From the NCBI GenBank assembly GCA_018993265.1, contig JAGKSW010000144.1, positions 1-62,204 of the forward strand: a stretch of 62,204 nt of DNA, in the 5' to 3' direction. Positions 1 to 62,204 of the stretch are shown here, piece after piece. Position numbers and translations under genes: made by a program. The stretch's first letter is position 1, and the number at the start of each line of letters is the position of its first letter. The notes beneath the pieces were generated by a model. It had not been told where the DNA came from. It ran no database searches and saw only the letters and a program-made list of their open reading frames with translations. Source of the stretch: Nostoc sp. TH1S01. GTDB lineage: Bacteria > Cyanobacteriota > Cyanobacteriia > Cyanobacteriales > Nostocaceae.

Positions 1-484
1 TAACTCCTAATATTCCCGTAAGCGTACCTAATGTTGTTGAAGCTAGTAAGTAAATACCAAAACCAGACAATTGAGCGCTTGTTAAAGCAAGAAAAATACT
101 AGTACTTCCTAATAATTCACCGCCTTTATCAAATTGTGATGCTGTTTTTCTTAACTCCTGTTCCATTTCTCGCTTTTGTTCGGGTGTCATTTTTTCCAAG
201 ATTGTTGCCATCACCTTCTGTGTAATTTTTACCTCCATCTCACTAGCAGATTCATATTTACCACATTTAATTTTTAACTTTTTAGCAGCTTTCTTAACTA
301 TTTTGTGATAACTGGGTTGATCATCACATATTTCGTTAAATATATAAATTGCAGCATCTTGACTTGCCTCCCATAGACGATTAACAATAGCATCGACTGT
401 TGGTTTTGAGGCTTTAAGAATATCTGCCAATGCTTTCTTATCCTCTAATGAAGCACGATCTAGTAAAGATTTAAGGTCATTCAT
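1..484 (-). CDS. YaaW-like (UPF0174) protein, 3' end cut off by the window edge
   Basis: An open frame runs from ATG at 484 on the minus strand to the window edge, giving about 161 residues and lacking the C-terminus. It opens MNDLKSLLDRASLEDKKALA. It is rich in Lys and Glu, has a KMTPEQKREMEQEL segment, and ends in a hydrophobic Gly/Ala/Leu/Thr-rich stretch that could be membrane-inserting. This order (helical N-terminus, K-rich middle, hydrophobic C-terminus) resembles the YaaW/UPF0174 family, whose function is not established. The AAAGGG upstream is a weak ribosome site. The frame is clear; the family name is tentative. Confidence 0.6.
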   Translation of the reverse strand, partial: MNDLKSLLDRASLEDKKALADILKASKPTVDAIVNRLWEASQDAAIYIFNEICDDQPSYHKIVKKAAKKLKIKCGKYESASEMEVKITQKVMATILEKMTPEQKREMEQELRKTASQFDKGGELLGSTSIFLALTSAQLSGFGIYLLASTTLGTLTGILGV

Positions 485-637
485 ATTTTTATACCCTTTA
501 AGATAAGCAATCCTAATAATAGGATTCCCAACAGTATTGTTTATATCTCAGGGCTGAATATAACAAGGCTAAAAAGCTACTTCATCAAGGAAACCATTTC
601 TCGCTGCCATAATCGTTTTACTGTAGTAATATCGCTC

Positions 638-1459
638 TCAACTAGTAGCGTGTGCCTGTAACCAAGTTTCTAAATCCGCGATCGCCACAAAATCCAGCAA
701 AGCTTCACCCAATGCTTCTAGCTGTTCTAACGACAACGCCTGAATCTGGCGCTGAAGTTCATCGGAAATTGCACCTACTCGTCGGTGTAACAGTCGGAGA
801 ATGAGCGATCGCGCTTCTTGCTCTCGTGCTTCTCGAATAGCCCGTGGTTCTTCTGAAATTAGTCCCAACATTGCTTCAATCTCCTCTCGACTCAAGGTAG
901 AAAACTTGTAGAGTATAATCGTCGTCACTAGATTTATTATCGCTTGTTCCGATTGTTGCTGTGCTTGCTCTAGCAAATACCGCGCCGCTTCCACAGCTTC
1001 AGTTTCAGGAATGGTAGTCAGCAACATCAAAGCCAATCCTAAAGGTTGTTGTCGTAAATCGCCTAATTCATCCAAATACACTCGCCTGACTTGACCGCTT
1101 TGTAACAATGCTTGGTGAATCCGAGGATTTGAAGGTTCCAAATTGCGAGAAGGAAAAATAATCACTCCAGACCAGTCATCATAACGAATTGAGTGGCGGT
1201 AGAGAAACAAAAACAATTCGCTAAAAAAGCGATGGTACAAGTCTTCGTCTTTTTGAAACTGCACTTCAGCAAAGAAGACTACTTTGGATGCTGCATTAGC
1301 TGGAGGGAGAAACACTCCGTCAATTCGGAATGCAGTTTCTTTAATTTCCACCGATTCAAACAGATAGTTCTCTGCTTCTGATGGTGGCTGGTCTACTAAT
1401 TCAAACAGCAAACCGGGAAATTGCTGGAACAATTTGTAGAAGATAGAGTCGCGGCGCAT
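638..1459 (-). CDS. Rpn-family (PD-(D/E)XK) nuclease/putative transposase with DUF4351 tail
   Basis: This 273-residue protein starts MRRDSIFYKLFQQFPGLLFE, typical of the cyanobacterial DUF2887 branch of Rpn proteins. The nuclease core is in the first half: an Asp in FRIDGVF near residue 47 and the E-x-Q of FFAEVQF near 64-66 fit a PD-(D/E)XK site. Residues ~205-265 form a DUF4351 tail ending in LLDFVAIADLETWL. Rpn proteins are DNA endonucleases that promote RecA-independent recombination. This lineage is usually multicopy in filamentous cyanobacteria. It is divergent from menB, with which it shares a 110-bp promoter region. Confidence 0.85.
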   Translation of the reverse strand: MRRDSIFYKLFQQFPGLLFELVDQPPSEAENYLFESVEIKETAFRIDGVFLPPANAASKVVFFAEVQFQKDEDLYHRFFSELFLFLYRHSIRYDDWSGVIIFPSRNLEPSNPRIHQALLQSGQVRRVYLDELGDLRQQPLGLALMLLTTIPETEAVEAARYLLEQAQQQSEQAIINLVTTIILYKFSTLSREEIEAMLGLISEEPRAIREAREQEARSLILRLLHRRVGAISDELQRQIQALSLEQLEALGEALLDFVAIADLETWLQAHATS

Positions 1460-1569
1460 TGCGATTGTGAGTCAATTACCAGCCCTGATTTTACTGGAGA
1501 GAGGAAATTTTAGCGATCGCTTCTCAGTCCGCGATAAAATTCTCAAGCACAATAGCGCAATTCATTCTC

Positions 1570-2403
1570 ATGCAAGTTAACTGGCAATCTGTCAAAACCT
1601 ACGAAGATATCCTATATCACAAAACTGATGGTATTGCAAAAATCACCATCAACCGTCCCCACAAACGCAATGCTTTCCGCCCGAAAACTGTCTTTGAACT
1701 CTATGATGCCTTTTGTGATGCCCGTGAAGATACAAATATTGGCGTAGTTCTATTTACTGGTGCTGGCCCCCACACTGATGGCAAGTATGCTTTTTGTGCT
1801 GGTGGTGATCAAAGTGTGCGCGGACAAGCTGGTTATGTGGATGATGCGGGGATTCCTCGTTTGAATGTGCTGGATTTACAGCGATTGATTCGTTCGATGC
1901 CAAAAGTAGTAATTGCTTTAGTGGCGGGATATGCGATCGGTGGCGGACATGTTTTACATTTGATTTGTGACCTCACCATAGCGGCTGATAACGCTATTTT
2001 TGGACAAACTGGCCCGAAAGTCGGTAGTTTTGATGGTGGTTTTGGTGCAAGTTATCTCGCCCGCATTGTTGGGCAAAAAAAGGCGCGAGAAATTTGGTTT
2101 CTCTGTCGGCAATATGATGCTCAACAAGCCCTAGATATGGGTTTAGTTAACTGTATTGTGCCAGTAGAACAATTAGAAATTGAAGGTATTCAATGGGCGC
2201 AAGAAATTTTACAAAAAAGCCCAATTGCCATTCGCTGTCTGAAAGCTGCATTTAATGCCGATTGTGACGGACAAGCTGGTTTACAAGAACTCGCCGGTAA
2301 CGCAACTTTACTGTATTACATGACCGAAGAAGGCGCGGAAGGCAAACAAGCATTTTTAGAAAAGCGATCGCCTAATTTTCGCTCTTTTCCCTGGCTACCT
2401 TAA
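1570..2403 (+). CDS. menB: 1,4-dihydroxy-2-naphthoyl-CoA synthase (MenB)
   Basis: This 277-residue crotonase-fold enzyme closes the naphthoquinone ring in phylloquinone synthesis, which supplies the photosystem I quinone in cyanobacteria. Oxyanion-hole segments are at FCAGGDQ (75-81) and GYAIGGGH (120-127). [12 protein letters not shown] (146-157) carries the catalytic Ser153/Asp155 pair. Gly148 marks the bicarbonate-dependent class, as in the E. coli enzyme. The C-terminus [12 protein letters not shown] is diagnostic. No strong Shine-Dalgarno sequence precedes the ATG. No other men gene is nearby, so it stands alone. A palindromic repeat follows the stop codon. Confidence 0.96.
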
Positions 2404-2407
2404 AATG

Positions 2408-2526
2408 GCAAAAATCGCACCTGTAAGCATACCAATTTGAGGTTAAGTAGTTTGGAGTTGTCTAGAAAAGTTGTTTGGTCAACTTTTCAATTCAGCATCC
2501 AAAATTGGTATCAGGTGCGATTTTGC
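2408..2526. repeat. 119-bp palindromic element downstream of menB
   Basis: The outer arms at 2408-2423 and 2512-2526 (GCAAAATCGCACCTG and its complement, one extra A on the left) are inverted. Inside them TACCAATTT faces AAATTGGTA, and GAAAAGTTG faces CAACTTTTC around a 6-base loop. Three nested stems make it a likely cruciform or small mobile repeat. It may also end menB transcripts, although no T-run follows. No target duplication was found. Confidence 0.6.
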
Positions 2527-2584
2527 TAGATGTCAACGTTTACAGCACTAGTAATTTTTAAAAGAAAGATTTTTTTAATGTCTA

Positions 2585-2701
2585 TATAGCGTTTCCCAGT
2601 CTAATGAAGTACAGACCAATTTATTCACTGTTCACTGTTCCCTGTTCCCTGTTCCCTAAAACGAAAAAACTTTGTACCTCACTAGCATGAGAACGGCTAT
2701 A
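2585..2701. repeat. MITE-like repeat with TATAGC termini carrying an STRR in its loop
   Basis: The ends at 2585-2614 and 2671-2701 are imperfect inverted repeats of about 30 bp, both opening TATAGC and ending near GTACA. The loop contains a tandem heptamer array at 2624-2657: TTCACTG twice, TTCCCTG twice, then TTCCCT. A related arm, ATAGCGGTTCTCACTTG, recurs at about 38297, so this is a dispersed family. Confidence 0.6.
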
Positions 2702-2709
2702 AACTGAGC

Positions 2710-3051
2710 CTAATAAGAAATAGCGGCTAAATTAGCACTTACTGCCTTAGCCTTAGTCTCAGCCTCTTCAGGAATTAAATTAGTGATTTCTTCAAGAGAC
2801 ACAACTGTTATATTTTCGCCAACAGAAACTACAGAATTGGCACCAGCTAAAACTGGTGTTCCATCTGGCAAACTCCAAGAATCTTCTAAAGTTTCCCATG
2901 AAGGAGCAAAAGGCGGCAGTGCTAAAGAACAAGCTTTCCAACTGGCTTGCACTGGCGCTCCCAATTGTTGACACATTCCGCCACGGCGACCTTCTGGTTT
3001 GTAATGACGACAATATCTACAGGCAGATGTCAAAAATTTTATTGGTTTCAT
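2710..3051 (-). CDS. Conserved-looking small protein with a four-Cys N-terminal motif
   Basis: This 113-residue protein has Cys11, Cys14, Cys27 and Cys41 in the pattern CRYCRHY...GGMC...KACSLALPPF, which looks like a zinc- or cluster-binding knuckle. A less ordered acidic second half follows. I do not recognise a named family. The ordered cysteines and cyanobacterial codon usage suggest a real gene. It is monocistronic, with mobile repeats downstream and a long AT-rich gap upstream. Function is unknown. Confidence 0.6.
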   Translation of the reverse strand: MKPIKFLTSACRYCRHYKPEGRRGGMCQQLGAPVQASWKACSLALPPFAPSWETLEDSWSLPDGTPVLAGANSVVSVGENITVVSLEEITNLIPEEAETKAKAVSANLAAISY

Positions 3052-3994
3052 TTGAGTTCATCTTTAGTGCTGTTCAGGGCTGCTTTGCATGTTTATATTT
3101 TGCGCCTAGATATAAATACGTAATATTGCCTATAAATGATTATTTACTCTAGGTTCTAGCGATCCCAACAGAAAAATAAACTTCAGGATGTTTTTAGAAT
3201 CTTGTTATATTTTTAAATGATTACTAAAGTAGCTACCTACTAGTTTTCAGCTAAAAATAGCCAGGGATCAAGGTTAAAACTAAAAGTTTAAATTCGCCCT
3301 GTGTTTAACATTAATTTTTCAAACCAACTTATATATAGCTAGTTAACGATGAAATTTTGTATTTGATTTAGCCATCAGAAATTAAGGTTACATAATTATT
3401 ACTGAGATACCAGCCGTGAAAATTTCTTGGTAGAGAGATACTATTTACGCTATGAAGTACTCAGTTTTTTGGAAAATGTAATTTTGCATGTGTCAATGCT
3501 TACTCAGAAAGGATATAAACACAAAAAAATAACTTAGTATCTCTTGAGAAAATTTTGAACATAGACTGTACTTAAAATTCTGGTAATAGTTTTTAGTTAA
3601 ACCAAAAATCTATATCGATGCCAAAGTCTTTAAACATCTCTGGCATAAATTAATGAAACTTGAGTCCAAGACTAAATGGGCATAAAAAAATCAGCAAGCA
3701 GATAAATTTCTCCTAATGACACAAAATTAACTGCCCTGAGTACATGATTTGTATTGTTATTTCAGTTAGATGCTATCAACCAAATCTTGAGTTCTTGGGA
3801 GAAATTTCAACTTACGACCCTAGTTAATCATCTTTAACTGTTTATAGATAAGCTAGGAATTAAACCTAGATTTCTTAAGTATTTCCTAGAGGATGTATGT
3901 AAAATATGAACTTTATCAAAAGTTTTCGATTTTTTTTTGTAAAAATATAAACTTTATTAAATATTGGTTACAGATTCCTAAAATATTTAACTTC
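3052..3994. other. 943-bp AT-rich intergenic region
   Basis: It lies between the Cys-motif gene and the DciA-like gene. I see no convincing protein gene, tRNA or strong terminator. Short frames near 3893-4167 lack ribosome sites and partly overlap the antisense of the next gene. It must hold the promoter of the minus-strand gene ending at 2710. Nothing else could be supported. Confidence 0.5.
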
Positions 3995-4537
3995 TCAAAA
4001 CTGCTTAGAAGCGCAAAGAGCACATACTTGCCAGCGTTGGAGTTCACCAGGGGGTGTAGGACATTGACATTGGGGACACAGAGGTAAATTATGCGATCGC
4101 ACTTGTATCTTTTCAGCCCATTGCCCAAATGCAGTCTGAGGATTTGCCTGTACAGGCGAAGCATCACGCTGAAAATTACTGATATTTCCCAGATAACTGG
4201 GATGTTCTGGCGCTGAACCAGTCAGTTGTTGTGGTTTTGCTGATGCATTTTGCCACCCAGCCGTAGAAAAGCGGATATCAACCAAAGGTGTAGGCAATTT
4301 TTCATTTAACTTTAAAAGGATGATTTGGCGTTTGAAAGCCAGATTTTGCGCCCAAGCCGCACTAGAAGTCGCCACTCGCAAAACATCACGCTGAATCACT
4401 AATGGTTGGGTATGTTTAGCTGCTACTGCACCTACCACTTCGGCCCAACAATGCAGCACTTTTTGCAATGGCTGTTCTTGCCATCTGGCTTGCTGTTCTA
4501 AAAAGCCTAAAATATCATTGACTGATTTCAAAGACAT
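3995..4537 (-). CDS. DUF721 (DciA-like) protein with C-terminal zinc ribbon
   Basis: This protein has 180 residues from the ATG at 4537. The open frame extends to a TTG at 4570, but that extra piece is repeat-like sequence (CAGCACTCAGCACT). The N-terminal half, from MSLKSVNDILGFLEQQ through VLHCWAEVVG to VLRVATSSAAWAQNL, is the DUF721 fold. In DciA this fold loads the replicative helicase DnaB. The C-terminus adds CPQCQC...CALC, a four-Cys zinc ribbon seen in cyanobacterial members. The helicase-loading role is inferred from the family. It is divergent from the SPOR-like gene at 4671. Confidence 0.8.
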   Translation of the reverse strand: MSLKSVNDILGFLEQQARWQEQPLQKVLHCWAEVVGAVAAKHTQPLVIQRDVLRVATSSAAWAQNLAFKRQIILLKLNEKLPTPLVDIRFSTAGWQNASAKPQQLTGSAPEHPSYLGNISNFQRDASPVQANPQTAFGQWAEKIQVRSHNLPLCPQCQCPTPPGELQRWQVCALCASKQF

Positions 4538-4670
4538 CCTTACTTCAAAGTGCTGAGTGCTGAAATTCAAGATAGTTCAAGAAAGTCTATAGTGATGCGA
4601 AATTTTTCGCTAGTATTAGCACAAATTATCTAAAGTTCATCCAAAAGTCTAGGTTTGAGGCAGACAGGTA

Positions 4671-5915
4671 ATGAGTCAAAACTCGCCCATAGATTCCGGT
4701 ATTCAATCATCTACAACACCTGAGTTGAAGCCAGCACTAGCCGCAGCCCTGGCCAGTTTGGAAGTGCAGCTAGATCAAGAGTTGGCTAGATACCGTCGTT
4801 CACGTATAGCAGCAAAGACAGCTTATCAAGCCCGTACAGGCAATAACATTAGCACTCAAGCCCAAGACACAACAAAAATAACGGGGGCATTAGCTGGCAA
4901 AACTCAGCTACCTGTACCAGAAGTTAAAACAACTATATCGCCTGCACCTGTAACTGAAGTGTCTTTGGAAAAACCAATTTCAACAGCCAAGGTAGAGACA
5001 ACAGAACAACCCCAACAAACATCTTCTATCGATTCTAGCCAAACACAAATTCCGTTACCATCACCCAATTCTACTAGCAGCATAGTGCCGGCGGCTGCTC
5101 AGACTGCCCAAAGTGAAAATCTGATGTCAGCCAACGAAACTCCAACTCAGCCAGACGATTATTTAGAATCGAGTGAAGCATTACTGCGGAGTTTAAACGA
5201 TGAACAACAACAACAAACCAAGCCCCCCAGCAATTCTAACGATAGCCTGCTATCACCTTTAGGTATTGGTTCTATGTTGTTGTTGTTGATGGCTAGTCTC
5301 TCCTTGGGCTATATAGTTTTTAATCCAAAAAGCTTGCCACAGTTTAGTCTAGATAAAATATTTAACAGTAATTCTGCTACTAATACTGATCAAACTCGGA
5401 CTCAGGAAACAGCTAGTCAGCCCCAGCCCCCAGCCCAAACAGAACTGACACCTATACCCAAATATCCCAACTTGGCGGCGAAAGAATTTCCGGAACTGAA
5501 AGATCCTAACGATATAGTTGGCTTACAACCAAAAACTCCCCCAACTGCGATCGCACCTGTGAATCCGCCTGTGGTCATTACCCCACCAGCAGTTAACCCA
5601 TTACCAGATGTGCAGCCAGTGCAGCCGTTAAATATACCACCGATTGCTACAGCACAACCTACATCACAGCCAACAACCGCTCCACCACAGGTAAACACGG
5701 AAATCAAACCAGCAGCAGATGGGTTTTATCATATCGTTATAGATAATGAAGGCGATCGCACTATTGCCACAGTTCGCCAAGCAGTTCCTGATGCCTATTT
5801 ATCACGTGACAAAAAGCTGATTTATCTGGCAGCTTTGAAAACCAAAGAGCAAGTTCAAAAAAGATTACAAGAACTACAAGCCCAAGGAATTAAAGCACGG
5901 GTACAGCAGCCATAA
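4671..5915 (+). CDS. Bitopic membrane protein with Pro-rich linkers and a SPOR-like C-terminus
   Basis: This 414-residue protein has a Lys/Arg-containing N-terminus, a long Thr/Gln/Pro-rich region, one membrane segment at about 198-217 (LGIGSMLLLLMASLSLGYIV) and a second Pro-rich linker. A ~65-residue C-terminal domain runs from FYHIVIDNEG to LQAQGIKARVQQP. That domain alternates beta and alpha with a final 'L..L...G..A.V' pattern, as in SPOR domains, which bind denuded septal peptidoglycan. An envelope or septal role is inferred. Members are mainly known from cyanobacteria. Confidence 0.65.
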   Translation: MSQNSPIDSGIQSSTTPELKPALAAALASLEVQLDQELARYRRSRIAAKTAYQARTGNNISTQAQDTTKITGALAGKTQLPVPEVKTTISPAPVTEVSLEKPISTAKVETTEQPQQTSSIDSSQTQIPLPSPNSTSSIVPAAAQTAQSENLMSANETPTQPDDYLESSEALLRSLNDEQQQQTKPPSNSNDSLLSPLGIGSMLLLLMASLSLGYIVFNPKSLPQFSLDKIFNSNSATNTDQTRTQETASQPQPPAQTELTPIPKYPNLAAKEFPELKDPNDIVGLQPKTPPTAIAPVNPPVVITPPAVNPLPDVQPVQPLNIPPIATAQPTSQPTTAPPQVNTEIKPAADGFYHIVIDNEGDRTIATVRQAVPDAYLSRDKKLIYLAALKTKEQVQKRLQELQAQGIKARVQQP

Positions 5916-5998
5916 GTGATAAAAATCTAAGATAGGATGAGGAAAATATCGACAAAATGCTCTGCCTGTTGACTGGCAAAAGTGAATGGAGAGCTGAC

Positions 5999-6706
5999 AT
6001 GGAATTAATCAAGCGTATCCTGCGGGTGATTCGGGCTAACCTTAATAGTCTGATAGGCAGTGCAGAAGATCCAGAAAAAATTTTGGAACAAGCCGTCGCC
6101 GAAATGCAAGAAAATTTAGTGCGATTACGACAAGGCGTAGCACAAGCAATTGCTACCCAAAAACGCACTGAACGCCAAGCCATGGCCGCCCAATCTACGG
6201 CAGAAAAATGGTATCGTAACGCCCAACTCGCACTCGAACAAGGGAATGAATCTCTAGCCAGAGAAGCTTTGACCAAACGCCGTGCTTATCAAGAAACGGC
6301 GACATCTCTGTTGAATCAAATTGGGCAACAAACAGAAATTGTCAACCGACTGAAAACAGATATGCGATCGCTAGAGGCGAAAATTTCAGAAGCCAAAACC
6401 AAAAAAGATATGTATATTGCCCGCGCCCGTTCGGCGGAAGCCTCTTATCGACTCCAGGAAATGCTGAGTGGAGTTTCACCTACCAGTAGTCTCAATGCGT
6501 TTGAGCGGATGGAAGAGAAAGTTTTTCAAATAGAAGCGAAATCAGAAGCTATTGCCCAACTAGATAGTGATGACTTACAAAAACAATTTGCTTCCCTAGA
6601 ATCTGCCAGCAGTATTGATGCTGAATTAGCAACGATGAAACAACAGGTGTTACATGAATCAGACAACACACCACAACAGCAATTGCCTAAAGCTTCCGAA
6701 CCTTAA
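5999..6706 (+). CDS. PspA/IM30-family protein (PspA-like paralogue)
   Basis: This protein has 235 residues from the ATG at 5999, chosen because GGAGAG lies 6 bases upstream. An in-frame upstream ATG at 5957 lacks a site. It starts MELIKRILRVIRANLNSLIG, the amphipathic membrane-binding helix, followed by AEDPEKILEQAV and a long coiled coil (LRQGVAQAIATQKRTERQ). It belongs to the ESCRT-III-related family that coats and remodels membranes under stress. It lacks the extra C-terminal Vipp1 helix found in its neighbour, so I call it the PspA-like copy. It probably arose from vipp1 by tandem duplication. Confidence 0.88.
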   Translation: MELIKRILRVIRANLNSLIGSAEDPEKILEQAVAEMQENLVRLRQGVAQAIATQKRTERQAMAAQSTAEKWYRNAQLALEQGNESLAREALTKRRAYQETATSLLNQIGQQTEIVNRLKTDMRSLEAKISEAKTKKDMYIARARSAEASYRLQEMLSGVSPTSSLNAFERMEEKVFQIEAKSEAIAQLDSDDLQKQFASLESASSIDAELATMKQQVLHESDNTPQQQLPKASEP

Positions 6707-6866
6707 AAACTGGTCAATTGCTACAACTAGGGTATATCTTAGCAATTATGAGGTATCGGGGGGTACCGAACCAAGCCGGAAAGATTACATTTAAATAAGA
6801 AACTATTAAATAGTAAAAACCTTAACTGTTCATCCAAGTACCGAAACTGCAAAAGGAAAAGAAATT

Positions 6867-7658
6867 ATGGGATTATTTGATCGCATTAAGCGAGTAGTCA
6901 GTGCAAATATCAATGATTTGGTAAATAAAGCTGAAGACCCAGAAAAAATGCTAGAGCAAGCCATCCTGGAAATGCAGGAAGACTTGGTACAGTTACGTCA
7001 GGGTGTGGCTCAAGCGATCGCTGCTCAAAAACGTACTGAAAAACAGTACAACGATGCCCAAAACGAAATCAATAAATGGCAGCGCAATGCTCAACTAGCA
7101 CTGCAAAAAGGCGATGAAAATCTCGCACGCCAAGCCCTAGAACGCAAAAAAACTTTCACCGAAACCAGCACAGCACTGAAAACTAGCTTAGATCAGCAAA
7201 GTACTCAAGTTGAAACTCTCAAGCGCAATTTAATCCAGCTAGAAAGCAAAATCTCTGAAGCCAAAACCAAAAAAGAAATGCTCAAAGCGCGGATTACTAC
7301 CGCCAAAGCCCAAGAGCAACTCGAAGGTATGGTGCGTGGGATGAATAGCAGCAGTGCAATGGCTGCTTTCGAGCGGATGGAAGAAAAAGTCCTGATGCAA
7401 GAAGCTCGCGCCCAGTCAGCAGCAGAGTTAGCAGGCGCGGATTTAGAAAGCCAATTTGCCAAGCTAGAAGCTGGAAGTGATGTAGATGATGAATTGGCAG
7501 CTTTAAAGGCCCAAATGGCACTTGGCCCAGCCAGTACGCCAAATCAACCCCAGCTACCACCCCAGCAAACCACTCCCTCCCAAACTACTCCTCCCCAATC
7601 AAATGAAGTAGTTGATGCTGAGTTAGAATCTTTACGCAAGCAACTAGATCAAATGTAA
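6867..7658 (+). CDS. vipp1: Vipp1/IM30, thylakoid membrane-maintenance protein
   Basis: This 263-residue protein starts MGLFDRIKRVVSANINDLVN. It has the DPEKMLEQAILEMQEDL segment, the central coiled coil, a Pro/Thr/Gln-rich linker at about 225-245 and a final helix VDAELESLRKQLDQM. That extra helix separates Vipp1 from PspA. Vipp1 forms rings and rods on thylakoid and plasma membranes and is needed for thylakoid biogenesis. AAAAGGAAAAG precedes the ATG. It follows the PspA-like gene by 160 bp, enough for its own promoter. Confidence 0.93.
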   Translation: MGLFDRIKRVVSANINDLVNKAEDPEKMLEQAILEMQEDLVQLRQGVAQAIAAQKRTEKQYNDAQNEINKWQRNAQLALQKGDENLARQALERKKTFTETSTALKTSLDQQSTQVETLKRNLIQLESKISEAKTKKEMLKARITTAKAQEQLEGMVRGMNSSSAMAAFERMEEKVLMQEARAQSAAELAGADLESQFAKLEAGSDVDDELAALKAQMALGPASTPNQPQLPPQQTTPSQTTPPQSNEVVDAELESLRKQLDQM

Positions 7659-7686
7659 AATTTTGATAGATACTGATTTGAGCTAG

Positions 7687-7709
7687 TCCCACACCTGTTG
7701 GTTGTGGGA
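7687..7709 (+). terminator. Stem-loop after vipp1
   Basis: TCCCACA pairs with TGTGGGA around a 9-base loop, followed by ATTTTG. It lies 29 bases after the vipp1 stop and is a plausible intrinsic terminator with a short T-run. Confidence 0.6.
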
Positions 7710-7845
7710 TTTTGCGTCGGTGGTCAAAAGTCAATGGTTGAGAATTCTTGTGGTTAACAATAAACTATGGACTTTGGACTATTGACAACTTTGGGATAAA
7801 GTATTTTTTGTGCCAAGTAATTGATGTCAACTAATGGAGACTGCC

Positions 7846-8181
7846 ATGAGTAAGGGTGTAATCACCATCACTGATGCTGAGTTTGAAACCGAAGTGTTGA
7901 AATCTGAGCAGCCTGTATTAGTTTACTTTTGGGCTTCTTGGTGTGGCCCATGTCAGTTGATGTCACCACTGATTAATCTAGCTGCCAGCAAATTTAGCGA
8001 TCGCCTGAAAATTGTCAAAATGGAAGTTGACCCCAATCCAGTTTCTGTCAAACAGTACGGGGTCGAAGGTGTACCAGCCTTAAGGCTGATTCAAGGGGAA
8101 AAATTACTAGAATCAACTGAGGGAGTTATTAGTAAAGACAAATTGCTGAGTCTGCTAGATACGCATTTAAATAAAAATTAG
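7846..8181 (+). CDS. Thioredoxin-family protein
   Basis: This protein has 111 residues from the ATG at 7846, because GGAG lies 6 bases upstream. An in-frame ATG at 7834 would add META. It is a complete thioredoxin fold with active site WASWCGPCQ, a DPNP turn and the cis-proline loop GVEGVPAL. It reduces disulfides in the cytosol; no signal peptide is seen. A stop codon inside an STRR array ends it. The aminotransferase begins 66 bases later, so the two may be co-transcribed. Confidence 0.9.
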   Translation: MSKGVITITDAEFETEVLKSEQPVLVYFWASWCGPCQLMSPLINLAASKFSDRLKIVKMEVDPNPVSVKQYGVEGVPALRLIQGEKLLESTEGVISKDKLLSLLDTHLNKN

Positions 8182-8247
8182 TCATTAGTCATTAGTCATT
8201 GGTCATTAGCAAATGACTAATGACCAATGACAAAGGACAAAGGACAA
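8178..8247. repeat. STRR heptamer array forming a palindrome between thioredoxin and aminotransferase genes
   Basis: Units of the GTCATTA/GTCATTG type run from the thioredoxin stop codon. They are then met by inverted units (AATGACTAATGACC), followed by CAAAGGA-type units up to the next ATG. The array can fold into a hairpin, and its last units supply the AAAGGA ribosome site of the aminotransferase. Confidence 0.8.
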
Positions 8248-9477
8248 ATGACTAACATCCAATTTGCACAGCGTTTACAACCTCTACAATTTAACGTGTT
8301 TGCTGAGATGGACAGAGCCAAAGCGGCGGCTTTGTCAGTTGGACAACAGTTAATTGATTTGTCACTGGGGTCTTCTGATTTACCTACAGAGGCGCACGTC
8401 CTGGAAGCGATCGCCCAATCTCTTAATGACCACAGCACTCACGGTTATTTGTTATTTAACGGCACACAAGCATTTCGGCAAGCTGCGGCTGACTGGTATG
8501 AGCAAAAATTTGGCATCAAGGTTGATCCAGAAACCGAGGTGTTACCTTTAATTGGTTCTCAAGAAGGTACGGCTCACTTACCTCTAGCTTTATTAAATCC
8601 CGGTGATTTTGCCTTATTACTCGACCCTGGTTATCCGTCCCATGCAGGCGGAGTCTATTTAGCCAGTGGAAAAATTTATCCTATGCCATTACTGGCAGAA
8701 AATGGTTTTTTACCAGTATTAGCTGATATTCCGGCTGCGGTTGTGGCTCAATCGAAGCTGATGGTGTTGAGCTATCCCCACAATCCCACAGCTGCGATCG
8801 CACCTTTGACTTTTTTCCAAGAGGCTGTAGCTTTTTGCCAGCAACACAATATTGTGTTAGTTCACGATTTTCCTTACGTAGATTTAGTGTTTGAGGAAAC
8901 GGGGGGAATGGGGAGTCGGGAGTTGGGAGTTGGGCAGAGTTCGTCTCAATTTCAATCTTTCGTACCGTCGATTCTGCAAGCTGATCCTGAAAAAAGCGTC
9001 TCGATTGAATTTTTCACTCTTTCTAAGTCTTACAACATGGGCGGCTTCCGCATTGGCTATGCCATTGGTAATGCTGAGTTAATCAAAGCTTTACGGCAAA
9101 TCAAAGCGGCAGTTGATTTTAATCAGTATAGAGGAATTTTAAATGGGGCGATCGCTGCCCTGACTGGGCCACAAGCCGGAGTCAAAAATACCGTTGCTAC
9201 CTTCCGCCAACGCCGTGATGCTTTCGTAAATGCTTTGCATCGCATTGGTTGGCAAGTTCCTATTCCGCAAGCCACTATGTATATCTGGGCTAAGTTACCT
9301 ACTCCTTGGCAGAACAATTCTGTGGAATTTTGTACTGAGTTAGTTAAACAGACTGGGGTAGCTGCTTCTCCTGGTGCTGGTTTTGGTAAATCTGGCGAAG
9401 GATATGTCCGTTTTGCCTTGGTGCATGAGCCACATTTATTAGAAATTGCCGTGGAAAGAATTGCTAAGTTTCTTTAA
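8248..9477 (+). CDS. PLP-dependent class I/II aminotransferase with an internal STRR insertion
   Basis: This protein has 409 residues from the ATG at 8248; the in-frame ATG at 8227 lies inside the repeat array. It is fold-type I, with YPHNPT (Asn179) and HDFPYVDL (Asp207). The Schiff-base lysine is at about 260 in SLSK..NMGG-type TLSKSYNMGG, and Arg268 follows. It resembles LL-diaminopimelate or alanine/aspartate-type aminotransferases, but the substrate cannot be read from sequence. Residues ~219-231 (GGMGSRELGVGQS) come from a GGGAGTT heptamer array inserted in frame between the PLP Asp and the catalytic Lys, where relatives would have a short loop. Confidence 0.85.
   Translation: MTNIQFAQRLQPLQFNVFAEMDRAKAAALSVGQQLIDLSLGSSDLPTEAHVLEAIAQSLNDHSTHGYLLFNGTQAFRQAAADWYEQKFGIKVDPETEVLPLIGSQEGTAHLPLALLNPGDFALLLDPGYPSHAGGVYLASGKIYPMPLLAENGFLPVLADIPAAVVAQSKLMVLSYPHNPTAAIAPLTFFQEAVAFCQQHNIVLVHDFPYVDLVFEETGGMGSRELGVGQSSSQFQSFVPSILQADPEKSVSIEFFTLSKSYNMGGFRIGYAIGNAELIKALRQIKAAVDFNQYRGILNGAIAALTGPQAGVKNTVATFRQRRDAFVNALHRIGWQVPIPQATMYIWAKLPTPWQNNSVEFCTELVKQTGVAASPGAGFGKSGEGYVRFALVHEPHLLEIAVERIAKFL
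8903..8940. repeat. STRR (GGGAGTC/GGGAGTT) inside the aminotransferase gene
   Basis: GGGAGTC, GGGAGTT, GGGAGTT and GGGCAGA occur in tandem within the coding frame. The array with its flanks keeps the frame open and adds a Gly-rich loop. STRRs are normally intergenic in Nostocales. Confidence 0.75.
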
Positions 9478-9649
9478 GTACGTAGAGGTAAGTGGATTTA
9501 TCAAGTCTTGATGTTAAACTTGCCAGAATTTTATGAATCTCCACTTGTACGGGGTCTGTTTAAGATAAACTACAGAGAAATTACGCAAAGGTCGTCGAGA
9601 TATTACAATCTATTGATGACATTTTATAAGAAGTAGTTAACACGGGTGC

Positions 9650-10033
9650 ATGGCAAGTAGTGTGGTAAAAATTAGCCTTTATGCTGCATCGTTCGTCCTA
9701 ATTGGTGCTTTGGGACAGCATTCAGTTTGGGGCTTCAGCAATACTTCATCGCTAGAACAAGAACAGGCGACTTCCCAACTAGAAGTGACTGAGGATGAAC
9801 AGAATATCGTCAGCCCAAATCATTACTACACACCCAGTTTGATTCCGCAACAGCCCACCACTAGAAGTGACGCGCCTGTATCCAGCTACATCCCTCCCTA
9901 TAGCAATAGGTGGGCAAACCTCAATAGTGCATCTCCACGCCCCCGGAGAGTCCCAGAACCTTCATTATTGCTAGGATTAATGGCGATCGCAGGCTGCGTA
10001 GGAATGCAACGCCAGCTGAAAAAAGCTAAGTAA
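9650..10033 (+). CDS. Short PEP-CTERM sorting-domain protein
   Basis: This 127-residue protein has an N-terminal hydrophobic signal segment (VVKISLYAASFVLIGALG) and a variable middle rich in Ser, Gln and Pro. The C-terminal tripartite signal is RRVPEPSLLLGLMAIAG...QRQLKKAK: VPEP motif, membrane helix and basic tail. Exosortase systems recognise and cleave such tails at the envelope. No exosortase gene is in the window. The next gene bears the same signal, so the two may be exported together. The mature part matches nothing I recognise. Confidence 0.85.
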   Translation: MASSVVKISLYAASFVLIGALGQHSVWGFSNTSSLEQEQATSQLEVTEDEQNIVSPNHYYTPSLIPQQPTTRSDAPVSSYIPPYSNRWANLNSASPRPRRVPEPSLLLGLMAIAGCVGMQRQLKKAK

Positions 10034-10339
10034 AAAAGTCTTTTTATACATCAGTGTCATATTAACGACACTATAAAAATTAGCACTTTAGTAAAATTGC
10101 TGAAATCAATAGCAAAATATTAGTCATCTTTTTATTCAGGCTCTACAACAGCTTTACCCAATTAAGTCTCCCCATTTCTTAAACTGGATTTGTGTGCGTA
10201 ACTACTAAACATGGCTGAAAAGCTGGTGATATTTTTAACCAGCCGCATTCTCAAAAAGCCAAAGCCTGTAGTCAGGCTAATCCAATTCTAGAAACAAAAA
10301 CAGTATAGAAAATTACCTCAAAACTGGCGGAGACAGTAA
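10034..10339. other. Intergenic region between the two PEP-CTERM genes
   Basis: It contains a hairpin at about 10050-10070 (AGTGTC/GACACT, 8-base loop, no T-run) and AGCCTGTAGTCAGGCT near 10262. The second gene has GGAG 7 bases before its ATG. No small gene was seen. Confidence 0.5.
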
Positions 10340-11644
10340 ATGAAAAGAACTTTCCAGACACTTGTAATTGGTGCCTCAATGGCTGTTGGCGTGAGTGCGA
10401 TCGCCTCTAACCCAGCACAAGCTGCTGGTATTACTGGTACTACTGTTGAAGGAACAGCACCCTACATTACCTATGATGTTAGTGGTGGTAATACCATCAA
10501 AGTAGATAATACAGCAGTTAATGTTCAGACAGCATTGCAGGGGAACAGCAAATCACCTGGTGGTAATGTTGAACTATTTTCTAACAGTGAAACTCTCAGT
10601 TTAATTGACTTCCTTAAATACGACAAAGCTACAACCATAAGCGGCACAATTTCTGGCAAAAGCATTACTCTCAGCAGTCTGACAGCTAAAGATTGGTTCG
10701 GTGACTCTGCTGCTAGTGTTAGTCAAGCTCTGTCTGGTTTATCTTCTTCTGATGCAGCTTATTTACAAGCCCTTAATCCACTGTACAACAGTTCTAATTT
10801 AGCTACACAGTGGTTTAACACCGCGCTGTCTACCTATAATGTGACAGCCACTCAAGATATGTTTAATGCGTTTTTACTTGCAGGTGGTTTTCAACGCTTC
10901 AGTGACCCTAATATATCTTATGTCAATCAAAGCAAGGATGGTACAGTCAGGATTGGTTTAGCTGGTCACGAAGATGCAAAGACTTTAATTCAACAACAAC
11001 TAGAAGGAAATCTCAGCCAAGCACAAACCTTGCAGGTTAAAGCTTCAACAGCTCTGAGTACTGCCCAAACCTTGTACAACACCACAGTCCAAGCTCAAAA
11101 TGGACTTACTGCATACAAACTAAAATACCCAACTACAAACACTATAGCTACAACAGCGTTATCCACAGAACGTCAAAAGCTTGTATCACAAGGTAAGTCT
11201 ACTAGTGATATAGATGCACTATTAGGTTTCATGCAACAAAATAAAGTATCTAGCGTACCCTATACTACATTGTTCAATCAAGTAAATGCAGCTAAGAGTA
11301 CAGCTAAAACCGGAGTTGACACTCTCAAAACTCAGTATGACACCATAACATCTAAAATCAACTTGATCAACGACGGTCTTGATAAACTCAAAATAACAGA
11401 AAAAATTCAAGCCAGTGAATTAGTCAAAGTCACATATAATGGCGGCCCTGCTCAACACTACTACAGCTTCAGTGCTAATAAGTCTGGTTTATTTGCACAA
11501 GATGATGGTACTTCTCACAGTGGTAACTATGAAGTTGGCTTTCAGGGTGTTAGACGTGTACCAGAACCTTCAGTAGTACTTGGTATGTTAGGTGTGGCTG
11601 GAATCGTTGCTACACAACGCAAGTTAAAGAAAGTTTACGGTTGA
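10340..11644 (+). CDS. Large PEP-CTERM protein, secreted
   Basis: This 434-residue protein has a signal peptide (MKRTFQTLVIGASMAVGVSA...NPAQAA, cleavage after AQA-A). The mature domain is Ser/Thr/Gly-rich, with a helical, probably coiled-coil section at about 210-355 full of Ala, Thr, Gln and Lys. It then has RRVPEPSVVLGMLGVAGIVATQRKLKKVYG, the PEP-CTERM signal. The protein is expected at the cell surface or sheath after exosortase processing. GGAG precedes the ATG and a strong terminator follows. The mature domain belongs to no family I recognise. Confidence 0.85.
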   Translation: MKRTFQTLVIGASMAVGVSAIASNPAQAAGITGTTVEGTAPYITYDVSGGNTIKVDNTAVNVQTALQGNSKSPGGNVELFSNSETLSLIDFLKYDKATTISGTISGKSITLSSLTAKDWFGDSAASVSQALSGLSSSDAAYLQALNPLYNSSNLATQWFNTALSTYNVTATQDMFNAFLLAGGFQRFSDPNISYVNQSKDGTVRIGLAGHEDAKTLIQQQLEGNLSQAQTLQVKASTALSTAQTLYNTTVQAQNGLTAYKLKYPTTNTIATTALSTERQKLVSQGKSTSDIDALLGFMQQNKVSSVPYTTLFNQVNAAKSTAKTGVDTLKTQYDTITSKINLINDGLDKLKITEKIQASELVKVTYNGGPAQHYYSFSANKSGLFAQDDGTSHSGNYEVGFQGVRRVPEPSVVLGMLGVAGIVATQRKLKKVYG

Positions 11645-11672
11645 GACTTCGGTTTCCATTCCAAACAATAAC

Positions 11673-11700
11673 TAAAGGAGCAGAAATTGCTCCTTTTTTT
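11673..11700 (+). terminator. Strong intrinsic terminator after the PEP-CTERM gene
   Basis: AAAGGAGCA pairs with TGCTCCTTT around GAAAT and runs into seven T residues. This is a textbook rho-independent terminator. Confidence 0.92.
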
Positions 11701-12043
11701 ATAGAATCTTTAGATTTTTTATGTGAAACTACAGTTGTTTATAATACTTGTATAAGTATTTAATTTAAGTATATTTACATTCATCAACATTCAACACAAA
11801 TCAAGTTTTATTAAAAAATTTAAATAAGTATTTGATAAATCTTAATTTTTTATAAAAATTACTTCAATCAGTTACAAGGATGCTATTTAGTAAATAGTAG
11901 GTAAAAATTAAGTTTTATTTACTATTTTTTGATAACTCAAAATACTATAAATAAATTTTTCATAATTAGCTTCACAATATATTTTATTCAATTTACAAAG
12001 TTCTTTCGGAATTGGGAATGTCTATCTTATATTCTATTTCGTA
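11701..12043. other. AT-rich leader upstream of the receiver-domain gene
   Basis: This ~340-bp, very AT-rich stretch has no supported gene. It presumably holds the promoter of the response regulator, whose ATG lacks a clear Shine-Dalgarno sequence. Confidence 0.5.
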
Positions 12044-12466
12044 ATGACAACACATTTACGCACCATCAATCAGCCAGTACATCCACATCCATTAAAAAGA
12101 GTTTTACTCATTGAAGATCATGATGTAAATAGGATGTTGCTGAGTGACTATCTAGGTTACTGTGGATATAATGTCAGAAGTCTTTCAAATGGTACAGCTT
12201 TTTTCTCAACCATAAAAAGCTTTCAGCCAGATTTGATGTTACTAGACTTAAAATTACCCGATATTGATGGTTACTGGTTACTAGAACAAATTCAACAACA
12301 TCCCTATTTATCAAAGATACCTATAATTGTAATTTCAGCCTTTGCATTTAAAAAGGATCAAGAACGAGCTATAAGTTTAGGCGCTCGTCGTTATCTGGTG
12401 AAACCCATCAATCTGACTGCTTTGATTATGACAATTCAAGAAGAGTTGGCTTTCTGCTGTATCTAA
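12044..12466 (+). CDS. Stand-alone CheY-like response regulator receiver
   Basis: This 140-residue protein is a single receiver domain after a 16-residue His/Pro-containing N-terminal tail. It has Glu24/Asp25, phosphoacceptor Asp68 in LMLLDLKLPDIDG, Ser98 and Lys120 (YLVKP). There is no output domain, so it must act through a partner. No cognate kinase is adjacent. The PAS-GGDEF gene 620 bp downstream is on the same strand and might belong to the same signalling set, but nothing in the sequence proves this. Confidence 0.88.
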   Translation: MTTHLRTINQPVHPHPLKRVLLIEDHDVNRMLLSDYLGYCGYNVRSLSNGTAFFSTIKSFQPDLMLLDLKLPDIDGYWLLEQIQQHPYLSKIPIIVISAFAFKKDQERAISLGARRYLVKPINLTALIMTIQEELAFCCI

Positions 12467-13084
12467 AATTTGTAATTTGAGTAGTTTTTGGTAGCTAAAA
12501 CTAACATTCTATTACTTCAAATTTTAACACTTATAGTAATTCTACTAAAATTGCTTTTGCCAGCAGACAAAATTCTATATTTTTACGAGACTGAATCAAT
12601 ATAAATAATACATTCAATAGCAATATAAGCAAAAACATATTTAGCATTTTAGTCAAGCATATACACCGATAGTTGAGATATTGATTATCATAGAATTATT
12701 CACCTTCAGATTGAGTTAACAATTCAAAAAATCTCTGAACTTAGCAAATAGGTAACCTTAACATCCAGGTAGGCAAAATCCTAGTTGCTGAGGATGAAAA
12801 TTTTCTTGTGCTTATACTAAGTTGCTTTCAGAACTAGTATTCCTACTCCCTACTCTCACCCCAGGTTACTATCTTTGACTCCAACTTGGTATTAATCTCC
12901 AAAGCAGTTTACTTAAGCTAGGGTATTGTGGAGAGCAATCTATAAAAGAAAACCGAGAAAATTACCAAAGCCTAGTATTAATTGATATCGATTAATTGAA
13001 AAAAATATTAGTATACAAGTACCTGGTATTATCTATAAAATTTTTCTGACATTCGTATTATATTTAAATAGGCATTTGGCATAT
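12467..13084. other. 618-bp intergenic region with one family-B repeat
   Basis: It is AT-rich. The only structured item is the 79-bp repeat at 12814-12892. No small gene or terminator was seen. Confidence 0.5.
12814..12892. repeat. Family-B MITE-like repeat, copy 1 (uninterrupted)
   Basis: It begins ATACTAAGTTGCTTTCAGAA and ends ACTATCTTTGACTCCAACTTGGTAT, the near-complement of its start, so about 27-bp imperfect inverted ends enclose a pyrimidine-rich core. Related copies are at 32269-32346 (opposite orientation) and 53780-54045 (interrupted). Confidence 0.8.
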
Positions 13085-14113
13085 ATGAAATTACATCAGA
13101 AACAGCCAAGTGAGTCTAGAAAAGATATTGTAAATTCTTTCGCAGAAACCAAACTGCATATTGCTGCCGAAATGGCTATTGAGAAGCACACAATCAACGA
13201 GAAAATGCAGGAAAAACAGCAACCAATGGTGGCAATTATTAACAGTATGCAACATGCTGTAGTTGTCACTGATACTAATGGTTGCATTCAATTCATGAAT
13301 TTAATGGCTGAAGTACTGACAGGTTGGCAGCTAAAAGATGCGTATGGGAAAGATTTAGCAGAAGTTGTGAAACTAATCGATAAAGATATAGAAGAAACAA
13401 TTGAAAATTTAGCTACACAAACAATAATAACAGGAGCTATTTTACACCTACCAGATAATTGTGTATTAATTTCTAAAAATGGCAGAGAAATCTTAGTAGG
13501 AGATTATGCTGCACCTATTCGTGATAGTAGTGGCAATATTACTGGTGCAGTAGTAGTTCTTCAAGAAGTAACGCAACGCAAACTGATGGAGTCACGACTC
13601 CTCCAAAATGCCTTTTATGATGGACTGACAGCATTACCTAATCGAGCTTTATTTTTAGATAGATTGAAACAAGCGGTAGAAAGAAGTAAACGCCGCCTAG
13701 ATTACCGCTTTGGAATTTTATTTTTAGATTTAGATGGCTTTCAAGAAATTAACGATCGCTATGGTCATACGATGGGCGATGATTTATTAATAGCGATCGC
13801 TCGCAGGTTAGAATCGTGCCTACGCAGTGGTGATACAGTAGGACGGTTTAGTGGTGATGAGTTTGCTGTGCTGCTAGAAGACATTAAAGATATTAACGAT
13901 GCGATTAGTGTAGCCAAACGCATTCAAGATACTTTAGGCTTACCCTTGAATCTCAATGGCAATTTAATTTCTACTACAGCCAGTATAGGCATTACTATCA
14001 ATCAAGGCGGTAGTGACCAGCCAGAGAATTTACTGCAAAATGCAGATGCTGCTATGTATCATGCCAAGCAGCAAGGAAAAGCTCGTTATGCGGTATTTAA
14101 AATTAGGGAGTAG
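13085..14113 (+). CDS. PAS-GGDEF diguanylate cyclase
   Basis: This protein has 342 residues from the ATG at 13085; a TTG at 13076 is also in frame. A PAS domain (~50-165: MVAIINSMQHAVVVTDTNGCIQ... through VVVLQEVTQRK) is followed by a GGDEF domain (~175-340: DGLTALPNRALFLDRL). The signature reads SGDEF rather than GGDEF, and an RxxD inhibitory site (RSGD) lies five residues before it. The GGDEF fold makes cyclic di-GMP, and the PAS domain would sense a ligand or redox state. The first-position Ser is known in some active enzymes, so activity is likely but unproven. No membrane segment is seen. Confidence 0.88.
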   Translation: MKLHQKQPSESRKDIVNSFAETKLHIAAEMAIEKHTINEKMQEKQQPMVAIINSMQHAVVVTDTNGCIQFMNLMAEVLTGWQLKDAYGKDLAEVVKLIDKDIEETIENLATQTIITGAILHLPDNCVLISKNGREILVGDYAAPIRDSSGNITGAVVVLQEVTQRKLMESRLLQNAFYDGLTALPNRALFLDRLKQAVERSKRRLDYRFGILFLDLDGFQEINDRYGHTMGDDLLIAIARRLESCLRSGDTVGRFSGDEFAVLLEDIKDINDAISVAKRIQDTLGLPLNLNGNLISTTASIGITINQGGSDQPENLLQNADAAMYHAKQQGKARYAVFKIRE

Positions 14114-14141
14114 GTAGTAGGGAAGAATTTACTAACAATAC

Positions 14142-14165
14142 AAAAAAAGGTGGTAATTTACCACC
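14142..14165 (-). terminator. Terminator of dxs
   Basis: GGTGGTAA and TTACCACC form a perfect stem. On the minus strand it is followed by a T7 run (A7 on the given strand at 14142-14148). It lies 36 bases past the dxs stop. Confidence 0.85.
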
Positions 14166-14200
14166 TAAATCACATTATTAATGAAGATCACACAGCAGAT

Positions 14201-16108
14201 TTAAACTACAGTAGATACTTGCTTCTGGAAATAAGCCTGCATCACTCTTTCGGCAATTTGACGACTAGTTAAACCTAATTCTGCCTTAGATTCTTCTGGG
14301 GTAGCGTGTTCAACTAAGATATCTGGGATACCAATACGCTTGACAGGGACAACAATTTCAGAATCAAGTAAAGCTTCAGCTACAGCAGAACCAAAGCCAC
14401 CCATAACACAACCTTCTTCTAGGGTGACAACACGACCAATTTTCTTAGCCAAGGGTAGGATTAATTCTGTATCTAAAGGCTTGGCAAACCGCGCGTTAAT
14501 GACTGTGGCTTCTATACCGTGTTCGCTGAGAATTTCTGCCGCTTGCATACTGGGGTAAACCATTGTACCGTAGCCAACGATTAACACATCATCACCATTG
14601 CGGAGAATTTCACCCTTACCAATTTCCAAAGGTTCCCAACCTTCTTCCATCAGGGGTACACCGTAACCATTGCCACGGGGGAAGCGCATAGCGATCGCAC
14701 TGCTGGTATGATTAATCCCAGTCACAATCATCCGTTGTAATTCTGCTTCGTCCTTGGGTGCCATCAACACGATATTTGGAATGCAGCGCAAATAAGCAAT
14801 ATCATACATCCCTTGGTGAGTGGGGCCATCAGCACCCACAATACCTGCCCTGTCTAAACAGAAGAACACAGGCAAGTTTTGAATACAAACATCGTGAATG
14901 ATTTGGTCGTAAGCTCGTTGTAAGAAGGTTGAATAAATAGCCGCCACCGGACGCATACCTTCAGATGCTAAACCCGCTGCTAAAGTTACAGCATGTTGTT
15001 CGGCAATACCCACATCTATATATTGATTAGGTAGTTTGGCTTGCAGTTTGTCTAAACCTGTACCCGTGGCCATTGCGGCTGTAATGCCGATAATTTTCGG
15101 GTTTTGTTCAGCTAGTTTAACTAAGGTGTGGGCGAAGACTTTGGCATAAGCCGGGGGTTTGGGTTTGCTAGAAGGAATGGCTTTGCCGGTTGCCAAGTTA
15201 AAGGGGTTTTGAGCGTGGTAGCCTACTTGGTCTTGTTCCGCCAGTTCATAGCCTTTACCTTTGGTTGTGACTACATGTACTAAAACTGGCCCTTGTATTT
15301 GATGCGCTTGTTGGAAAGTCGCAATCAATTCTTCTAAGTTGTGTCCATCAACTGGCCCCATGTAAGTAAAGCCGAGTTCTTCAAATACTGCGCCTACTTT
15401 GGGAACCGCCAACCGCTTCATCCCTTCCTTGATGCGTCCCAACTCCGGTGATAAAGATTCACCCACAAAAGGAATTTGCTTGAATTGTTCTTCAAAGTTA
15501 TCTTTGATGAATTGTACTGGCGGGCTAAGGCGCATTTTGTTGAGGTAGCGAGGAATTGCGCCGACGTTGGGAGAGATGGACATCTCGTTATCGTTCAGCA
15601 CTACCAACAAGTTAGTTTTGGGCAAATGTCCAGCATGGTTGATGGCTTCTAACGCCATCCCACCAGTTAAAGCACCATCACCAATAACAGCAACAGCTTT
15701 AAATTTTTCGCCTTTGGCATCTCTGGCTAATGCCATACCCAAGGCTGCGGAGATACTTGTAGAAGCGTGACCGGCACCAAAGTGGTCAAACTTGCTTTCG
15801 CAACGCTTGAGATAACCAGCAATTCCTTCTTTTTGTCTGAGAGTATGGAAGTTACTGTAACGTCCTGTAATCAATTTGTGGGGATAAGCTTGGTGTCCTA
15901 CATCCCAAATAACTTTATCCCGGTCTAAATCTAATGTTTGGTAAAGCCCTAGAGTTAACTCTACAACACCCAACCCTGGCCCTAAATGACCGCCTGTTGC
16001 TGCTACTGTTTGCAGGTGTTTATCTCGAATTTGGCGAGCAATTTGTTGCAGTTGCCGGATAGATAAACCGTGCAACTGATTAGGATGGGTGATTTCGCTC
16101 AGATGCAT
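14201..16108 (-). CDS. dxs: 1-deoxy-D-xylulose-5-phosphate synthase
   Basis: This 635-residue enzyme has the expected full length. It condenses pyruvate and glyceraldehyde-3-phosphate, the first and rate-setting step of the MEP pathway that feeds carotenoids, phytol and quinones. Thiamine diphosphate site: [18 protein letters not shown]. Substrate/catalytic histidine region: [16 protein letters not shown]. The transketolase-like middle ([30 protein letters not shown]) and the C-terminal domain are complete. The ATG follows AGAGG at a loose spacing. It stands alone and converges on the GGDEF gene. Confidence 0.97.
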
Positions 16109-16221
16109 ATTATAGGGTTTTCCTCTCTAATGTCTACTTCTGGTATATTGATTTTCCCACGGTCGGGTTGCCCCCATGATGATGAGGAGTTGCAATTCTG
16201 TTACATAACCCGTTAAGAATT

Positions 16222-16326
16222 AGAACTTACGTAATCACACACTCTGCTTTGACACAGCGTTAGGCGATAAGAGTCTGTGTTGGTCAAGGGTTTGCATTCT
16301 TTATACCTAGTTTTTGTGTAAGTTCT
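16222..16326. repeat. Diverged family-C repeat (AGAACTTAC ... GTAAGTTCT)
   Basis: A 105-bp unit upstream of dxs has inverted ends AGAACTTACGTAA and TTTGTGTAAGTTCT. It matches the termini of the element nested at 53793-53922 (AGGACTTACGC). It separates the dxs promoter region from the convergent end of the SLH gene. Confidence 0.55.
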
Positions 16327-16353
16327 CGCAATATGGGTACGTTACCTCGGTTA

Positions 16354-17043
16354 CTAAGGGGAATCTGTATTATTAGGCACAGTCGGAACTTCTGGTGTAT
16401 CTGGTAGTTGTCTTTGCCGTTGCAAATATTTACTTAACACATAAGCCATATCCCCACGAGTCATGGGTTGCAATGGGGAAAGATTGCCTTGGTTGTCTGT
16501 ATTGACAAATCCTTCCGAGACTACTGTGGCGATCGCTTTTCTCGCCCAAGTGGGAATTGATGTAGCATCAGGATGAGAGGAGAGAATATCATTCACTGTA
16601 TCATCATCAAATTGAAATACACCGTAAGCTTGAGCAAATATTGCTAAAGCTTCTGCTCTGGTGACTCTTTGGTTAGGAAAAAACAAATTGCCCCGATAGC
16701 CTTTCATAATGTCTGTTTTTAAGACTATCTGAATATCGTTAAATGCTCGATTAGAACTGGGGACATCTGCAGTCACAACATTTTCTTGATTCACAGTTTG
16801 TCGTTTATCCAGTCGAAAGACTTTCACCATAATTGAGGCTAATTCTGCCCGACTGAGAAATTTTTCGGGATAAAAGTTGCCATCTGGAGAATTGGTCATC
16901 CATTTGGCTGCAATTACCTGTTGAATGGAATCTGATCTTGTCTGAGAAGGAGTTTCTGTTGATTGTGCCTGAGCATTTACAGGAAAACTCTGAAGTAGCA
17001 CAACTAAAGAAATAGTACTGAAGTACTTGCTGATATTTCTCAT
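16354..17043 (-). CDS. Secreted SLH-domain protein
   Basis: This 229-residue protein has a signal peptide (ISLVVLLQSFPVNAQAQS) and then three S-layer-homology-type repeats: IQQVIAAKWMTNSPDGNFYPEKFLSRAELASIM, FNDIQIVLKTDIMKGYRGNLFFPNQRVTRAEALAIF and ARKAIATVVSEGFVNTDNQGNLSPLQPMTRGDMAYVL. A Pro-rich tail follows. SLH modules hold proteins to cell-wall polymers or, in cyanobacteria, link the outer membrane to peptidoglycan. There is no second domain, so it is an anchor or spacer of unknown partner. Confidence 0.85.
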   Translation of the reverse strand: MRNISKYFSTISLVVLLQSFPVNAQAQSTETPSQTRSDSIQQVIAAKWMTNSPDGNFYPEKFLSRAELASIMVKVFRLDKRQTVNQENVVTADVPSSNRAFNDIQIVLKTDIMKGYRGNLFFPNQRVTRAEALAIFAQAYGVFQFDDDTVNDILSSHPDATSIPTWARKAIATVVSEGFVNTDNQGNLSPLQPMTRGDMAYVLSKYLQRQRQLPDTPEVPTVPNNTDSP

Positions 17044-17276
17044 TATTCTTTCAGATACTCATACGAATACAACAAACTGCCAGACTGGGTTTAAATTCAA
17101 ATGTAGACTACTTGAATTCGGAAACTCATCAGATGAATTTCTGAATCTCGTGACGCAGGATAGTTAAGTAATGTTGCGAAGCTGAGTTAAAGATAACTTT
17201 ATAGTGTAGCTGTAGCGATCGCAAATCTCACTACCCGCAAACTGTAGCAGTTAAAAACTCCTACTAGATTATATGT

Positions 17277-18335
17277 ATGAATCAAGCAACAATCCCACTC
17301 AATCAACCTGGATTAGTATTAACCCCAGGCCCAGAAGGCTGGTGGGACTCAGAACGAATTTCTTCGCCACAAGTATTGCGCTGTCTTGATGGTACTTGGA
17401 AGATGTGGTACTACGGTCGAGATGCTGAGTTTGACCGACAAATCAACTTGCCGACTGGTCGCTGTGGTTTAGCAATTTCTGCTGATGGAATTCATTGGCA
17501 ACGTGTTCCAGGCTCTTTAACTCAAGGGGCTGTCTTTGAACCACATCCAGCTCCTCAACGCTTCGACTCAGCCCATGTTGGGGTCAGCAATGTCTACTTT
17601 CGGGATAATCTTTATTGGATGTGGTACTTCGGCGGTAATCACACAATAGTTGAAATGGGGAAATTTTCAGCCAAAGGGTTAAATATGCGTCCCGGCTGTG
17701 CAATTTCCCGTGATGGCATCAATTGGGTAAGGTTAGAAAGTACTTATCAAGGCGCTGTTCTCGATTTAGGTAAGCCAGGAGAATTTGATGCTTTATTCTG
17801 CGGCTGGCCACAAGTCCTACCGGATGATGACGGTACATGGAAAATGTACTACCACACTCTCAACCCGGACAAAGGTTTTTTAGTTGGTTTAGCCTTATCT
17901 ACCGATGGTTTACATTGGGAAAAACTGGGACAGATTTTAGCAGCAGGTGAGTTGGGAAGTTTTGATGAAAAAGGCATTGGTACTCGCCATGTCATCAAAA
18001 TTAAGAGACAGTATATCATTTTTTACGAAGGAGTTAATCGCAGTGGTTATCACTCCATTGGTTTAGCCATTTCGGCAGACGGCATTCATTGGCAAAAAGA
18101 AACAGGAGACCAACCTGGAGGTTCTGTTTTTTCTCATGCCCCAAAGGGTTCTGGCCGTTGGGATGCACAAGCGGTTGGTACGCCTTGTATCGTTCCAATG
18201 GATGATGGCAGTTTGCGGATGTACTATATTGGCGCGAATGAAGGCGGCTACGATGAACTATCATCACAGCATCAAATTGGTTTAGCTGTCAGTACTGGAA
18301 GTAATTTTAGCCAATGGTCTCGCTGGGGCGAATAA
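17277..18335 (+). CDS. Five-bladed beta-propeller glycosidase-like protein (GH43/GH32/GH130-type fold)
   Basis: This 352-residue protein has five internal repeats, each with an aromatic 'W-x-M-W/Y-Y' strand followed by GLAIS.DGIHW. They are WKMWYYGRD..GLAISADGIHWQR, MWYFGGN..CAISRDGINWVR, WKMYYHTLN..LALSTDGLHWEK, IIFYEGVN..LAISADGIHWQK and LRMYYIGAN..LAVSTG. That is the pattern of five-bladed propeller enzymes and lectins acting on sugars. No signal peptide, so probably cytosolic. Substrate and activity cannot be assigned. The dioxygenase gene 165 bp downstream on the same strand may share a pathway. Confidence 0.75.
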   Translation: MNQATIPLNQPGLVLTPGPEGWWDSERISSPQVLRCLDGTWKMWYYGRDAEFDRQINLPTGRCGLAISADGIHWQRVPGSLTQGAVFEPHPAPQRFDSAHVGVSNVYFRDNLYWMWYFGGNHTIVEMGKFSAKGLNMRPGCAISRDGINWVRLESTYQGAVLDLGKPGEFDALFCGWPQVLPDDDGTWKMYYHTLNPDKGFLVGLALSTDGLHWEKLGQILAAGELGSFDEKGIGTRHVIKIKRQYIIFYEGVNRSGYHSIGLAISADGIHWQKETGDQPGGSVFSHAPKGSGRWDAQAVGTPCIVPMDDGSLRMYYIGANEGGYDELSSQHQIGLAVSTGSNFSQWSRWGE

Positions 18336-18499
18336 ATATATTGCACAATCTATCCCCGTGTGCCGTTTGGCAGATGGCTAAAAATCATACTATTAGGCAA
18401 GATTAAATTATTACAAGCAAATAAAAATAATTTTTGTATGGGTGTAAGGTATTGAACGCCATAAATGCAACAAAATTTTAGATAAAAAGAGTTCTAAAA

Positions 18500-19334
18500 A
18501 TGCAGCAGCAGACAGTTCAGCAGCATCCTAGACTAGGTACAGAAGTTTTACAAGGTTGCAATTTGACGCAACTCACAAACCAACAAATACAAGAATTTAA
18601 ACAATCTCTGTGGGCGAATGGTGTAGTTGTCGTCAGAAATCAACATTTGACAGCATCACAATTGCAAAAATTTGTCAACCAAGCTTTTGGGGAGTCAGGC
18701 TTTAAATATCAGCCTAAACCTTTAGACCCAGATATTGATCCAGATTTACAAAGCCCTGGTGTAGCTATTTTAGGAAATCCCAAAGAAAATTCTCCAGAAA
18801 TTATTGGTCAATTTGCTTGGCAATGGCATCATGACAAAGACCATCTGCCCAGAACAGAAGGGCTAGATATGAATTCTTTGTACGTGGTCATGTTGTATGG
18901 TGTGGAAATACCAGCACAAGGGCTCGATGGTCAACCCCACACCACGGAATTCCTTGATATGGTGGAAGCTTATAAAAATCTTGAGCCTGAATATCAGCGA
19001 CAATTAGAGCAAATGTCAATGTATCATCTGCCACCAAGAACCTCTAAGCTAGGGGCAGATGTGCCGATGAAAAAACATCCTATTGTTTCAACTCATAAAG
19101 TAACTGGGCAAAGAGGATTATATCTAGGTTCTGATACATCAATACTTGTAGGGATGGAAGATGAACTGAGTTTGGCAAAGCAGTTTTGGCAAGAACTATT
19201 TCAAAGGATTTTAGAACGTACACCAGTTTATGCTCATGTTTGGCAGCCTGGATATTTAGTTGTTTGGGATAACTCCCAAGTTATGCACGCAGGTATTCCT
19301 TATGATGCCAGTAAGTATAAACGAGTGGCATTAC
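18500..19334 (+). pseudogene. TauD/TfdA-type Fe(II)/2-oxoglutarate dioxygenase, 3' end displaced by an IS element
   Basis: The first 278 codons are an intact dioxygenase: Fe ligands His110-x-Asp112 in WQWHHDKDH, distal His263 in VMHAG, and Arg residues in KRVALR for 2-oxoglutarate. After TTAC at 19331-19334 an IS200/IS605 element begins. Joining 18500-19334 to 20675-20700 restores an 861-base frame (286 residues) ending ALRVAAVDKT-stop. At present translation continues in frame through the left end into TnpB, because there is no stop codon between. All metal ligands and the last Arg survive, so the fused N-terminal part could still fold. Substrate unknown. Confidence 0.88.
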
Positions 19335-19444
19335 GAGCCGTGAAGCGTAAAGCCCCCGTATTTTTAATCGGGGGATATAAGCGGATGAGCCAAATTTATT
19401 TGGCTTTAAAAACAGACTTTCTGTTTTTAAAATATAATAGGTGT

Positions 19445-20659
19445 ATGCTAAGTCTAACTTATACCTATCGCCTAAAACTAAATCAGCAGCAATCCCAAAC
19501 CTACGACACATGGTTAGAAACATCTCGGAGGGTTTGGAATTTTGCATTAGCAGAGCGGAAAGATTGGTATAATTCTAGGTCATGCAGAATTGACGCTTGC
19601 AGCATAAGAAGTGAGTACATCATTGGGGCTGATGCACCGCGTCCAACATTCGCATTTCAATGTAAGGCTTTAACTCAAGCTAGAAAAACTAACCCTGACC
19701 TCAATGCAGCGCACTCACAGATGCTGCAACAAGTGTTAAGGCGACTAGAAAAAGCATTTATTGGGATGTGGGAATCTGGGAGAGGTTTCCCTAGATTCAA
19801 AAAACAAGGAAGGATGCGCTCTTTGCTATTTCCACAATTGGGCGTTAATCCAATTCAAGGTAGCAGAGTCAAGCTTCCTGGTCTTGGCTGGGTAAAAATG
19901 CAATTATCCCGACCTATTCCAGATGGGTTTGTTGCTAAACAAGCTCAAGTGGTGAAGAAGGCTTCAGGTTGGTATGTGATGCTCACTCTGCAAGCGGATA
20001 TTAATGTTCCAAGTTTTGCTCCTCACGGTTATCCGGTGGGTATTGACTTGGGGTTAAAGAGTTTCTTAGCTACATCTACTGGCGAGCAAATCGCTAGACC
20101 TAGATTTTTTGTGAATCTCCAACGCAAGATGAGATTGCTGCAACAAAGAGTTAGTCACAAGAAATTAGGGTCAAACAACTGGCGCAAAGCTCAACAGAAA
20201 GTATCTCGACTACATGAACACATTCACAACACTCGTAAAGATTTTCATTTCAAATTGGCACATCATTTATGTGACCAAGGCGGAATGATATTTGCCGAAG
20301 ATTTGAACTTTAAAGCATGGGCTAAGGGAATGTTTTCAAAACACACCTTAGACGCTGGTTTTGGTGAATTTCTTTCTATCTTGGAGTGGGTTTGTTGGAA
20401 GCGCGGGGTTTATTTTGCAAAAGTCAACCCAGACGGCACAAGCCAAGCCTGCCCCAACTGCAACCACCATACAGGCAAAAAAGACTTATCCGAGCGAGTA
20501 CATCGTTGTCATGAATGCGGATTTGAAACAGACCGCGACGTTGCCGCCGCTATGGTGGTGATGCAGCGCGGACTTGCAGCCGTAGGGCATACGGTCAAGA
20601 TGCTTGGCGAGGGGTTAAGCAGTAGCTCCCTTTTGACCCAAGAATCCCCCGTTTTATAA
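19445..20659 (+). CDS. tnpB: TnpB (IS605 OrfB) RNA-guided RuvC nuclease
   Basis: This protein has 404 residues from the ATG at 19445, the start matching family N-termini (LTYTYRLKLNQQQSQTYDTWLETSRRVWNFAL). The RuvC triad is complete: Asp201 (VGIDLGLKS), Glu285 (IFAEDLN) and Asp365 (ETDRDVAAA). The zinc ribbon is Cys336/339/355/358 (CPNC...CHEC). TnpB cuts DNA guided by an RNA from its element's right end, which helps the element persist. The frame is open upstream into the dioxygenase, so a 719-residue fusion is possible besides independent initiation. Confidence 0.93.
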   Translation: MLSLTYTYRLKLNQQQSQTYDTWLETSRRVWNFALAERKDWYNSRSCRIDACSIRSEYIIGADAPRPTFAFQCKALTQARKTNPDLNAAHSQMLQQVLRRLEKAFIGMWESGRGFPRFKKQGRMRSLLFPQLGVNPIQGSRVKLPGLGWVKMQLSRPIPDGFVAKQAQVVKKASGWYVMLTLQADINVPSFAPHGYPVGIDLGLKSFLATSTGEQIARPRFFVNLQRKMRLLQQRVSHKKLGSNNWRKAQQKVSRLHEHIHNTRKDFHFKLAHHLCDQGGMIFAEDLNFKAWAKGMFSKHTLDAGFGEFLSILEWVCWKRGVYFAKVNPDGTSQACPNCNHHTGKKDLSERVHRCHECGFETDRDVAAAMVVMQRGLAAVGHTVKMLGEGLSSSSLLTQESPVL

Positions 20660-20674
20660 ACAGGGGAGTATCAA
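20520..20674 (+). ncRNA. Predicted omega/right-end RNA of the tnpB element
   Basis: In this family the guide RNA scaffold covers the 3' part of tnpB and the right end, and the guide is the flanking DNA. Here the scaffold would end at TCAA (20674) and the guide would begin at 20675 (GTGTAGCAGCTGTAG). The left start is a guess. The right-end hairpin at 20646-20666 supports a structured RNA. This is inference from the family. Confidence 0.45.
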
Positions 20675-20760
20675 GTGTAGCAGCTGTAGATAAAACATAA
20701 ATTTTTGAGAACTCAAAACAAGGATTTGTGGAATTTTGTTTCTATTTTCTACATACGCCT

Positions 20761-20788
20761 GTGGTTTAAATATATTTACTTAAACCAC
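20761..20788 (-). terminator. Hairpin after the PhoX-like gene
   Basis: GTGGTTTAA and TTAAACCAC form a perfect 9-bp stem with a 10-base loop, 35 bases past the stop of the minus-strand gene. There is no T-run, so termination is uncertain. Confidence 0.45.
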
Positions 20789-20822
20789 GGAGACGCAAAG
20801 ATCACAGAGTTAACAGCTAACT

Positions 20823-22082
20823 TTACCAGGGGCCCCAAATAGCAAATGTAATTCCTGGTGTCTGCATATTCACAAACATGGTCTGCCCATCAGGTGAGAA
20901 ACAAACTCCAGCAAATTCTGATGTGTTGAGAGCATTCCTGGCAAACTTGTAAAGGCTACCACTGGGTGTGATGCCCAAAATATAATCTGTTCCATCTCCA
21001 TCTTCACAAAGGAAGATGTCACGGTTGGGGAAAACGATAATATTGTCTGGATTATCTAAAATGCCAGAATTATTGGGTTCAATATACAGTTCAACGGTAT
21101 TGTTAGCGGGCGAATAACGCCAAATCTGCCCATCTCCAGTACTACCGCCACTCTTACAAGTGAAGTAGACATAACCGCCGCCATAAAAGATGCCTTCGCC
21201 ACCGGAAAACCTCGCCGCACCATTGTTATAACCTTCCGTTCTGACGGTATCAGTGGCGGGGTCGGGATTGCTAATTTGTACCCATTCCACTGCCCTAGCG
21301 GTATTTTTTGGAAAACCTGTAGCGGTGTTGATTCCAGATGACCCCGTAATCTTTAATGCGTATAGCACGCCGCCAGCACTGAGGTTGTTGCTTTGGTTGG
21401 GAATGAAGCGATAAAATAACCCATTCGGCTGGTCTTCTGTCATGTAAATATATCCTGTGTTGGGGTCTACAGCAGCAGCCTCGTGGTTAAAACGCCCCAT
21501 AGCTGTTAATGGAACAGGGGTAACAAAAGTATTGGCGCTACTGGGAACTTCAAACACATAACCATGCTTCTTACCGTTATTGGTTTCAAAGGTTTCTTCA
21601 CAACTTAACCAAGACCCTGAAGGCGTAGGGCCACCAGCACAATTGCGAATGGTTCCCGCCAGAACTCCTCGATGTTCTACCAGGTTGCGGGAAGAATTAA
21701 CAACTAGTTTAGTGCAACCGCCCCTGGCATTTGTGTTGTACTTGCTGCCATTGGGAGCGTTCAAACCATTGCTGGAACTGGGAGAGAGTTCGTGGTTGCG
21801 AATGAGAATTGTATTACCATTGGCTCCAGCAAAGGCGGCCATACCGTCATGACCACCGGGAACTCTGTAGCCGTCAGTCATTGTTTGTCCTGTTTCTGAT
21901 AATCTTCTGTAAGAAAATCCCGCAGGTAAATCTAGGGCACCTAAAGGATCTGGTTGTAAAGTACCGTAAGGCCCAGCAGCTAATGTGCGCTGGGCGTAAA
22001 AAGCTTGTAATGGGAATAAGAGAACAGCACCTGCTGTTCCTGTTCCGGCTAAGGTGAAAAATTTCCGCCTTGATAATTTCAC
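20823..22082 (-). CDS. PhoX-like (DUF839) secreted protein with Tat signal
   Basis: This 419-residue protein starts MKLSRRKFFTLAGTGTAGAVLLFPLQAFYAQRTLA, with twin arginines in SRRKFF followed by a hydrophobic stretch, so it is exported folded. The body is a beta-propeller of the PhoX/DUF839 type: DGYRVPGGHDGMAAF, ILIRNHELSP, SWLSCEETFE, GRFNHEAAAVDPNTGYIYMTEDQ and FLCEDGDG. PhoX enzymes are Ca/Fe alkaline phosphatases. The conserved acidic and Cys (SCEET) positions fit, but phosphatase activity is inferred. It is near a secreted lipase on the same strand. Confidence 0.85.
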   Translation of the reverse strand: MKLSRRKFFTLAGTGTAGAVLLFPLQAFYAQRTLAAGPYGTLQPDPLGALDLPAGFSYRRLSETGQTMTDGYRVPGGHDGMAAFAGANGNTILIRNHELSPSSSNGLNAPNGSKYNTNARGGCTKLVVNSSRNLVEHRGVLAGTIRNCAGGPTPSGSWLSCEETFETNNGKKHGYVFEVPSSANTFVTPVPLTAMGRFNHEAAAVDPNTGYIYMTEDQPNGLFYRFIPNQSNNLSAGGVLYALKITGSSGINTATGFPKNTARAVEWVQISNPDPATDTVRTEGYNNGAARFSGGEGIFYGGGYVYFTCKSGGSTGDGQIWRYSPANNTVELYIEPNNSGILDNPDNIIVFPNRDIFLCEDGDGTDYILGITPSGSLYKFARNALNTSEFAGVCFSPDGQTMFVNMQTPGITFAIWGPW

Positions 22083-22192
22083 TGTGTTCTCCTGAATTAT
22101 GAATGAATTGCCAATCGCTACTCAGGAGTTGTAAGTGATTGATGTTAAGAAACAGCTAAGACAACCTTATAAAAGCTAGATAAAATGCTGTT

Positions 22193-22220
22193 AAAATAAA
22201 AAGCCCGCCTGTAGCGGGCT
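22193..22220 (-). terminator. Strong terminator of the RTX lipase gene
   Basis: On the minus strand AGCCCGC pairs with GCGGGCT around five bases, followed by TTTTTATTTT. It lies 19 bases past the stop. Confidence 0.93.
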
Positions 22221-22238
22221 ATCGGGAACTTTTGAGGT

Positions 22239-23573
22239 TTAAACTGTAGCGAAATAGCTGGCACTCAGGCTCAGGTTGGTGGAACCTTGAATAATTGCTA
22301 CTAGTTCCAGACTACTTTCATTGAGGAATAAGGCTGTACCTGTAGGTAAACCAGTTGGTACAAATCCCAAACTATAGCTAGATTTGGAACCAGATAATTG
22401 GATGACATCTTCTAAGGCATTGAAATCGGTAATTAAGGCATAGTCGCCTAGACCAGAAGTGCTGATATTACCATCGCTGTAGAAGACACCTGTGGTAGCA
22501 CCAACCACAAAGCGATCGCTCCCTATACTACCTGTTAAGCGGTCAATTTCACCAAAACCTCTACCGTTTGAGGCATCTGCGCCTGTGATTATATCGTTGC
22601 CGTCATCACCAAACAAGCGATCGCTTCCACTACCACCGAAGACAGTATCATTACCACGTCCGCCATTGATGCGATCGCTACCACTATCGCCGTAAAGGAA
22701 ATCATTGCCGTCGCCACCTGTAATCCGGTCATTGCCAGCGTTGCCCCGAATAGTATCACTAGCTGCACCACCAGACAAAACATCATTGCCAGTTGTCCCA
22801 ACAAGATTGAGTGCAGCAATTACTTTGTTATTTTTAGTGCTGTCATAGTTCTCACCCAAAAACCCTGCATTCAGTACTGTGTTCAAGTTCAGGAGAGTGC
22901 CATCGGACTGGGTAAAGCTATTGCCTTGCAGTAATTGTGTATACAAAGTATGAGCATAGCTGTGATTACCCACAAAACTGGTTTGTCCTGGTTGGAAAAA
23001 GTCATTCCAGTTAATATATAAGTCTAGGGTGGCTAACCGTGCATCGTAGCCAAGGGTTTCACTGGTATGTATAGCTGTCACGCGAGTTGCATCAGTGGGA
23101 TCTAAGCGATCGCCTGCGGCTGCGCCTTCAAAATTCGGCCCGGCTGGATCTAACCCAACTATTTGTCCTATGTAAGTTCCAGTAGCTGCACGATAAGCCG
23201 CACCTGCAAACCCCGCTACATGCGCTCCTAAACTATGTCCAATCAGGTTAACATCAGCTGGGGCTACGCCGCTATTTCTTAAGTAGGTAGCCAACTGATT
23301 ACCAACATCCCGCGTGTTATTAGCCGCAGTTGGATAATAAAAAGAACTCGCACCTGCTTCCCAATCTACCAAAATAATGTTTGCATTCGACTCGCGCTGT
23401 CGAATGGTTTGGGCAATGTTTGCCACCCAATCTGCGGGTTGGTAGTTATTCCCAGCGTTACCAGCAGTGCTTTGATAGCCGTGAATAATAGCATAGGTCG
23501 GCTCACTAGAATTAATTATTCCTGAACGGTTAATAGAACCGTTTCCCCACACATTAAAAGTGACTTGAACCAT
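22239..23573 (-). CDS. Secreted lipase with RTX calcium-binding repeats
   Basis: This 444-residue protein has an N-terminal alpha/beta-hydrolase of the pancreatic/lipoprotein-lipase type: nucleophile Ser114 in IGHSLGAHVAGFAG, Asp142 in LDPAGPNF and probably His169 in AIHTSE. Residues ~258-330 hold GGxGxD nonapeptide repeats (GNDVLSGGAASDTIRG, GNDRITGGDGNDFLYG, GNDTVFGGSGSDRLFG). A C-terminal beta domain of the type read by type I secretion systems follows. There is no N-terminal signal, consistent with that route. No secretion genes are adjacent. Start: MVQVTFNVWG. Confidence 0.9.
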   Translation of the reverse strand: MVQVTFNVWGNGSINRSGIINSSEPTYAIIHGYQSTAGNAGNNYQPADWVANIAQTIRQRESNANIILVDWEAGASSFYYPTAANNTRDVGNQLATYLRNSGVAPADVNLIGHSLGAHVAGFAGAAYRAATGTYIGQIVGLDPAGPNFEGAAAGDRLDPTDATRVTAIHTSETLGYDARLATLDLYINWNDFFQPGQTSFVGNHSYAHTLYTQLLQGNSFTQSDGTLLNLNTVLNAGFLGENYDSTKNNKVIAALNLVGTTGNDVLSGGAASDTIRGNAGNDRITGGDGNDFLYGDSGSDRINGGRGNDTVFGGSGSDRLFGDDGNDIITGADASNGRGFGEIDRLTGSIGSDRFVVGATTGVFYSDGNISTSGLGDYALITDFNALEDVIQLSGSKSSYSLGFVPTGLPTGTALFLNESSLELVAIIQGSTNLSLSASYFATV

Positions 23574-23685
23574 AGAAAAAATATCTGTTTTTTGGGCATA
23601 AATTTTTTTGGCAGCAAAAATTAACCTACTTTATTGCAGATATTTCAGCAATAAAATAAATGTTCAGATTATAAATTATTTGGTG

Positions 23686-23786
23686 TTGCTGAATTTTTTG
23701 ATAAAAATGATTTTAGTTATTATCAAATCTTTATAGAGACGTGCTGATTCAACGTCTCTACAAAGATTTGTATTTTAATTCAGCAA
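23686..23786. repeat. 101-bp palindromic repeat with TTGCTGAATT ends
   Basis: Outer ends TTGCTGAATT and AATTCAGCAA are inverted. The inner stem at 23724-23770 pairs CAAATCTTT-TAGAGACGT with ACGTCTCTA-AAAGATTTG around a 9-base loop. It is a near-complete cruciform, probably a MITE. Confidence 0.7.
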
Positions 23787-24010
23787 TATTCAGAAATATA
23801 AATAATTGACAAACTGATTTTGCCATAAATAAACTAAGCTAATAACTTAATTTTCTAGTAAAAATCAGTATAAGCCTAATTTAAAATTAAATAAACTTTT
23901 ATTTATAATCGCCTGTTTAATAATTAGAAAAACAATATAACTAAGTAAGTCGGTGGGAAAAAACAGAACTATGTTAAGAAAGGTTAATTAAACTAAAAGC
24001 CTCTCCCCTT

Positions 24011-24033
24011 CTGCCTCCTGCCTCCTGCCTTTT
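24011..24033. repeat. STRR heptamer array (CTGCCTC)
   Basis: CTGCCTC, CTGCCTC and CTGCCTT occur in tandem within intergenic DNA. Confidence 0.75.
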
Positions 24034-24117
24034 CCTAACTACAATTATTTACACCATTCTACTTACAACTAATTTCACAAGCCTAGGATGAAAGTAGGCT
24101 TTCTCCTACTCCCTACT

Positions 24118-24921
24118 TCAATACACTCGTTGCGGCCTTTCGTTAGAAATGGCTTTGAGTTTAGAAGTAAATGACTCGGAGCGATCGCTAGTTTCGGGAG
24201 TAAAGCGGCCAATTGGGGGATGATTAACGGTAGATGTCAGCAATTTTGGCTGTCTGTCAAGGTTTGATGATGTGGAATGGTTGGGAAGCATCGGTGACGA
24301 TTTCAGCTTGGGTTTAGCTTCTGAGGCAGGAAGAGTTAAGGTTGACGATGCCAAAATGTTTTTGACTCGTTCGCTGTCTCCTCTGCTCAAGGCTGTCTCT
24401 GTTTGTGTGTAGCTGGACTGAGATTCAGCATCAACAGAGTATGAGGAATTTGTTGTTGCCAATTTGGCAACATTCGCTACATTTTCTGAGCTAGCATCGT
24501 CATCAGCAGGTGGTAAAGCTGGCGTATTTAGGGCAGTTAAGATTTCAGGGAATTTACTACAAATTAGGCGTTCAAATTCCATATTGAAATGGTAAATTGC
24601 CTGCTGCCGCCGTTGCCAAAATGCGAGGATTTGCTGTACAGAAATCGCTTTATAGCGACCTTGATACAAAGCTTCAATCACTGCTAGGTGCAGCCAATCT
24701 AGAGGATATTGATTTTGCCAACGATTAACTAGCTCAGTGGCACTATAGCCGCTGAGGTCGAAACTGTAATGGATAAGTAGGGCGGCTGCCAATTCAGCAG
24801 CGGTTTCGGGCGTTTTAGTAAACATGGGACTATTGGCTTGAGGCAATAGGTGTAAATTTTCGACCCATCGCCTATAGCCTAATGTATTTTTAGCTATAGG
24901 GTTGGTAACCAAGGTTTCCAA
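24118..24921 (-). CDS. Cyanobacterial protein of unknown function
   Basis: In this 267-residue protein the first ~125 residues look folded and helical (NRWQNQYPLDWLHLAVIEALYQGRYKAISVQQILAFWQRRQQAIYHFNMEFERLI). The rest is a low-complexity Ser/Thr/Pro tail without membrane segments. The sequence YPLDWLHLAVIEALYQGRYKAISV is reminiscent of DNA-binding or replication-accessory helical domains, but I cannot name a family. It lies 31 bp downstream of the beta-helix/SLH gene on the same strand and may be co-transcribed. Function unknown. Confidence 0.7.
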   Translation of the reverse strand: METLVTNPIAKNTLGYRRWVENLHLLPQANSPMFTKTPETAAELAAALLIHYSFDLSGYSATELVNRWQNQYPLDWLHLAVIEALYQGRYKAISVQQILAFWQRRQQAIYHFNMEFERLICSKFPEILTALNTPALPPADDDASSENVANVAKLATTNSSYSVDAESQSSYTQTETALSRGDSERVKNILASSTLTLPASEAKPKLKSSPMLPNHSTSSNLDRQPKLLTSTVNHPPIGRFTPETSDRSESFTSKLKAISNERPQRVY

Positions 24922-24952
24922 GTTTATAAGCAGTGTTTTTTATTTTACTTGG

Positions 24953-27040
24953 TCAACTGTTGGCTGTCGAAACAATATAGGGCGAATTAATAATTGGTGT
25001 GCGGTTAATAGCTACTAAGGCTTGATAAACCATTGCTGCAACTTCCGCCCTTGTAGCTTCTCGCGTGGGGGCGAGAAAGTTAGACTTGGGATAGTTGACA
25101 ACGATGCGTTGTTGTGTAGCAGTTGCCACCGCTTTTTGGGCATATTCAGGAATAGTATTACTGTCAGTATAAGGAAGTAATATATTACTTTGGGCTGCGG
25201 GTAAGCCTAGGCCATTGACTAGGGAAACAATCACCTGTAGCCTTTGGACATTTTGATCGGGGCGAAAAGTGCGATCGCTAAATCCACTCACAAAGCCGCC
25301 ACTCGCAGCAATTTGTAAAGCTTTGTAAGCCCAAAAATTCTGCGGCACATCAATAAATTCCGGGGCTTGGCGTTTGGGCGTGGGGTTAAAAGCCGCCGCC
25401 ACCAAAGCTGCATATTGAGCGCGAGTCATGGGTTTATCTGGCTGGTAACTACCATCAGCAAAACCATGAGTCAAATTCAGACTGGCTAAGGCGCGAATGA
25501 ATGGTTCCGCCCAGTGTCCGGCTAAGTCGGCGAATGTTGGAACTTCGGCATCGGGACTGACAATATAAGGCGAGGCGATCGCTTTTTCTTTGCTATTGGC
25601 AACCAACGCCTGATATAGTAAGGCGGCGATCTCGCCGCGTGTAATCTCCCGCAGAGGTTCTAACAAATCCGATTGGGGATAATTGACAATGATTAATTTT
25701 TGGGTGGCGACGGCGACAGCATTAGTAGCATAACTGGGAATTTGGGCGCGATCGCGGTAGACGCTCAACACATTGGGGTTGCCTCCTGTAAATTTTAAAC
25801 CGTTAACAATTGATACAATCGCCTGCACTCTAGTGAGATTATTTCCAGAGCGAAATGTCCCATCCGGAAAACCGCTAATAAACCCTGCTTCCGCTGCACT
25901 AGAAATAGCTGATGCTGCCCAAAAGTCAGATTTGATATCAGTAAATTTACTTGATTTGCTAGTGCTGGGTAACTGAAAAGTTTTTGCCAGCACAGCCGCA
26001 TATTGGGCGCGAGTAATGGGTGCATTGGGGCCAAATGTGCCATCAGGAAAGCCACTAATTGCCCCTCGACTCACTAACGCTTCCACAAACACCGCCGCCC
26101 AATGTCCCGCCAAATCAGGAAAACTGCTACTCCCGGTAACTATTCTCGGAGTATCTTCGGTGGCGGCGACAAAATTGACTGGGCCTTTAACTAAAGTGGG
26201 GTTTAATTGATTACCTGCGGAAACTAAAGGTTGTGCAGCCGCATTTTGTAAATCAAACTCGCCATTATCTTGAAAGATATTAGCACCGGCATCTTGGCTG
26301 CTACCCAAATCTGGGACAGCGTTAGCATTAACTAACAACCCACCTTGGGCATTTTTGCTAATGAAATTTTGCCGCAATACCGGACGGGCATCACGGGAAA
26401 GGGCGATCGCTGTCCGATTCTCTGATAATTTATTATTGGCAATTAATGGTGCGGCTGAGTCGGTAATCGCTATCCCCAAAGGATTTTTTTGAAAAGTGTT
26501 GCGTAATATTTCCCCTTTACTATTCCGCGCCATAAACAACCCACTGGCAGCATTTTGGACAAACACATTATCTAAAACTGCGGGTTTGGCATTACCCGTA
26601 GTAAATATTCCCTCTCGTCCACAATTAATAAAAGTATTGTTAGCCAAATAAGGAGTTGATGATTCTATCCACACTCCAGTACCTTTAGCATTAGGATTTG
26701 TCACACTCACACCCATCAAGCTGGCATCACCCAACAGCAACAACGTGATATTCTGCACACTAAAAGTTGGGCTTTGATATTCACAACCCCCAGAAATGAT
26801 AATTCCTGCACCTTTATTCAGTTCATTACCAATCACTGTTACCCCCGCAGTCAACACCAAGGGAAACTGTTCACCGTTAGCCGCGTTATAAGTTCCCGAT
26901 GCTAGCTGAATAATTATCGGTGTTGTGGTTCTTAAGGCACGGGTGAGGCTTTTAAACGGACTCAACCGTGAACCATCATTAGTATCTTTCCCCGTTACAG
27001 GGTTGACATAGAGTGTGGCCACGAGGGTGGAGTTTACCAT
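24953..27040 (-). CDS. Beta-helix (DUF1565) surface protein with two SLH triplets
   Basis: This 695-residue protein has an N-terminal DUF1565 segment (LYVNPVTGKDTNDGSRLSPFKSLTRAL). A parallel beta-helix follows (~60-290) with short repeats such as PLIANNKLSENRTAIALS and PVLRQNFISKNAQGGLLV. Six SLH modules come last, in two copies of a three-module block: FPDLAGHWAAVFVEAL..., FTDIKSDFWAASAI..., YRDRAQIPSYATNAV..., then FADLAGHWAEPFI..., FIDVPQNFWAYKAL..., YTDSNTIPEYAQKAV.... Module order and the NYPQSDLLEP/NYPKSNFLAP ends are conserved between blocks, so the block was duplicated. No obvious signal peptide from this ATG. Probably a cell-surface carbohydrate-binding or structural protein. Confidence 0.85.
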   Translation of the reverse strand: MVNSTLVATLYVNPVTGKDTNDGSRLSPFKSLTRALRTTTPIIIQLASGTYNAANGEQFPLVLTAGVTVIGNELNKGAGIIISGGCEYQSPTFSVQNITLLLLGDASLMGVSVTNPNAKGTGVWIESSTPYLANNTFINCGREGIFTTGNAKPAVLDNVFVQNAASGLFMARNSKGEILRNTFQKNPLGIAITDSAAPLIANNKLSENRTAIALSRDARPVLRQNFISKNAQGGLLVNANAVPDLGSSQDAGANIFQDNGEFDLQNAAAQPLVSAGNQLNPTLVKGPVNFVAATEDTPRIVTGSSSFPDLAGHWAAVFVEALVSRGAISGFPDGTFGPNAPITRAQYAAVLAKTFQLPSTSKSSKFTDIKSDFWAASAISSAAEAGFISGFPDGTFRSGNNLTRVQAIVSIVNGLKFTGGNPNVLSVYRDRAQIPSYATNAVAVATQKLIIVNYPQSDLLEPLREITRGEIAALLYQALVANSKEKAIASPYIVSPDAEVPTFADLAGHWAEPFIRALASLNLTHGFADGSYQPDKPMTRAQYAALVAAAFNPTPKRQAPEFIDVPQNFWAYKALQIAASGGFVSGFSDRTFRPDQNVQRLQVIVSLVNGLGLPAAQSNILLPYTDSNTIPEYAQKAVATATQQRIVVNYPKSNFLAPTREATRAEVAAMVYQALVAINRTPIINSPYIVSTANS

Positions 27041-27370
27041 TGGTTGTTGAGATGCAAGTGTTTAAACGTCACGGCATGAATCATAACTTAGTTGTAGCCG
27101 CAATCTTCAAAGCATCATAGCTGTCGTAAATATACCGATGTAGCACCATTGGTAGCAAGTAGCTGAAGTGATATCTTGATGATTTTGGGATTGGGCGTAA
27201 GAATTTAACAGTGTAGATTTCATCCTCTGCATCTTTACGCCTCTACGCGAGACAAAAAATTCTTCTTTTCCTCAACACCCATATCTGAAAATCGCAACAG
27301 AATATTTTTCTGGGTAAGTTCTACACCTGTGTAAAATAACTAGACAGATCAGCAACAAGTATCAAAAATT
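27041..27370. other. 330-bp divergent promoter region
   Basis: It lies between the SLH gene and mtnP, which diverge. It contains a short stretch of CTCTGCATCTTTACGCCTCTACGC-like repeat debris and no gene. Promoters for both genes must lie here. Confidence 0.45.
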
Positions 27371-28243
27371 ATGGTTAACCCTAAGATTGGCATTATTGGT
27401 GGTAGTGGACTATATAAAATGGCGGCCTTGCAGGATGTAGAAGAAGTGCAAATCGAAACACCCTTTGGTTCGCCTTCTGATGCTTTAATTGTGGGGAAAC
27501 TAGAAGGAACACAGGTAGCTTTTTTGGCACGTCATGGTCGCAATCATACCCTATTACCTTCCGAATTACCCTTTCGTGCCAACATCTATGCAATGAAAAA
27601 ATTGGGTGTAGAGTATTTAATTTCGGCTAGTGCGGTGGGTTCTTTAAAAGCCGAAGCGAAACCATTAGATATGGTAGTACCAGACCAGTTTATCGACCGG
27701 ACAAAGAACCGAATTTCCACCTTTTTTGGGGAAGGAATTGTGGCTCATATTGCCTTTGGTGATCCGATTTGTCAAAATTTAGCTGGAGTTTTAGCAGAAG
27801 CGATCGCATCTCTCAATTTACCAGATGTTACCCTACATCGTGGTGGCACATATATCTGTATGGAAGGGCCAGCATTTTCCACCAAAGCCGAATCTAACCT
27901 GTACCGCAGTTGGGGCGCAACAGTAATTGGTATGACCAACTTACCCGAAGCCAAGTTAGCCAGAGAAGCCGAAATCGCCTACGCCACCTTAGCACTAGTT
28001 ACAGATTACGATTGTTGGCATCCAGATCATGATAGCGTCACAGTCGAGATGGTAATTGGTAACTTGCAACGCAACGCCGTCAACGCCCAAAAAGTCATTC
28101 AAGAAACTGTCCGCCGTTTGAGTGAAAATCCCCCACCCAGTGACGCACACTCAGCATTGAAATATGCAATTTTGACTCAGTTAGATAAAGCCCCAACAGC
28201 AACAAAAGAAAAATTGCATCTATTATTACAAAAGTATTTATAA
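27371..28243 (+). CDS. mtnP: S-methyl-5'-thioadenosine phosphorylase
   Basis: In this 290-residue protein the N-terminus [12 protein letters not shown] is the phosphate-binding loop. The purine and sugar sites are [37 protein letters not shown] and [19 protein letters not shown]. It splits methylthioadenosine, a by-product of polyamine and ethylene-type chemistry, into adenine and methylthioribose-1-phosphate for methionine salvage. Asp in TDYD favours 6-aminopurines (MTAP over PNP). It stands alone and a hairpin follows. Confidence 0.93.
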
Positions 28244-28246
28244 ATG

Positions 28247-28277
28247 TAGGTTGGTTGCACTGTCCTTTACCAACCTA
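28247..28277 (+). terminator. Stem-loop after mtnP
   Basis: TAGGTTGGT and ACCAACCTA form a 9-bp stem, followed by TGATTTTGTT. Plausible terminator with a weak T-run. Confidence 0.6.
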
Positions 28278-28354
28278 TGATTTTGTTAACTTTTGTAAGG
28301 TGGGCATCTTGCCCGCCATAATTATAAAATTTTTTGCTATGTAGTATTATTCAT

Positions 28355-28384
28355 TTCATACTTCAGACTTCATACTTCAGACTT
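28355..28384. repeat. STRR (TTCATAC/TTCAGAC alternating)
   Basis: Two tandem copies of a 14-mer made of TTCATAC and TTCAGAC lie just past the end of the MscS-type gene. Confidence 0.65.
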
Positions 28385-28397
28385 TTTTTTACTAATA

Positions 28398-29981
28398 TCA
28401 GTTCTTAGCAAAACCACAAATTTCAATTTCTTCCTGATTAAAATTATCCTTCAATATTTTCCGCAGCACACGCTGAATATGCAGATGTTTTCCGGGCTTA
28501 ACTTTTGTCAGCGTCAACAACAATAAGTTATCCTCACCAAAATGTTCTATTCCTGCTACTCGCGTCGGTTCTAAAACATCAGGTTCTTCCGCTTTTAACT
28601 GCTGTCCTACTTTTTCTACTACTCTATATACATGATCTAAATTAGATTCGTAAGAAACACTAAATTCTACCCTTGCGTATATATATTGCTTAGAAAAGTT
28701 GATAATTGAACCTATATCTCCATTACGAATAATTTGTAATTGACCATCAGGATGGCGGACATGAGTAGTTCGCAGTTCAATGGCTTCGACAATTCCTTCT
28801 ACATTTCTTTCTTCCATTTTGCCAGCTTCAATATAATCACCTACCAAATAATAGTTTTCAAATAAAATCAAAAATCCACAAACAACGTCATTAATTAGAT
28901 TTTGCGCCCCAAGCCCAACTGCAATACCCACAATTCCCGCACCTGCTAATATGGGTGCAGGATCAATGCCAATCAGCTTGAGTATAGTCACTCCGGCAGT
29001 AAAATAAATAAAATATTTGGCAAAACTCCGCATTAAGGGAATCAGCGTTAACCGTTTTTGTTGCTGTGAGTCATTGACATTTGTAGTTCTTAAATAGAAC
29101 TCATCCAGTAGAAAGTAAGCGACTTCTATCAAAACATTGCTAAGAAAGACAACCCCAATAATCTGGACAACTCTAGGAGTATAAGCATTTATCCAAGCAA
29201 TAGGTTCTATTTCTGGAAGAACGAGATTTACGATACCCACATAAAGAACGTATTCTAAACATTTTTTAAACAGTGGAATTAAGTCGCGTAAACGTTCATA
29301 TAAGCGCAGCAGATTGTTAGAATTGGAGAATTTTAGACTGAGAGCATCAAGAGTATCAACAATAGTTGCAACAGCTTTGACAATCAGTAACCCAACTGAG
29401 ATAGTAATATATATTTTTAGAGCGATAAAGAGATATTTAGTAACGACTGGTGGGAGATACAAAAAATTAGCACATAAAATAGCCGAATATATCCATATAC
29501 TATAAATAATAATTCTTTTTAAAGTTTGGAAAAAAGCCTCGACACTCTCATCATTAGCTTTGATTTGATCAATTTTCTTCGCGTGGTCGCAAATCCAGTC
29601 TAGACCACGGCTTAAGGGTGGTATGCTAAATTTAACTAGTAATAACAAACTGATAGTCTTTAAACTTGCGGTGAAGAGATTAATCCAAAATTGAGTAGGA
29701 AGTCTGCGAATCAAATTAAGTTGAAATTCTTGAACATTTTCACCTCGATAAATTATCATCCCACTCACACCAACCAGCGCCAGACATAGCACCACAGAAA
29801 TCAACATTAAAATTCTGCCAATACTCCGACGCAAGAAGGTGATATTTGCAGTTCTTCCTTGTAGCCAGGAAACTTTAGATACTTGCTTGAAGATAATGCC
29901 AATTAGCCAGTTCAATAACAAGAAAATAACTAATAAAAATATAACTTCACCAATAATAATTGCTATATTTGTTAGGTTCAT
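28398..29981 (-). CDS. Small-conductance mechanosensitive channel family (MscS-like)
   Basis: This 527-residue protein has about six membrane segments in the N-terminal half, then the MscS core. The pore-lining helix has alternating Ala/Gly (AGAGIVGIAVGLGAQNLINDVV), the beta domain has VGDYIEAGKMEERNVEGIVEAIELRTTHVRHPDGQ, and the C-terminal alpha/beta domain is complete. It is larger than E. coli MscS (286 residues), as in cyanobacterial paralogues. It would release solutes on hypo-osmotic shock. No ligand-binding domain is visible. Monocistronic. Confidence 0.9.
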   Translation of the reverse strand: MNLTNIAIIIGEVIFLLVIFLLLNWLIGIIFKQVSKVSWLQGRTANITFLRRSIGRILMLISVVLCLALVGVSGMIIYRGENVQEFQLNLIRRLPTQFWINLFTASLKTISLLLLVKFSIPPLSRGLDWICDHAKKIDQIKANDESVEAFFQTLKRIIIYSIWIYSAILCANFLYLPPVVTKYLFIALKIYITISVGLLIVKAVATIVDTLDALSLKFSNSNNLLRLYERLRDLIPLFKKCLEYVLYVGIVNLVLPEIEPIAWINAYTPRVVQIIGVVFLSNVLIEVAYFLLDEFYLRTTNVNDSQQQKRLTLIPLMRSFAKYFIYFTAGVTILKLIGIDPAPILAGAGIVGIAVGLGAQNLINDVVCGFLILFENYYLVGDYIEAGKMEERNVEGIVEAIELRTTHVRHPDGQLQIIRNGDIGSIINFSKQYIYARVEFSVSYESNLDHVYRVVEKVGQQLKAEEPDVLEPTRVAGIEHFGEDNLLLLTLTKVKPGKHLHIQRVLRKILKDNFNQEEIEICGFAKN

Positions 29982-30560
29982 TTTTGAATATAACTATCTA
30001 AAATAAAATCAAATTATTTGCATTTCCGACTTTTTAAATAAGTTGGGTATATTTTCAGCGAGATAACTTTTATTCCTATATACTCAACCTCGACGATTTT
30101 TAAGTAGTTTATTGTTGTGATCACTACTAATGAAATACGTAATGTCACACTTAATATTTTCTAATGTCTCTAACTTCTCATAAAAATGCAAGGACAGTTA
30201 AGACATTTAAGATGCTTAAAATTATTAATAATCAAAACAAATTAGTTCTTGGTTTTTGGCGGTTTTCTACTTATAGATTAAAAATAATTGGTCGCAACTC
30301 AATATAAGAATACTAAAGCACCACGTTATGTGAGGGTAAATTATTCTAAAGCTTTAACACACCATAATTAATTTTTTCGTTAATAGTTTTCAACAAAAAT
30401 ATTACTGTTATGTTGTAGAATTTATTTTGGATAAATCTGGATAATTTTTAATAAAAATTTTTCAATTAAATATCTAAAAATATAAATTTATGTTAAGGGT
30501 ACTCAGTGCTTACTTTCTCCAAGAAAAATTTGCATTAGCATAAACTTTCGCATTGGCGTT
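29982..30560. other. 579-bp AT-rich intergenic region
   Basis: It lies between the mscS-like promoter and the end of the NB-ARC gene. I looked for the WD40 or other C-terminal repeats that might have been cut from the NB-ARC protein and found none. No gene supported. Confidence 0.5.
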
Positions 30561-32117
30561 TTAATGTTTGCAAAGTTTTGCCTGTTGGCACATTCTACAG
30601 TTGAATTGACTATGAAAGTTCAGCGATCGCTCGCCAATCAATTCGTCTCTAAAGTCTAAGCAACTGCTAGTTGCTAATCGCTGCTCTAGCATTTCTAAGT
30701 TGGAAAATGAGTTTTTTAACTGTTCCATGAATGGCTGTAAGAGCAATCGAGTTTGGCTATCACGGATGAAGTTTAAAATAGTTTTTTTAATCAATGCGTA
30801 GCCATTCAAAAAAGATGATTGCATCGCTAAAAGTTCGGTGAGATGGTGTCGAATCAAACAGTCTGTGACATATTCCATCACGACTGGCTGTTGCATATAT
30901 TTGCCCGCTCTCTGCTCAATTAAGTTGCGCCAAGTTAGTGATTCTAAAGACTCCAGCAGGCTGGCGCGTGAAATTGCAGGTACAATGTCTGCTTGTAATT
31001 CAGCGATCGCAGTCCATTCTCGATGAATTGCCAAGCAAAACATAACAGTCTGCTCTACAGCTGACAACCGCTCAAATTGCTGATCTAACAATCGCCGGAT
31101 GCCATTAAATACGCGAGTGTCTGCTTGCAAAAATGCGGCAATTTCCCCGTCAAATAAACTCTGAATCGAAGCAGTTACCATTTTTAATGCTAGGGGACTG
31201 CAACTATAAAATGCACTCAGTCGGCGCTTTTCGGCAAAGGTTCCCACTAGTCCTTTAGAGTTAATTAGTGCTAGTGATGCTTCCCAAGAACCTCTAAGAG
31301 ACAGCGATCGCACTGCGCCATGTTCATCTTCTAGCATGGCGACTTCCGCACTTTTTTCCCGACTGATCAGTAAAATACAACTTTGATGATTAGATTCTCC
31401 CAGCAATCGAAACAAGTCACCATAGTTTGCGAAATCTGGCTGGTAATATCCAGCACAATCGCCAGCTTGTAAGATTGCTTCTTGATTATCCAAAATCACC
31501 AAACAGCGATGAGTCCGTAGCCAGTACAGCAAACGTTCTGGTTTGGCTTGGGTGTCTTGTTGGCGAGAAACAAAAGGTACTAATTCCGATAACAAAGTAT
31601 TTAAAGTGGGAGCATGGCGGAGCGATCGCCAAATGATCAATTCAAATTTGTCTTGTAATAACCAAGAGAGTTTGGCAGCTAAAGCACTTTTCCCAATACC
31701 ACCCATTCCCACCAAGGCAATTAATCGGCAACGGTCGCTAATTATCCACTGAGTCAGTGTTTCTATTTCTTCCACCCGACCGTAGAAGCTAGAAACATCA
31801 CCCGCCTCACCCCAATCTATAGAATTTTGAATTTGCGGTTGGTAATCAGAGATTGTCGGATGAAATTGCGTCAGAATGCCACGTATATTCGTTTTGTTAA
31901 TTTTATGACCCAAAGCATCACTGAGCAGTTGCCAAAATTTAGGGCCAATATCCCGTTGTAAATAGTTAATAGAATAACCTGATAACTCGGCAATGCGATC
32001 GTAGGTAAAGTTGTTCCAGGCACCGGAAAAAAGAGCAACTTCGACCTCAGTCAGATATCTAGCAAATTTGCTATTTGTAGCATGGTTGACAATCGCCAGC
32101 GCCTGTTCAAATTCCAT
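30561..32117 (-). CDS. NB-ARC (AP-ATPase) STAND protein lacking its sensor repeats
   Basis: In this 518-residue protein residues 1-85 form a helical HTH-type domain (FEQALAIVNHATNSKFARYLTEVE...YDRIAELSGYS), like the N-terminus of vWA-MoxR-associated (VMAP) conflict proteins. An NB-ARC ATPase follows: FYGRVEEIETL, Walker A GMGGIGKSA (137-145, Lys143), Walker B LVILDN (Asp210) and the winged-helix region to about 440. Relatives continue into WD40 or TPR sensor repeats. Here the frame ends soon after, with an odd Cys-containing tail (CRMCQQAKLCKH). It may be a truncated switch or a decayed gene. Such proteins act in signalling or defence. Confidence 0.8.
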   Translation of the reverse strand: MEFEQALAIVNHATNSKFARYLTEVEVALFSGAWNNFTYDRIAELSGYSINYLQRDIGPKFWQLLSDALGHKINKTNIRGILTQFHPTISDYQPQIQNSIDWGEAGDVSSFYGRVEEIETLTQWIISDRCRLIALVGMGGIGKSALAAKLSWLLQDKFELIIWRSLRHAPTLNTLLSELVPFVSRQQDTQAKPERLLYWLRTHRCLVILDNQEAILQAGDCAGYYQPDFANYGDLFRLLGESNHQSCILLISREKSAEVAMLEDEHGAVRSLSLRGSWEASLALINSKGLVGTFAEKRRLSAFYSCSPLALKMVTASIQSLFDGEIAAFLQADTRVFNGIRRLLDQQFERLSAVEQTVMFCLAIHREWTAIAELQADIVPAISRASLLESLESLTWRNLIEQRAGKYMQQPVVMEYVTDCLIRHHLTELLAMQSSFLNGYALIKKTILNFIRDSQTRLLLQPFMEQLKNSFSNLEMLEQRLATSSCLDFRDELIGERSLNFHSQFNCRMCQQAKLCKH

Positions 32118-32268
32118 AAATTTTCTGCTTTAGCAAAGTCTTAATTTTAATCAAACCATACTTTTCATACTTAAACTCCATACTTTTCTGTAAATACAAC
32201 ATTTAGGAGTTTTGATAATTTTTTATTGGGATTAAGACCTAGACCACAAGTAGCCAAAAATATAGCTC

Positions 32269-32346
32269 ATACCAAGTTGCAGTCAAAGATAGTAACTTGG
32301 GGTGGGAGTATGAGTAGAAATACTATTTCTGAACGCAACTTAGTAT
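32269..32346. repeat. Family-B MITE-like repeat, copy 2
   Basis: This 78-bp copy is in opposite orientation to the copy at 12814. Ends ATACCAAGTTGCAGTCAAAG and the complement of GAACGCAACTTAGTAT are inverted. It ends 33 bases before the ATG of the small secreted protein gene, so it lies within that gene's leader or promoter. Confidence 0.8.
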
Positions 32347-32379
32347 CAAATATATATCCAGAAAGGTTTTGACAGTAAT

Positions 32380-32811
32380 ATGAAACTTTCAACTTGCACC
32401 GCTGCTTGCACAACAGTTGTTTCTGTAATTTTCTCTGCTGGAATTGTATCTGCTCAACCAAGATTAGATAAAACTCTGAATGTCAAAACGACTGCTGAGA
32501 CATCTCATGGTCAGGCTATCTCTACATCTGTGAACACCTATATGTCTCGCAATAATAATACTCCCAGCGTTCATATTATTCAACCTTTTAACCTTGTTTA
32601 TCTTGCTTATCAAGGCAATTTGCAACCGCAAGGGATTCCCGGTGGTGGCTCTCTGATGTTTCAACACCACAGAGGAAGAATTAACGCCAAAGATGTAGTC
32701 AAAGCTGCTGTAGATGCCAAAAAACTGCCAAATCAAATGTTGCAAGATTCTAGTTATATCAGCCAGGTAAACAAATACTTAATGTCAGTAGGAACAACTT
32801 TTGTAAATTAA
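32380..32811 (+). CDS. Small secreted protein of unknown function
   Basis: This 143-residue protein has a signal peptide (KLSTCTAACTTVVSVIFSAGIVSAQP). A mature domain of about 115 residues ends in GIPGGGSLMFQHHRGRINAKDVVKAAVDAKKLPNQML..SQVNKYLM. The C-terminal helix-rich part looks folded. GAAAGG lies about 10 bases before the ATG. A family-B repeat sits directly upstream. I do not recognise the family. Confidence 0.7.
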   Translation: MKLSTCTAACTTVVSVIFSAGIVSAQPRLDKTLNVKTTAETSHGQAISTSVNTYMSRNNNTPSVHIIQPFNLVYLAYQGNLQPQGIPGGGSLMFQHHRGRINAKDVVKAAVDAKKLPNQMLQDSSYISQVNKYLMSVGTTFVN

Positions 32812-32846
32812 TTTATATTTATATTATTTTCTGCAATTAAATATCA

Positions 32847-32930
32847 TTAAATAGGCAAGACAATGGCAAATTCAGTTCCTTGAGTGGAGGTAGAATGAAC
32901 CTGAATTGCGCCGCTATGTTTTTCTACTAC
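32847..32930 (-). pseudogene. Histidine kinase C-terminal remnant
   Basis: Reading the minus strand from about 32930 gives VVEKHSGAIQVHSTSTQGTE then FAIVLPI-stop. That is the end of an HATPase domain (G2-box region and final strand) of a sensor histidine kinase. No kinase frame continues upstream; unrelated sequence and a mobile element (33020) follow. It is a deletion remnant. Confidence 0.72.
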
Positions 32931-33019
32931 AAAGGGAGTCGAGGTGCTGCTCCCTTGCGATTTTAACGATCATTATGAAAAGTATTAAATTTTCGCTTCA
33001 TCTCCCCTCAGAAGATAAG

Positions 33020-33224
33020 CTACGGTGTACACAAAAATCTTCGTGTGGTGCATCTGTCCCGCCTCGGAATAAATTCCGAGTCTCATAGCGCAAGTCCTCT
33101 CAAGAGGACTCAACAAAAATTTTATTCCAGTCTACTTCAGTAGACTTTGGCTATGCGCCTGGAACTTTAGTTCTAGGCGGGAATGGCTTCAAAATGAAAA
33201 TCTCGACTTGTGTGTACACGGTAG
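33020..33224. mobile_element. Structured 205-bp MITE-like element, copy 1 (family A)
   Basis: Ends CTACGGTGTACACA and TGTGTACACGGTAG are inverted. Both sides carry the 11-bp direct repeat CAGAAGATAAG (33009-33019, 33225-33235), a perfect target duplication. Inside are hairpins CTCGGAAT/ATTCCGAG, GTCCTC/GAGGAC, AGTCTAC/GTAGACT and CCTGGAAC/GTTCTAGG. Longer pairings are CCCGCCT/AGGCGGG and CATAGC/GCTATG. The copy at 61252 keeps the stems with compensatory changes. No ORF of its own. Confidence 0.88.
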
Positions 33225-33333
33225 CAGAAGATAAGGGGGTCTAAATATAGAAGCATAAAAAACTTTACACCCCATACCTTTACCCCCTTATACTCAATCT
33301 CTTAAACTAACCTGTATAAGTTAGAACAAGAAA

Positions 33334-33699
33334 CTATTTGTTCTTATTAGTGTTCTTGTGACTTTGGCGGCCAGCTTCGGCGTGTTGCTCGCTGCTACCA
33401 CCTTGGGTACCTTTTGATTCAGTATCGTCTGAATTTTCGATATCGTCAGCCTCGTCATCTCTTTGTTTTTTGCGACCACCGCCGTGCGACTGCTTTCCAC
33501 CTTCACGGCCGATTTCGGCCATGTGTTCTCTATCTTTGCTGACGGTTTCGCCGCCCTTACGTCCAGCTTCACGAGCTTCTTCAGAAGTGAATTCGTGAGC
33601 GGTACCTTTTTCATGAGCAGCGTGGCCACCCTTGCTGGCGATTTCGCGTTGCTTATCTTCATCCATAGAAGCAAAGCCACGTTTACTTGTATCTGACAT
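33334..33699 (-). CDS. KGG-repeat stress-induced protein
   Basis: This 121-residue, very hydrophilic protein has KGG-type repeats: RGFASMDEDKQREIASKGGHAAHEKG, HEFTSEEAREAGRKGGETVSKD and AEIGREGGKQSHGGG. A Lys/Asp/Asn-rich tail follows. It resembles YciG and conidiation/general stress proteins, thought to protect against desiccation, heat or oxidation. GGAG precedes the ATG (CAGGAGCAATATTATG). It lies between mobile repeats on both sides. Probably cytosolic and intrinsically disordered. Confidence 0.87.
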   Translation of the reverse strand: MSDTSKRGFASMDEDKQREIASKGGHAAHEKGTAHEFTSEEAREAGRKGGETVSKDREHMAEIGREGGKQSHGGGRKKQRDDEADDIENSDDTESKGTQGGSSEQHAEAGRQSHKNTNKNK

Positions 33700-34166
33700 A
33701 ATATTGCTCCTGGTAATGAACTTATAGTTTTTGACTTTTAAAGTCAGTAAAAACTTTTAGTTGATTCACGTTCTCAATTTAGCTATCTAAAAATCTGCTT
33801 TCATTGCCCATAGGAGAGAATCATGTCAAACTAGGCCTTAACTTCAGATATATAACCTAAGTTACTATCGCAATCCTATTTGGTTTATCAACTACAGGAC
33901 TCACGCAAAAATTCCTAATAAGCTTAATTGATTTAACCGCCAAGTCGCATTAGACGCGCAAGCGGTGAAGCAGTGCGTTGGGCGGGTTCCCCGACTTGAA
34001 GCAACTGCTGAACCCGAAGGGCTTCCCGCAGGGTAGAACGCCAAGGAAGAGAAAAATGCAAGAATTCAGCACACAGAAGTCAGAATTTATCAGGACTGTT
34101 ATATAACTAGGATATTCATTTACCAAATCTTCTCCTGATTCTTTAACCCTTCTGACTCCTGAATTC
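33700..34166. other. 467-bp intergenic region with a GC-rich palindromic repeat
   Basis: From about 33939 to 34043 there is a GC-rich repeat with short palindromes (GGGTTCCCC, AACCCGAAGGGCTTCCCGCAGGG), a type scattered in Nostocales. A family-C-like half end (GGACTCACGCAAAAATTCCT) lies at about 33898. A frame of 74 codons across the repeat is not a gene. Confidence 0.55.
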
Positions 34167-36158
34167 TTACGCATTCACTCTTTCTCTGGGTGTTCTAATT
34201 TGCTCAATATCTTCTGCTGCTAATAACTCCCGAATTAGATGTGCTAAAGATTTTTGAACTAAACGTGTCCCGATTTGTTGACCTAAACGCTGCACACCAG
34301 GATTGACTAATAATTGAGCCAACTGAGGAGCCATTCGTACGGGGTCAAAACCACGGGTTTCTTGCAGAATTTTCAAGATATTTTTGATATGCTCTAAGGT
34401 CTGCTGTTGTTCGACGGTGGCGGCTGGTGTTTCGTTAACTGCTGTTAAACCTACCTGTTCTCGCAGTAAGTAGGTGAAGTTGTGCAGCACATTTTTACTG
34501 ACAGCGTTGACTCCGTTCACAAATTCATCTACTAATCTGTCACGAATAAATGCGCCACGTTCGGAAGAGAGAAAATCTAAACCTTGATTTAACACTAAAT
34601 TAAAGTCGTAATCTTCATTATTGCGGGCATTTCGTAACAGATTTTCTAAGCGATTCCAGCGGAATTTGCCTTCTTTAAATAGTAAATCTCGCAGTGATGT
34701 TCTTAATTGTGGTGCGGGGTCAGTTAATAGGCGTTTGGAAACGTAAGGATAAGCTTCGCTGAGAACTTTGAAGTTAGGATCAATAAAGATAGCAATTCCT
34801 TCCAAAGTTACCAGAGAGCGAATAATTAAAGCGTAGTAGGGAGGAACGCGGAAGGGATATTCATACATCAAAGCCGATAGTTCATCGGTGATGCTTTTAA
34901 TGTTGAGTTCGGCGACACTCGCACCTTGAGCATCAGCAAATACTCTGGCAAATGCGGGGATAATTGGGGTTAAGTCTGTATCTGGTGTTAAAAAGTCTAG
35001 TTTGACGTAATCTTGCGCTAAACCTTCAAAATCACGGTTGACTACGTGAACGATCGCCTCAATTAAACCATATCTTTGGGGCGGCTGAATCTCGCTCATC
35101 ATCCCAAAGTCGAGATACGCCAATTTTCCATCGGGTGTGGCTAACAAGTTCCCTGGATGGGGGTCAGCGTGGAAAAAGCCATGTTCTAAAAGTTGTCGCA
35201 GAGAACACTGCACCCCAACTTCAATTAAATAACGGGCATCTATACCTTGAGCAGCAATTTCGGCTGTTTGAGTTAATTTTGTACCGTTAATCCATTCCAT
35301 CGTCAGTACGCGACGATTGGTATATTCCCAGTAAATTTTCGGTACGTATATGTCTTTAATATGACCATATAATTGGAAAAAACGCTCGGCATTTTCACCT
35401 TCATGGATATAATCCATTTCTTCAAAAATGCGATCGCCTAATTCATCTAAAATACCGACTAAATCACTCCGCACTCGTTTGACGTTTCTCTGTACCCAAC
35501 CAGCGAGGCGGCGCAAAATATATAAGTCAATGGTAATTCTTTCTCTTAAATCAGGGCGTTGCACTTTGACAGCAACTTCTTCACCAGTTTTCAGTTTACC
35601 TTTATAAACTTGTCCCAAGGAAGCGGCAGCAATTGGCTGCGCTGATAATTCTACATAAATTTCTGCTGGTGGTGCGCCCAGTTCTTCTTCAATAAACTGG
35701 TAAGCAATTTCATTGGGGAACGGTGGTAACTGGTCTTGTAGTCTGGTTAGTTCTTCTAAATATGTCGGCGGAACTAAATCAGGTCTGGTAGATAAGGCTT
35801 GGCCAATTTTGATGTAAGCAGGCCCCAGCCGCGTTAACAACTCCCGTAACTGCACAGCGCGACGACGGTCATTTTTGACGACAATTCCCCGTTTGCTGTC
35901 CCACCACAAGCCTAAGAAAAAAGCCAAAGTCGGACGCAGCACAGTAATAATCCGTTGTAAAACCTGTAGAGGTCGGCTTTGATAATGTTCCGCAATTTCT
36001 GCGGCGTTATATTTCACTGCTTCAGGTTCGGTACTTGGAATCAGCCGATTGGGCGATCGCACTACCAAAGCTTGTGTACCATTGTCTGATACCACTTCAG
36101 TCTTATATATTTCACCCTCAATCGTTTGAGAAGTTGGGGGAAGTGTCTTAACCATCAT
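34167..36158 (-). CDS. ABC1/UbiB-family atypical kinase
   Basis: This protein has 663 residues from an ATG at 36158; the open frame reaches a TTG at 36203. The family signature KxGQ is KIGQALSTRPDLVPPTYLEEL. The Ala-rich nucleotide loop is AAASLGQVYKGKL, the catalytic region HADPHPGNLL and the metal site YLDFGMM. A hydrophobic C-terminal region follows. UbiB/ABC1K proteins support prenylquinone metabolism and photo-oxidative stress responses in plastids and cyanobacteria. Substrate unknown. A divergent region of repeats separates it from recN. Confidence 0.92.
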   Translation of the reverse strand: MMVKTLPPTSQTIEGEIYKTEVVSDNGTQALVVRSPNRLIPSTEPEAVKYNAAEIAEHYQSRPLQVLQRIITVLRPTLAFFLGLWWDSKRGIVVKNDRRRAVQLRELLTRLGPAYIKIGQALSTRPDLVPPTYLEELTRLQDQLPPFPNEIAYQFIEEELGAPPAEIYVELSAQPIAAASLGQVYKGKLKTGEEVAVKVQRPDLRERITIDLYILRRLAGWVQRNVKRVRSDLVGILDELGDRIFEEMDYIHEGENAERFFQLYGHIKDIYVPKIYWEYTNRRVLTMEWINGTKLTQTAEIAAQGIDARYLIEVGVQCSLRQLLEHGFFHADPHPGNLLATPDGKLAYLDFGMMSEIQPPQRYGLIEAIVHVVNRDFEGLAQDYVKLDFLTPDTDLTPIIPAFARVFADAQGASVAELNIKSITDELSALMYEYPFRVPPYYALIIRSLVTLEGIAIFIDPNFKVLSEAYPYVSKRLLTDPAPQLRTSLRDLLFKEGKFRWNRLENLLRNARNNEDYDFNLVLNQGLDFLSSERGAFIRDRLVDEFVNGVNAVSKNVLHNFTYLLREQVGLTAVNETPAATVEQQQTLEHIKNILKILQETRGFDPVRMAPQLAQLLVNPGVQRLGQQIGTRLVQKSLAHLIRELLAAEDIEQIRTPRERVNA

Positions 36159-36538
36159 GAAGAAAGCCACCAGTCGAATGAAACATGTTAAGTATTGTAA
36201 CAATATGTTTAGCTGTCAACATCCCTAAAATTGGGGATCAGCTTAATTAGCATTTTCCGCATAATATTGCTGTGGCTACTAAGACTCAAAATATTTATTT
36301 ACACCAGCAGAGGCAAAGGCTAGGTTTGCTACACTGAAGTGGACGTACTAGTTCCATTTTAAGTGCTGAGTTGAAAGTGCTGAGGAGCCACTGCGTTGCG
36401 GAGGTTCCCTCCGTTGTAGCAAGTGGCGTTGCTGAGTCAGGACAATAAGCGCCTACGGCACTACAAAATTAAAGATTTTTTCGATAACACACTCAGCACT
36501 CAAAACTCAGCACTCAGCACTAACGAGGGAGAAGCTTG
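36159..36538. other. Divergent UbiB-recN region with STRR arms around a palindrome
   Basis: Left arm AGTGCTGAGTTGAAAGTGCTG (36362-) and right arm CACTCAGCACT...CTCAGCACTCAGCACT (to 36521) are inverted STRR-type units. Between them, 36385-36434 is a palindromic repeat (GCCACTGCG...CGGAGGTTCCCTCCG...AGTGGC) related to the one at about 53956-54002. recN begins right after the right arm. Confidence 0.65.
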
Positions 36539-38284
36539 ATGTTGCTTGGTCTGCGAATTGAAAACTTTGCCCTGATTGACCAACTGGAACTAGAATTTGG
36601 TGTTGGGTTAAATGTTTTGACAGGTGAAACCGGCGCGGGAAAATCGATTATCTTAGATGCGATTGATGCAGCCTTGGGTGGTAAAGTCTCCAGTCGAGTT
36701 ATCCGCACGGGAACAACCCGCGCAATGGTAGAAGCAACTTTTAAATCTCATCATGCCCTAGCCGCTTGGTTAACGGAGCAAGAAATAGATTTAATTGATG
36801 ATCACTCAGTAGTAATTAGTAGAGAAATTACCGCCACAGGTAGTAATGTCCGCAGCCGATCGCGGGTGAATGGTGTATTAGTAAATCGGCAAATCATGGT
36901 AGGATTACGCGATCGCCTCGTGGAAATTACCGCCCAAGGTCAAACAGTCCAAGTCGGACAACCAGCCCAAGTCCGGGAATGGTTAGATGTGTATGGTGGC
37001 GATGCTTTAATTCAGCAGCGTCAAGTCATTGCCACAGCTTATCATGCTTACCAACAAGCCCATCTTGCACTAGAAAAACGCCGCACATCCGAACGGGAAC
37101 GTTTACAACAACTGGACTTGCTGACTTATCAAGTACAGGAGTTATCCACCGCTAACCTCAGCGAACCGCAAGAATTGGAACAACTCACCCAAGAACGGGA
37201 ACGTTTAAATCACGTCGTTGACTTGCAACAGATGAGTTACAAAATCTATCAAGCCTTGTATCAAAACGACGGAGATACACCAGCAGCAGCCGACTTGTTA
37301 GGAGATAGTGAAGCCACCTTAAACGATATGGTGGAATATGATAGCCAATTGCAATCATTATTAGAATTGGTGAGAGATGCCCAAACCGCAGTTGTGGAAG
37401 TTGGCAGACAAATTAACGCTTATGGGGATAGTTTAGAAGCCGACCCCCAAAGACTGGAAGAAGTAGAAGAAAGAATCCGAGAATTAAAGCAAATTTGCCG
37501 CAAGTACGGGCCGACACTAACAGAAGCGATCGCTTACTATCAACGTATCCAACAAGAATTAGCCGAACTCAACGATAGTGAACAATCAATTGAAAGTTTA
37601 GAACAGCAAGAAAAAATTTGTTTTGATAAACTGACCCAAGCTTGTCAAAAATTAACTAAATTGCGCCGTCAAGCGGCGGATAATTTAGAGTCGCGGTTGA
37701 TTGCAGAACTGAAACCATTGGCGATGGAAAAAGTACAATTCCAAGTGGAGATAGTACCCATCGTTCCCACTGCGGCGGGTGCAGATAAAATTACCTTTGT
37801 GTTCAGTCCCAACCCTGGCGAACCATTGCAACCATTAACAGAAATTGCTTCCGGTGGGGAAATGAGCCGCTTTTTACTAGCCTTGAAAGCTTGTTTTTCG
37901 CAAGCAGACTCCGCCGAGACATTAATATTTGATGAAATCGATGTCGGTGTTTCTGGGAGAGTCGCCCAAGCGATCGCCGAAAAATTATACCAACTCGGTC
38001 AACATCATCAAGTACTCTGTGTGACGCACCAACCCTTAGTAGCAGCAATGGCTGACCGTCATTTCCGGGTTGACAAGCAAATTATCACCCAAGGCAAAGG
38101 TAAGAAAACCAACAACGGCAGCACAGAACAGCGTACTGTTGTGCGAGTTACTTATTTAGATAACATCAATACGCGTCGGGAAGAACTAGCACAGTTAGCC
38201 GGGGGTAAATCTGCAACAGATGCGATCGCATTTGCTGAGTCTTTGTTGTTACAAGCCGCTAACCACCGCCGCCGCGAAAGTTAA
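36539..38284 (+). CDS. recN: DNA repair protein RecN
   Basis: This protein has 581 residues from the ATG at 36539 with GAGGGAG 7 bases upstream. It is an SMC-like ATPase: Walker A GETGAGKS near 30, a central coiled coil (~150-400), signature ASGGEMSRFLLALKAC and Walker B LIFDEIDVGVSG. It processes double-strand breaks and promotes sister-chromatid cohesion with RecA. Full length compared with the bacterial family. No LexA-type operator was recognised upstream; an STRR/palindrome repeat occupies the promoter region. Confidence 0.95.
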   Translation: MLLGLRIENFALIDQLELEFGVGLNVLTGETGAGKSIILDAIDAALGGKVSSRVIRTGTTRAMVEATFKSHHALAAWLTEQEIDLIDDHSVVISREITATGSNVRSRSRVNGVLVNRQIMVGLRDRLVEITAQGQTVQVGQPAQVREWLDVYGGDALIQQRQVIATAYHAYQQAHLALEKRRTSERERLQQLDLLTYQVQELSTANLSEPQELEQLTQERERLNHVVDLQQMSYKIYQALYQNDGDTPAAADLLGDSEATLNDMVEYDSQLQSLLELVRDAQTAVVEVGRQINAYGDSLEADPQRLEEVEERIRELKQICRKYGPTLTEAIAYYQRIQQELAELNDSEQSIESLEQQEKICFDKLTQACQKLTKLRRQAADNLESRLIAELKPLAMEKVQFQVEIVPIVPTAAGADKITFVFSPNPGEPLQPLTEIASGGEMSRFLLALKACFSQADSAETLIFDEIDVGVSGRVAQAIAEKLYQLGQHHQVLCVTHQPLVAAMADRHFRVDKQIITQGKGKKTNNGSTEQRTVVRVTYLDNINTRREELAQLAGGKSATDAIAFAESLLLQAANHRRRES

Positions 38285-38428
38285 CCATACAGCAAATATA
38301 GCGGTTCTCACTTGCTTGTAATACAGTCAACCCCACCCTGTACTTGCTTACGCAAAAGCTCCCCGCTTGTGTGGCTTTAATTGGTTCTCTGTGGCGGAGG
38401 GGATTTTGTGTAATTTGTGCCATTTATC

Positions 38429-38893
38429 ATGACGAATCCTCAAGGGAATCTCAAGAAAACTTTAGGCGACCTATATGGATTAAGAACATGGGTAGAATAT
38501 GGATTTCGGCAATGTAAACAAGAATTAGGCTGGACAGATTATCGATTGACTAATTTCCAACATATGGAGAAATAGTGGGAGATTATTTTCTGTGTTTACA
38601 CCATGATTAGCTTAAATTCTCCAGCCTTTTTATCCTTAAATCAATCTCATCAAGTTGAAACTAAAGTACAAGATAGCAAGCCTGAGCATTTTTCTGCTCA
38701 TCAACAATGGAATCATCAAAATGGATGGAAGAATACTCTCAATAATCTTCGTTTAATTGTCCAACCACTCTTTCTGTTTTGGCTGATTTATCCTTGGTTA
38801 GATATCTTTCCTAATTCTCATTTATTGCTGGGATTTAATCACCTAATTTCTGCAATGAATCAATTTAAACCCTTTTATGCTTCTGGCTAATTT
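38429..38893 (+). pseudogene. IS4/IS701-like transposase C-terminal remnant with one stop codon
   Basis: A single frame from ATG 38429 reads LKKTLGDLYGLRTWVEYGF then RQCKQELGWTDYRLTNFQH and MEK. An in-frame TAG follows in place of a probable Trp codon, then WEIIFCVYTMISL..GWKNTLNNLRLIVQP...LGFNHLISAMNQF. That is the conserved C-terminal third of a DDE transposase of the IS4/IS701 group. The catalytic core is missing. A TATAGCGGTTCTCA repeat arm lies just upstream at 38297. Confidence 0.75.
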
Positions 38894-38981
38894 CACTATT
38901 TATTACTTGTTTAATCCGGAAACTGACAGAAGAGGGATAAAATTTAATAGGTTTTTCCTAAACATGAAAATCGAATATGAG

Positions 38982-39027
38982 AAAAAGAGGAGACAGTAAG
39001 CAAATTTGTCCATCTCCCCTCTTTTTA
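38982..39027 (-). terminator. Terminator of the CBM/glycosidase-like gene
   Basis: AAAAAGAGGAGA and TCTCCCCTCTTTTT form an imperfect stem around a 19-base loop. Read on the minus strand it ends in TCTCCTCTTTTTC, 55 bases past the stop codon at 39083. It could act in both directions. Confidence 0.65.
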
Positions 39028-39082
39028 GTCTTCGATTATTGTCAAAATATTTGGCTTCTTCAATTGATGTGAATTCTATGAA

Positions 39083-41287
39083 TTAAAACACCGTAGAAGT
39101 AGTCATATTCTTTGTTGGATTCATAGCATCAGAATCTATCAGAGTGATTTGGGGTAGCCCATTGACAAGTTTAACAACATACACAGATCCGGCTTTTCTG
39201 GCACGTAAAGTCAAGGTTCCTAATTTATTATCAATTTTCACCCTGATATCACGATCTTCACCCACATTTGCCCAAGCACTCACTAACCAACGGTCTTCAC
39301 CGACAATTTTCCGTGCGAGAACACGAACTTTTGGTATTGTCACAGGCCCCCACAGACCAGCTACTTGCTGTGTTTCGTTTTCAGCCGTAAATTCCATTGC
39401 TGGTAATATTTTAGTAGAACTTTTATAAGGATGCAGATTTGGTCCAGGAAGCAGGTCGCCGTTACGCAAGTAATCTTCTAAATGAGAGAACAAGGCATGA
39501 ACATATCCTTGTACTTGTAATTGTTGAATTAGTGTCGGGGTTGTTGTTCCAACTGGCTTGTTATGGTAAAGCGATTCCCATATTGGCCCACTACATACAA
39601 AATAAGCACTTACAGATCCAATAGCTCCTGCCGTGTAGTACGACTTCATCATCCCCATGAATCTATCTGGCTCAGAGATTGGAACTTCTCCTTCAGAACC
39701 CATACTTACCCAAGGATAAGCAAATTTTTGTCCAAGACTGATTGCTCCAGACATGTTGTTCAATGCTTGTGTCAAAGCATCCCAAGGCACCGTGCTGTTA
39801 TAGTGTATGCCAGTCCAACCAGAGTTATGAAAATTATGATACATTTCTGGCGCTGTATAATTAGAGACAGTTGGTTTTTGAGAGGGGTCGAGGAAATACT
39901 CGTACATAAATATATACCAAGGCCAGCCTGCCCATCTCCCGCGCTCAGTTCCGTATTGTTCTTGATACCACAAGTAAGTTGGTCGAGACTGCAAGTGACT
40001 AAACAATCTTTCTTTTAGTGCTCCTTCCTGCCTTGCCTTATTGCGAGCTAGGTAGGCAAACCAGTCTCCCAGTCCAGAATTATTGAAGTCAGTTTTTACA
40101 ACAGGATCTCGACCATAGTACTGTTCCGGATCATTGTCGCCCGGAACCCAAAGCCCTGTTTCACCCTCATTAGCAACAATATCGATAGGCTGCCCTGCTG
40201 AAGTTTCTAGTTGACCTAGTTGTTGGCCATAATAATCACCGATAATTTGAAAAGCTTCATTTGGTGCTGCAGGACTAACTATTGGGCGACCACCAACAAG
40301 GATAATGTTTCCATTATTGTCACGTAACCAGGTATTTGGCGGTAGTTTAGGAAGCTCAGGATAACGACCATCATAATTGTCATAAAATCTATACACTCCT
40401 CCAACTCCAGCAGTCAGTTTGTAGCGACCAGGATTAGCGCGAACAACTGTTGTGAAATCATTAGTTTGTATAGGTAATCCATATCCCCAGTAATTTGATA
40501 ACTCTAGATACGTTTCTTTCGATAACCCACAATGTGCTTGGCCTAAAGGCAGGAGTGTATTACCTTGTTTAAATACAGGTTTAGGTGCGGCTCTAAGATG
40601 ATCTAATGGAGTAGATTGGCTATTTATGCTTGTGCTTGATGATGTTGTAGGCGCTGCGGTTGGTACTATGTTTATGTAATCTACTCTGGCGTACTCTCCC
40701 TTGTTGTCTGTCCCTTGAATCTCAATCACATCTCCTGGGTTGAGTGTGATACCTGTCGCTACTGTGCGCTCGACTAAATTGCCAGTAGTCACGTAGTTAG
40801 ATCCCAGTTGTTGATTCAGGCTCCAGCTATCTACTTGGTTGCCTTTGATTTTCACTGACATACTAGCTACACCATCGTTCTCATCGTAGTAACCAACTAC
40901 GACATTGTAGGTTCCGGCTGTTCCATTAAAGCTAGTTGTGGCAGTGCCTGTCTCGCTGGCACTACCACCTGCCAAGCTGATCACCCTACCACCAGAAGCA
41001 GCGGCAATCGACTCTAAGCGATAGACACTACGCGTCATACTTTCCGCTTCAATAATGATGGTTGTAGTTGCCTGTGCCAGTTTGATGTTGGTTGGAAATT
41101 TTTTTAACCCATCATTTTGAACAGAGTTATTTTTGGTGTCTTTGATTGTGATTGGAGAGTTTGCTATTCGGGATGTGTTCGTTGGGGCTAAATTAGCAGC
41201 ACTAGTAGGAACTGCCCCAAGGAAAGCAGCAGACAATAAGACAGCAGGAGAATAGACTACTGTCAGAAGGTTATTCAAAAGCTTCAT
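39083..41287 (-). CDS. Secreted protein with CBM6/35-like module and a large glycosidase-like domain
   Basis: This 734-residue protein has a signal peptide (LLTVVYSPAVLLSAAFLGAVPTSAA). A carbohydrate-binding module of the CBM6/35 type spans ~75-210: IIIEAESMTRSVYRLES...GGRVISLAGG, YNVVVGYYDENDG, ARVDYINIVP. A Ser/Thr linker and a ~500-residue aromatic-rich domain follow: WGYGLPIQTNDF, DIVANEGETGLWVPG, WYQEQYGTERGRWAGWPWYIFMYEYF, AYPWVSMGSEGE. The acidic residues in NEGE and GSEGE could be catalytic, but I cannot assign a glycoside hydrolase family. Exported and probably acting on polysaccharide. Confidence 0.7.
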   Translation of the reverse strand: MKLLNNLLTVVYSPAVLLSAAFLGAVPTSAANLAPTNTSRIANSPITIKDTKNNSVQNDGLKKFPTNIKLAQATTTIIIEAESMTRSVYRLESIAAASGGRVISLAGGSASETGTATTSFNGTAGTYNVVVGYYDENDGVASMSVKIKGNQVDSWSLNQQLGSNYVTTGNLVERTVATGITLNPGDVIEIQGTDNKGEYARVDYINIVPTAAPTTSSSTSINSQSTPLDHLRAAPKPVFKQGNTLLPLGQAHCGLSKETYLELSNYWGYGLPIQTNDFTTVVRANPGRYKLTAGVGGVYRFYDNYDGRYPELPKLPPNTWLRDNNGNIILVGGRPIVSPAAPNEAFQIIGDYYGQQLGQLETSAGQPIDIVANEGETGLWVPGDNDPEQYYGRDPVVKTDFNNSGLGDWFAYLARNKARQEGALKERLFSHLQSRPTYLWYQEQYGTERGRWAGWPWYIFMYEYFLDPSQKPTVSNYTAPEMYHNFHNSGWTGIHYNSTVPWDALTQALNNMSGAISLGQKFAYPWVSMGSEGEVPISEPDRFMGMMKSYYTAGAIGSVSAYFVCSGPIWESLYHNKPVGTTTPTLIQQLQVQGYVHALFSHLEDYLRNGDLLPGPNLHPYKSSTKILPAMEFTAENETQQVAGLWGPVTIPKVRVLARKIVGEDRWLVSAWANVGEDRDIRVKIDNKLGTLTLRARKAGSVYVVKLVNGLPQITLIDSDAMNPTKNMTTSTVF

Positions 41288-42238
41288 AGAACCTCATCAG
41301 CCGATTGTCATTAATTTTGGGAACACACTTCTGTTTAAGTTCAGAAGTTCGTAATCACTTAGGGAAGGGATGGCACACTGAAAAATTGAATTGGTATTAA
41401 AGTACCACCATTTGGCAGACTTTTAAAAATTAATTCTTTGGGGTAAGTCTGACAACTCACCTCTAGAATAAATTTGAACTGAAATTTTAAATTGTGACTA
41501 ACACTAAGTTAAATCGATACAGAAAAAGGTTAGGGAACAATGAGTTTGAATGCGATCGCACCACGCAAATATGCGTGAGAACCAGCCATAACTGCTACCT
41601 CCTCAATAAATCAGAATATTTTCGATTAAGCTTGAGTAAATTTACCATAAATTCATCTACCGTAAAGCTGATTACAGTAAAACTACGTAATGTTAATTGC
41701 TTGTCTAAAGCCCATAAACTAAATACAGCAAGCTTTTGAGAGAAATTTTGCCATTTAAATTTCCTAAGTTCACTCTCTAAAGTTTTGTCTATGTAACACA
41801 TACTTCTATAGAAGCTATGAGTTTTATCTTCAAAATAGTGGTAAACTTCTTCATGAAAAATGTAAATTCAAGCTATAAAAATCTAGGTAAAAATATCCAA
41901 GCGCCAAGTCACACAATGCCTGATTTTGGCACTAGTTATTTTTATCCCTAATCTTTTGCTTATAGTTGCTATCCAATTAGCGATCGCATTTCACTAAATA
42001 TCTCAACCTCATACTGTTCTGGTGCTTGGTGCCACTAAATCACAAGATAGACAAATCTTTACCCCTGAATTTACTCACTAGCATCTATGCTTAGCAATTT
42101 TGGTATACTTGGGTATTCAATTCAACAAGGTACACCAAATTTTTCACACTCAGGTGATTCCTGAGTCTTGTCTTCATGTTGTTTACAGGTGATACAGTGA
42201 GCAAATACTTAATAAATAAAATATATTTTGCTTGATAT
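41288..42238. other. 951-bp intergenic region
   Basis: It holds the promoter of the minus-strand CBM gene and of the acetyltransferase. There is a short hairpin near 42152-42171 (ACTCAGG/CCTGAGT). Short frames at about 41494-41801 have no ribosome site and no family signature. No gene is supported. Confidence 0.45.
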
Positions 42239-42778
42239 ATGCGGTTAGATGGCTATACTCTTGGTACCTATACTCCTGGCGCTCCCTTATGGAAACAAGT
42301 GTTGTGGTATTTCCTTGGTTCTCCTTTGGTGCAGAATCGTTGGTTAACTACTTCAGGGTTAAAAGTTTGGTTACTCCGCAGTTTTGGAGCGCAGATTGGT
42401 CAGAATGTCCGGCTCAAGCCAGGAGTGCGTGTGAAGTTTCCCTGGCGACTATTTGTAGGTGATCATGTTTGGATTGGGGAAGATGCTTGGATTGATAACC
42501 TAGCAACTGTCACTATCGAAAGCCATGTGTGCATATCTCAAGGTGTGTATCTCTGCACAGGCAATCATGACTGGAGTCATCCTGATTTTAAATTAATTAC
42601 TGCCCCAATTCATATTCAAGAAAGTAGCTGGATTGCTGCTAAGTCAGTAGTTGGGCCAGGCGTGACTGTTGGTAAGGGTGCGGTATTAACTTTGGGTGGA
42701 GTTACAGGACGTTCTCTAGAAGCAATGACAATCTATGCAGGTAATCCCGCCCAGCCAATCAAGCAACGTAAGATTTAA
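42239..42778 (+). CDS. WcaF-type hexapeptide-repeat acetyltransferase
   Basis: This 179-residue protein starts MRLDGYTLGTYTPGAPLWKQVLWYFLGSPLVQNRWL, as in WcaF-type O-acetyltransferases. Left-handed beta-helix hexapeptides follow (IGQNVRLKPGVRVKFPWRLFVGDHVWIGEDAWID, VTIESHVCISQGVYLCTGNHDW). The catalytic His is in TGNHDWSHPDF. In Nostocales such proteins acetylate exported polysaccharide, including the hormogonium polysaccharide HpsU type. That link is by family only. No other polysaccharide genes adjoin it. Confidence 0.82.
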   Translation: MRLDGYTLGTYTPGAPLWKQVLWYFLGSPLVQNRWLTTSGLKVWLLRSFGAQIGQNVRLKPGVRVKFPWRLFVGDHVWIGEDAWIDNLATVTIESHVCISQGVYLCTGNHDWSHPDFKLITAPIHIQESSWIAAKSVVGPGVTVGKGAVLTLGGVTGRSLEAMTIYAGNPAQPIKQRKI

Positions 42779-42879
42779 TCTTACCAACAGGCGATCGCGC
42801 CACACCAAATAGGCTATCAATACTTTTATACCCCTTACATCCAAAGGTTTTTTTGAGATTGGGTGCAAGGGTGCTGTTG

Positions 42880-43137
42880 TTACAATTCTGAAGCTGTATC
42901 TGGGGCAATAATCTCCCCAGTACCTATTTCTAGGATCATATCTTGATCAGTGATTAATTCACTTAATTCCTTGACTTGTAAATTCATTTTTTCACAAGCT
43001 TGTCGAAGTTCTTGTGCAAAAGTGTTGAGATCATCACCATAGCCACATTGATAAGCAGCAGTTTCAATTCCTTGCTTGGCATTTGCTCTGGCACAATCTA
43101 CTAATTCCGTGCCATACAATGGTTTTGGAGATGGCAT
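42880..43137 (-). CDS. Small protein of unknown function
   Basis: This 85-residue acidic, mainly helical protein has two Cys near the middle (ELVDCARANAKQGIETAAYQCGYGDD, then LRQACEKMNLQVKELSELI). No signal peptide or membrane segment. The regular composition and ATG start suggest a real gene, and the lone reading frame fits neighbouring codon use. Family not recognised. Confidence 0.6.
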   Translation of the reverse strand: MPSPKPLYGTELVDCARANAKQGIETAAYQCGYGDDLNTFAQELRQACEKMNLQVKELSELITDQDMILEIGTGEIIAPDTASEL

Positions 43138-43519
43138 AACTCTAATGTTTATTGATTAAATGTTAATTTTAGATTAGTCATTATTTCAGTATTGAGACAT
43201 CCCTCTGATGGAAGAATCATCACTAAAACCTCAAAATTTAGTACTCAGGAGTCAGAATTCAGAATAATGTTGCATGAAGGCGGGATGAATTGTCTCTGTA
43301 TTCTCAAAACAATAATTTTTATGTAGTAGAAGTAACTTCAGATAATCAATAAAGATACAAATTTTTGTCAAAAGTCAGGATGATTTTTCCGTTTATCTTT
43401 GTCAAATTCAGCGTGTGTAAGAAAATACTTTGGGAAGAAGTGCATCTTGGCCATAAAATTCTACACGGGGAACTAAACAGAGTGCATCCCCAATTTACTG
43501 TTAGCCAAGGAGTGTTGTT
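43138..43519. other. 382-bp region between the 85-residue protein gene and ppa
   Basis: It contains a trace of STRR (ACTCAGGAGTCAGAATTCAG at about 43242) and the ppa ribosome site. No gene supported. Confidence 0.45.
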
Positions 43520-44029
43520 GTGGACTTATCCCGTATTCCTGCTCAACCAAAACCGGGTATTCTTAATGTTCTGATTGAAATCCCAGGCGGGAGCAAGAAT
43601 AAATACGAGTATGACAAAGAACTGGAAGCTTTTGCCTTAGACCGAGTGCTTTATTCTTCGGTAAGATATCCCTACGACTACGGCTTTGTGCCAAATACTT
43701 TGGCCGATGATGGCGACCCACTAGATGGGATGGTCATTATTGATGAGCCAACATTCCCAGGTTGTATCATTGCTGCGCGACCCATAGGTATGTTAGAGAT
43801 GATTGATGGTGGCGATCGCGATGAAAAAATTCTTTGTGTACCAGACAAAGACCCACGCTATACCCATGTTAAATCTCTCAACGACGTAGCGCCACATCGT
43901 TTAGATGAAATTGCTGAATTTTTCCGCACTTACAAAAACTTGGAAAAGAAAGTAACCGAAATTCTCGGTTGGCAAGATGTTGGTACAGTCTCAGCCTTAG
44001 TAGAGAAGTGCGTCAACGCAGCTAAATAA
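43520..44029 (+). CDS. ppa: Inorganic pyrophosphatase (type I), GTG start
   Basis: This 169-residue protein starts at the GTG at 43520, because AAGGAG lies 8 bases upstream and the family N-terminus ([24 protein letters not shown]) begins there. It hydrolyses pyrophosphate and pulls biosynthesis forward. The metal site is complete: [22 protein letters not shown], and [19 protein letters not shown]. Typical length. A hairpin terminator follows the gene. Confidence 0.95.
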
Positions 44030-44039
44030 TCATCGCTGA

Positions 44040-44068
44040 GTTAGGAGTGTTTATTTTTAACTCCTAAC
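44040..44068 (+). terminator. Hairpin after ppa
   Basis: GTTAGGAGT and ACTCCTAAC form a perfect 9-bp stem with a T-rich loop. A short TTCTC follows. It lies 11 bases past the stop. Confidence 0.65.
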
Positions 44069-44199
44069 TTCTCAAATTTGCTTAGCACAAAATTCATCAA
44101 GACTGCCTCCTGCTTTCATATACTAGAGTCAGGCAATCACCAAAATAAAAGTTGAATCATTGCAGATTGTAAACCTGGCCACAAAAACCTCAAAACGAA

Positions 44200-44583
44200 A
44201 TGCAGCGTACAGTCCTTTTGGCAAAAATACACAATTGCACCCTGACTGGGGCGAATATTAACTACGTAGGAAGTATCAGCATTGATGAAATGTTGTTAGA
44301 TAAAGCTGGCATTTTACCCTACGAGCAAGTGCAAGTAGTAAACGTTGCCAATGGTGAGCGCTTCATTACTTATGCAATCAAGGCTCCAGCCAATTCGGGA
44401 ATTATTGAACTAAATGGAGCGGCGGCACGTCTAGGCATTGTAGGCGATCGCTTGATTATAATGGCTTACGGGCAGTTCTCTTTGGAAGAGTTAAAAAGTT
44501 ACTCTCCTACGGTAGTCATTGTGGACGAAAAAAACCGACTATTAGAAGTGCGGCACTACGATGACCTGCTCAGTAAGGTCTAA
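44200..44583 (+). CDS. panD: Aspartate 1-decarboxylase (PanD)
   Basis: This 127-residue protein is made as a proenzyme and cleaves itself at Gly-Ser in YVGSISID to give the pyruvoyl group. It then turns aspartate into beta-alanine for pantothenate and coenzyme A. The conserved [15 protein letters not shown] and [16 protein letters not shown] segments are present. The MBL-fold gene begins 12 bases after its stop, so the two are probably one transcript. Confidence 0.95.
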
Positions 44584-44595
44584 ATTTTCAGAAAA

Positions 44596-45498
44596 ATGTC
44601 AAATCTTGCGCCGTCGGATTTCCAAAGTTCCATAACTGAAACCGCAACTACGACCCCTAGTAGTTCAGCGGATGAGTTTTTTGTGCAATTTTGGGGTGTT
44701 AGGGGTTTAATTGCCACTCCAGCTAGTAACGCCAATCGTTATGGCGGTAACACTGCTTGTGTAGAAATACAAGTAGCGGGTAAACGCTTGATTTTTGATG
44801 GCGGAACTGGCCTACGCACGCTCGGTAAGTCTTTACGACAACTGCAACAGCCTATAGAAGCATATTTATTTTTTACCAATTCCCAATCCAATCGCATCCA
44901 AGGTTTTCCTTTTTTTGCACCGGCATTCGTCCCAGAAAACCGCTTCCATATTTACGGTTCGGCTGCTTCTAATAGTGCTTCTATTAAACAATGTCTCTGC
45001 GATCAGATGCTACAGCCGCACTTTCCCTATCCTCTCCAGGTGATGCAGGCAGAATTACAGTTCTATAACTTGATTCCAGGTAGCGAAGTGAAGCTAGATG
45101 ATGTGACGATCGCCACAGCATTAATTAATCAAACTCAGCGTTCTGTTGGCTACCGCGTTTCCTGGCAGAACAAAAGTGTTGCTTATATCACCGATTTAAC
45201 AAAAAATGCTGAGCCTGTTGATCAAGAGCAGATTTTACAGCTGGTGAAAGGTGTGGATTTACTGATTGCTAATGCTACTTATACTCCACCTACAGCCAAC
45301 AGCCATGAATCTAGTGATTTACACTGGCAAACGGCTGTAGAATTAGCCCAAAGTGCAGCCGTGCAGCAGTTAGTGATTTCTCATCATCATCCAGACGATG
45401 ATGATGATTTTCTCGATCAAGTGCAAACTGATGTTAAAGCAATTTTTGCTCAAGGTTTACTGGCCTGCGAAGGTCTAGTGTTATCTATTGGTAAGTAA
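44596..45498 (+). CDS. Metallo-beta-lactamase-fold protein with a degenerate metal site
   Basis: This 300-residue protein has the MBL fold (FWGVRGLIATPASNANRYGGNTACVEI, FDGGTGLRTLG, YITDLT at Asp200). The usual THxHxDH motif reads FTNSQSNR at 93-100, and the second-site acidic position reads ANATYT instead of HDATYT. A His cluster survives near the end (ISHHHPDDDDD, 261-271). Close relatives hydrolyse cyclic nucleotides or RNA ends. This one has probably lost zinc catalysis. It is co-transcribed with panD and its stop adjoins the convergent methyltransferase gene. Confidence 0.82.
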   Translation: MSNLAPSDFQSSITETATTTPSSSADEFFVQFWGVRGLIATPASNANRYGGNTACVEIQVAGKRLIFDGGTGLRTLGKSLRQLQQPIEAYLFFTNSQSNRIQGFPFFAPAFVPENRFHIYGSAASNSASIKQCLCDQMLQPHFPYPLQVMQAELQFYNLIPGSEVKLDDVTIATALINQTQRSVGYRVSWQNKSVAYITDLTKNAEPVDQEQILQLVKGVDLLIANATYTPPTANSHESSDLHWQTAVELAQSAAVQQLVISHHHPDDDDDFLDQVQTDVKAIFAQGLLACEGLVLSIGK

Positions 45499-45499
45499 T

Positions 45500-46291
45500 T
45501 TACTTAATACATTTGATAGTTCCATAGACTCCGCGAGTTTCCACTTGTACACAGTCTGGCTCAAAACCTGCGGCGATCGCAATCTGCTGCAACTCATCTG
45601 GAGTGAAGAAGCGAAACACGATGCTGGGTAGTGGTTGGAGAAATGTAGTAGCAAACAACTTACCACCACTACGCAATGCTTGATAAATATTGCGAATTCC
45701 TGTTGTCGCATCAGGCCAGCAGTGCATAGCAGCACCACTATAAACAGCATCTAGAGAATTAGGAGCGAAGGGTAATGCTCCGACATCGCCACGGATGATG
45801 GTAATTTGCTGAGGTGATATGCCTTCTAGTTGCATTTGTTGTTGTAGTTGCCCTAACATCGTCTCTGAGTAATCCAGTGCGATAATTTGCTCACATCGCT
45901 GCAACAATGCCAAGCGTCGGGAAATCATACCTGTACCACAACTAATATCTGCCACAACTCTTAAGTCTTGACCGAAAAATTCCACACACTGCCGAAATTC
46001 AATATCAATACCACCCAAATTACGTAACCCCATAGCCCAAATTGGTGGCAGGATACGCTCGTATAACCAGGAAATAATTGGTAAGCGAAATAACTCCGTG
46101 CGTAGAGGTTTTGTCTCAACACCATGATCAATCTCCCTCTTGACTCGCTCAGGAGTTAAATCCACTAAGGATAATGGCATTTTTGTTACTTCATTACGGA
46201 AATAATTTTGGCACTGCTTGCAGTCTGGTGGTACTTTAGTGAGAGTTTGATCACAAATAGGGCAAGCGATCGCTTCCTTGAGACTGGACAT
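45500..46291 (-). CDS. Class I SAM-dependent methyltransferase with N-terminal zinc knuckle
   Basis: This 263-residue protein has an N-terminal CPIC...CKQC knuckle (10-30). A Rossmann methyltransferase follows: motif I VADISCGTGMISRRLA, the acidic end of strand 2 IIALDYSETM, then GDVGALPFAPNSLDAVYSGAAMHCW and the post-motif ALRSGGKLFATTFL. It resembles plastoglobule-type and UbiE-like methyltransferases in cyanobacteria and plants. Substrate unknown, perhaps a quinone or lipid. Convergent with the MBL gene with one base between. Confidence 0.85.
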   Translation of the reverse strand: MSSLKEAIACPICDQTLTKVPPDCKQCQNYFRNEVTKMPLSLVDLTPERVKREIDHGVETKPLRTELFRLPIISWLYERILPPIWAMGLRNLGGIDIEFRQCVEFFGQDLRVVADISCGTGMISRRLALLQRCEQIIALDYSETMLGQLQQQMQLEGISPQQITIIRGDVGALPFAPNSLDAVYSGAAMHCWPDATTGIRNIYQALRSGGKLFATTFLQPLPSIVFRFFTPDELQQIAIAAGFEPDCVQVETRGVYGTIKCIK

Positions 46292-46371
46292 AGTTTTTTT
46301 ATTTTATCCAAACTGATCACTTCTCATTTCATCAGAAAAGTTGCAAAAGAAGGATGATTAATGAAAGCAAA

Positions 46372-46400
46372 AACCCTGAGTTCTGGATGAACCCAGGGTT
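46372..46400 (-). terminator. Terminator of the DUF928 operon
   Basis: AACCCTG and CAGGGTT pair around 15 bases. On the minus strand the stem is followed by TTTTTGC. It lies 130 bases past the last DUF928 stop. Confidence 0.65.
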
Positions 46401-46529
46401 ATAAATTAGGGGCTATCTTGATTTAAATGTGCGTGTTAGTTTTGCCTAACACAAGCTACAAAACCGAGATTTGGTTTTATGGTCACCAACTTATAAATTA
46501 GGCGACTAGGACAATTTATTTCTTACCTA

Positions 46530-47288
46530 TTAAGGTGCGATCGCTTCTGAAGTTTGAGAGATTGGTTGCAGTAAATTTTTTTCTTGAAATAATGGTGCTT
46601 GAGCTACTTCCGTATCTAATTTTACGCCTTCTGTCGTTAATAAACTTACCCAATCAGCTTTCAGTGCTGAATCTTGAGGGCGAGAATAGCGCAACTGTGC
46701 CAAAGTAGCCAGAGTGTCGTACCACATACCAGCATCAGCATACAACTTCAAGCGCTCTTGAGGAGAAGCTTTTTCTGCCTTACTCATCAATTGTGGATCA
46801 TCTACACGTTGGATAGTTCCTTGAACTAACTTATCCAAAGAGCGGTCTTGAGTATTGCAAATAATTGAAAAGTTCCATCTATATTTTTGACCTTTAGCCA
46901 GGGTGTTGGCTGGTAGGCTAACTCCAACTACGCCAGCATTACCATTAGGTTTATACTTTTGTTTGTAAATCTCTTGCTCATTTTCATCTTGCAGTACTAA
47001 CTCTACTTCTGGTGCTTGATTTACAGGAATGTAAAAATATAAGGTGGGATCAGCTACTGTTGTTAATCCAATATTTGACATCGGCACAATAGCTGTCAAA
47101 TACTGATTCTTGGCTACACAATTCACCCCACGAGAACCACCTGGAACTCTTCTACCAGGGCCTTTTCCTAAATCTGGTAAATTAATCTTGACTTCTGCTT
47201 GTACTGGCACTACAGCACTGACAATTGCTAATCCTACAATTGCAGAAATTGCTGTTGACAAAAATTTTCGTGGTAAAAGGTTGTTCAT
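46530..47288 (-). CDS. DUF928 protein, copy 3
   Basis: This 252-residue protein has a signal peptide (FLSTAISAIVGLAIVSAVVPVQAEV). It then has the GRRVPGGSRGVNC lead, ALIPMSNIGLTTVADPTLYFYIP and the conserved KYRWNFSIICN block. The C-terminal half is RLKLYADAGMWYDTLATLAQLRYSRPQD, a helical, TPR-like repeat. DUF928 proteins are exported and cyanobacterial; function is unknown. It is last of three tandem paralogues. Confidence 0.88.
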   Translation of the reverse strand: MNNLLPRKFLSTAISAIVGLAIVSAVVPVQAEVKINLPDLGKGPGRRVPGGSRGVNCVAKNQYLTAIVPMSNIGLTTVADPTLYFYIPVNQAPEVELVLQDENEQEIYKQKYKPNGNAGVVGVSLPANTLAKGQKYRWNFSIICNTQDRSLDKLVQGTIQRVDDPQLMSKAEKASPQERLKLYADAGMWYDTLATLAQLRYSRPQDSALKADWVSLLTTEGVKLDTEVAQAPLFQEKNLLQPISQTSEAIAP

Positions 47289-47316
47289 ATTATCTAAAGT
47301 AAATCTGGGTTGAAGA

Positions 47317-48312
47317 TTAAAATTTTTGCTTGTTTTTGGGTTGTAAGGCTTCTGGTGGAGGAATTAACGGTTGCTGCACGATTTGCTGATTCAAGCGGAC
47401 ACCTTGTGCAGTTAATAATTCTTCCCAATCAGATGCTATTTCTAAATTATTCGGAAACAAGTAACGTCTTTGAGCGACAGTAGCCAGAGCATCTTGCCAA
47501 ATACCTGCTGCTGCATACAAAACTGCACGTTCTTGTCTGGTTGCTTGTTGTAATTTTTTTACCAACTTTATGTCTGGTAGCACACGTTGCACTAAACCAG
47601 CCACAACCTGATTTTGAGACTTGTCGGTAGGATTACATATTACAGAAAATTTCCATTTATATTGTTTGTTTACTGCTAAAGAATTAACAGGCAGACGTAT
47701 GCTAATTATGCCAGCTTTGTCATTAGGTTTATATTTCTGTGTGTAAACCTCTTGCTCGGTTTCATTTTGAACAACTAACTCTAACTCTGGTGCAGAAGTT
47801 TGGGGAACATAAAAAAACAAGCTAGGATTTGAAATTGTGGTTAATCCTAGTTGAGATTCGGGAATTAAAGCGGTTAAAGGTATTTTCCCTTGTAAACACT
47901 GGTTAGTAACTTGTACTGGTGCTGGGTTATTATTTTGCTCTGGTGGAGTTGTTCTTTCATTAGGGATGATAAAAATATTACCACCGTTACCTCTAACGCG
48001 ATCGCGAGGCGCTACTACTGGTGCTGGCTGTGTTTGGATATCTTGGTATATGTTACCGTCGTTACCTCTAACACTACCACGAGGTACTATTGGTGCTGGC
48101 TGTGCTGGAATTTCTATATTTACATTCCCTTCAAATGGGGGTTCATACGCCCGTGTTCCCGCTGGGATCAATCTGCGTGGACTACCAAGAACCGGAGGAA
48201 GAAAAATAATTTTTTCTCTTGCTACGGCGGTATTAACTGGCAAAATGCTAGTCATACCCACTGTAGTGGCTAAGATTGTTATCCCGATTTTTTGTAGTTT
48301 TGCGGAGATCAT
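47317..48312 (-). CDS. DUF928 protein, copy 2, with a repetitive N-terminal insertion
   Basis: This 331-residue protein has a signal peptide (TILATTVGMTSILPVNTAVA). An extra ~80-residue region follows with near repeats (PAPIVPRGSVRGNDGNIYQDI, PAPVVAPRDRVRGNGGNIFI). The DUF928 core comes next (ALIPESQLGLTTISNPSLFFYVP, KYKWKFSVICN, WQDALATVAQRRY). The repeat insertion distinguishes it from its neighbours. It lies 28 bases upstream of copy 3 on the same transcript. Function unknown. Confidence 0.87.
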   Translation of the reverse strand: MISAKLQKIGITILATTVGMTSILPVNTAVAREKIIFLPPVLGSPRRLIPAGTRAYEPPFEGNVNIEIPAQPAPIVPRGSVRGNDGNIYQDIQTQPAPVVAPRDRVRGNGGNIFIIPNERTTPPEQNNNPAPVQVTNQCLQGKIPLTALIPESQLGLTTISNPSLFFYVPQTSAPELELVVQNETEQEVYTQKYKPNDKAGIISIRLPVNSLAVNKQYKWKFSVICNPTDKSQNQVVAGLVQRVLPDIKLVKKLQQATRQERAVLYAAAGIWQDALATVAQRRYLFPNNLEIASDWEELLTAQGVRLNQQIVQQPLIPPPEALQPKNKQKF

Positions 48313-48343
48313 CTGCTTGAGTTCTGCTATGGAAAAATGTTGC

Positions 48344-49156
48344 TCAATTATTTAACAACGGTTGAGGAGCTTCTTTTTCGGGAATCAAAGGTTTTTGCGT
48401 GAGTTGTTTATCAAATTCTACTCCTGGCGCTGTTAACAATGCTTCCCAATCAGTTTTGAGTTTGACATCATTAGGTCGTGAGTATCTCAATCTTGCTAAA
48501 GTATCCAGGGCATCATGCCAAATTCCTGCTTCTGCGTAAATTAGCACCCGCTCTTGAGGGGTAGCTTGTGCTAGTTTTTTCATCAGCAAAGGATTTTCAA
48601 AACGTTGGATAGTGCCTTGGACAAGCTTGGCTGAAGAAGGATCTTGGGGATTACAGATAATTGAGAAATTCCATCTATATTTTTGGTTCACAGCTAAGGT
48701 ATCTGGTGGTAACTGTATTCCTACTATTCCTGCTTTGGTATTTGATTTATAGTTCTGCTGGTAAACAGTTTGCCCATTGTCATTTTCATTCTGAATGACT
48801 AACTGTAGATAAGCAGCAGTGTTTTGGGGAATAAAGAAATATATGGTGGGGTTCCCAACTGTTGTTAATCCTAGGTTTGACTGCGGAATTAAAGCTGTGA
48901 GATTTTGTTTTTTAGCTATACAATTTACGCCGCGTGTAGCCGCTGGTACTCTTCGACTAGGGTTTCCTAAAGATGGTGGGAGACGTAATCTCAAACGAGT
49001 ACCAGACTGGACTGTTCTTTTTGGCTTTCCTAGATTAGCTGGCAAAGTTTCTGTTTGTGACTGGGCTATGGCAATATTAGTAGGAGAAATAACCGTCAAC
49101 CCAAAAGTAACGCTGAGGAATATCAGCCAAATTTTTTGTGGCATTGCAGCGGGCAT
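48344..49156 (-). CDS. DUF928 protein, copy 1
   Basis: This 270-residue protein has a signal peptide (IWLIFLSVTFGLTVISPTNIAIAQS). It then has RRVPAATRGVNC, ALIPQSNLGLTTVGNPTIYFFIP, KYRWNFSIICN and IYAEAGIWHDALDTLARLRYSRPND. It is closest to copy 3 (same RGVNC and LRYSRP ends). It follows the molybdoprotein gene by 44 bases, so the three DUF928 genes and the redox genes may share a transcript. Confidence 0.88.
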   Translation of the reverse strand: MPAAMPQKIWLIFLSVTFGLTVISPTNIAIAQSQTETLPANLGKPKRTVQSGTRLRLRLPPSLGNPSRRVPAATRGVNCIAKKQNLTALIPQSNLGLTTVGNPTIYFFIPQNTAAYLQLVIQNENDNGQTVYQQNYKSNTKAGIVGIQLPPDTLAVNQKYRWNFSIICNPQDPSSAKLVQGTIQRFENPLLMKKLAQATPQERVLIYAEAGIWHDALDTLARLRYSRPNDVKLKTDWEALLTAPGVEFDKQLTQKPLIPEKEAPQPLLNN

Positions 49157-49200
49157 GAAATATACTCCTACTATCTATTGCAGAATTGTCATAGATTTAA

Positions 49201-49938
49201 CTATATTCCCCCAAACCACTCGTAACCTTGGTCAACCCAATAACCTTTTTGGCTGCTGAGAGTACTAGTTAATTTAATCCGAGTTACCCATTTAGATTGT
49301 TTATAACCAAGCTTGATGGGAGAAGCTAGGCGTAATGGCGCACCATTATCTGCTGGTAGAGGTTGACGATTTTTTTCATAAGCCAGGAGTGTTTGGGGAT
49401 GCAGTACGGAGGCGATATCCCAGCTTTCGTAATAAGGAATACCAGTTTCATCCGTATCAGCAGAATAAAAGTAGGCGTAGCGCACTTGAGATTTTGGTTG
49501 TACTAAATTCAGTAAGTCCCGTAGGCGTACCCCTCCCCACTGGACGATCGCAGCCCAACCTTCGACGCACACATGACGAATTACCATTGAGGTGAAGGGT
49601 AATTTTTCGATGTCTGCCATGCTTAATTGCATTGGCTGGTTGACTTCACCATCGATGGTTAAGCGAAATTTTTCGAGATCAATTTGGGGAGTGCTATTAC
49701 CATTAACTAGCAGCGCCTGTGGTTGAATGGCACTGAGCGAAAATTCTGGTACTGGTGTCTGCGGTTTGAGTAATAATTCTCCGATTTTCAGGTTGAGCGG
49801 CTCAGTGAGGCTACCTACAGATTCTGAGAGTAAATTTGTACCACAACTGCTGAGGAGTAAACCCATACTCGACACTCCCGATAGTTGCAACAATCGGCGG
49901 CGTGTCAATAGATGGCGCGGTGCTTTGAATTCTTCCAT
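49201..49938 (-). CDS. Sulfite-oxidase-like molybdopterin oxidoreductase
   Basis: This 245-residue protein has an N-terminal Tat-type signal (LTRRRLLQLSGVSSMGLLLSSC) with a possible lipobox Cys. A sulfite-oxidase-fold domain follows: FRLTIDGEVNQPMQLSMADIEKLP, molybdenum ligand Cys in IRHVCVEGWAAIVQWGGVRL, and NGAPLRLASPIKLGYKQSKWV. It resembles the MsrP/YedY group, which repairs oxidised methionine or oxidises small substrates in the periplasm. It lies 10 bases downstream of a cytochrome b gene, its likely electron partner. Confidence 0.88.
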   Translation of the reverse strand: MEEFKAPRHLLTRRRLLQLSGVSSMGLLLSSCGTNLLSESVGSLTEPLNLKIGELLLKPQTPVPEFSLSAIQPQALLVNGNSTPQIDLEKFRLTIDGEVNQPMQLSMADIEKLPFTSMVIRHVCVEGWAAIVQWGGVRLRDLLNLVQPKSQVRYAYFYSADTDETGIPYYESWDIASVLHPQTLLAYEKNRQPLPADNGAPLRLASPIKLGYKQSKWVTRIKLTSTLSSQKGYWVDQGYEWFGGI

Positions 49939-49948
49939 ACCACCTCTT

Positions 49949-50557
49949 CTAAGTAAACATTGATTTAATCAAACGATAACCGCCGACTTTCTGGGATAGC
50001 AGAAAATGAGCAATTACAAATATGACAACTATCGGTACAGTAATAAAGTGAATGACTCTTAAGGTTTGCCAACTGCCAAATAATGCAGACAACCAATGCA
50101 GTTGTGCGGGTTTGTACATTGCCAAGCCAGAAGCGATCGCTAGGATCAATACTGGTACAATTCCGGTATAAATTAACCGATGCCAAGCATAGTTTTTGCG
50201 TTTCGGATTCTGCCCTTTTTGTAAAACTTGTACGTCACCTTGAGATACAAATCGCTTTTCCCAGCGCCGCGTCGAAAATATATAAACGCCATAGGCTAAT
50301 AAATTCAGCGCAAACAACCACATCGCTGCAAAGTGCCAATTGCGTCCACCGCCTAACCATCCTCCTAGTAAGAAGGTGCGGGGAAATGTCCAGCCTCCCC
50401 GCCCACCAAACACAGGGTTAGCATTGTAAATTTGCAATCCACTGCCAATCATGATTATCAAACTAATGATATTGATGCCATGAAATATTTTGGCAGCCAA
50501 CTCTTGTTTCGGCCCCGCAGGAGGTTTGCTACGTTTACCAGCTTTAGAAGAAGCCAT
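49949..50557 (-). CDS. Di-haem cytochrome b-type membrane protein
   Basis: This 202-residue protein has four membrane helices (IISLIIMIGSGLQIYN, FAAMWLFALNLLAYGVYIF, LIYTGIVPVLILAIASGLAMY, VIHFITVPIVVIFVIAHFLL). Histidines at IFHGINI, RNWHFAAM, YAWHRL and VIHF/IAHF can bind two haems. It resembles cytochrome b561/hydrogenase-type subunits that carry electrons from quinol across the membrane. Paired with the molybdoprotein. N-terminus lysine-rich and cytoplasmic. Confidence 0.87.
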   Translation of the reverse strand: MASSKAGKRSKPPAGPKQELAAKIFHGINIISLIIMIGSGLQIYNANPVFGGRGGWTFPRTFLLGGWLGGGRNWHFAAMWLFALNLLAYGVYIFSTRRWEKRFVSQGDVQVLQKGQNPKRKNYAWHRLIYTGIVPVLILAIASGLAMYKPAQLHWLSALFGSWQTLRVIHFITVPIVVIFVIAHFLLSQKVGGYRLIKSMFT

Positions 50558-50734
50558 AAAAAATCCTAATTTTTGTCTTCAAACCTAAAATGTCTCAGGT
50601 GTTCTACTGCTTTATTGCTACAAAAGTTTACTAAACTAGTTGAAAAATACAGGCTAAAAGCTAGGGGCTAGAAAAGAAAGTTTTTTATATGGCTAATTGG
50701 AAAAAGTGCGATTAATAACTAATCAACCAGGAGA

Positions 50735-51244
50735 TTATTTGTTGAAGGCAGCATAACCAAAAGTGGCGTTAAAAGTTCGACACCAAATTGCTGCACTAGC
50801 AAAATCTGCAATCTTGATATCATCGGAGATCGCATAGCGTTGTGTGCCAGAGGTTTTTTGTAAGCGCCCCAAACTCACATAATCTTTTTCAGTAATGCCG
50901 TAAATTTTGGGTTTCTGTTGGCGATGTAAAATTACTAACAAGTCTGGCCCGTTGTCGGTCTTGAAGTTCTGGTCGAATTCTAAAAAGGTCTGACCATTCT
51001 CAGTAATAATGCGTGCATTACCTTGAGTTACATGTTCTCCTTTCACAAAGCTACCCGATTTTACAACTGTTGGTGTCTGGGCTTCATTGGGTGATGCAGA
51101 GACTGTGGGAGTTGCAGTTTCACTTGCTTGAACGGTTTGCAGACCTTGGCTAGCAGAATTTTCTGTAGGCTTTGTAGTCACTTGTTCTGCACAACCAGCG
51201 ATCGCTAAAGCAGCCAAACTCACAATGAGTAATTTCCTTTGCAT
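50735..51244 (-). CDS. DM13-domain lipoprotein
   Basis: This protein has 169 residues from the ATG at 51244; the frame opens further upstream without a signal. Lipobox LAALAIAGC. A Thr/Ser/Ala linker and a DM13 domain follow: GSFVKGEHVTQGNARII, FLEFDQNFKTDNGPDLLVIL, IKIADFASAAIWCRTFNATFGYAAF. DM13 domains are predicted to take part in electron transfer and protein oxidation with membrane redox partners. The conserved Cys in IWCRTF is present. Lies between cytochrome b and ccdA genes. Confidence 0.87.
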   Translation of the reverse strand: MQRKLLIVSLAALAIAGCAEQVTTKPTENSASQGLQTVQASETATPTVSASPNEAQTPTVVKSGSFVKGEHVTQGNARIITENGQTFLEFDQNFKTDNGPDLLVILHRQQKPKIYGITEKDYVSLGRLQKTSGTQRYAISDDIKIADFASAAIWCRTFNATFGYAAFNK

Positions 51245-51453
51245 AGAGCAAAAGCCTCCAATTCTGCTATCTTTGTTGTTTTCTTGCTTGAGTAGTCTAC
51301 TAGCATTTGTGTTTGCAGATTCAGGATAATTACCGCCATGATTGCAACTTACCATGAAGTTACTATTAATTACACTGAATGTAGCGGAAAACCCTGAAAA
51401 TTTAGCAAGATTTTATAAATTGACTCAAAAATTTTATTTGGTTGTGGAAGAAT

Positions 51454-52143
51454 TTACAGTGGCAGGCGCGGAAACACAGGAGCCAACCACAGTTGAATTT
51501 GCACATCCCAACCTAAGAGAATTGCGATCGCCGAGGCGGCTACTAAAACGCCGCCAACTCTATGTAACATTTCACTGTGAGAACGCAAACCTAGCAAAGA
51601 TTTGCTGGCATAACGCCCAGCATAAGCGATCGCTAATAAAGGTAACGCGGCTCCTACACCAAAAGCCAGTAACAGCGTAAATGTCCCGAAAATTTCATGC
51701 TTGCTGGCTGCCAAAATTAAAATGCTCCCCAGTACAGGCCCAGCACAAGGAGTCCACAACAAACCAAGTTGAGTACCTAACCAAAACTCTCCCGCTAATC
51801 CTACCCCTGTAGTTCTTTTAATTCTGCCTAATTGTAAGTAACTCAGTAGCAGATAACTCCACTTGGGAAAAATAGATAACAAACCCATGAGCAGCAGAAT
51901 AAATATGCCCACATAGCGCAAAGTACTAGCCAGACCAGCCAACCAACTGCTGGCAATTCCTAGTACACTACCTGCTGTCGCAAATCCACCGACTAAACCT
52001 GCTACTAAAGCTACAGGGCCATAGCGATGCGTAGACAGCGATCGCCCTACTAAAACAGGTAAAACAGGCAAAACACAAGGTGACAGTACAGTTAATGCCC
52101 CTGCCAAAATTGCTAATCCGGCTGATAGGGAAGTGATTGCCAT
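51454..52143 (-). CDS. ccdA: CcdA-type thiol transporter
   Basis: This 229-residue protein has six membrane helices. The redox cysteines are in LSPCVLPVLPVLVG and LLWTPCAGPVLGSIL. CcdA carries reducing power from cytosolic thioredoxin to the outside, for cytochrome c maturation or disulfide reduction. It begins 6 bases after the redoxin lipoprotein gene, the usual partner arrangement. The family typically also serves cytochrome b6f and c6 in cyanobacteria. Confidence 0.92.
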   Translation of the reverse strand: MAITSLSAGLAILAGALTVLSPCVLPVLPVLVGRSLSTHRYGPVALVAGLVGGFATAGSVLGIASSWLAGLASTLRYVGIFILLLMGLLSIFPKWSYLLLSYLQLGRIKRTTGVGLAGEFWLGTQLGLLWTPCAGPVLGSILILAASKHEIFGTFTLLLAFGVGAALPLLAIAYAGRYASKSLLGLRSHSEMLHRVGGVLVAASAIAILLGWDVQIQLWLAPVFPRLPL

Positions 52144-52149
52144 CTCGAC

Positions 52150-52773
52150 CTATCCTAAAAGCTGACGAATCATCTGTTCTGTCTCTGAATAAGCACCTTC
52201 GCCGATGTGGTCGTAGCGAATCACTCCTTGGCGATCTGCTAAAAACAAATGCGGCCAGTATTCATTTTTATAAGCATTCCAAGTTTGGAATTCGTTATCT
52301 ATCGGTACTGGGTAGGTAATTTTGTGCTTTTGCAAGGCTTGTTTAACGTTGTTGACCACTTTTTCATAAGCAAACTCTGGTGTGTGTACACCTACTACTT
52401 TGAGTCCTTTGTCTGCATATTCTCGATGCCAACGAGTCACGTAGGGAAGGGTGCGCTGACAATTGATACAAGCAAATGTCCAAAATTGGACTAATACCAC
52501 ATTTCCTTTGAGATCAGCAGTTGTTAAAGGCGAGGAATTCAGCCACTGCGAAATACCTTGAAATTCTGGCAGCAGTTGCGCGTTAGGGGGTAAGGCGGCG
52601 CTGGTATTTTGAGCAGGAGTGGTTGTAGAGCTAGCAGTCGGATTAGCAGTCGTAGGTGTAGAAACTGTGACTTTCTGAGAGCATCCAGAGGCGATCGCTA
52701 CTCCACCTGCTCCCATCGCTCCTAATCCTAGATAGGTAAGAAGTCTGCGGCGCTTGATGAAATATTTATCCAT
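52150..52773 (-). CDS. Exported redoxin/TlpA-like lipoprotein
   Basis: This protein has 207 residues from the ATG at 52773, with AAGGA 8 bases upstream. The signal has RRR (KRRRLLTYLG) and lipobox VAIASGC. A Thr/Ser linker follows, then an AhpC/TlpA-type thioredoxin: LKGNVVLVQFWTFACINCQRTLPYV with a CINC active site, and GVHTPEFAYEK, IDNEFQTWNAYKNEYWPHLFLAD. It would take electrons from CcdA and reduce periplasmic disulfides. Confidence 0.92.
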   Translation of the reverse strand: MDKYFIKRRRLLTYLGLGAMGAGGVAIASGCSQKVTVSTPTTANPTASSTTTPAQNTSAALPPNAQLLPEFQGISQWLNSSPLTTADLKGNVVLVQFWTFACINCQRTLPYVTRWHREYADKGLKVVGVHTPEFAYEKVVNNVKQALQKHKITYPVPIDNEFQTWNAYKNEYWPHLFLADRQGVIRYDHIGEGAYSETEQMIRQLLG

Positions 52774-53104
52774 AAAGCCATCCTTGTGATTATGAAGATA
52801 AAGTTGAATACTTTTTGATTTCGGATGATTACGCAGATACCGAAATAATTTCTCTGAGAAATGGGTGCGTTGTATACGCACCCATGAATAAATTGTGTTG
52901 GTAATTTTTACCTGTGTTTAGCAAGAGTGTAATAACTCAAAATTTACAGTATAAAAATGTACCAATTGTTTCCTCAACAGTTTTCAAGAATGGTTACAAA
53001 AAGTTTTTTGAGCAATTCTTGTATGCACAAGTGGCTTCAGGATACAAATTTTTTATTTGTTTAAAAATTATTGTTTGCCAAATGTATCCTAAGCAACGCA
53101 ACTA

Positions 53105-53440
53105 TTAAGGTGTCTTAGCTGGTGCTGGTGCAGTACTACCAGCTTCTTTCTTCATCGCGTCGCCTTCTTTCTTCATAGCGTCGCCTTCTTTCTTCATAGC
53201 GTCGCCTTCTTTCTTCATCGCGTCGCCTTCTTTCTTCATCGCGCCTTCATTCTTCATCGCGCCGCCTTCGTTCTTCATCGCGCCGCCTTCGTTCTTCATA
53301 GCGTCGCCGGTATTAGCAGCAGGAGAAGCAGTAGGTGCAGTACCAGAACCAGCCGGATTATCACCAGCACCAGAGCAAGCAACTAAGCTACCCACCAAAG
53401 CAAGACTCGCAATCACACCAACAAATTTTAACTTAATCAT
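53105..53440 (-). CDS. Lipoprotein made of MKKEGDA heptad repeats
   Basis: This protein has 111 residues from the ATG at 53440 with AAGGGG upstream; a TTG start further up adds nothing family-like. Lipobox LVGSLVAC. After an Ala/Thr/Gly linker come about nine units of MKNEGGA or MKKEGDA, then a Pro/Ala tail. The repeats give an evenly charged, helical, possibly coiled-coil or extended chain on the cell surface. The DNA units are 21 bp and nearly identical, so their number should vary between strains. Function unknown. Confidence 0.8.
   Translation of the reverse strand: MIKLKFVGVIASLALVGSLVACSGAGDNPAGSGTAPTASPAANTGDAMKNEGGAMKNEGGAMKNEGAMKKEGDAMKKEGDAMKKEGDAMKKEGDAMKKEAGSTAPAPAKTP
53146..53300. 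repeat. 21-bp in-frame tandem repeat inside the lipoprotein gene
   Basis: Units of CGCGTCGCCTTCTTTCTTCAT type (or 18-bp and GTTC variants) follow one another without spacers. They code for the MKKEGDA repeats. Several units differ only at one base (CGCGTC, AGCGTC), so the array is recent or homogenised. Confidence 0.85.
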
Positions 53441-53792
53441 CTTTATGGAACCCCTTAAAAGTCTTACTAAAGAAATAGACAAGGATCATCCTGTATAATC
53501 ATACGGATGAAGCCAGATTTTGATAACAAATTAACTTTTTTTTTTAATTACTTTGCAAAAATTAATTTTACTTAACTATCTGACTTCGTTGTTGACTGAA
53601 ATATGTCTATATGATTAGTACACTGTTATCTTTGGGGATTACGCAAAAAGTCAGGATTTAAGCACATGTTTTTCGGGTGGACGTGGCTGAAGAGTCAAAA
53701 TTCAATAGGATATAGCTCTATACAATCTGTTACAGCGTCAATTCTCCCAGCAAAAGAATCGAGTTGAATGACTCTGGTCATACTAAGTTGCT

Positions 53793-53922
53793 CAGGACTT
53801 ACGCAAAAATAACGTAACTCCGTCATTACGAGCGATAGCGAAGTAATCTCCCCTGACCCTGGGATTGCTTCCCTACACTTCTTTCCGGTCGCAATGACAA
53901 TATCGGCGTTGCGTAAGTCCTA
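53793..53922. mobile_element. Family-C MITE-like element inserted in a family-B repeat
   Basis: Ends AGGACTTACGCAA and TTGCGTAAGTCCT are inverted. It is flanked by TTGCT on both sides (53788-53792, 53923-53927), a 5-bp target duplication of a sequence present once in the intact repeat. No ORF. Confidence 0.8.
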
Positions 53923-53955
53923 TTGCTTTCAGAAATAGTATTCCTACTCCCCACT

Positions 53956-54002
53956 ACGCCAGTCGCCTCAACGGAGGAAACCTCCATACAGCGCTGGCTC
54001 CC
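53956..54002. repeat. GC-rich palindromic repeat inside the family-B core
   Basis: CGCCAGTCGCC...CAACGGAGG-AAA-CCTCC...GCGCTGGCTCC folds on itself. It is similar to the repeat at 36385-36434. It splits the CTACTCCC core of family-B copy 3. Confidence 0.7.
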
Positions 54003-54136
54003 CTACTCGCAGCCCAGGTTACTATCTTTGACTGCAACTTGGTATCAGCTTTCTCAATCGGGTTTTTGGGAACTTCTGCACTTCTAGCATATTCAAAGTT
54101 ACCAGCCAAAACCCGATTTTTGCGGTTTAGGGAAAT

Positions 54137-54328
54137 TTATAAATCTGTTTTAATTTTGATTTTGCCGACGGCTCTACCAACTTTCTCCCAATTCCTAGCT
54201 GTTTCTAAGTCTTGCCAATTGGTTCTCAAGTTCTCAGCTTTTTCGTAACAGACCTGCGAAAGTATACTAAGCACACCAGATAAACTCATACTCTCGATCA
54301 TTATCTCTATGTCGCTTTTGTCGTACAT
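54137..54328 (-). CDS. Small helical protein, 63 residues
   Basis: The ATG at 54328 has GGAG 9 bases upstream; a TTG start at 54388 would add 20 residues. It reads MYDKSDIEIMIESMSLSGVL, then a helix with KAENLRTNWQDLETARNWEKVGRAVGKI, and looks like a small soluble helical protein of cyanobacteria. The frame uses normal codons. Function and family unknown. It lies beside the nested repeats. Confidence 0.6.
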   Translation of the reverse strand: MYDKSDIEIMIESMSLSGVLSILSQVCYEKAENLRTNWQDLETARNWEKVGRAVGKIKIKTDL

Positions 54329-54534
54329 TTTTACAACTCCGTAGCAAAAATTTTTTAAACAGCTTTGATATAAGTCATCATCTACCAAATTTGGTAGTGA
54401 TAATACCTAAAATTGCGCCATCTCGTCATGTGGCAATGGAATGACTTAAAAATCACCTGGGGGACAGGCGGATATATATCTCACGGCTATCCCATAAATA
54501 ATGCTGAGATGCTTCCAAATAAGAGTTTTGAGAG

Positions 54535-55440
54535 TTACTTTTGTTGACTTGCTTGTAGAAGTTGATACTGTCGCCATTTTTCTTGTTGACGGACTCGTTT
54601 TTCTTCAGTCAGTTGATCAAAACAGTAGGGACAAGACATACCTTCTTCATAGTGAGGAGAAGCTTTATCTTGTGCAGAAATCGGATGTCCACAACAGAAG
54701 CACAACTCGTGGCTACCTATTTCTAAACCATGACGCACAGCTATTCGCTCATCAAATACAAAACATTCCCCTTCCCATAAGCTTTCTGTGGCAGGCATTT
54801 CTGCTAAATATTTCAAAATGCCGCCTTTGAGGTGATAAACTTCACTAAATCCTTGGGCAAGCATAAAGGAAGAAGCTTTTTCGCAGCGAATCCCACCAGT
54901 ACAAAATAATGCGACTTTTTTGTGTTGATTTGGATCGAGGTGATGTTGAACATATTCCGGGAATTCCCGAAAAGACTGTGTGTGAGGGTTCTCTGCGCCT
55001 TGAAAAGTCCCGATTTTGACCTCATACTCGTTACGAGTATCAATCACTGTTACTTCTGGGTCAGAAATTAATTCATTCCATTCTGCTGGACTGACATAAA
55101 TGCCTACTTGCTGATTCGGGTCAATTTCTGGCAACCCTAAAGTCACAATTTCTGACTTCAAACGTACCTTCATACGTTCAAAAGGAGGGTTCTGAGCGTA
55201 AGATTCCTTGTATTCTAGATCGGCTAAACGGCGATCGCTACGTAGATAAGCAAAAACAGCATCAATACCTTGACGCGAACCCGCAATTGTGCCGTTAATA
55301 CCTTCTGCTGCTAACAGAATTGTCCCTTTAATACCTTGTGCTAAACAGAAAGACAGTAAGGGTTCTTGTTTCTCGGCAAAGTCGGGCAAACTGACAAATT
55401 TATAAAATGCTGTAACAATTTGGGTATTTTCTTGGTTCAT
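54535..55440 (-). CDS. trhO: tRNA uridine-34 hydroxylase (TrhO/YceA), rhodanese family
   Basis: This 301-residue protein has an N-terminal ferredoxin-like domain (YKFVSLPDF...[19 protein letters not shown]). A rhodanese domain follows with [19 protein letters not shown] and active-site Cys in [12 protein letters not shown]. The C-terminus has a four-Cys zinc motif (CFCCG...CPYC). TrhO makes 5-hydroxyuridine at the wobble position of tRNA without added oxygen donor proteins. The minus-strand gene starts 72 bases before a plus-strand tRNA gene. Confidence 0.93.
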
Positions 55441-55512
55441 CCCTTTGGAAATGGAACAATCTTCCGATACAATGTCTAAGGTAGCGAAATTAAACTACCT
55501 TTTTAATTTTAC

Positions 55513-55585
55513 GGGGGTTTAGCTCAGTTGGTAGAGCGCCTGCTTTGCAAGCAGGATGTCAGCGGTTCGAGTCCGCTAACCTCCA
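55513..55585 (+). tRNA. tRNA-Ala (anticodon TGC)
   Basis: The full cloverleaf fits in 73 bases. The acceptor GGGGGTT pairs with AACCTCC (one G-T). D arm AGCTCAGTTGGTAGAGC, anticodon arm CCTGC-TTTGCAA-GCAGG with TGC, T arm GCGGTTCGAGTCCGC, discriminator A. CCA is not encoded. It is antisense between trhO and the carboxypeptidase gene. Confidence 0.96.
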
Positions 55586-55617
55586 TTTTGAAGAATGGGT
55601 GTAAAAGTTTTAAACAC

Positions 55618-56529
55618 CTATTCCCTACTCCCTAAAACATCCAATATTCCCTGATCGCCATCTAAAAGGACTTGTACACCAACTGGTAAAGCCGCGTTTT
55701 GTTCGCCGTGACCAAAGGGTAAATCCGAGACAATCGGAATTCCTAAATAACCTAAGCGATCGCGTAAAACTTCTTCCACACTAAAGCTAGGTACATTGGC
55801 TGGAGGTTCGCAGCGAGTGAAACCGCCTAAAGCTATCCCACGCACTTTTGATAAAACACCGCTTAACCGCCACTGGGTAAGCATTCGGTCAATCCGATAT
55901 GGTGCTTCTGTGACATCTTCAAACGCCAAAATCACATCTTCAAAATTGGGTTGTAGCGGTGTACCTAAAAGATGAGTAGCAACTGTCAAATTACCAGGAA
56001 GCAAAATCCCAGTTGCAATTCCACCACCCCAACCGCAACCTTTCAGCGGGTCTATTTGTTTTCCTTCTACCCAATTTAATAGTCGTTCTCTTGACCAATC
56101 TGGCTCATTGGCAAATGTGGTCAAGACAGGTGCGTGAACGCTAGAAATTCCCACATTAAACAAACTCCACAACAGGGCAGTAATATCAGAAAATCCAATC
56201 AGCCACTTTGGTACTGTGGAGTTGCTATGCCAATCCCAACTTTCTAAAATGCGGGTGCTACCAAAACCACCTCTAGCGCAGAGAATACCACGACAGTCAG
56301 GGTCAGACCAAGCTGCGGCTAACTGATAACGGCGAATTTCGTCTTTGTCTGCTAAATAGCCCCAACTTTGGTCAATATTAGAACTGATTTCCACACGATA
56401 ACCGCGCGATCGCCAAATTTCTATACTCCGCTCAAAAGCATCAAATTCTCGTAAAGCGCCACTAGGCGCAATTACGCGTAATAAGTCTCCAGGTTTTAAA
56501 GGTGCAGGTAAAATAGTTGATTTCATCAA
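55618..56529 (-). CDS. LD-carboxypeptidase (MEROPS S66)
   Basis: In this 303-residue protein the nucleophile Ser is in LIGFSDITALLWS. The Glu/His partners are in LAFEDVTEAPYRIDRMLTQW and DLPFGHGEQNAALPVG. ILCARGGFGSTRIL is the family substrate loop. It trims D-Ala from muropeptide tetrapeptides in cell-wall recycling. Microcin-immunity proteins share the fold, so recycling is likely but not certain. Monocistronic, minus strand. Confidence 0.93.
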   Translation of the reverse strand: MMKSTILPAPLKPGDLLRVIAPSGALREFDAFERSIEIWRSRGYRVEISSNIDQSWGYLADKDEIRRYQLAAAWSDPDCRGILCARGGFGSTRILESWDWHSNSTVPKWLIGFSDITALLWSLFNVGISSVHAPVLTTFANEPDWSRERLLNWVEGKQIDPLKGCGWGGGIATGILLPGNLTVATHLLGTPLQPNFEDVILAFEDVTEAPYRIDRMLTQWRLSGVLSKVRGIALGGFTRCEPPANVPSFSVEEVLRDRLGYLGIPIVSDLPFGHGEQNAALPVGVQVLLDGDQGILDVLGSRE

Positions 56530-56771
56530 TAAATTTTTCAGTAGTTAGAATTCAATAATTAACAGAACTCCAACTATATACTTTAGTCCTTACAATGTAC
56601 ACTCATAGCATTTCACGACAGAAACAGAGTCAAGAATAATGATTGACTCTGTTGAGTAGGAAATTTGTATCAAACACACTTTAGGATTGAGTTGCCAGTA
56701 CTCAAAAAATCAATTTAGGTGAAGGGTTTGAATCCCTCAGTTTCTATTTCTAGCTTTTTCTCAAAGAAAAA

Positions 56772-56972
56772 TTATCTTTGAGGTGTACGGGTAGGGCTAG
56801 GTGTAGGTGTTGTAGGGCTAGGTGTAGGTGTTGTAGGGCTAGGACTAGGAGACGGGCTTTGCTGTGCAATTACAATATCTGGTTGATGAGCTACTTGAGA
56901 ATCAGACAAGAATACCCCACCGATAGCAGTACTTGAAAGCACCGCTATAGTCACAGATGCTATACTCTTCAT
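56772..56972 (-). CDS. Tiny secreted protein with a Pro/Ser/Thr repeat tail
   Basis: This 66-residue protein has AAAAAGGAAATTTTT before the ATG. Signal-like segment MKSIASVTIAVLSSTAIGGV, a ~20-residue spacer, then SPSPSPTTPTPSPTTPTPSP. The DNA of the tail repeats an 18-bp unit (GGGCTAGGTGTAGGTGTT on the given strand). The repeat suggests a wall- or sheath-associated spacer. It may be a low-complexity leftover, but the ribosome site and signal favour a gene. Confidence 0.6.
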   Translation of the reverse strand: MKSIASVTIAVLSSTAIGGVFLSDSQVAHQPDIVIAQQSPSPSPSPTTPTPSPTTPTPSPTRTPQR

Positions 56973-57538
56973 AAAAATTTCCTTTTTGCAGAGATTTATG
57001 CCTACCTATTCTGATCAATCTGAAGAATTCTGATATCTTGCGGAAGAAATAAGCAGCTATTAGTAGTTGTACAACATTAGATAGATGAGAAATTCAGGCT
57101 CATTTTTTATTGCAGTGCGATCGCACTGCAACCTAAGTAAAATTTAAACTTAAAATACAGTACTGCATTTTTTCGTACCTTATCCGCATTTCTCACAAGC
57201 TTCAGGCATTTGATGGGGCAGAGGGGCAGAGGTGCGGAGGGGCAGGGGAGAGGTACCTTCATTCTCCCCTGCTCCCCTGCTCCCCTGCTCCCTTGCACAG
57301 GCTTTGAAAGGTGTGGTGAGAAATCCGGGCTTACTTTGCAACTATGGTTTAGGCCGAAGATTGGATTAGCCGAAGTGCGCGTCTATGATTTTCCGTAACC
57401 TGTGCGTAAGTCTTGTTTTTTACTCCTACCTTCTGCCACACTTGCAAATCTTCATCAAATCATGGCAGTATAACTCTGCACCTAACAATCAAAGTGCAAA
57501 TTAAGTATCAGCAATATTTATTTTCGTCAAAAAATTTT
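56973..57538. other. 566-bp intergenic region with an STRR-bearing inverted repeat
   Basis: GCATTTCTCACAAGCTTCAGGC (57186-) faces CAGGCTTTGAAAGGTGTGGTGAGAAATCC (to 57326). Between them are GGGGCAGA-type and CTCCCCTG-type tandem octamers (57214-57296) that themselves face each other. Frames across it are low-complexity artefacts. Confidence 0.6.
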
Positions 57539-57994
57539 ATGAGCAAAAGATTGAGAGTTAGCCTCATCCTGCTTGCAGTTTTAGGAAATTTTGCCTCGCC
57601 ATTGATTGCTAGGGCTAATTTCAACGGTAATCTCACCGTGGAGATTGATGGCTTGAAAAACACACAGGGGCAAGTTTGCGCCAGTATATTTGCCAGTAGT
57701 CAAGGATTTCCTGGCGATCGCGATCGCGTCATCGAAAGACAATGTACTAAAATTACGGAAAAATCTGTAAAACTTACCTTTACAAACTTAAAAGCAGGTA
57801 ACTATGCCGTTGCAGTGATGCACGATGAAAATGACGACTTCACTGTTAATCGTACTGATTTAGGTTTTCCCCTTGAAGGCTTTGGATTTTCTCAAAACCC
57901 CGAAATTCGTGACCGAGCGCCCACATTTGAGGAAGCAGCAGTTCTCGTTGCTGGTGCAAATACAGACATTACAATTCATCTGAAATATTTATAA
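57539..57994 (+). CDS. DUF2141 secreted protein
   Basis: This protein has 151 residues from the ATG at 57539; the earlier in-frame start lacks a signal. Signal peptide LRVSLILLAVLGNFASPLIARA. The DUF2141 beta-sandwich is complete: LTVEIDGLKNTQGQVCASIF, FTNLKAGNYAVAVMHDENDDF, NRTDLGFPLEGFGFSQNP. Exported; role unknown. Its last bases overlap by 6 with the convergent PG-binding gene. Confidence 0.87.
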   Translation: MSKRLRVSLILLAVLGNFASPLIARANFNGNLTVEIDGLKNTQGQVCASIFASSQGFPGDRDRVIERQCTKITEKSVKLTFTNLKAGNYAVAVMHDENDDFTVNRTDLGFPLEGFGFSQNPEIRDRAPTFEEAAVLVAGANTDITIHLKYL

Positions 57995-59161
57995 GCCTGA
58001 TTTTCCGGAATCTTTGTGAACATCCTCTGGTAGATTTGGTTGCACTGCCAAGCCACGCATTCTCTTCATCTGAGTTAAAGCATACTTCGCTGTTGCTTGG
58101 ACTTCTGCATCTGGGTCTTCTACTGCGTGGCCTAATATCTGACTCATTTGCGCCATCGTATCGTAAACACGCGTCAAGTCACGAATGGCGTTTTGTCTGA
58201 CTTGGGGACTGTCATCTTGCAACGAAATAGCCAAAGCACGGTTAATTGGCTTGAGAACGCGGGTGCTGATTTCTGACAACGCTGCCAAAATTAAACTGCG
58301 TTGTTGGGAATCAGCATCAATCATTAAGTCTATTAAAGGTTGAATAGCGCGAGAATCACCTTGTTGTCCTAAATCCCAAATCGCCTTGCGTCGTTTTGTC
58401 GGGTCAGTACTGTGTAAATCTTTAATTAATTCATCAACAATATTGAGTTTAGCTAAACGAGAAGTTTTTTCTACTGGCAAAACTGTTGTTGGTAGTGCTG
58501 ATGTTGGGGTTGTTGTACTAGTTTCTGATGGAGTAGTTTCTTGATTTGGCAATTCTGGTAACGGGGTTGGAACGGTGTCTTCAGCTGCTGCACTCAAAGC
58601 GGGAAGTGGCGAATCTTGAGGTTGTTGTGCTTGCTTGGCCTGACGAAACCTTTTTAATAAAAACACAAGTGCGCCAATACTGCCAAAAATCCCAATTCCT
58701 AGCAATGACCACCAAACAAAGTCTTTTTGCTTGGTCTTAGCTTTAACCGTAGATGGAGTATCTGGGTTTGGTGATGCCACATTTGGCGAAATCGCAATTT
58801 GATTTTTGGCGAGAATGGCTGCTGTTAAACTCACCTGAGTTATTTGGTCAGCAACGCCATCTGTTCTTTTTAAAGTCTTGGTTTTTTGAAATTGAGCTAC
58901 CGCATTTTGGGTTGTGGGGCCGTACTTACCATCTACTACCCCCTGATAAAATCCCAACTCTTGCAAATGGGATTGCAATTGTTGTACCTCCAGACCTTGA
59001 CTACCCAGTTTCAGAACAGCCTGCTTGGTTGGCTGTTGAGAATTGACTTGGGCAATTGTTCGGGACGCGGGGTGAGATGTGGCTGTACTTGGGTAGTTGG
59101 AGTAAAAACCCAGACCAGTAACACAGATGAATACTAGGATAGAGGAAGGACATAACCTCAT
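57989..59161 (-). CDS. Peptidoglycan-binding/HEAT-repeat membrane protein
   Basis: This protein has 390 residues from the ATG at 59161; a TTG at 59209 is also in frame. Signal or anchor LCPSSILVFICVTGLGFY. A PG_binding_1 domain follows (LKLGSQGLEVQQLQSHLQELGFYQGVVDGKYGPTTQNAVAQFQ). A membrane helix (VWWSLLGIGIFGSIGALVFLL) is followed by a Pro/Thr linker. HEAT repeats close it (LIKDLHSTDPTKRRKAIWDLGQQGDSRAIQPLIDLM, VRQNAIRDLTRVYD, DPDAEVQATAKYALTQM). The layout puts peptidoglycan binding outside and HEAT scaffolding inside. Confidence 0.85.
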   Translation of the reverse strand: MRLCPSSILVFICVTGLGFYSNYPSTATSHPASRTIAQVNSQQPTKQAVLKLGSQGLEVQQLQSHLQELGFYQGVVDGKYGPTTQNAVAQFQKTKTLKRTDGVADQITQVSLTAAILAKNQIAISPNVASPNPDTPSTVKAKTKQKDFVWWSLLGIGIFGSIGALVFLLKRFRQAKQAQQPQDSPLPALSAAAEDTVPTPLPELPNQETTPSETSTTTPTSALPTTVLPVEKTSRLAKLNIVDELIKDLHSTDPTKRRKAIWDLGQQGDSRAIQPLIDLMIDADSQQRSLILAALSEISTRVLKPINRALAISLQDDSPQVRQNAIRDLTRVYDTMAQMSQILGHAVEDPDAEVQATAKYALTQMKRMRGLAVQPNLPEDVHKDSGKSGL

Positions 59162-59297
59162 ATTGCAAGCTTCAGCCTGAACGTGGTTTTGAAATGATCC
59201 ATACCACAATAGCCTCTGTTATGTCTAAATGTTAACTATGGTTAACGGCGTTTTGTGATTATTTATTCTTCCCCTTGTACTCTGACTTTCTATACTA

Positions 59298-60368
59298 TTA
59301 GGGTAAAGTTTCTGCCTCAGATTCCCTCACCTGTATCGGTACGGAATTGAGCTTTTTTGCCGATGTTTCTAAAACTTGTGGCTGCTGTGTAGGAGTTTTT
59401 TCTGGAACATTGAGCGTTTGCTTTTGTCCAGCTAAGTTATCACGCTGATTGATGAGATAGATACTGATTAATGTCAGACAAACGCCTATCCATTGCAACG
59501 GACTGAGAATTTCGGAGAGGAAGAGGTTGCCAAAGAGTAGGGCAAAGACTGGTGTGAGAAAGGTTAAGGAACTGAGACTTGTCAGACTACCACTAGATGC
59601 AAAATAGAAGAATAAACCATAAGCGATCGCACTACCGAATACGGTGGCATATCCCAAAGCTAGCCAATCAGGTGTAACAATATTCTGCCATTGCTGCGAT
59701 TCTCTCAAGGCAGAAACTCCCCATAAGGGCAAACCACCAATAATCATGTGCCAGCCAGTAGCACTTACAGGGTCAGCATAACGGGTCACAAATCTAATCA
59801 AGACTGTTCCGATAGCCATAGATAGCGCCGCTAACAGCATTAACCATTCACCACTGGCAAATAAATCTTGCCAGTTACCAATGGTGATATTTCCTTGTGT
59901 ACCCAGCCAATGAAAAATCCACTCATCGGGTAAGCCAATTAAGCTAATACCTGTGACTCCTAAACCTAGTCCTAACCATCCCCAAAAACCAATGTGTTCC
60001 TGAAACAGCCACAGCGATAGCAAAGCTACTGCTAAAGGTTGGGAGTCAATCATCACTGATCCTAACCCGGCGCTAGTTCGCACCAATCCCTCTGCTAAAA
60101 AGCCTTGGAATAATGTCCCATCTACTAACGCAAACAAAGTAATCCATAACCAGGCTTTCCAACCCTGTGGTTGGGGTCTACCCATGAGTGCAGCCACCAG
60201 CAAAATTAACACTCCGGCTGGTAGCAAGCGTACACCCGCCATGAACAGTGGTGTAGTGTGGGGGATGACTCCTTTCATAGCGACCATTGCTGTCCCCCAG
60301 AGAAAAAAGGGTGCAATTAACAATAGGGGCGCGAAGGGTAGGCGAAATGCACTGAGTTTCAGTTGCAT
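59298..60368 (-). CDS. EamA/DMT-superfamily exporter
   Basis: This 356-residue protein has about ten membrane helices in two EamA halves (LLLIAPFFLWGTAMVAMKGVIP..., and LMLLAALSMAIGTVLIRFVTRYADPV...). The second half ends VFALLFGNLFLSEILSPLQWIGVCLTLISIYLINQRD. A Gln/Pro-rich cytoplasmic tail follows. Transporters of this group export amino acids or other metabolites; substrate not readable. Monocistronic. Confidence 0.9.
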   Translation of the reverse strand: MQLKLSAFRLPFAPLLLIAPFFLWGTAMVAMKGVIPHTTPLFMAGVRLLPAGVLILLVAALMGRPQPQGWKAWLWITLFALVDGTLFQGFLAEGLVRTSAGLGSVMIDSQPLAVALLSLWLFQEHIGFWGWLGLGLGVTGISLIGLPDEWIFHWLGTQGNITIGNWQDLFASGEWLMLLAALSMAIGTVLIRFVTRYADPVSATGWHMIIGGLPLWGVSALRESQQWQNIVTPDWLALGYATVFGSAIAYGLFFYFASSGSLTSLSSLTFLTPVFALLFGNLFLSEILSPLQWIGVCLTLISIYLINQRDNLAGQKQTLNVPEKTPTQQPQVLETSAKKLNSVPIQVRESEAETLP

Positions 60369-60520
60369 GAGTTTGCTGAGACCTTTATTTCACAAGAGCA
60401 GAGATTGCTTTTACCAATTCTACCCAATTGTGTCTTTTTGTGAAGGAAATAATACTCAGAACTTACGCACCAAAATTTTCTGTAAGGATTGGGTGTAGGG
60501 GTGTAAGGGTTTTGCTACTC

Positions 60521-60540
60521 CTCTAGCCTCTAGCCTCTAA
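60521..60540. repeat. Short STRR (CTAGCCT units)
   Basis: CTCTAGCCTCTAGCCTCTAA: about three heptamers directly before the end of the protease gene. Confidence 0.55.
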
Positions 60541-60544
60541 CCCC

Positions 60545-61246
60545 TTATTTCCTCCCAAATAACCTATCTAAAAATGATATTTTTACAGCAAAATTAATAA
60601 TACCTTTACCAGTGCTACTATCAACAATTTCCGCGTTATTTAAAGCCACAATATAAGGCTCACCTTGAATCGAGGCAATAATTGGGCCGCCAGATGAACC
60701 ACCCGCAGTATCGCAGTCATGTAGTAAAATATTGGACTGTTCATCCACAATACTGCAACCGGATTGAAAACCTGCTGTCCATCCTTGTCCGGCTGTTAAA
60801 CCCCAAAACTTTTCCGTTTCTGCTTGGGGATAATCACCAGAATATCCCACAAAATAGAATTTTTTCTCATTGCGAATTAAAGTTGCAGAAGCTAGAGACT
60901 TCCAACCCAGATAGCCATATTTGCGCCCCAGAGGTCTATCAATTTTGATAACCGCCCAATCATTAGCCGCAGCATTTTTATCTTGAAAGTGTGTACCCGC
61001 TAGATACTGCACTGCATAAGCTCTATCTTGATATCGACCATCAACTACATTGGGTAGAAAAGCAACTCTATCTGCTACATTGCCAGTTTTGGGGTCAACT
61101 ACACAATGAGCATTGGTTAATACAATATCTTCATCAATCAAAGTTCCTGTACAGGTGTAAGTTTGCGAATTTGATTCACCGACAATTCGACCAACAGTAG
61201 ACCAAGGATAATTATTGCTTAACATCGGCAGGCGATCGTCGCCCAT
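60545..61246 (-). CDS. Trypsin-like serine protease, 5' side separated from its ribosome site by an insertion
   Basis: This protein has 233 residues from the ATG at 61246 (MGDDRLPMLSNNYPW). The catalytic triad is His in VLTNAHC, Asp in NDWAVIKID and Ser in DTAGGSSGGPI. No signal peptide, so probably cytosolic. The open frame now runs to 61354 inside the inserted element, which would add about 36 unrelated residues from a TTG. Before the insertion, AAGGAGG sat just 3 bases before the ATG and 22 bases lay between the CHAT stop codon and this start. It was therefore the second gene of a TPR-CHAT/protease operon. Confidence 0.85.
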   Translation of the reverse strand: MGDDRLPMLSNNYPWSTVGRIVGESNSQTYTCTGTLIDEDIVLTNAHCVVDPKTGNVADRVAFLPNVVDGRYQDRAYAVQYLAGTHFQDKNAAANDWAVIKIDRPLGRKYGYLGWKSLASATLIRNEKKFYFVGYSGDYPQAETEKFWGLTAGQGWTAGFQSGCSIVDEQSNILLHDCDTAGGSSGGPIIASIQGEPYIVALNNAEIVDSSTGKGIINFAVKISFLDRLFGRK

Positions 61247-61251
61247 CAGCC

Positions 61252-61467
61252 CTACGGTGTACACACAAAAAAATGAAATGTTCGTTGAGTGCATCTGTCC
61301 CGCCTCGGAATGAATTCCGAGTCTCATAGCGCAAGTCATCTGAAGATGACTCAACCAAAAATCTATTCCAGTCCACGCTTTGTGGACTTTGGCTATGAGC
61401 CTGGAACTTTAGTTCTAGGCGGGATTTGGTTGAACACAAAAATTTTTGACTTGTGTGTACACGGTAG
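61252..61467. mobile_element. Structured 216-bp MITE-like element, copy 2 (family A)
   Basis: Same ends as the copy at 33020 (CTACGGTGTACACA/TGTGTACACGGTAG). Flanking duplication CCCATCAGCC/CCCATCGGCC, 10 bp with one mismatch. The stems are kept with changed pairs: GTCATC/GATGAC and AGTCCAC/GTGGACT replace GTCCTC/GAGGAC and AGTCTAC/GTAGACT. CTCATAGC pairs fully with GCTATGAG. A further pairing, CAACCAAA/TTTGGTTG, is possible here. Confidence 0.88.
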
Positions 61468-61491
61468 CCCATCGGCCTCCTTCAACCCTCC

Positions 61492-61850
61492 TCACCGCCA
61501 CTCACCTTGAACTGTAAAAGCCCCCCAGTAGTACGGATAACGCCAATCGGGATTTTGCAACATAGCTATTTGCGCCGCACGTAAAGCGGCATTCGGTGAC
61601 TTTTTCCCTTGCAACATTTGTTGATAAAACTCCTTCATTAGTTCTGGTGTCGCCGCATCACTCACTTGCCACAACGACAAGGCCACACTTGCTGAACCTG
61701 CATACATTAAACCTCTTGTCAACCCTACCAATCCCTCACCTTTGACATCTTTACCCAGTCCAGTTTCACAGGCACTTAATACCACTAATTGAGCAGGTAA
61801 ATCGAGGTTAAAAATATCATTCAGGCGCAAATAACCAGGAATTTGATAGA
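61492..61850 (-). pseudogene. CHAT-domain C-terminal fragment
   Basis: The frame PGYLRLNDIFNLDLPAQLVVLSACETGLG carries the catalytic Cys of the CHAT protease. VKGEGLVGLTRGLMYAGSA..SLWQVSD and a complete C-terminus YPYYWGAFTVQGEWR follow. The catalytic His region that should precede it by 60 or more residues is absent. The upstream TPR frame ends out of phase at 61821, so the middle of the gene has been deleted or frameshifted. Confidence 0.8.
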
Positions 61851-62204
61851 TGCTTCGATTTGGGTCAGTGCGGTTTGCAGATTGCCTTTGCTTCGTTCTA
61901 AGTCAGCGATGTTGAAGAGAATACGAGCTTCCAAGGCGCGATCGCCCACTGCACGAGATAGAGGTAGAGCTTGGTTGTAAAAAGACAGTGCCTTTTGCTT
62001 TTCTCCTAAATCGTCGTAGACTCGACCAATGTTATTGAGAGTAGTGGCTTCCCCAGCACGATCCTTCAATGCCCGATCTATGGGCAGAACTTGGTTGTAA
62101 AATGATAGTGCTTTCTGCTTTTCTCCTAAATCTAAGTAGACTGTACCAATGTTATTGAGAGTAGTGGCAACACCTGAGCGAGCGCCCACTGCACGATGTA
62201 TGGG
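61821..62204 (-). pseudogene. TPR region of the broken TPR-CHAT gene, 5' end beyond the window
   Basis: Tandem 40-residue TPRs (GEATTLNNIGRVYDDLGEKQKALSFYNQALPLSRAVGDRA), with 120-bp near-identical DNA units, run off the window edge. The last complete helices (ILFNIADLERSKGNLQTALTQIEASIK) are followed directly by FLVICA-stop. There a TPR-CHAT protein would continue for roughly 200-300 residues. The CHAT end follows in another frame. Confidence 0.8.

Follow-up and report, generated by a model that had tools for sequence, protein, structure and literature searches.

A four-hairpin, REPIN-like core in IS4-type miniature elements of Nostoc and its probable link to a Y1 transposase

What is the folded interior shared by two short repeats in a Nostoc contig, and which enzymes act on it? 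The window, meaning the whole 62,204-nucleotide stretch of Nostoc sp. TH1S01 that was analysed, is one whole contig (C103) of a 7.65 Mb genome in 247 contigs. A preliminary description made from its letters had placed two copies of a mobile element in it, at 33020-33224 (205 bp) and 61252-61467 (216 bp), and both were found there as described.

Copy 1 is bounded by the inverted ends CTACGGTGTACACA (33020-33033, forward strand) and CTACCGTGTACACA (33211-33224, reverse strand) and is flanked by the target duplication CAGAAGATAAG, identical at 11 of 11 positions between 33009-33019 and 33225-33235. Copy 2 (61252-61467, forward strand) carries the same ends, CTACGGTGTACACA and CTACCGTGTACACA, and lies between CCCATCAGCC (61242-61251) and CCCATCGGCC (61468-61477), which agree at 9 of 10 positions, so that the inverted ends and 10-11 bp duplications reported earlier were recovered at both places. 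The ends of both copies have the form CTAC(G/C)GTGTACACACAA, and neither copy, at 205 and 216 bp, holds a transposase gene. An open frame labelled by eye as a trypsin-like protease (window 60545-61354) reaches with its 5' end into copy 2, which places this insertion just upstream of, or at, the start of the protease gene. No clean empty site for copy 1 was found among the 11 genomes of its genus, its own included.

An autonomous IS4 partner was identified in a congener (L196; G164:C138:119765-121251), where the same ends stand 1487 bp apart. Its 19-bp ends are identical to the terminal inverted repeats (TIRs) of the window element, it encodes a 446-aa IS4-family transposase (NF033590, E=2e-113; Pfam DDE_Tnp_1 barely above the cut-off) and it is flanked by the 11-bp direct repeat CACGGACAAAG. 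In the window's own genome no pair of ends at IS distance was detected with one mismatch allowed, barring those that arise where small copies adjoin each other or are interrupted. Target duplications were surveyed in 39 elements with these ends (34 from the own genome and five from other genomes), leaving out 14 of the 48 own elements that were truncated or unclear. Of the 39, 20 had duplications 9-12 bp long in which no more than one position differed, and in 13 of those 20 the length was 11 bp. By their ends, duplications, absent coding capacity and partner, the window copies are non-autonomous IS4-type elements (MITEs). The TIRs and duplications, which had been called unusual for a HEARO-type guide RNA, belong to an IS4-type IS.

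Palindromic target sites with arms of at least 8 were found at 12 of the 39 elements; among 1500 control 50-mers taken from nearby DNA, 28 were palindromic in this way. A different filler, built from CCCCCTAACCCCCCTT-type palindromes, lies between the same IS4-type ends in seven elements (L055, L050 and L063 in the own genome; L198, L201, L202 and L203 in other genomes); two of the seven gave marginal matches only (E 0.004 and 0.007) to R1, the covariance model of the core. This kind of palindrome also serves as an insertion target. No match to the core was found within the autonomous element L196. Because the same ends occur with a different filler and L196 is without the core, shell and filler are separable. 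One reading named in advance as fatal, that the fold is a remnant of a known IS terminus, is therefore true of the outer ~20 bp and false of the core, which is absent from the autonomous IS4 element.

The core is 126 nt long (TCCCG ... CGGGA) and consists of four hairpins, arranged as two units of two in roughly inverted order, and nearly equals its own reverse complement. It spans 33057-33182 in copy 1 (forward strand; R1 match 33053-33186, 150 bits) and 61298-61424 in copy 2 (forward strand; R1 match 61294-61428, 148.1 bits). In copy 1 an outer stem pairs 33057-33061 with 33178-33182. Inside it follow hairpin 1 (33063-33080, CTCGGAA TAAA TTCCGAG), the 5' side of a middle stem (CTCATAGC, 33082-33089), hairpin 2 (33093-33110, AGTCCTC TCAA GAGGACT), hairpin 3 (33129-33146, AGTCTAC TTCA GTAGACT), the 3' partner of the middle stem (GCTATGCG, consensus GCTATNAG, 33150-33157) and hairpin 4 (33158-33177, CCTGGAAC TTTA GTTCTAGG), with the four hairpins on the forward strand. 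Hairpins 2 and 3 hold the two paired differences between the copies that had first drawn attention to the fold, and both are present: AGTCCTC/GAGGACT to AGTCATC/GATGACT, and AGTCTAC/GTAGACT to AGTCCAC/GTGGACT.

Without guidance, RNAalifold folded 60 cores into all four hairpins plus some of the middle stem, and 15 of 33 pairs showed double changes. In the full 41-pair structure, 18 pairs had changes on both sides, compared with 9.3 after shuffling; counted as cells, the figures were 130 and 35.2. Because relatedness inflates counts of double changes, an R-scape-like tree null was built in our own implementation, using the G statistic with APC and substitutions redistributed along a FastTree tree. 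In a MAFFT alignment of the 60 cores, which was not fitted to the covariance model, the best eight of 8385 column pairs all belonged to the proposed structure. Columns 47-57 and 92-102, which are the two pairs of the preliminary description, exceeded all 100 simulated alignments. In an alignment of 134 distinct cores fitted to the model, including cores from seven genomes of other orders, the best 15 of 8515 column pairs were all proposed pairs; for 12 pairs none of 100 simulations attained the observed value, and a two-set test put 16 of 41 at E<0.05. All 16 sit in the four local hairpins (at E2<0.05, six of seven pairs in hairpin 1, two of seven in hairpin 2, four of seven in hairpin 3 and four of the seven modelled pairs in hairpin 4).

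All four hairpins thus covary beyond the tree-based null and not by chance, and the fold beyond TIR recognition proposed earlier, which a lack of excess covariation was to overturn, stands. Almost no variation is seen in the enclosing stems TCCCG/CGGGA and CTCATAGC/GCTATNAG, and neither holds a significant pair; one middle-stem pair (model 32-103) was formed in just 53% of the 134 sequences. These long-range stems are too invariant for covariation to support or refute them, and so the pairings CCCGCCT/AGGCGGG and CATAGC/GCTATG, which had been proposed to enclose the small hairpins, agree with the data without being proven.

Paired changes in such an element may also arise from how it is copied. 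Tree-inferred changes in the hairpins amounted, in one resolution of the tree, to about 185 switches from one Watson-Crick pair to another, far outnumbering the single mismatches (24 G.T, 18 A.C and 38 other). In 16 arm/loop combinations identical arms carry the loop in flipped form, which suggests extruded or single-stranded DNA, and templated correction of arms may add to the covariation. An ordinary MITE whose hairpins are passive filler, with paired changes made by hairpin-templated correction in replication and no selection on the fold, would account for both observations, as well as for stems outside the hairpins that do not covary and for same-ended elements with another palindromic filler. 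Templating alone cannot explain why bases such as AGTC/GACT and CT(A/C)ATAGC are kept across orders while the arms vary, nor why cores flank one kind of transposase gene, and we consider this explanation unlikely.

Whether the folded molecule is RNA or DNA was approached through strand symmetry. Across all counted pairs plus one extra position, mean inferred changes were 64 to G.T against 47 to A.C. Among the 28 hairpin pairs, standing cells on the canonical strand held G.T 30 times and A.C 19 times; among the 13 long-range pairs the counts were 76 and 37 (106 and 56 for the 41 pairs together). At model position 109-122, in hairpin 4 but outside the modelled structure, G.T occurred in 41 of 134 sequences. 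A separate count over the 25 inner hairpin pairs gave 14 of each. An excess of G.T over A.C on one strand is consistent with RNA, and also with single-stranded DNA if chiefly one strand acts. In many distant copies both strands scored nearly alike with the model, and the orientation of the core relative to genes showed no preference in tandem contexts (34 same, 39 opposite).

A structured RNA, regulatory or guide, encoded by the core and carried by mobile elements would suit the strong conserved hairpins and this mild excess; we hold it to be quite unlikely, given the near-equal strands, the absent gene orientation, the barely higher number of G.T than A.C changes within hairpins (24 and 18) and the lack of an Rfam match at threshold. 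At gathering scores the whole window yielded one tRNA and nothing else, and at E up to 5 the interval 32900-33350 gave chance-level SmY and CRISPR-DR matches only. Neither HEARO (RF02033) nor any other Rfam family reached threshold in the element or at 18 loci with diverse cores. The HEARO/IscB-type guide RNA lineage, offered earlier as a candidate, gained no supporting point: HEARO gave no match in the window at gathering, in 32900-33350 at E up to 5 or at the 18 loci at E up to 0.5, and the idea is hardly credible. Of the earlier choice between folded RNA and folded single-stranded DNA, the fold itself is upheld; near-palindromy and the absence of gene orientation lean towards single-stranded DNA, while the mild one-strand G.T excess would also suit RNA.

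The core is far more widespread than two copies. A blastn search of the own genome with copy 1 gave at least 54 matches, with 40 of 87 candidates scored; these comprise 42 forward copies and 12 matches to the quasi-palindromic core on the reverse strand. Model R1 found at least 80 distinct core places there (149 rows), a lower bound since 150 of 2928 candidates were scored; two of the 80 belong to a single interrupted element as its halves. The CTACSGTGTACACA end, allowing one mismatch in 14, was present on at least one side at 48 of these places, on both sides at 27 and on neither at 32. In a separate count, matching pieces numbered 36-46 per genome. Within the family, whole-element blastn gave matches at E<=0.001 in 179 of 217 genomes, with three candidates scored in most genomes. 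Model matches were obtained in 266 of the 388 genomes of an order-wide draw and in 152 of the 388 of a class-wide one; of these 152, 113 lie outside the order (the two draws overlap).

A pattern scan of named genomes gave at least 80 loci, nearly all cyanobacterial among the matches listed; also among these, MAGs labelled Poribacteria, Litorilinea and Anaerolineae (L251, L280, L327) matched R1 at 67-76 bits, which could reflect transfer or mis-binning. A search with one core for phage relatives gave no match, and plasmid relatives came to three records, all Nostoc. Tandem arrays of cores were seen at L297, L407 and G108:C6:2400120-2400687, with a spacing of ~149-186 bp. At an intergenic site upstream of mobA (L142, L215-L234), compared within a genus of 16 genomes of which 15 were aligned, the core was present in three, one of them partly deleted; the other genomes showed remnants (one), a short site without core (six) or other insertions (five), with imprecise boundaries.

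By crude ORF calling, 111 of 133 loci were intergenic, 11 lay inside ORFs and 11 at an edge. With the edge loci and those within ORFs set aside, the genes flanking the core were convergent in 22 cases, divergent in 16 and tandem in 73, against 7, 13 and 36 in control gaps; this comparison showed no clear bias, and a terminator role for the core was rejected.

The ends around the core were then compared at 124 distinct core places outside the own genome, for which five end motifs were tried. Ends on both sides were found for TIR1 at 18 places, TIR2 (GTGTCAACTTAA) at 18, TIR3 (GGGCTATTTCATTC) at three, TIR4 at two and a fifth short motif at one, and 43 of the 124 places had none of the five. With the flanks reversed as a control, TIR2 and TIR3 gave no both-sided match and TIR1 gave five, owing to self-matching of its ACACAC run; for the fifth motif, matches on one side dropped from 18 to three. 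The distance from core to end is nearly constant within each end type. The core therefore sits between unrelated inverted ends, or bare, and is a module common to several MITE shells.

An enzyme for the core itself was sought among the Y1 transposases. Ten genes were found in the own genome with Pfam Y1_Tnp. One of them (C111:43132-43551) has two cores upstream, ending 58 and 223 bp away, and a MITE-borne core 499 bp downstream. A second (C41; L208:1489-1920), with the motifs DHIH and YIRNQAVHH, has a weak core match (26.9 bits) overlapping its 3' end and is perhaps a second enzyme-repeat pair in this genome. The other eight, searched up to E 1 over 1.5 kb to either side, had no core, so that nearby cores, three and one weak, belong only to the two genes most like the C111 type.

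A search with the C111 protein matched 220 of 291 genomes of the order at E<=1e-3 (60 at 1e-40 or better, 31 at 1e-20 to 1e-40 and 129 weaker). In the 30 best-matching genomes, sampled at one locus each and including the own genome, core matches at E<=0.01 were present within 1.5 kb of the gene at all 30 loci, the best per locus at E<=5e-6. From the density in the own genome (80 per 7.65 Mb), a rough control, about 4% of 3.4-kb stretches, or ~1 of 30, would hold a core by chance. Cores stood within 300 bp upstream at 26 loci, downstream at 22 and on both sides at 18; 23 of the 30 loci had a core of at least 50 bits, and the remaining seven had weak cores alone (33-47 bits). Cores were present in 59 of the 60 genomes with a strong transposase match, 30 of the 31 with an intermediate one and 65 of the 129 with a weak one, and also in 10 of 20 listed genomes out of the 71 without a transposase match; the genomes are related, so species in these counts are not independent.

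The signature Y---Q--HH was present in all 30 proteins, and the HuH motif read DHIH, DHVH or DHLH in 20 and NHIH in 10. In NCBIfam the C111-type protein is an IS200/IS605 transposase (NF033573, 83.3 bits, cut-off 55), and the REP-associated tyrosine transposase model NF047646 scored 21.8 bits, below its cut-off of 80. The nearest solved structures were PDB 2vhg, which we take to be ISDra2, and 2a6m (both at E about 5e-12). By its signature motifs the protein fits TnpA-Y1 subclass 1.2. On a Bernardetia plasmid, the gene of a related Y1 transposase (L424:1340-2095; Bacteroidota, YILNQPEHH) lies between short palindromes of the AGCTGCGTAGCTGC type, which do not resemble the cyanobacterial core.

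Cores beside such a gene might instead be the hairpin or solo ends of a decayed IS200-like IS, with the dispersed cores as its deletion derivatives and not a REPIN system tolerated by the host. The IS200/IS605-like protein and the 18 loci with cores on both sides within 300 bp speak for this. Up to seven cores around one transposase gene, and dozens of cores per genome beside few genes of this type, speak against it, and we judge it very unlikely.

The best explanation, and one that we think probable, is that the core is a REPIN-like element of an orphan subclass 1.2 Y1 transposase that was captured by IS4-type MITEs. The outer shell would be moved in trans by an IS4 DDE transposase, presumably also active in this genome. 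The inner 126-nt core, found mostly between genes in many cyanobacteria, would be recognised as folded single-stranded DNA by the Y1 (HUH) enzyme of subclass 1.2 whose gene the cores flank, and this enzyme would bind, cleave and mobilise it; IS4-type ends would at some point have captured it. The cores beside the own Y1 gene differ from those in the window MITEs, and the action of the enzyme on the window copies is for that reason conjecture.

More tentatively, and with the balance close to even, the core may be the missing cognate substrate of TnpA-Y1 subclass 1.2, and so part of a second REPIN-transposase system apart from GTAG/RAYT, spread through cyanobacteria with a four-hairpin single-strand-DNA fold and captured several times by MITEs with unrelated ends; the resulting elements could then move by two different chemistries. 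For transposases that a 2018 survey (PMC6006769) left without REP repeats or IS-type ends, the core offers a precise, folded and sequence-defined candidate substrate with very many natural variants. It also provides a case of one folded module common to several unrelated MITE shells, and a reminder that a mobile repeat may covary without acting as RNA.

Among known systems, Nezha (Zhou 2008) and the MITEs of Anabaena sp. 90 (PMC3542288) are cyanobacterial MITEs described as small, repeated and with predicted secondary structure, as is the core element, and no IS with matching ends is reported for those of Anabaena. Some of them may contain this core, the likeness being one of description and not of sequence. 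The GTAG- or CGTC-tagged REPs, compared likewise by description and not by letters, are palindromic repeats, some of them in filamentous cyanobacteria, that carry a GTAG or CGTC tag according to the consulted part of PMC3733652. The core was not named in the literature listings searched, and the REPINs of Nostoc punctiforme could be the same core.

IS200/IS605 elements (ISDra2, ISHp608) share the HUH/Y1 enzyme family with the C111-type protein, but the repeats here, unlike theirs, are multi-hairpin and dispersed. In REPIN/RAYT systems (Bertels and Rainey 2011, PMC3116915), a Y1 transposase gene is flanked by inverted doublets of hairpins that occur in high copy number; the paper also covers Nostoc punctiforme and describes REPs next to the RAYT of that species. 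The core likewise forms an inverted hairpin doublet of which both strands match the model, is high in copy number and mostly extragenic, and flanks a Y1 gene in 30 of 30 loci. REPIN/RAYT has two REPs where the core has four hairpins, the transposase here falls outside the REP-associated class, and no GTAG-type tetranucleotide was seen at the hairpin foot in the cores inspected by eye. With a REPIN-like arrangement but another transposase class and no such foot, the system lies outside the known REPIN/RAYT kind.

The 2018 survey of TnpA-Y1 proteins (PMC6006769) presents subclass 1.2, in the part consulted, as a new group of about 148 aa with DH[IV]H, WQ and Y---Q--HH, low in copy number, occurring in cyanobacteria and Bacteroidetes, with 'no' entered for REP sequences and without typical IS200 ends; in the present data, all 30 loci have repeats beside the gene. 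The window copies, finally, resemble IS4-family MITEs in their ends, duplications, absent coding capacity and autonomous partner, and differ from them in an interior module that is common to elements with unrelated ends.
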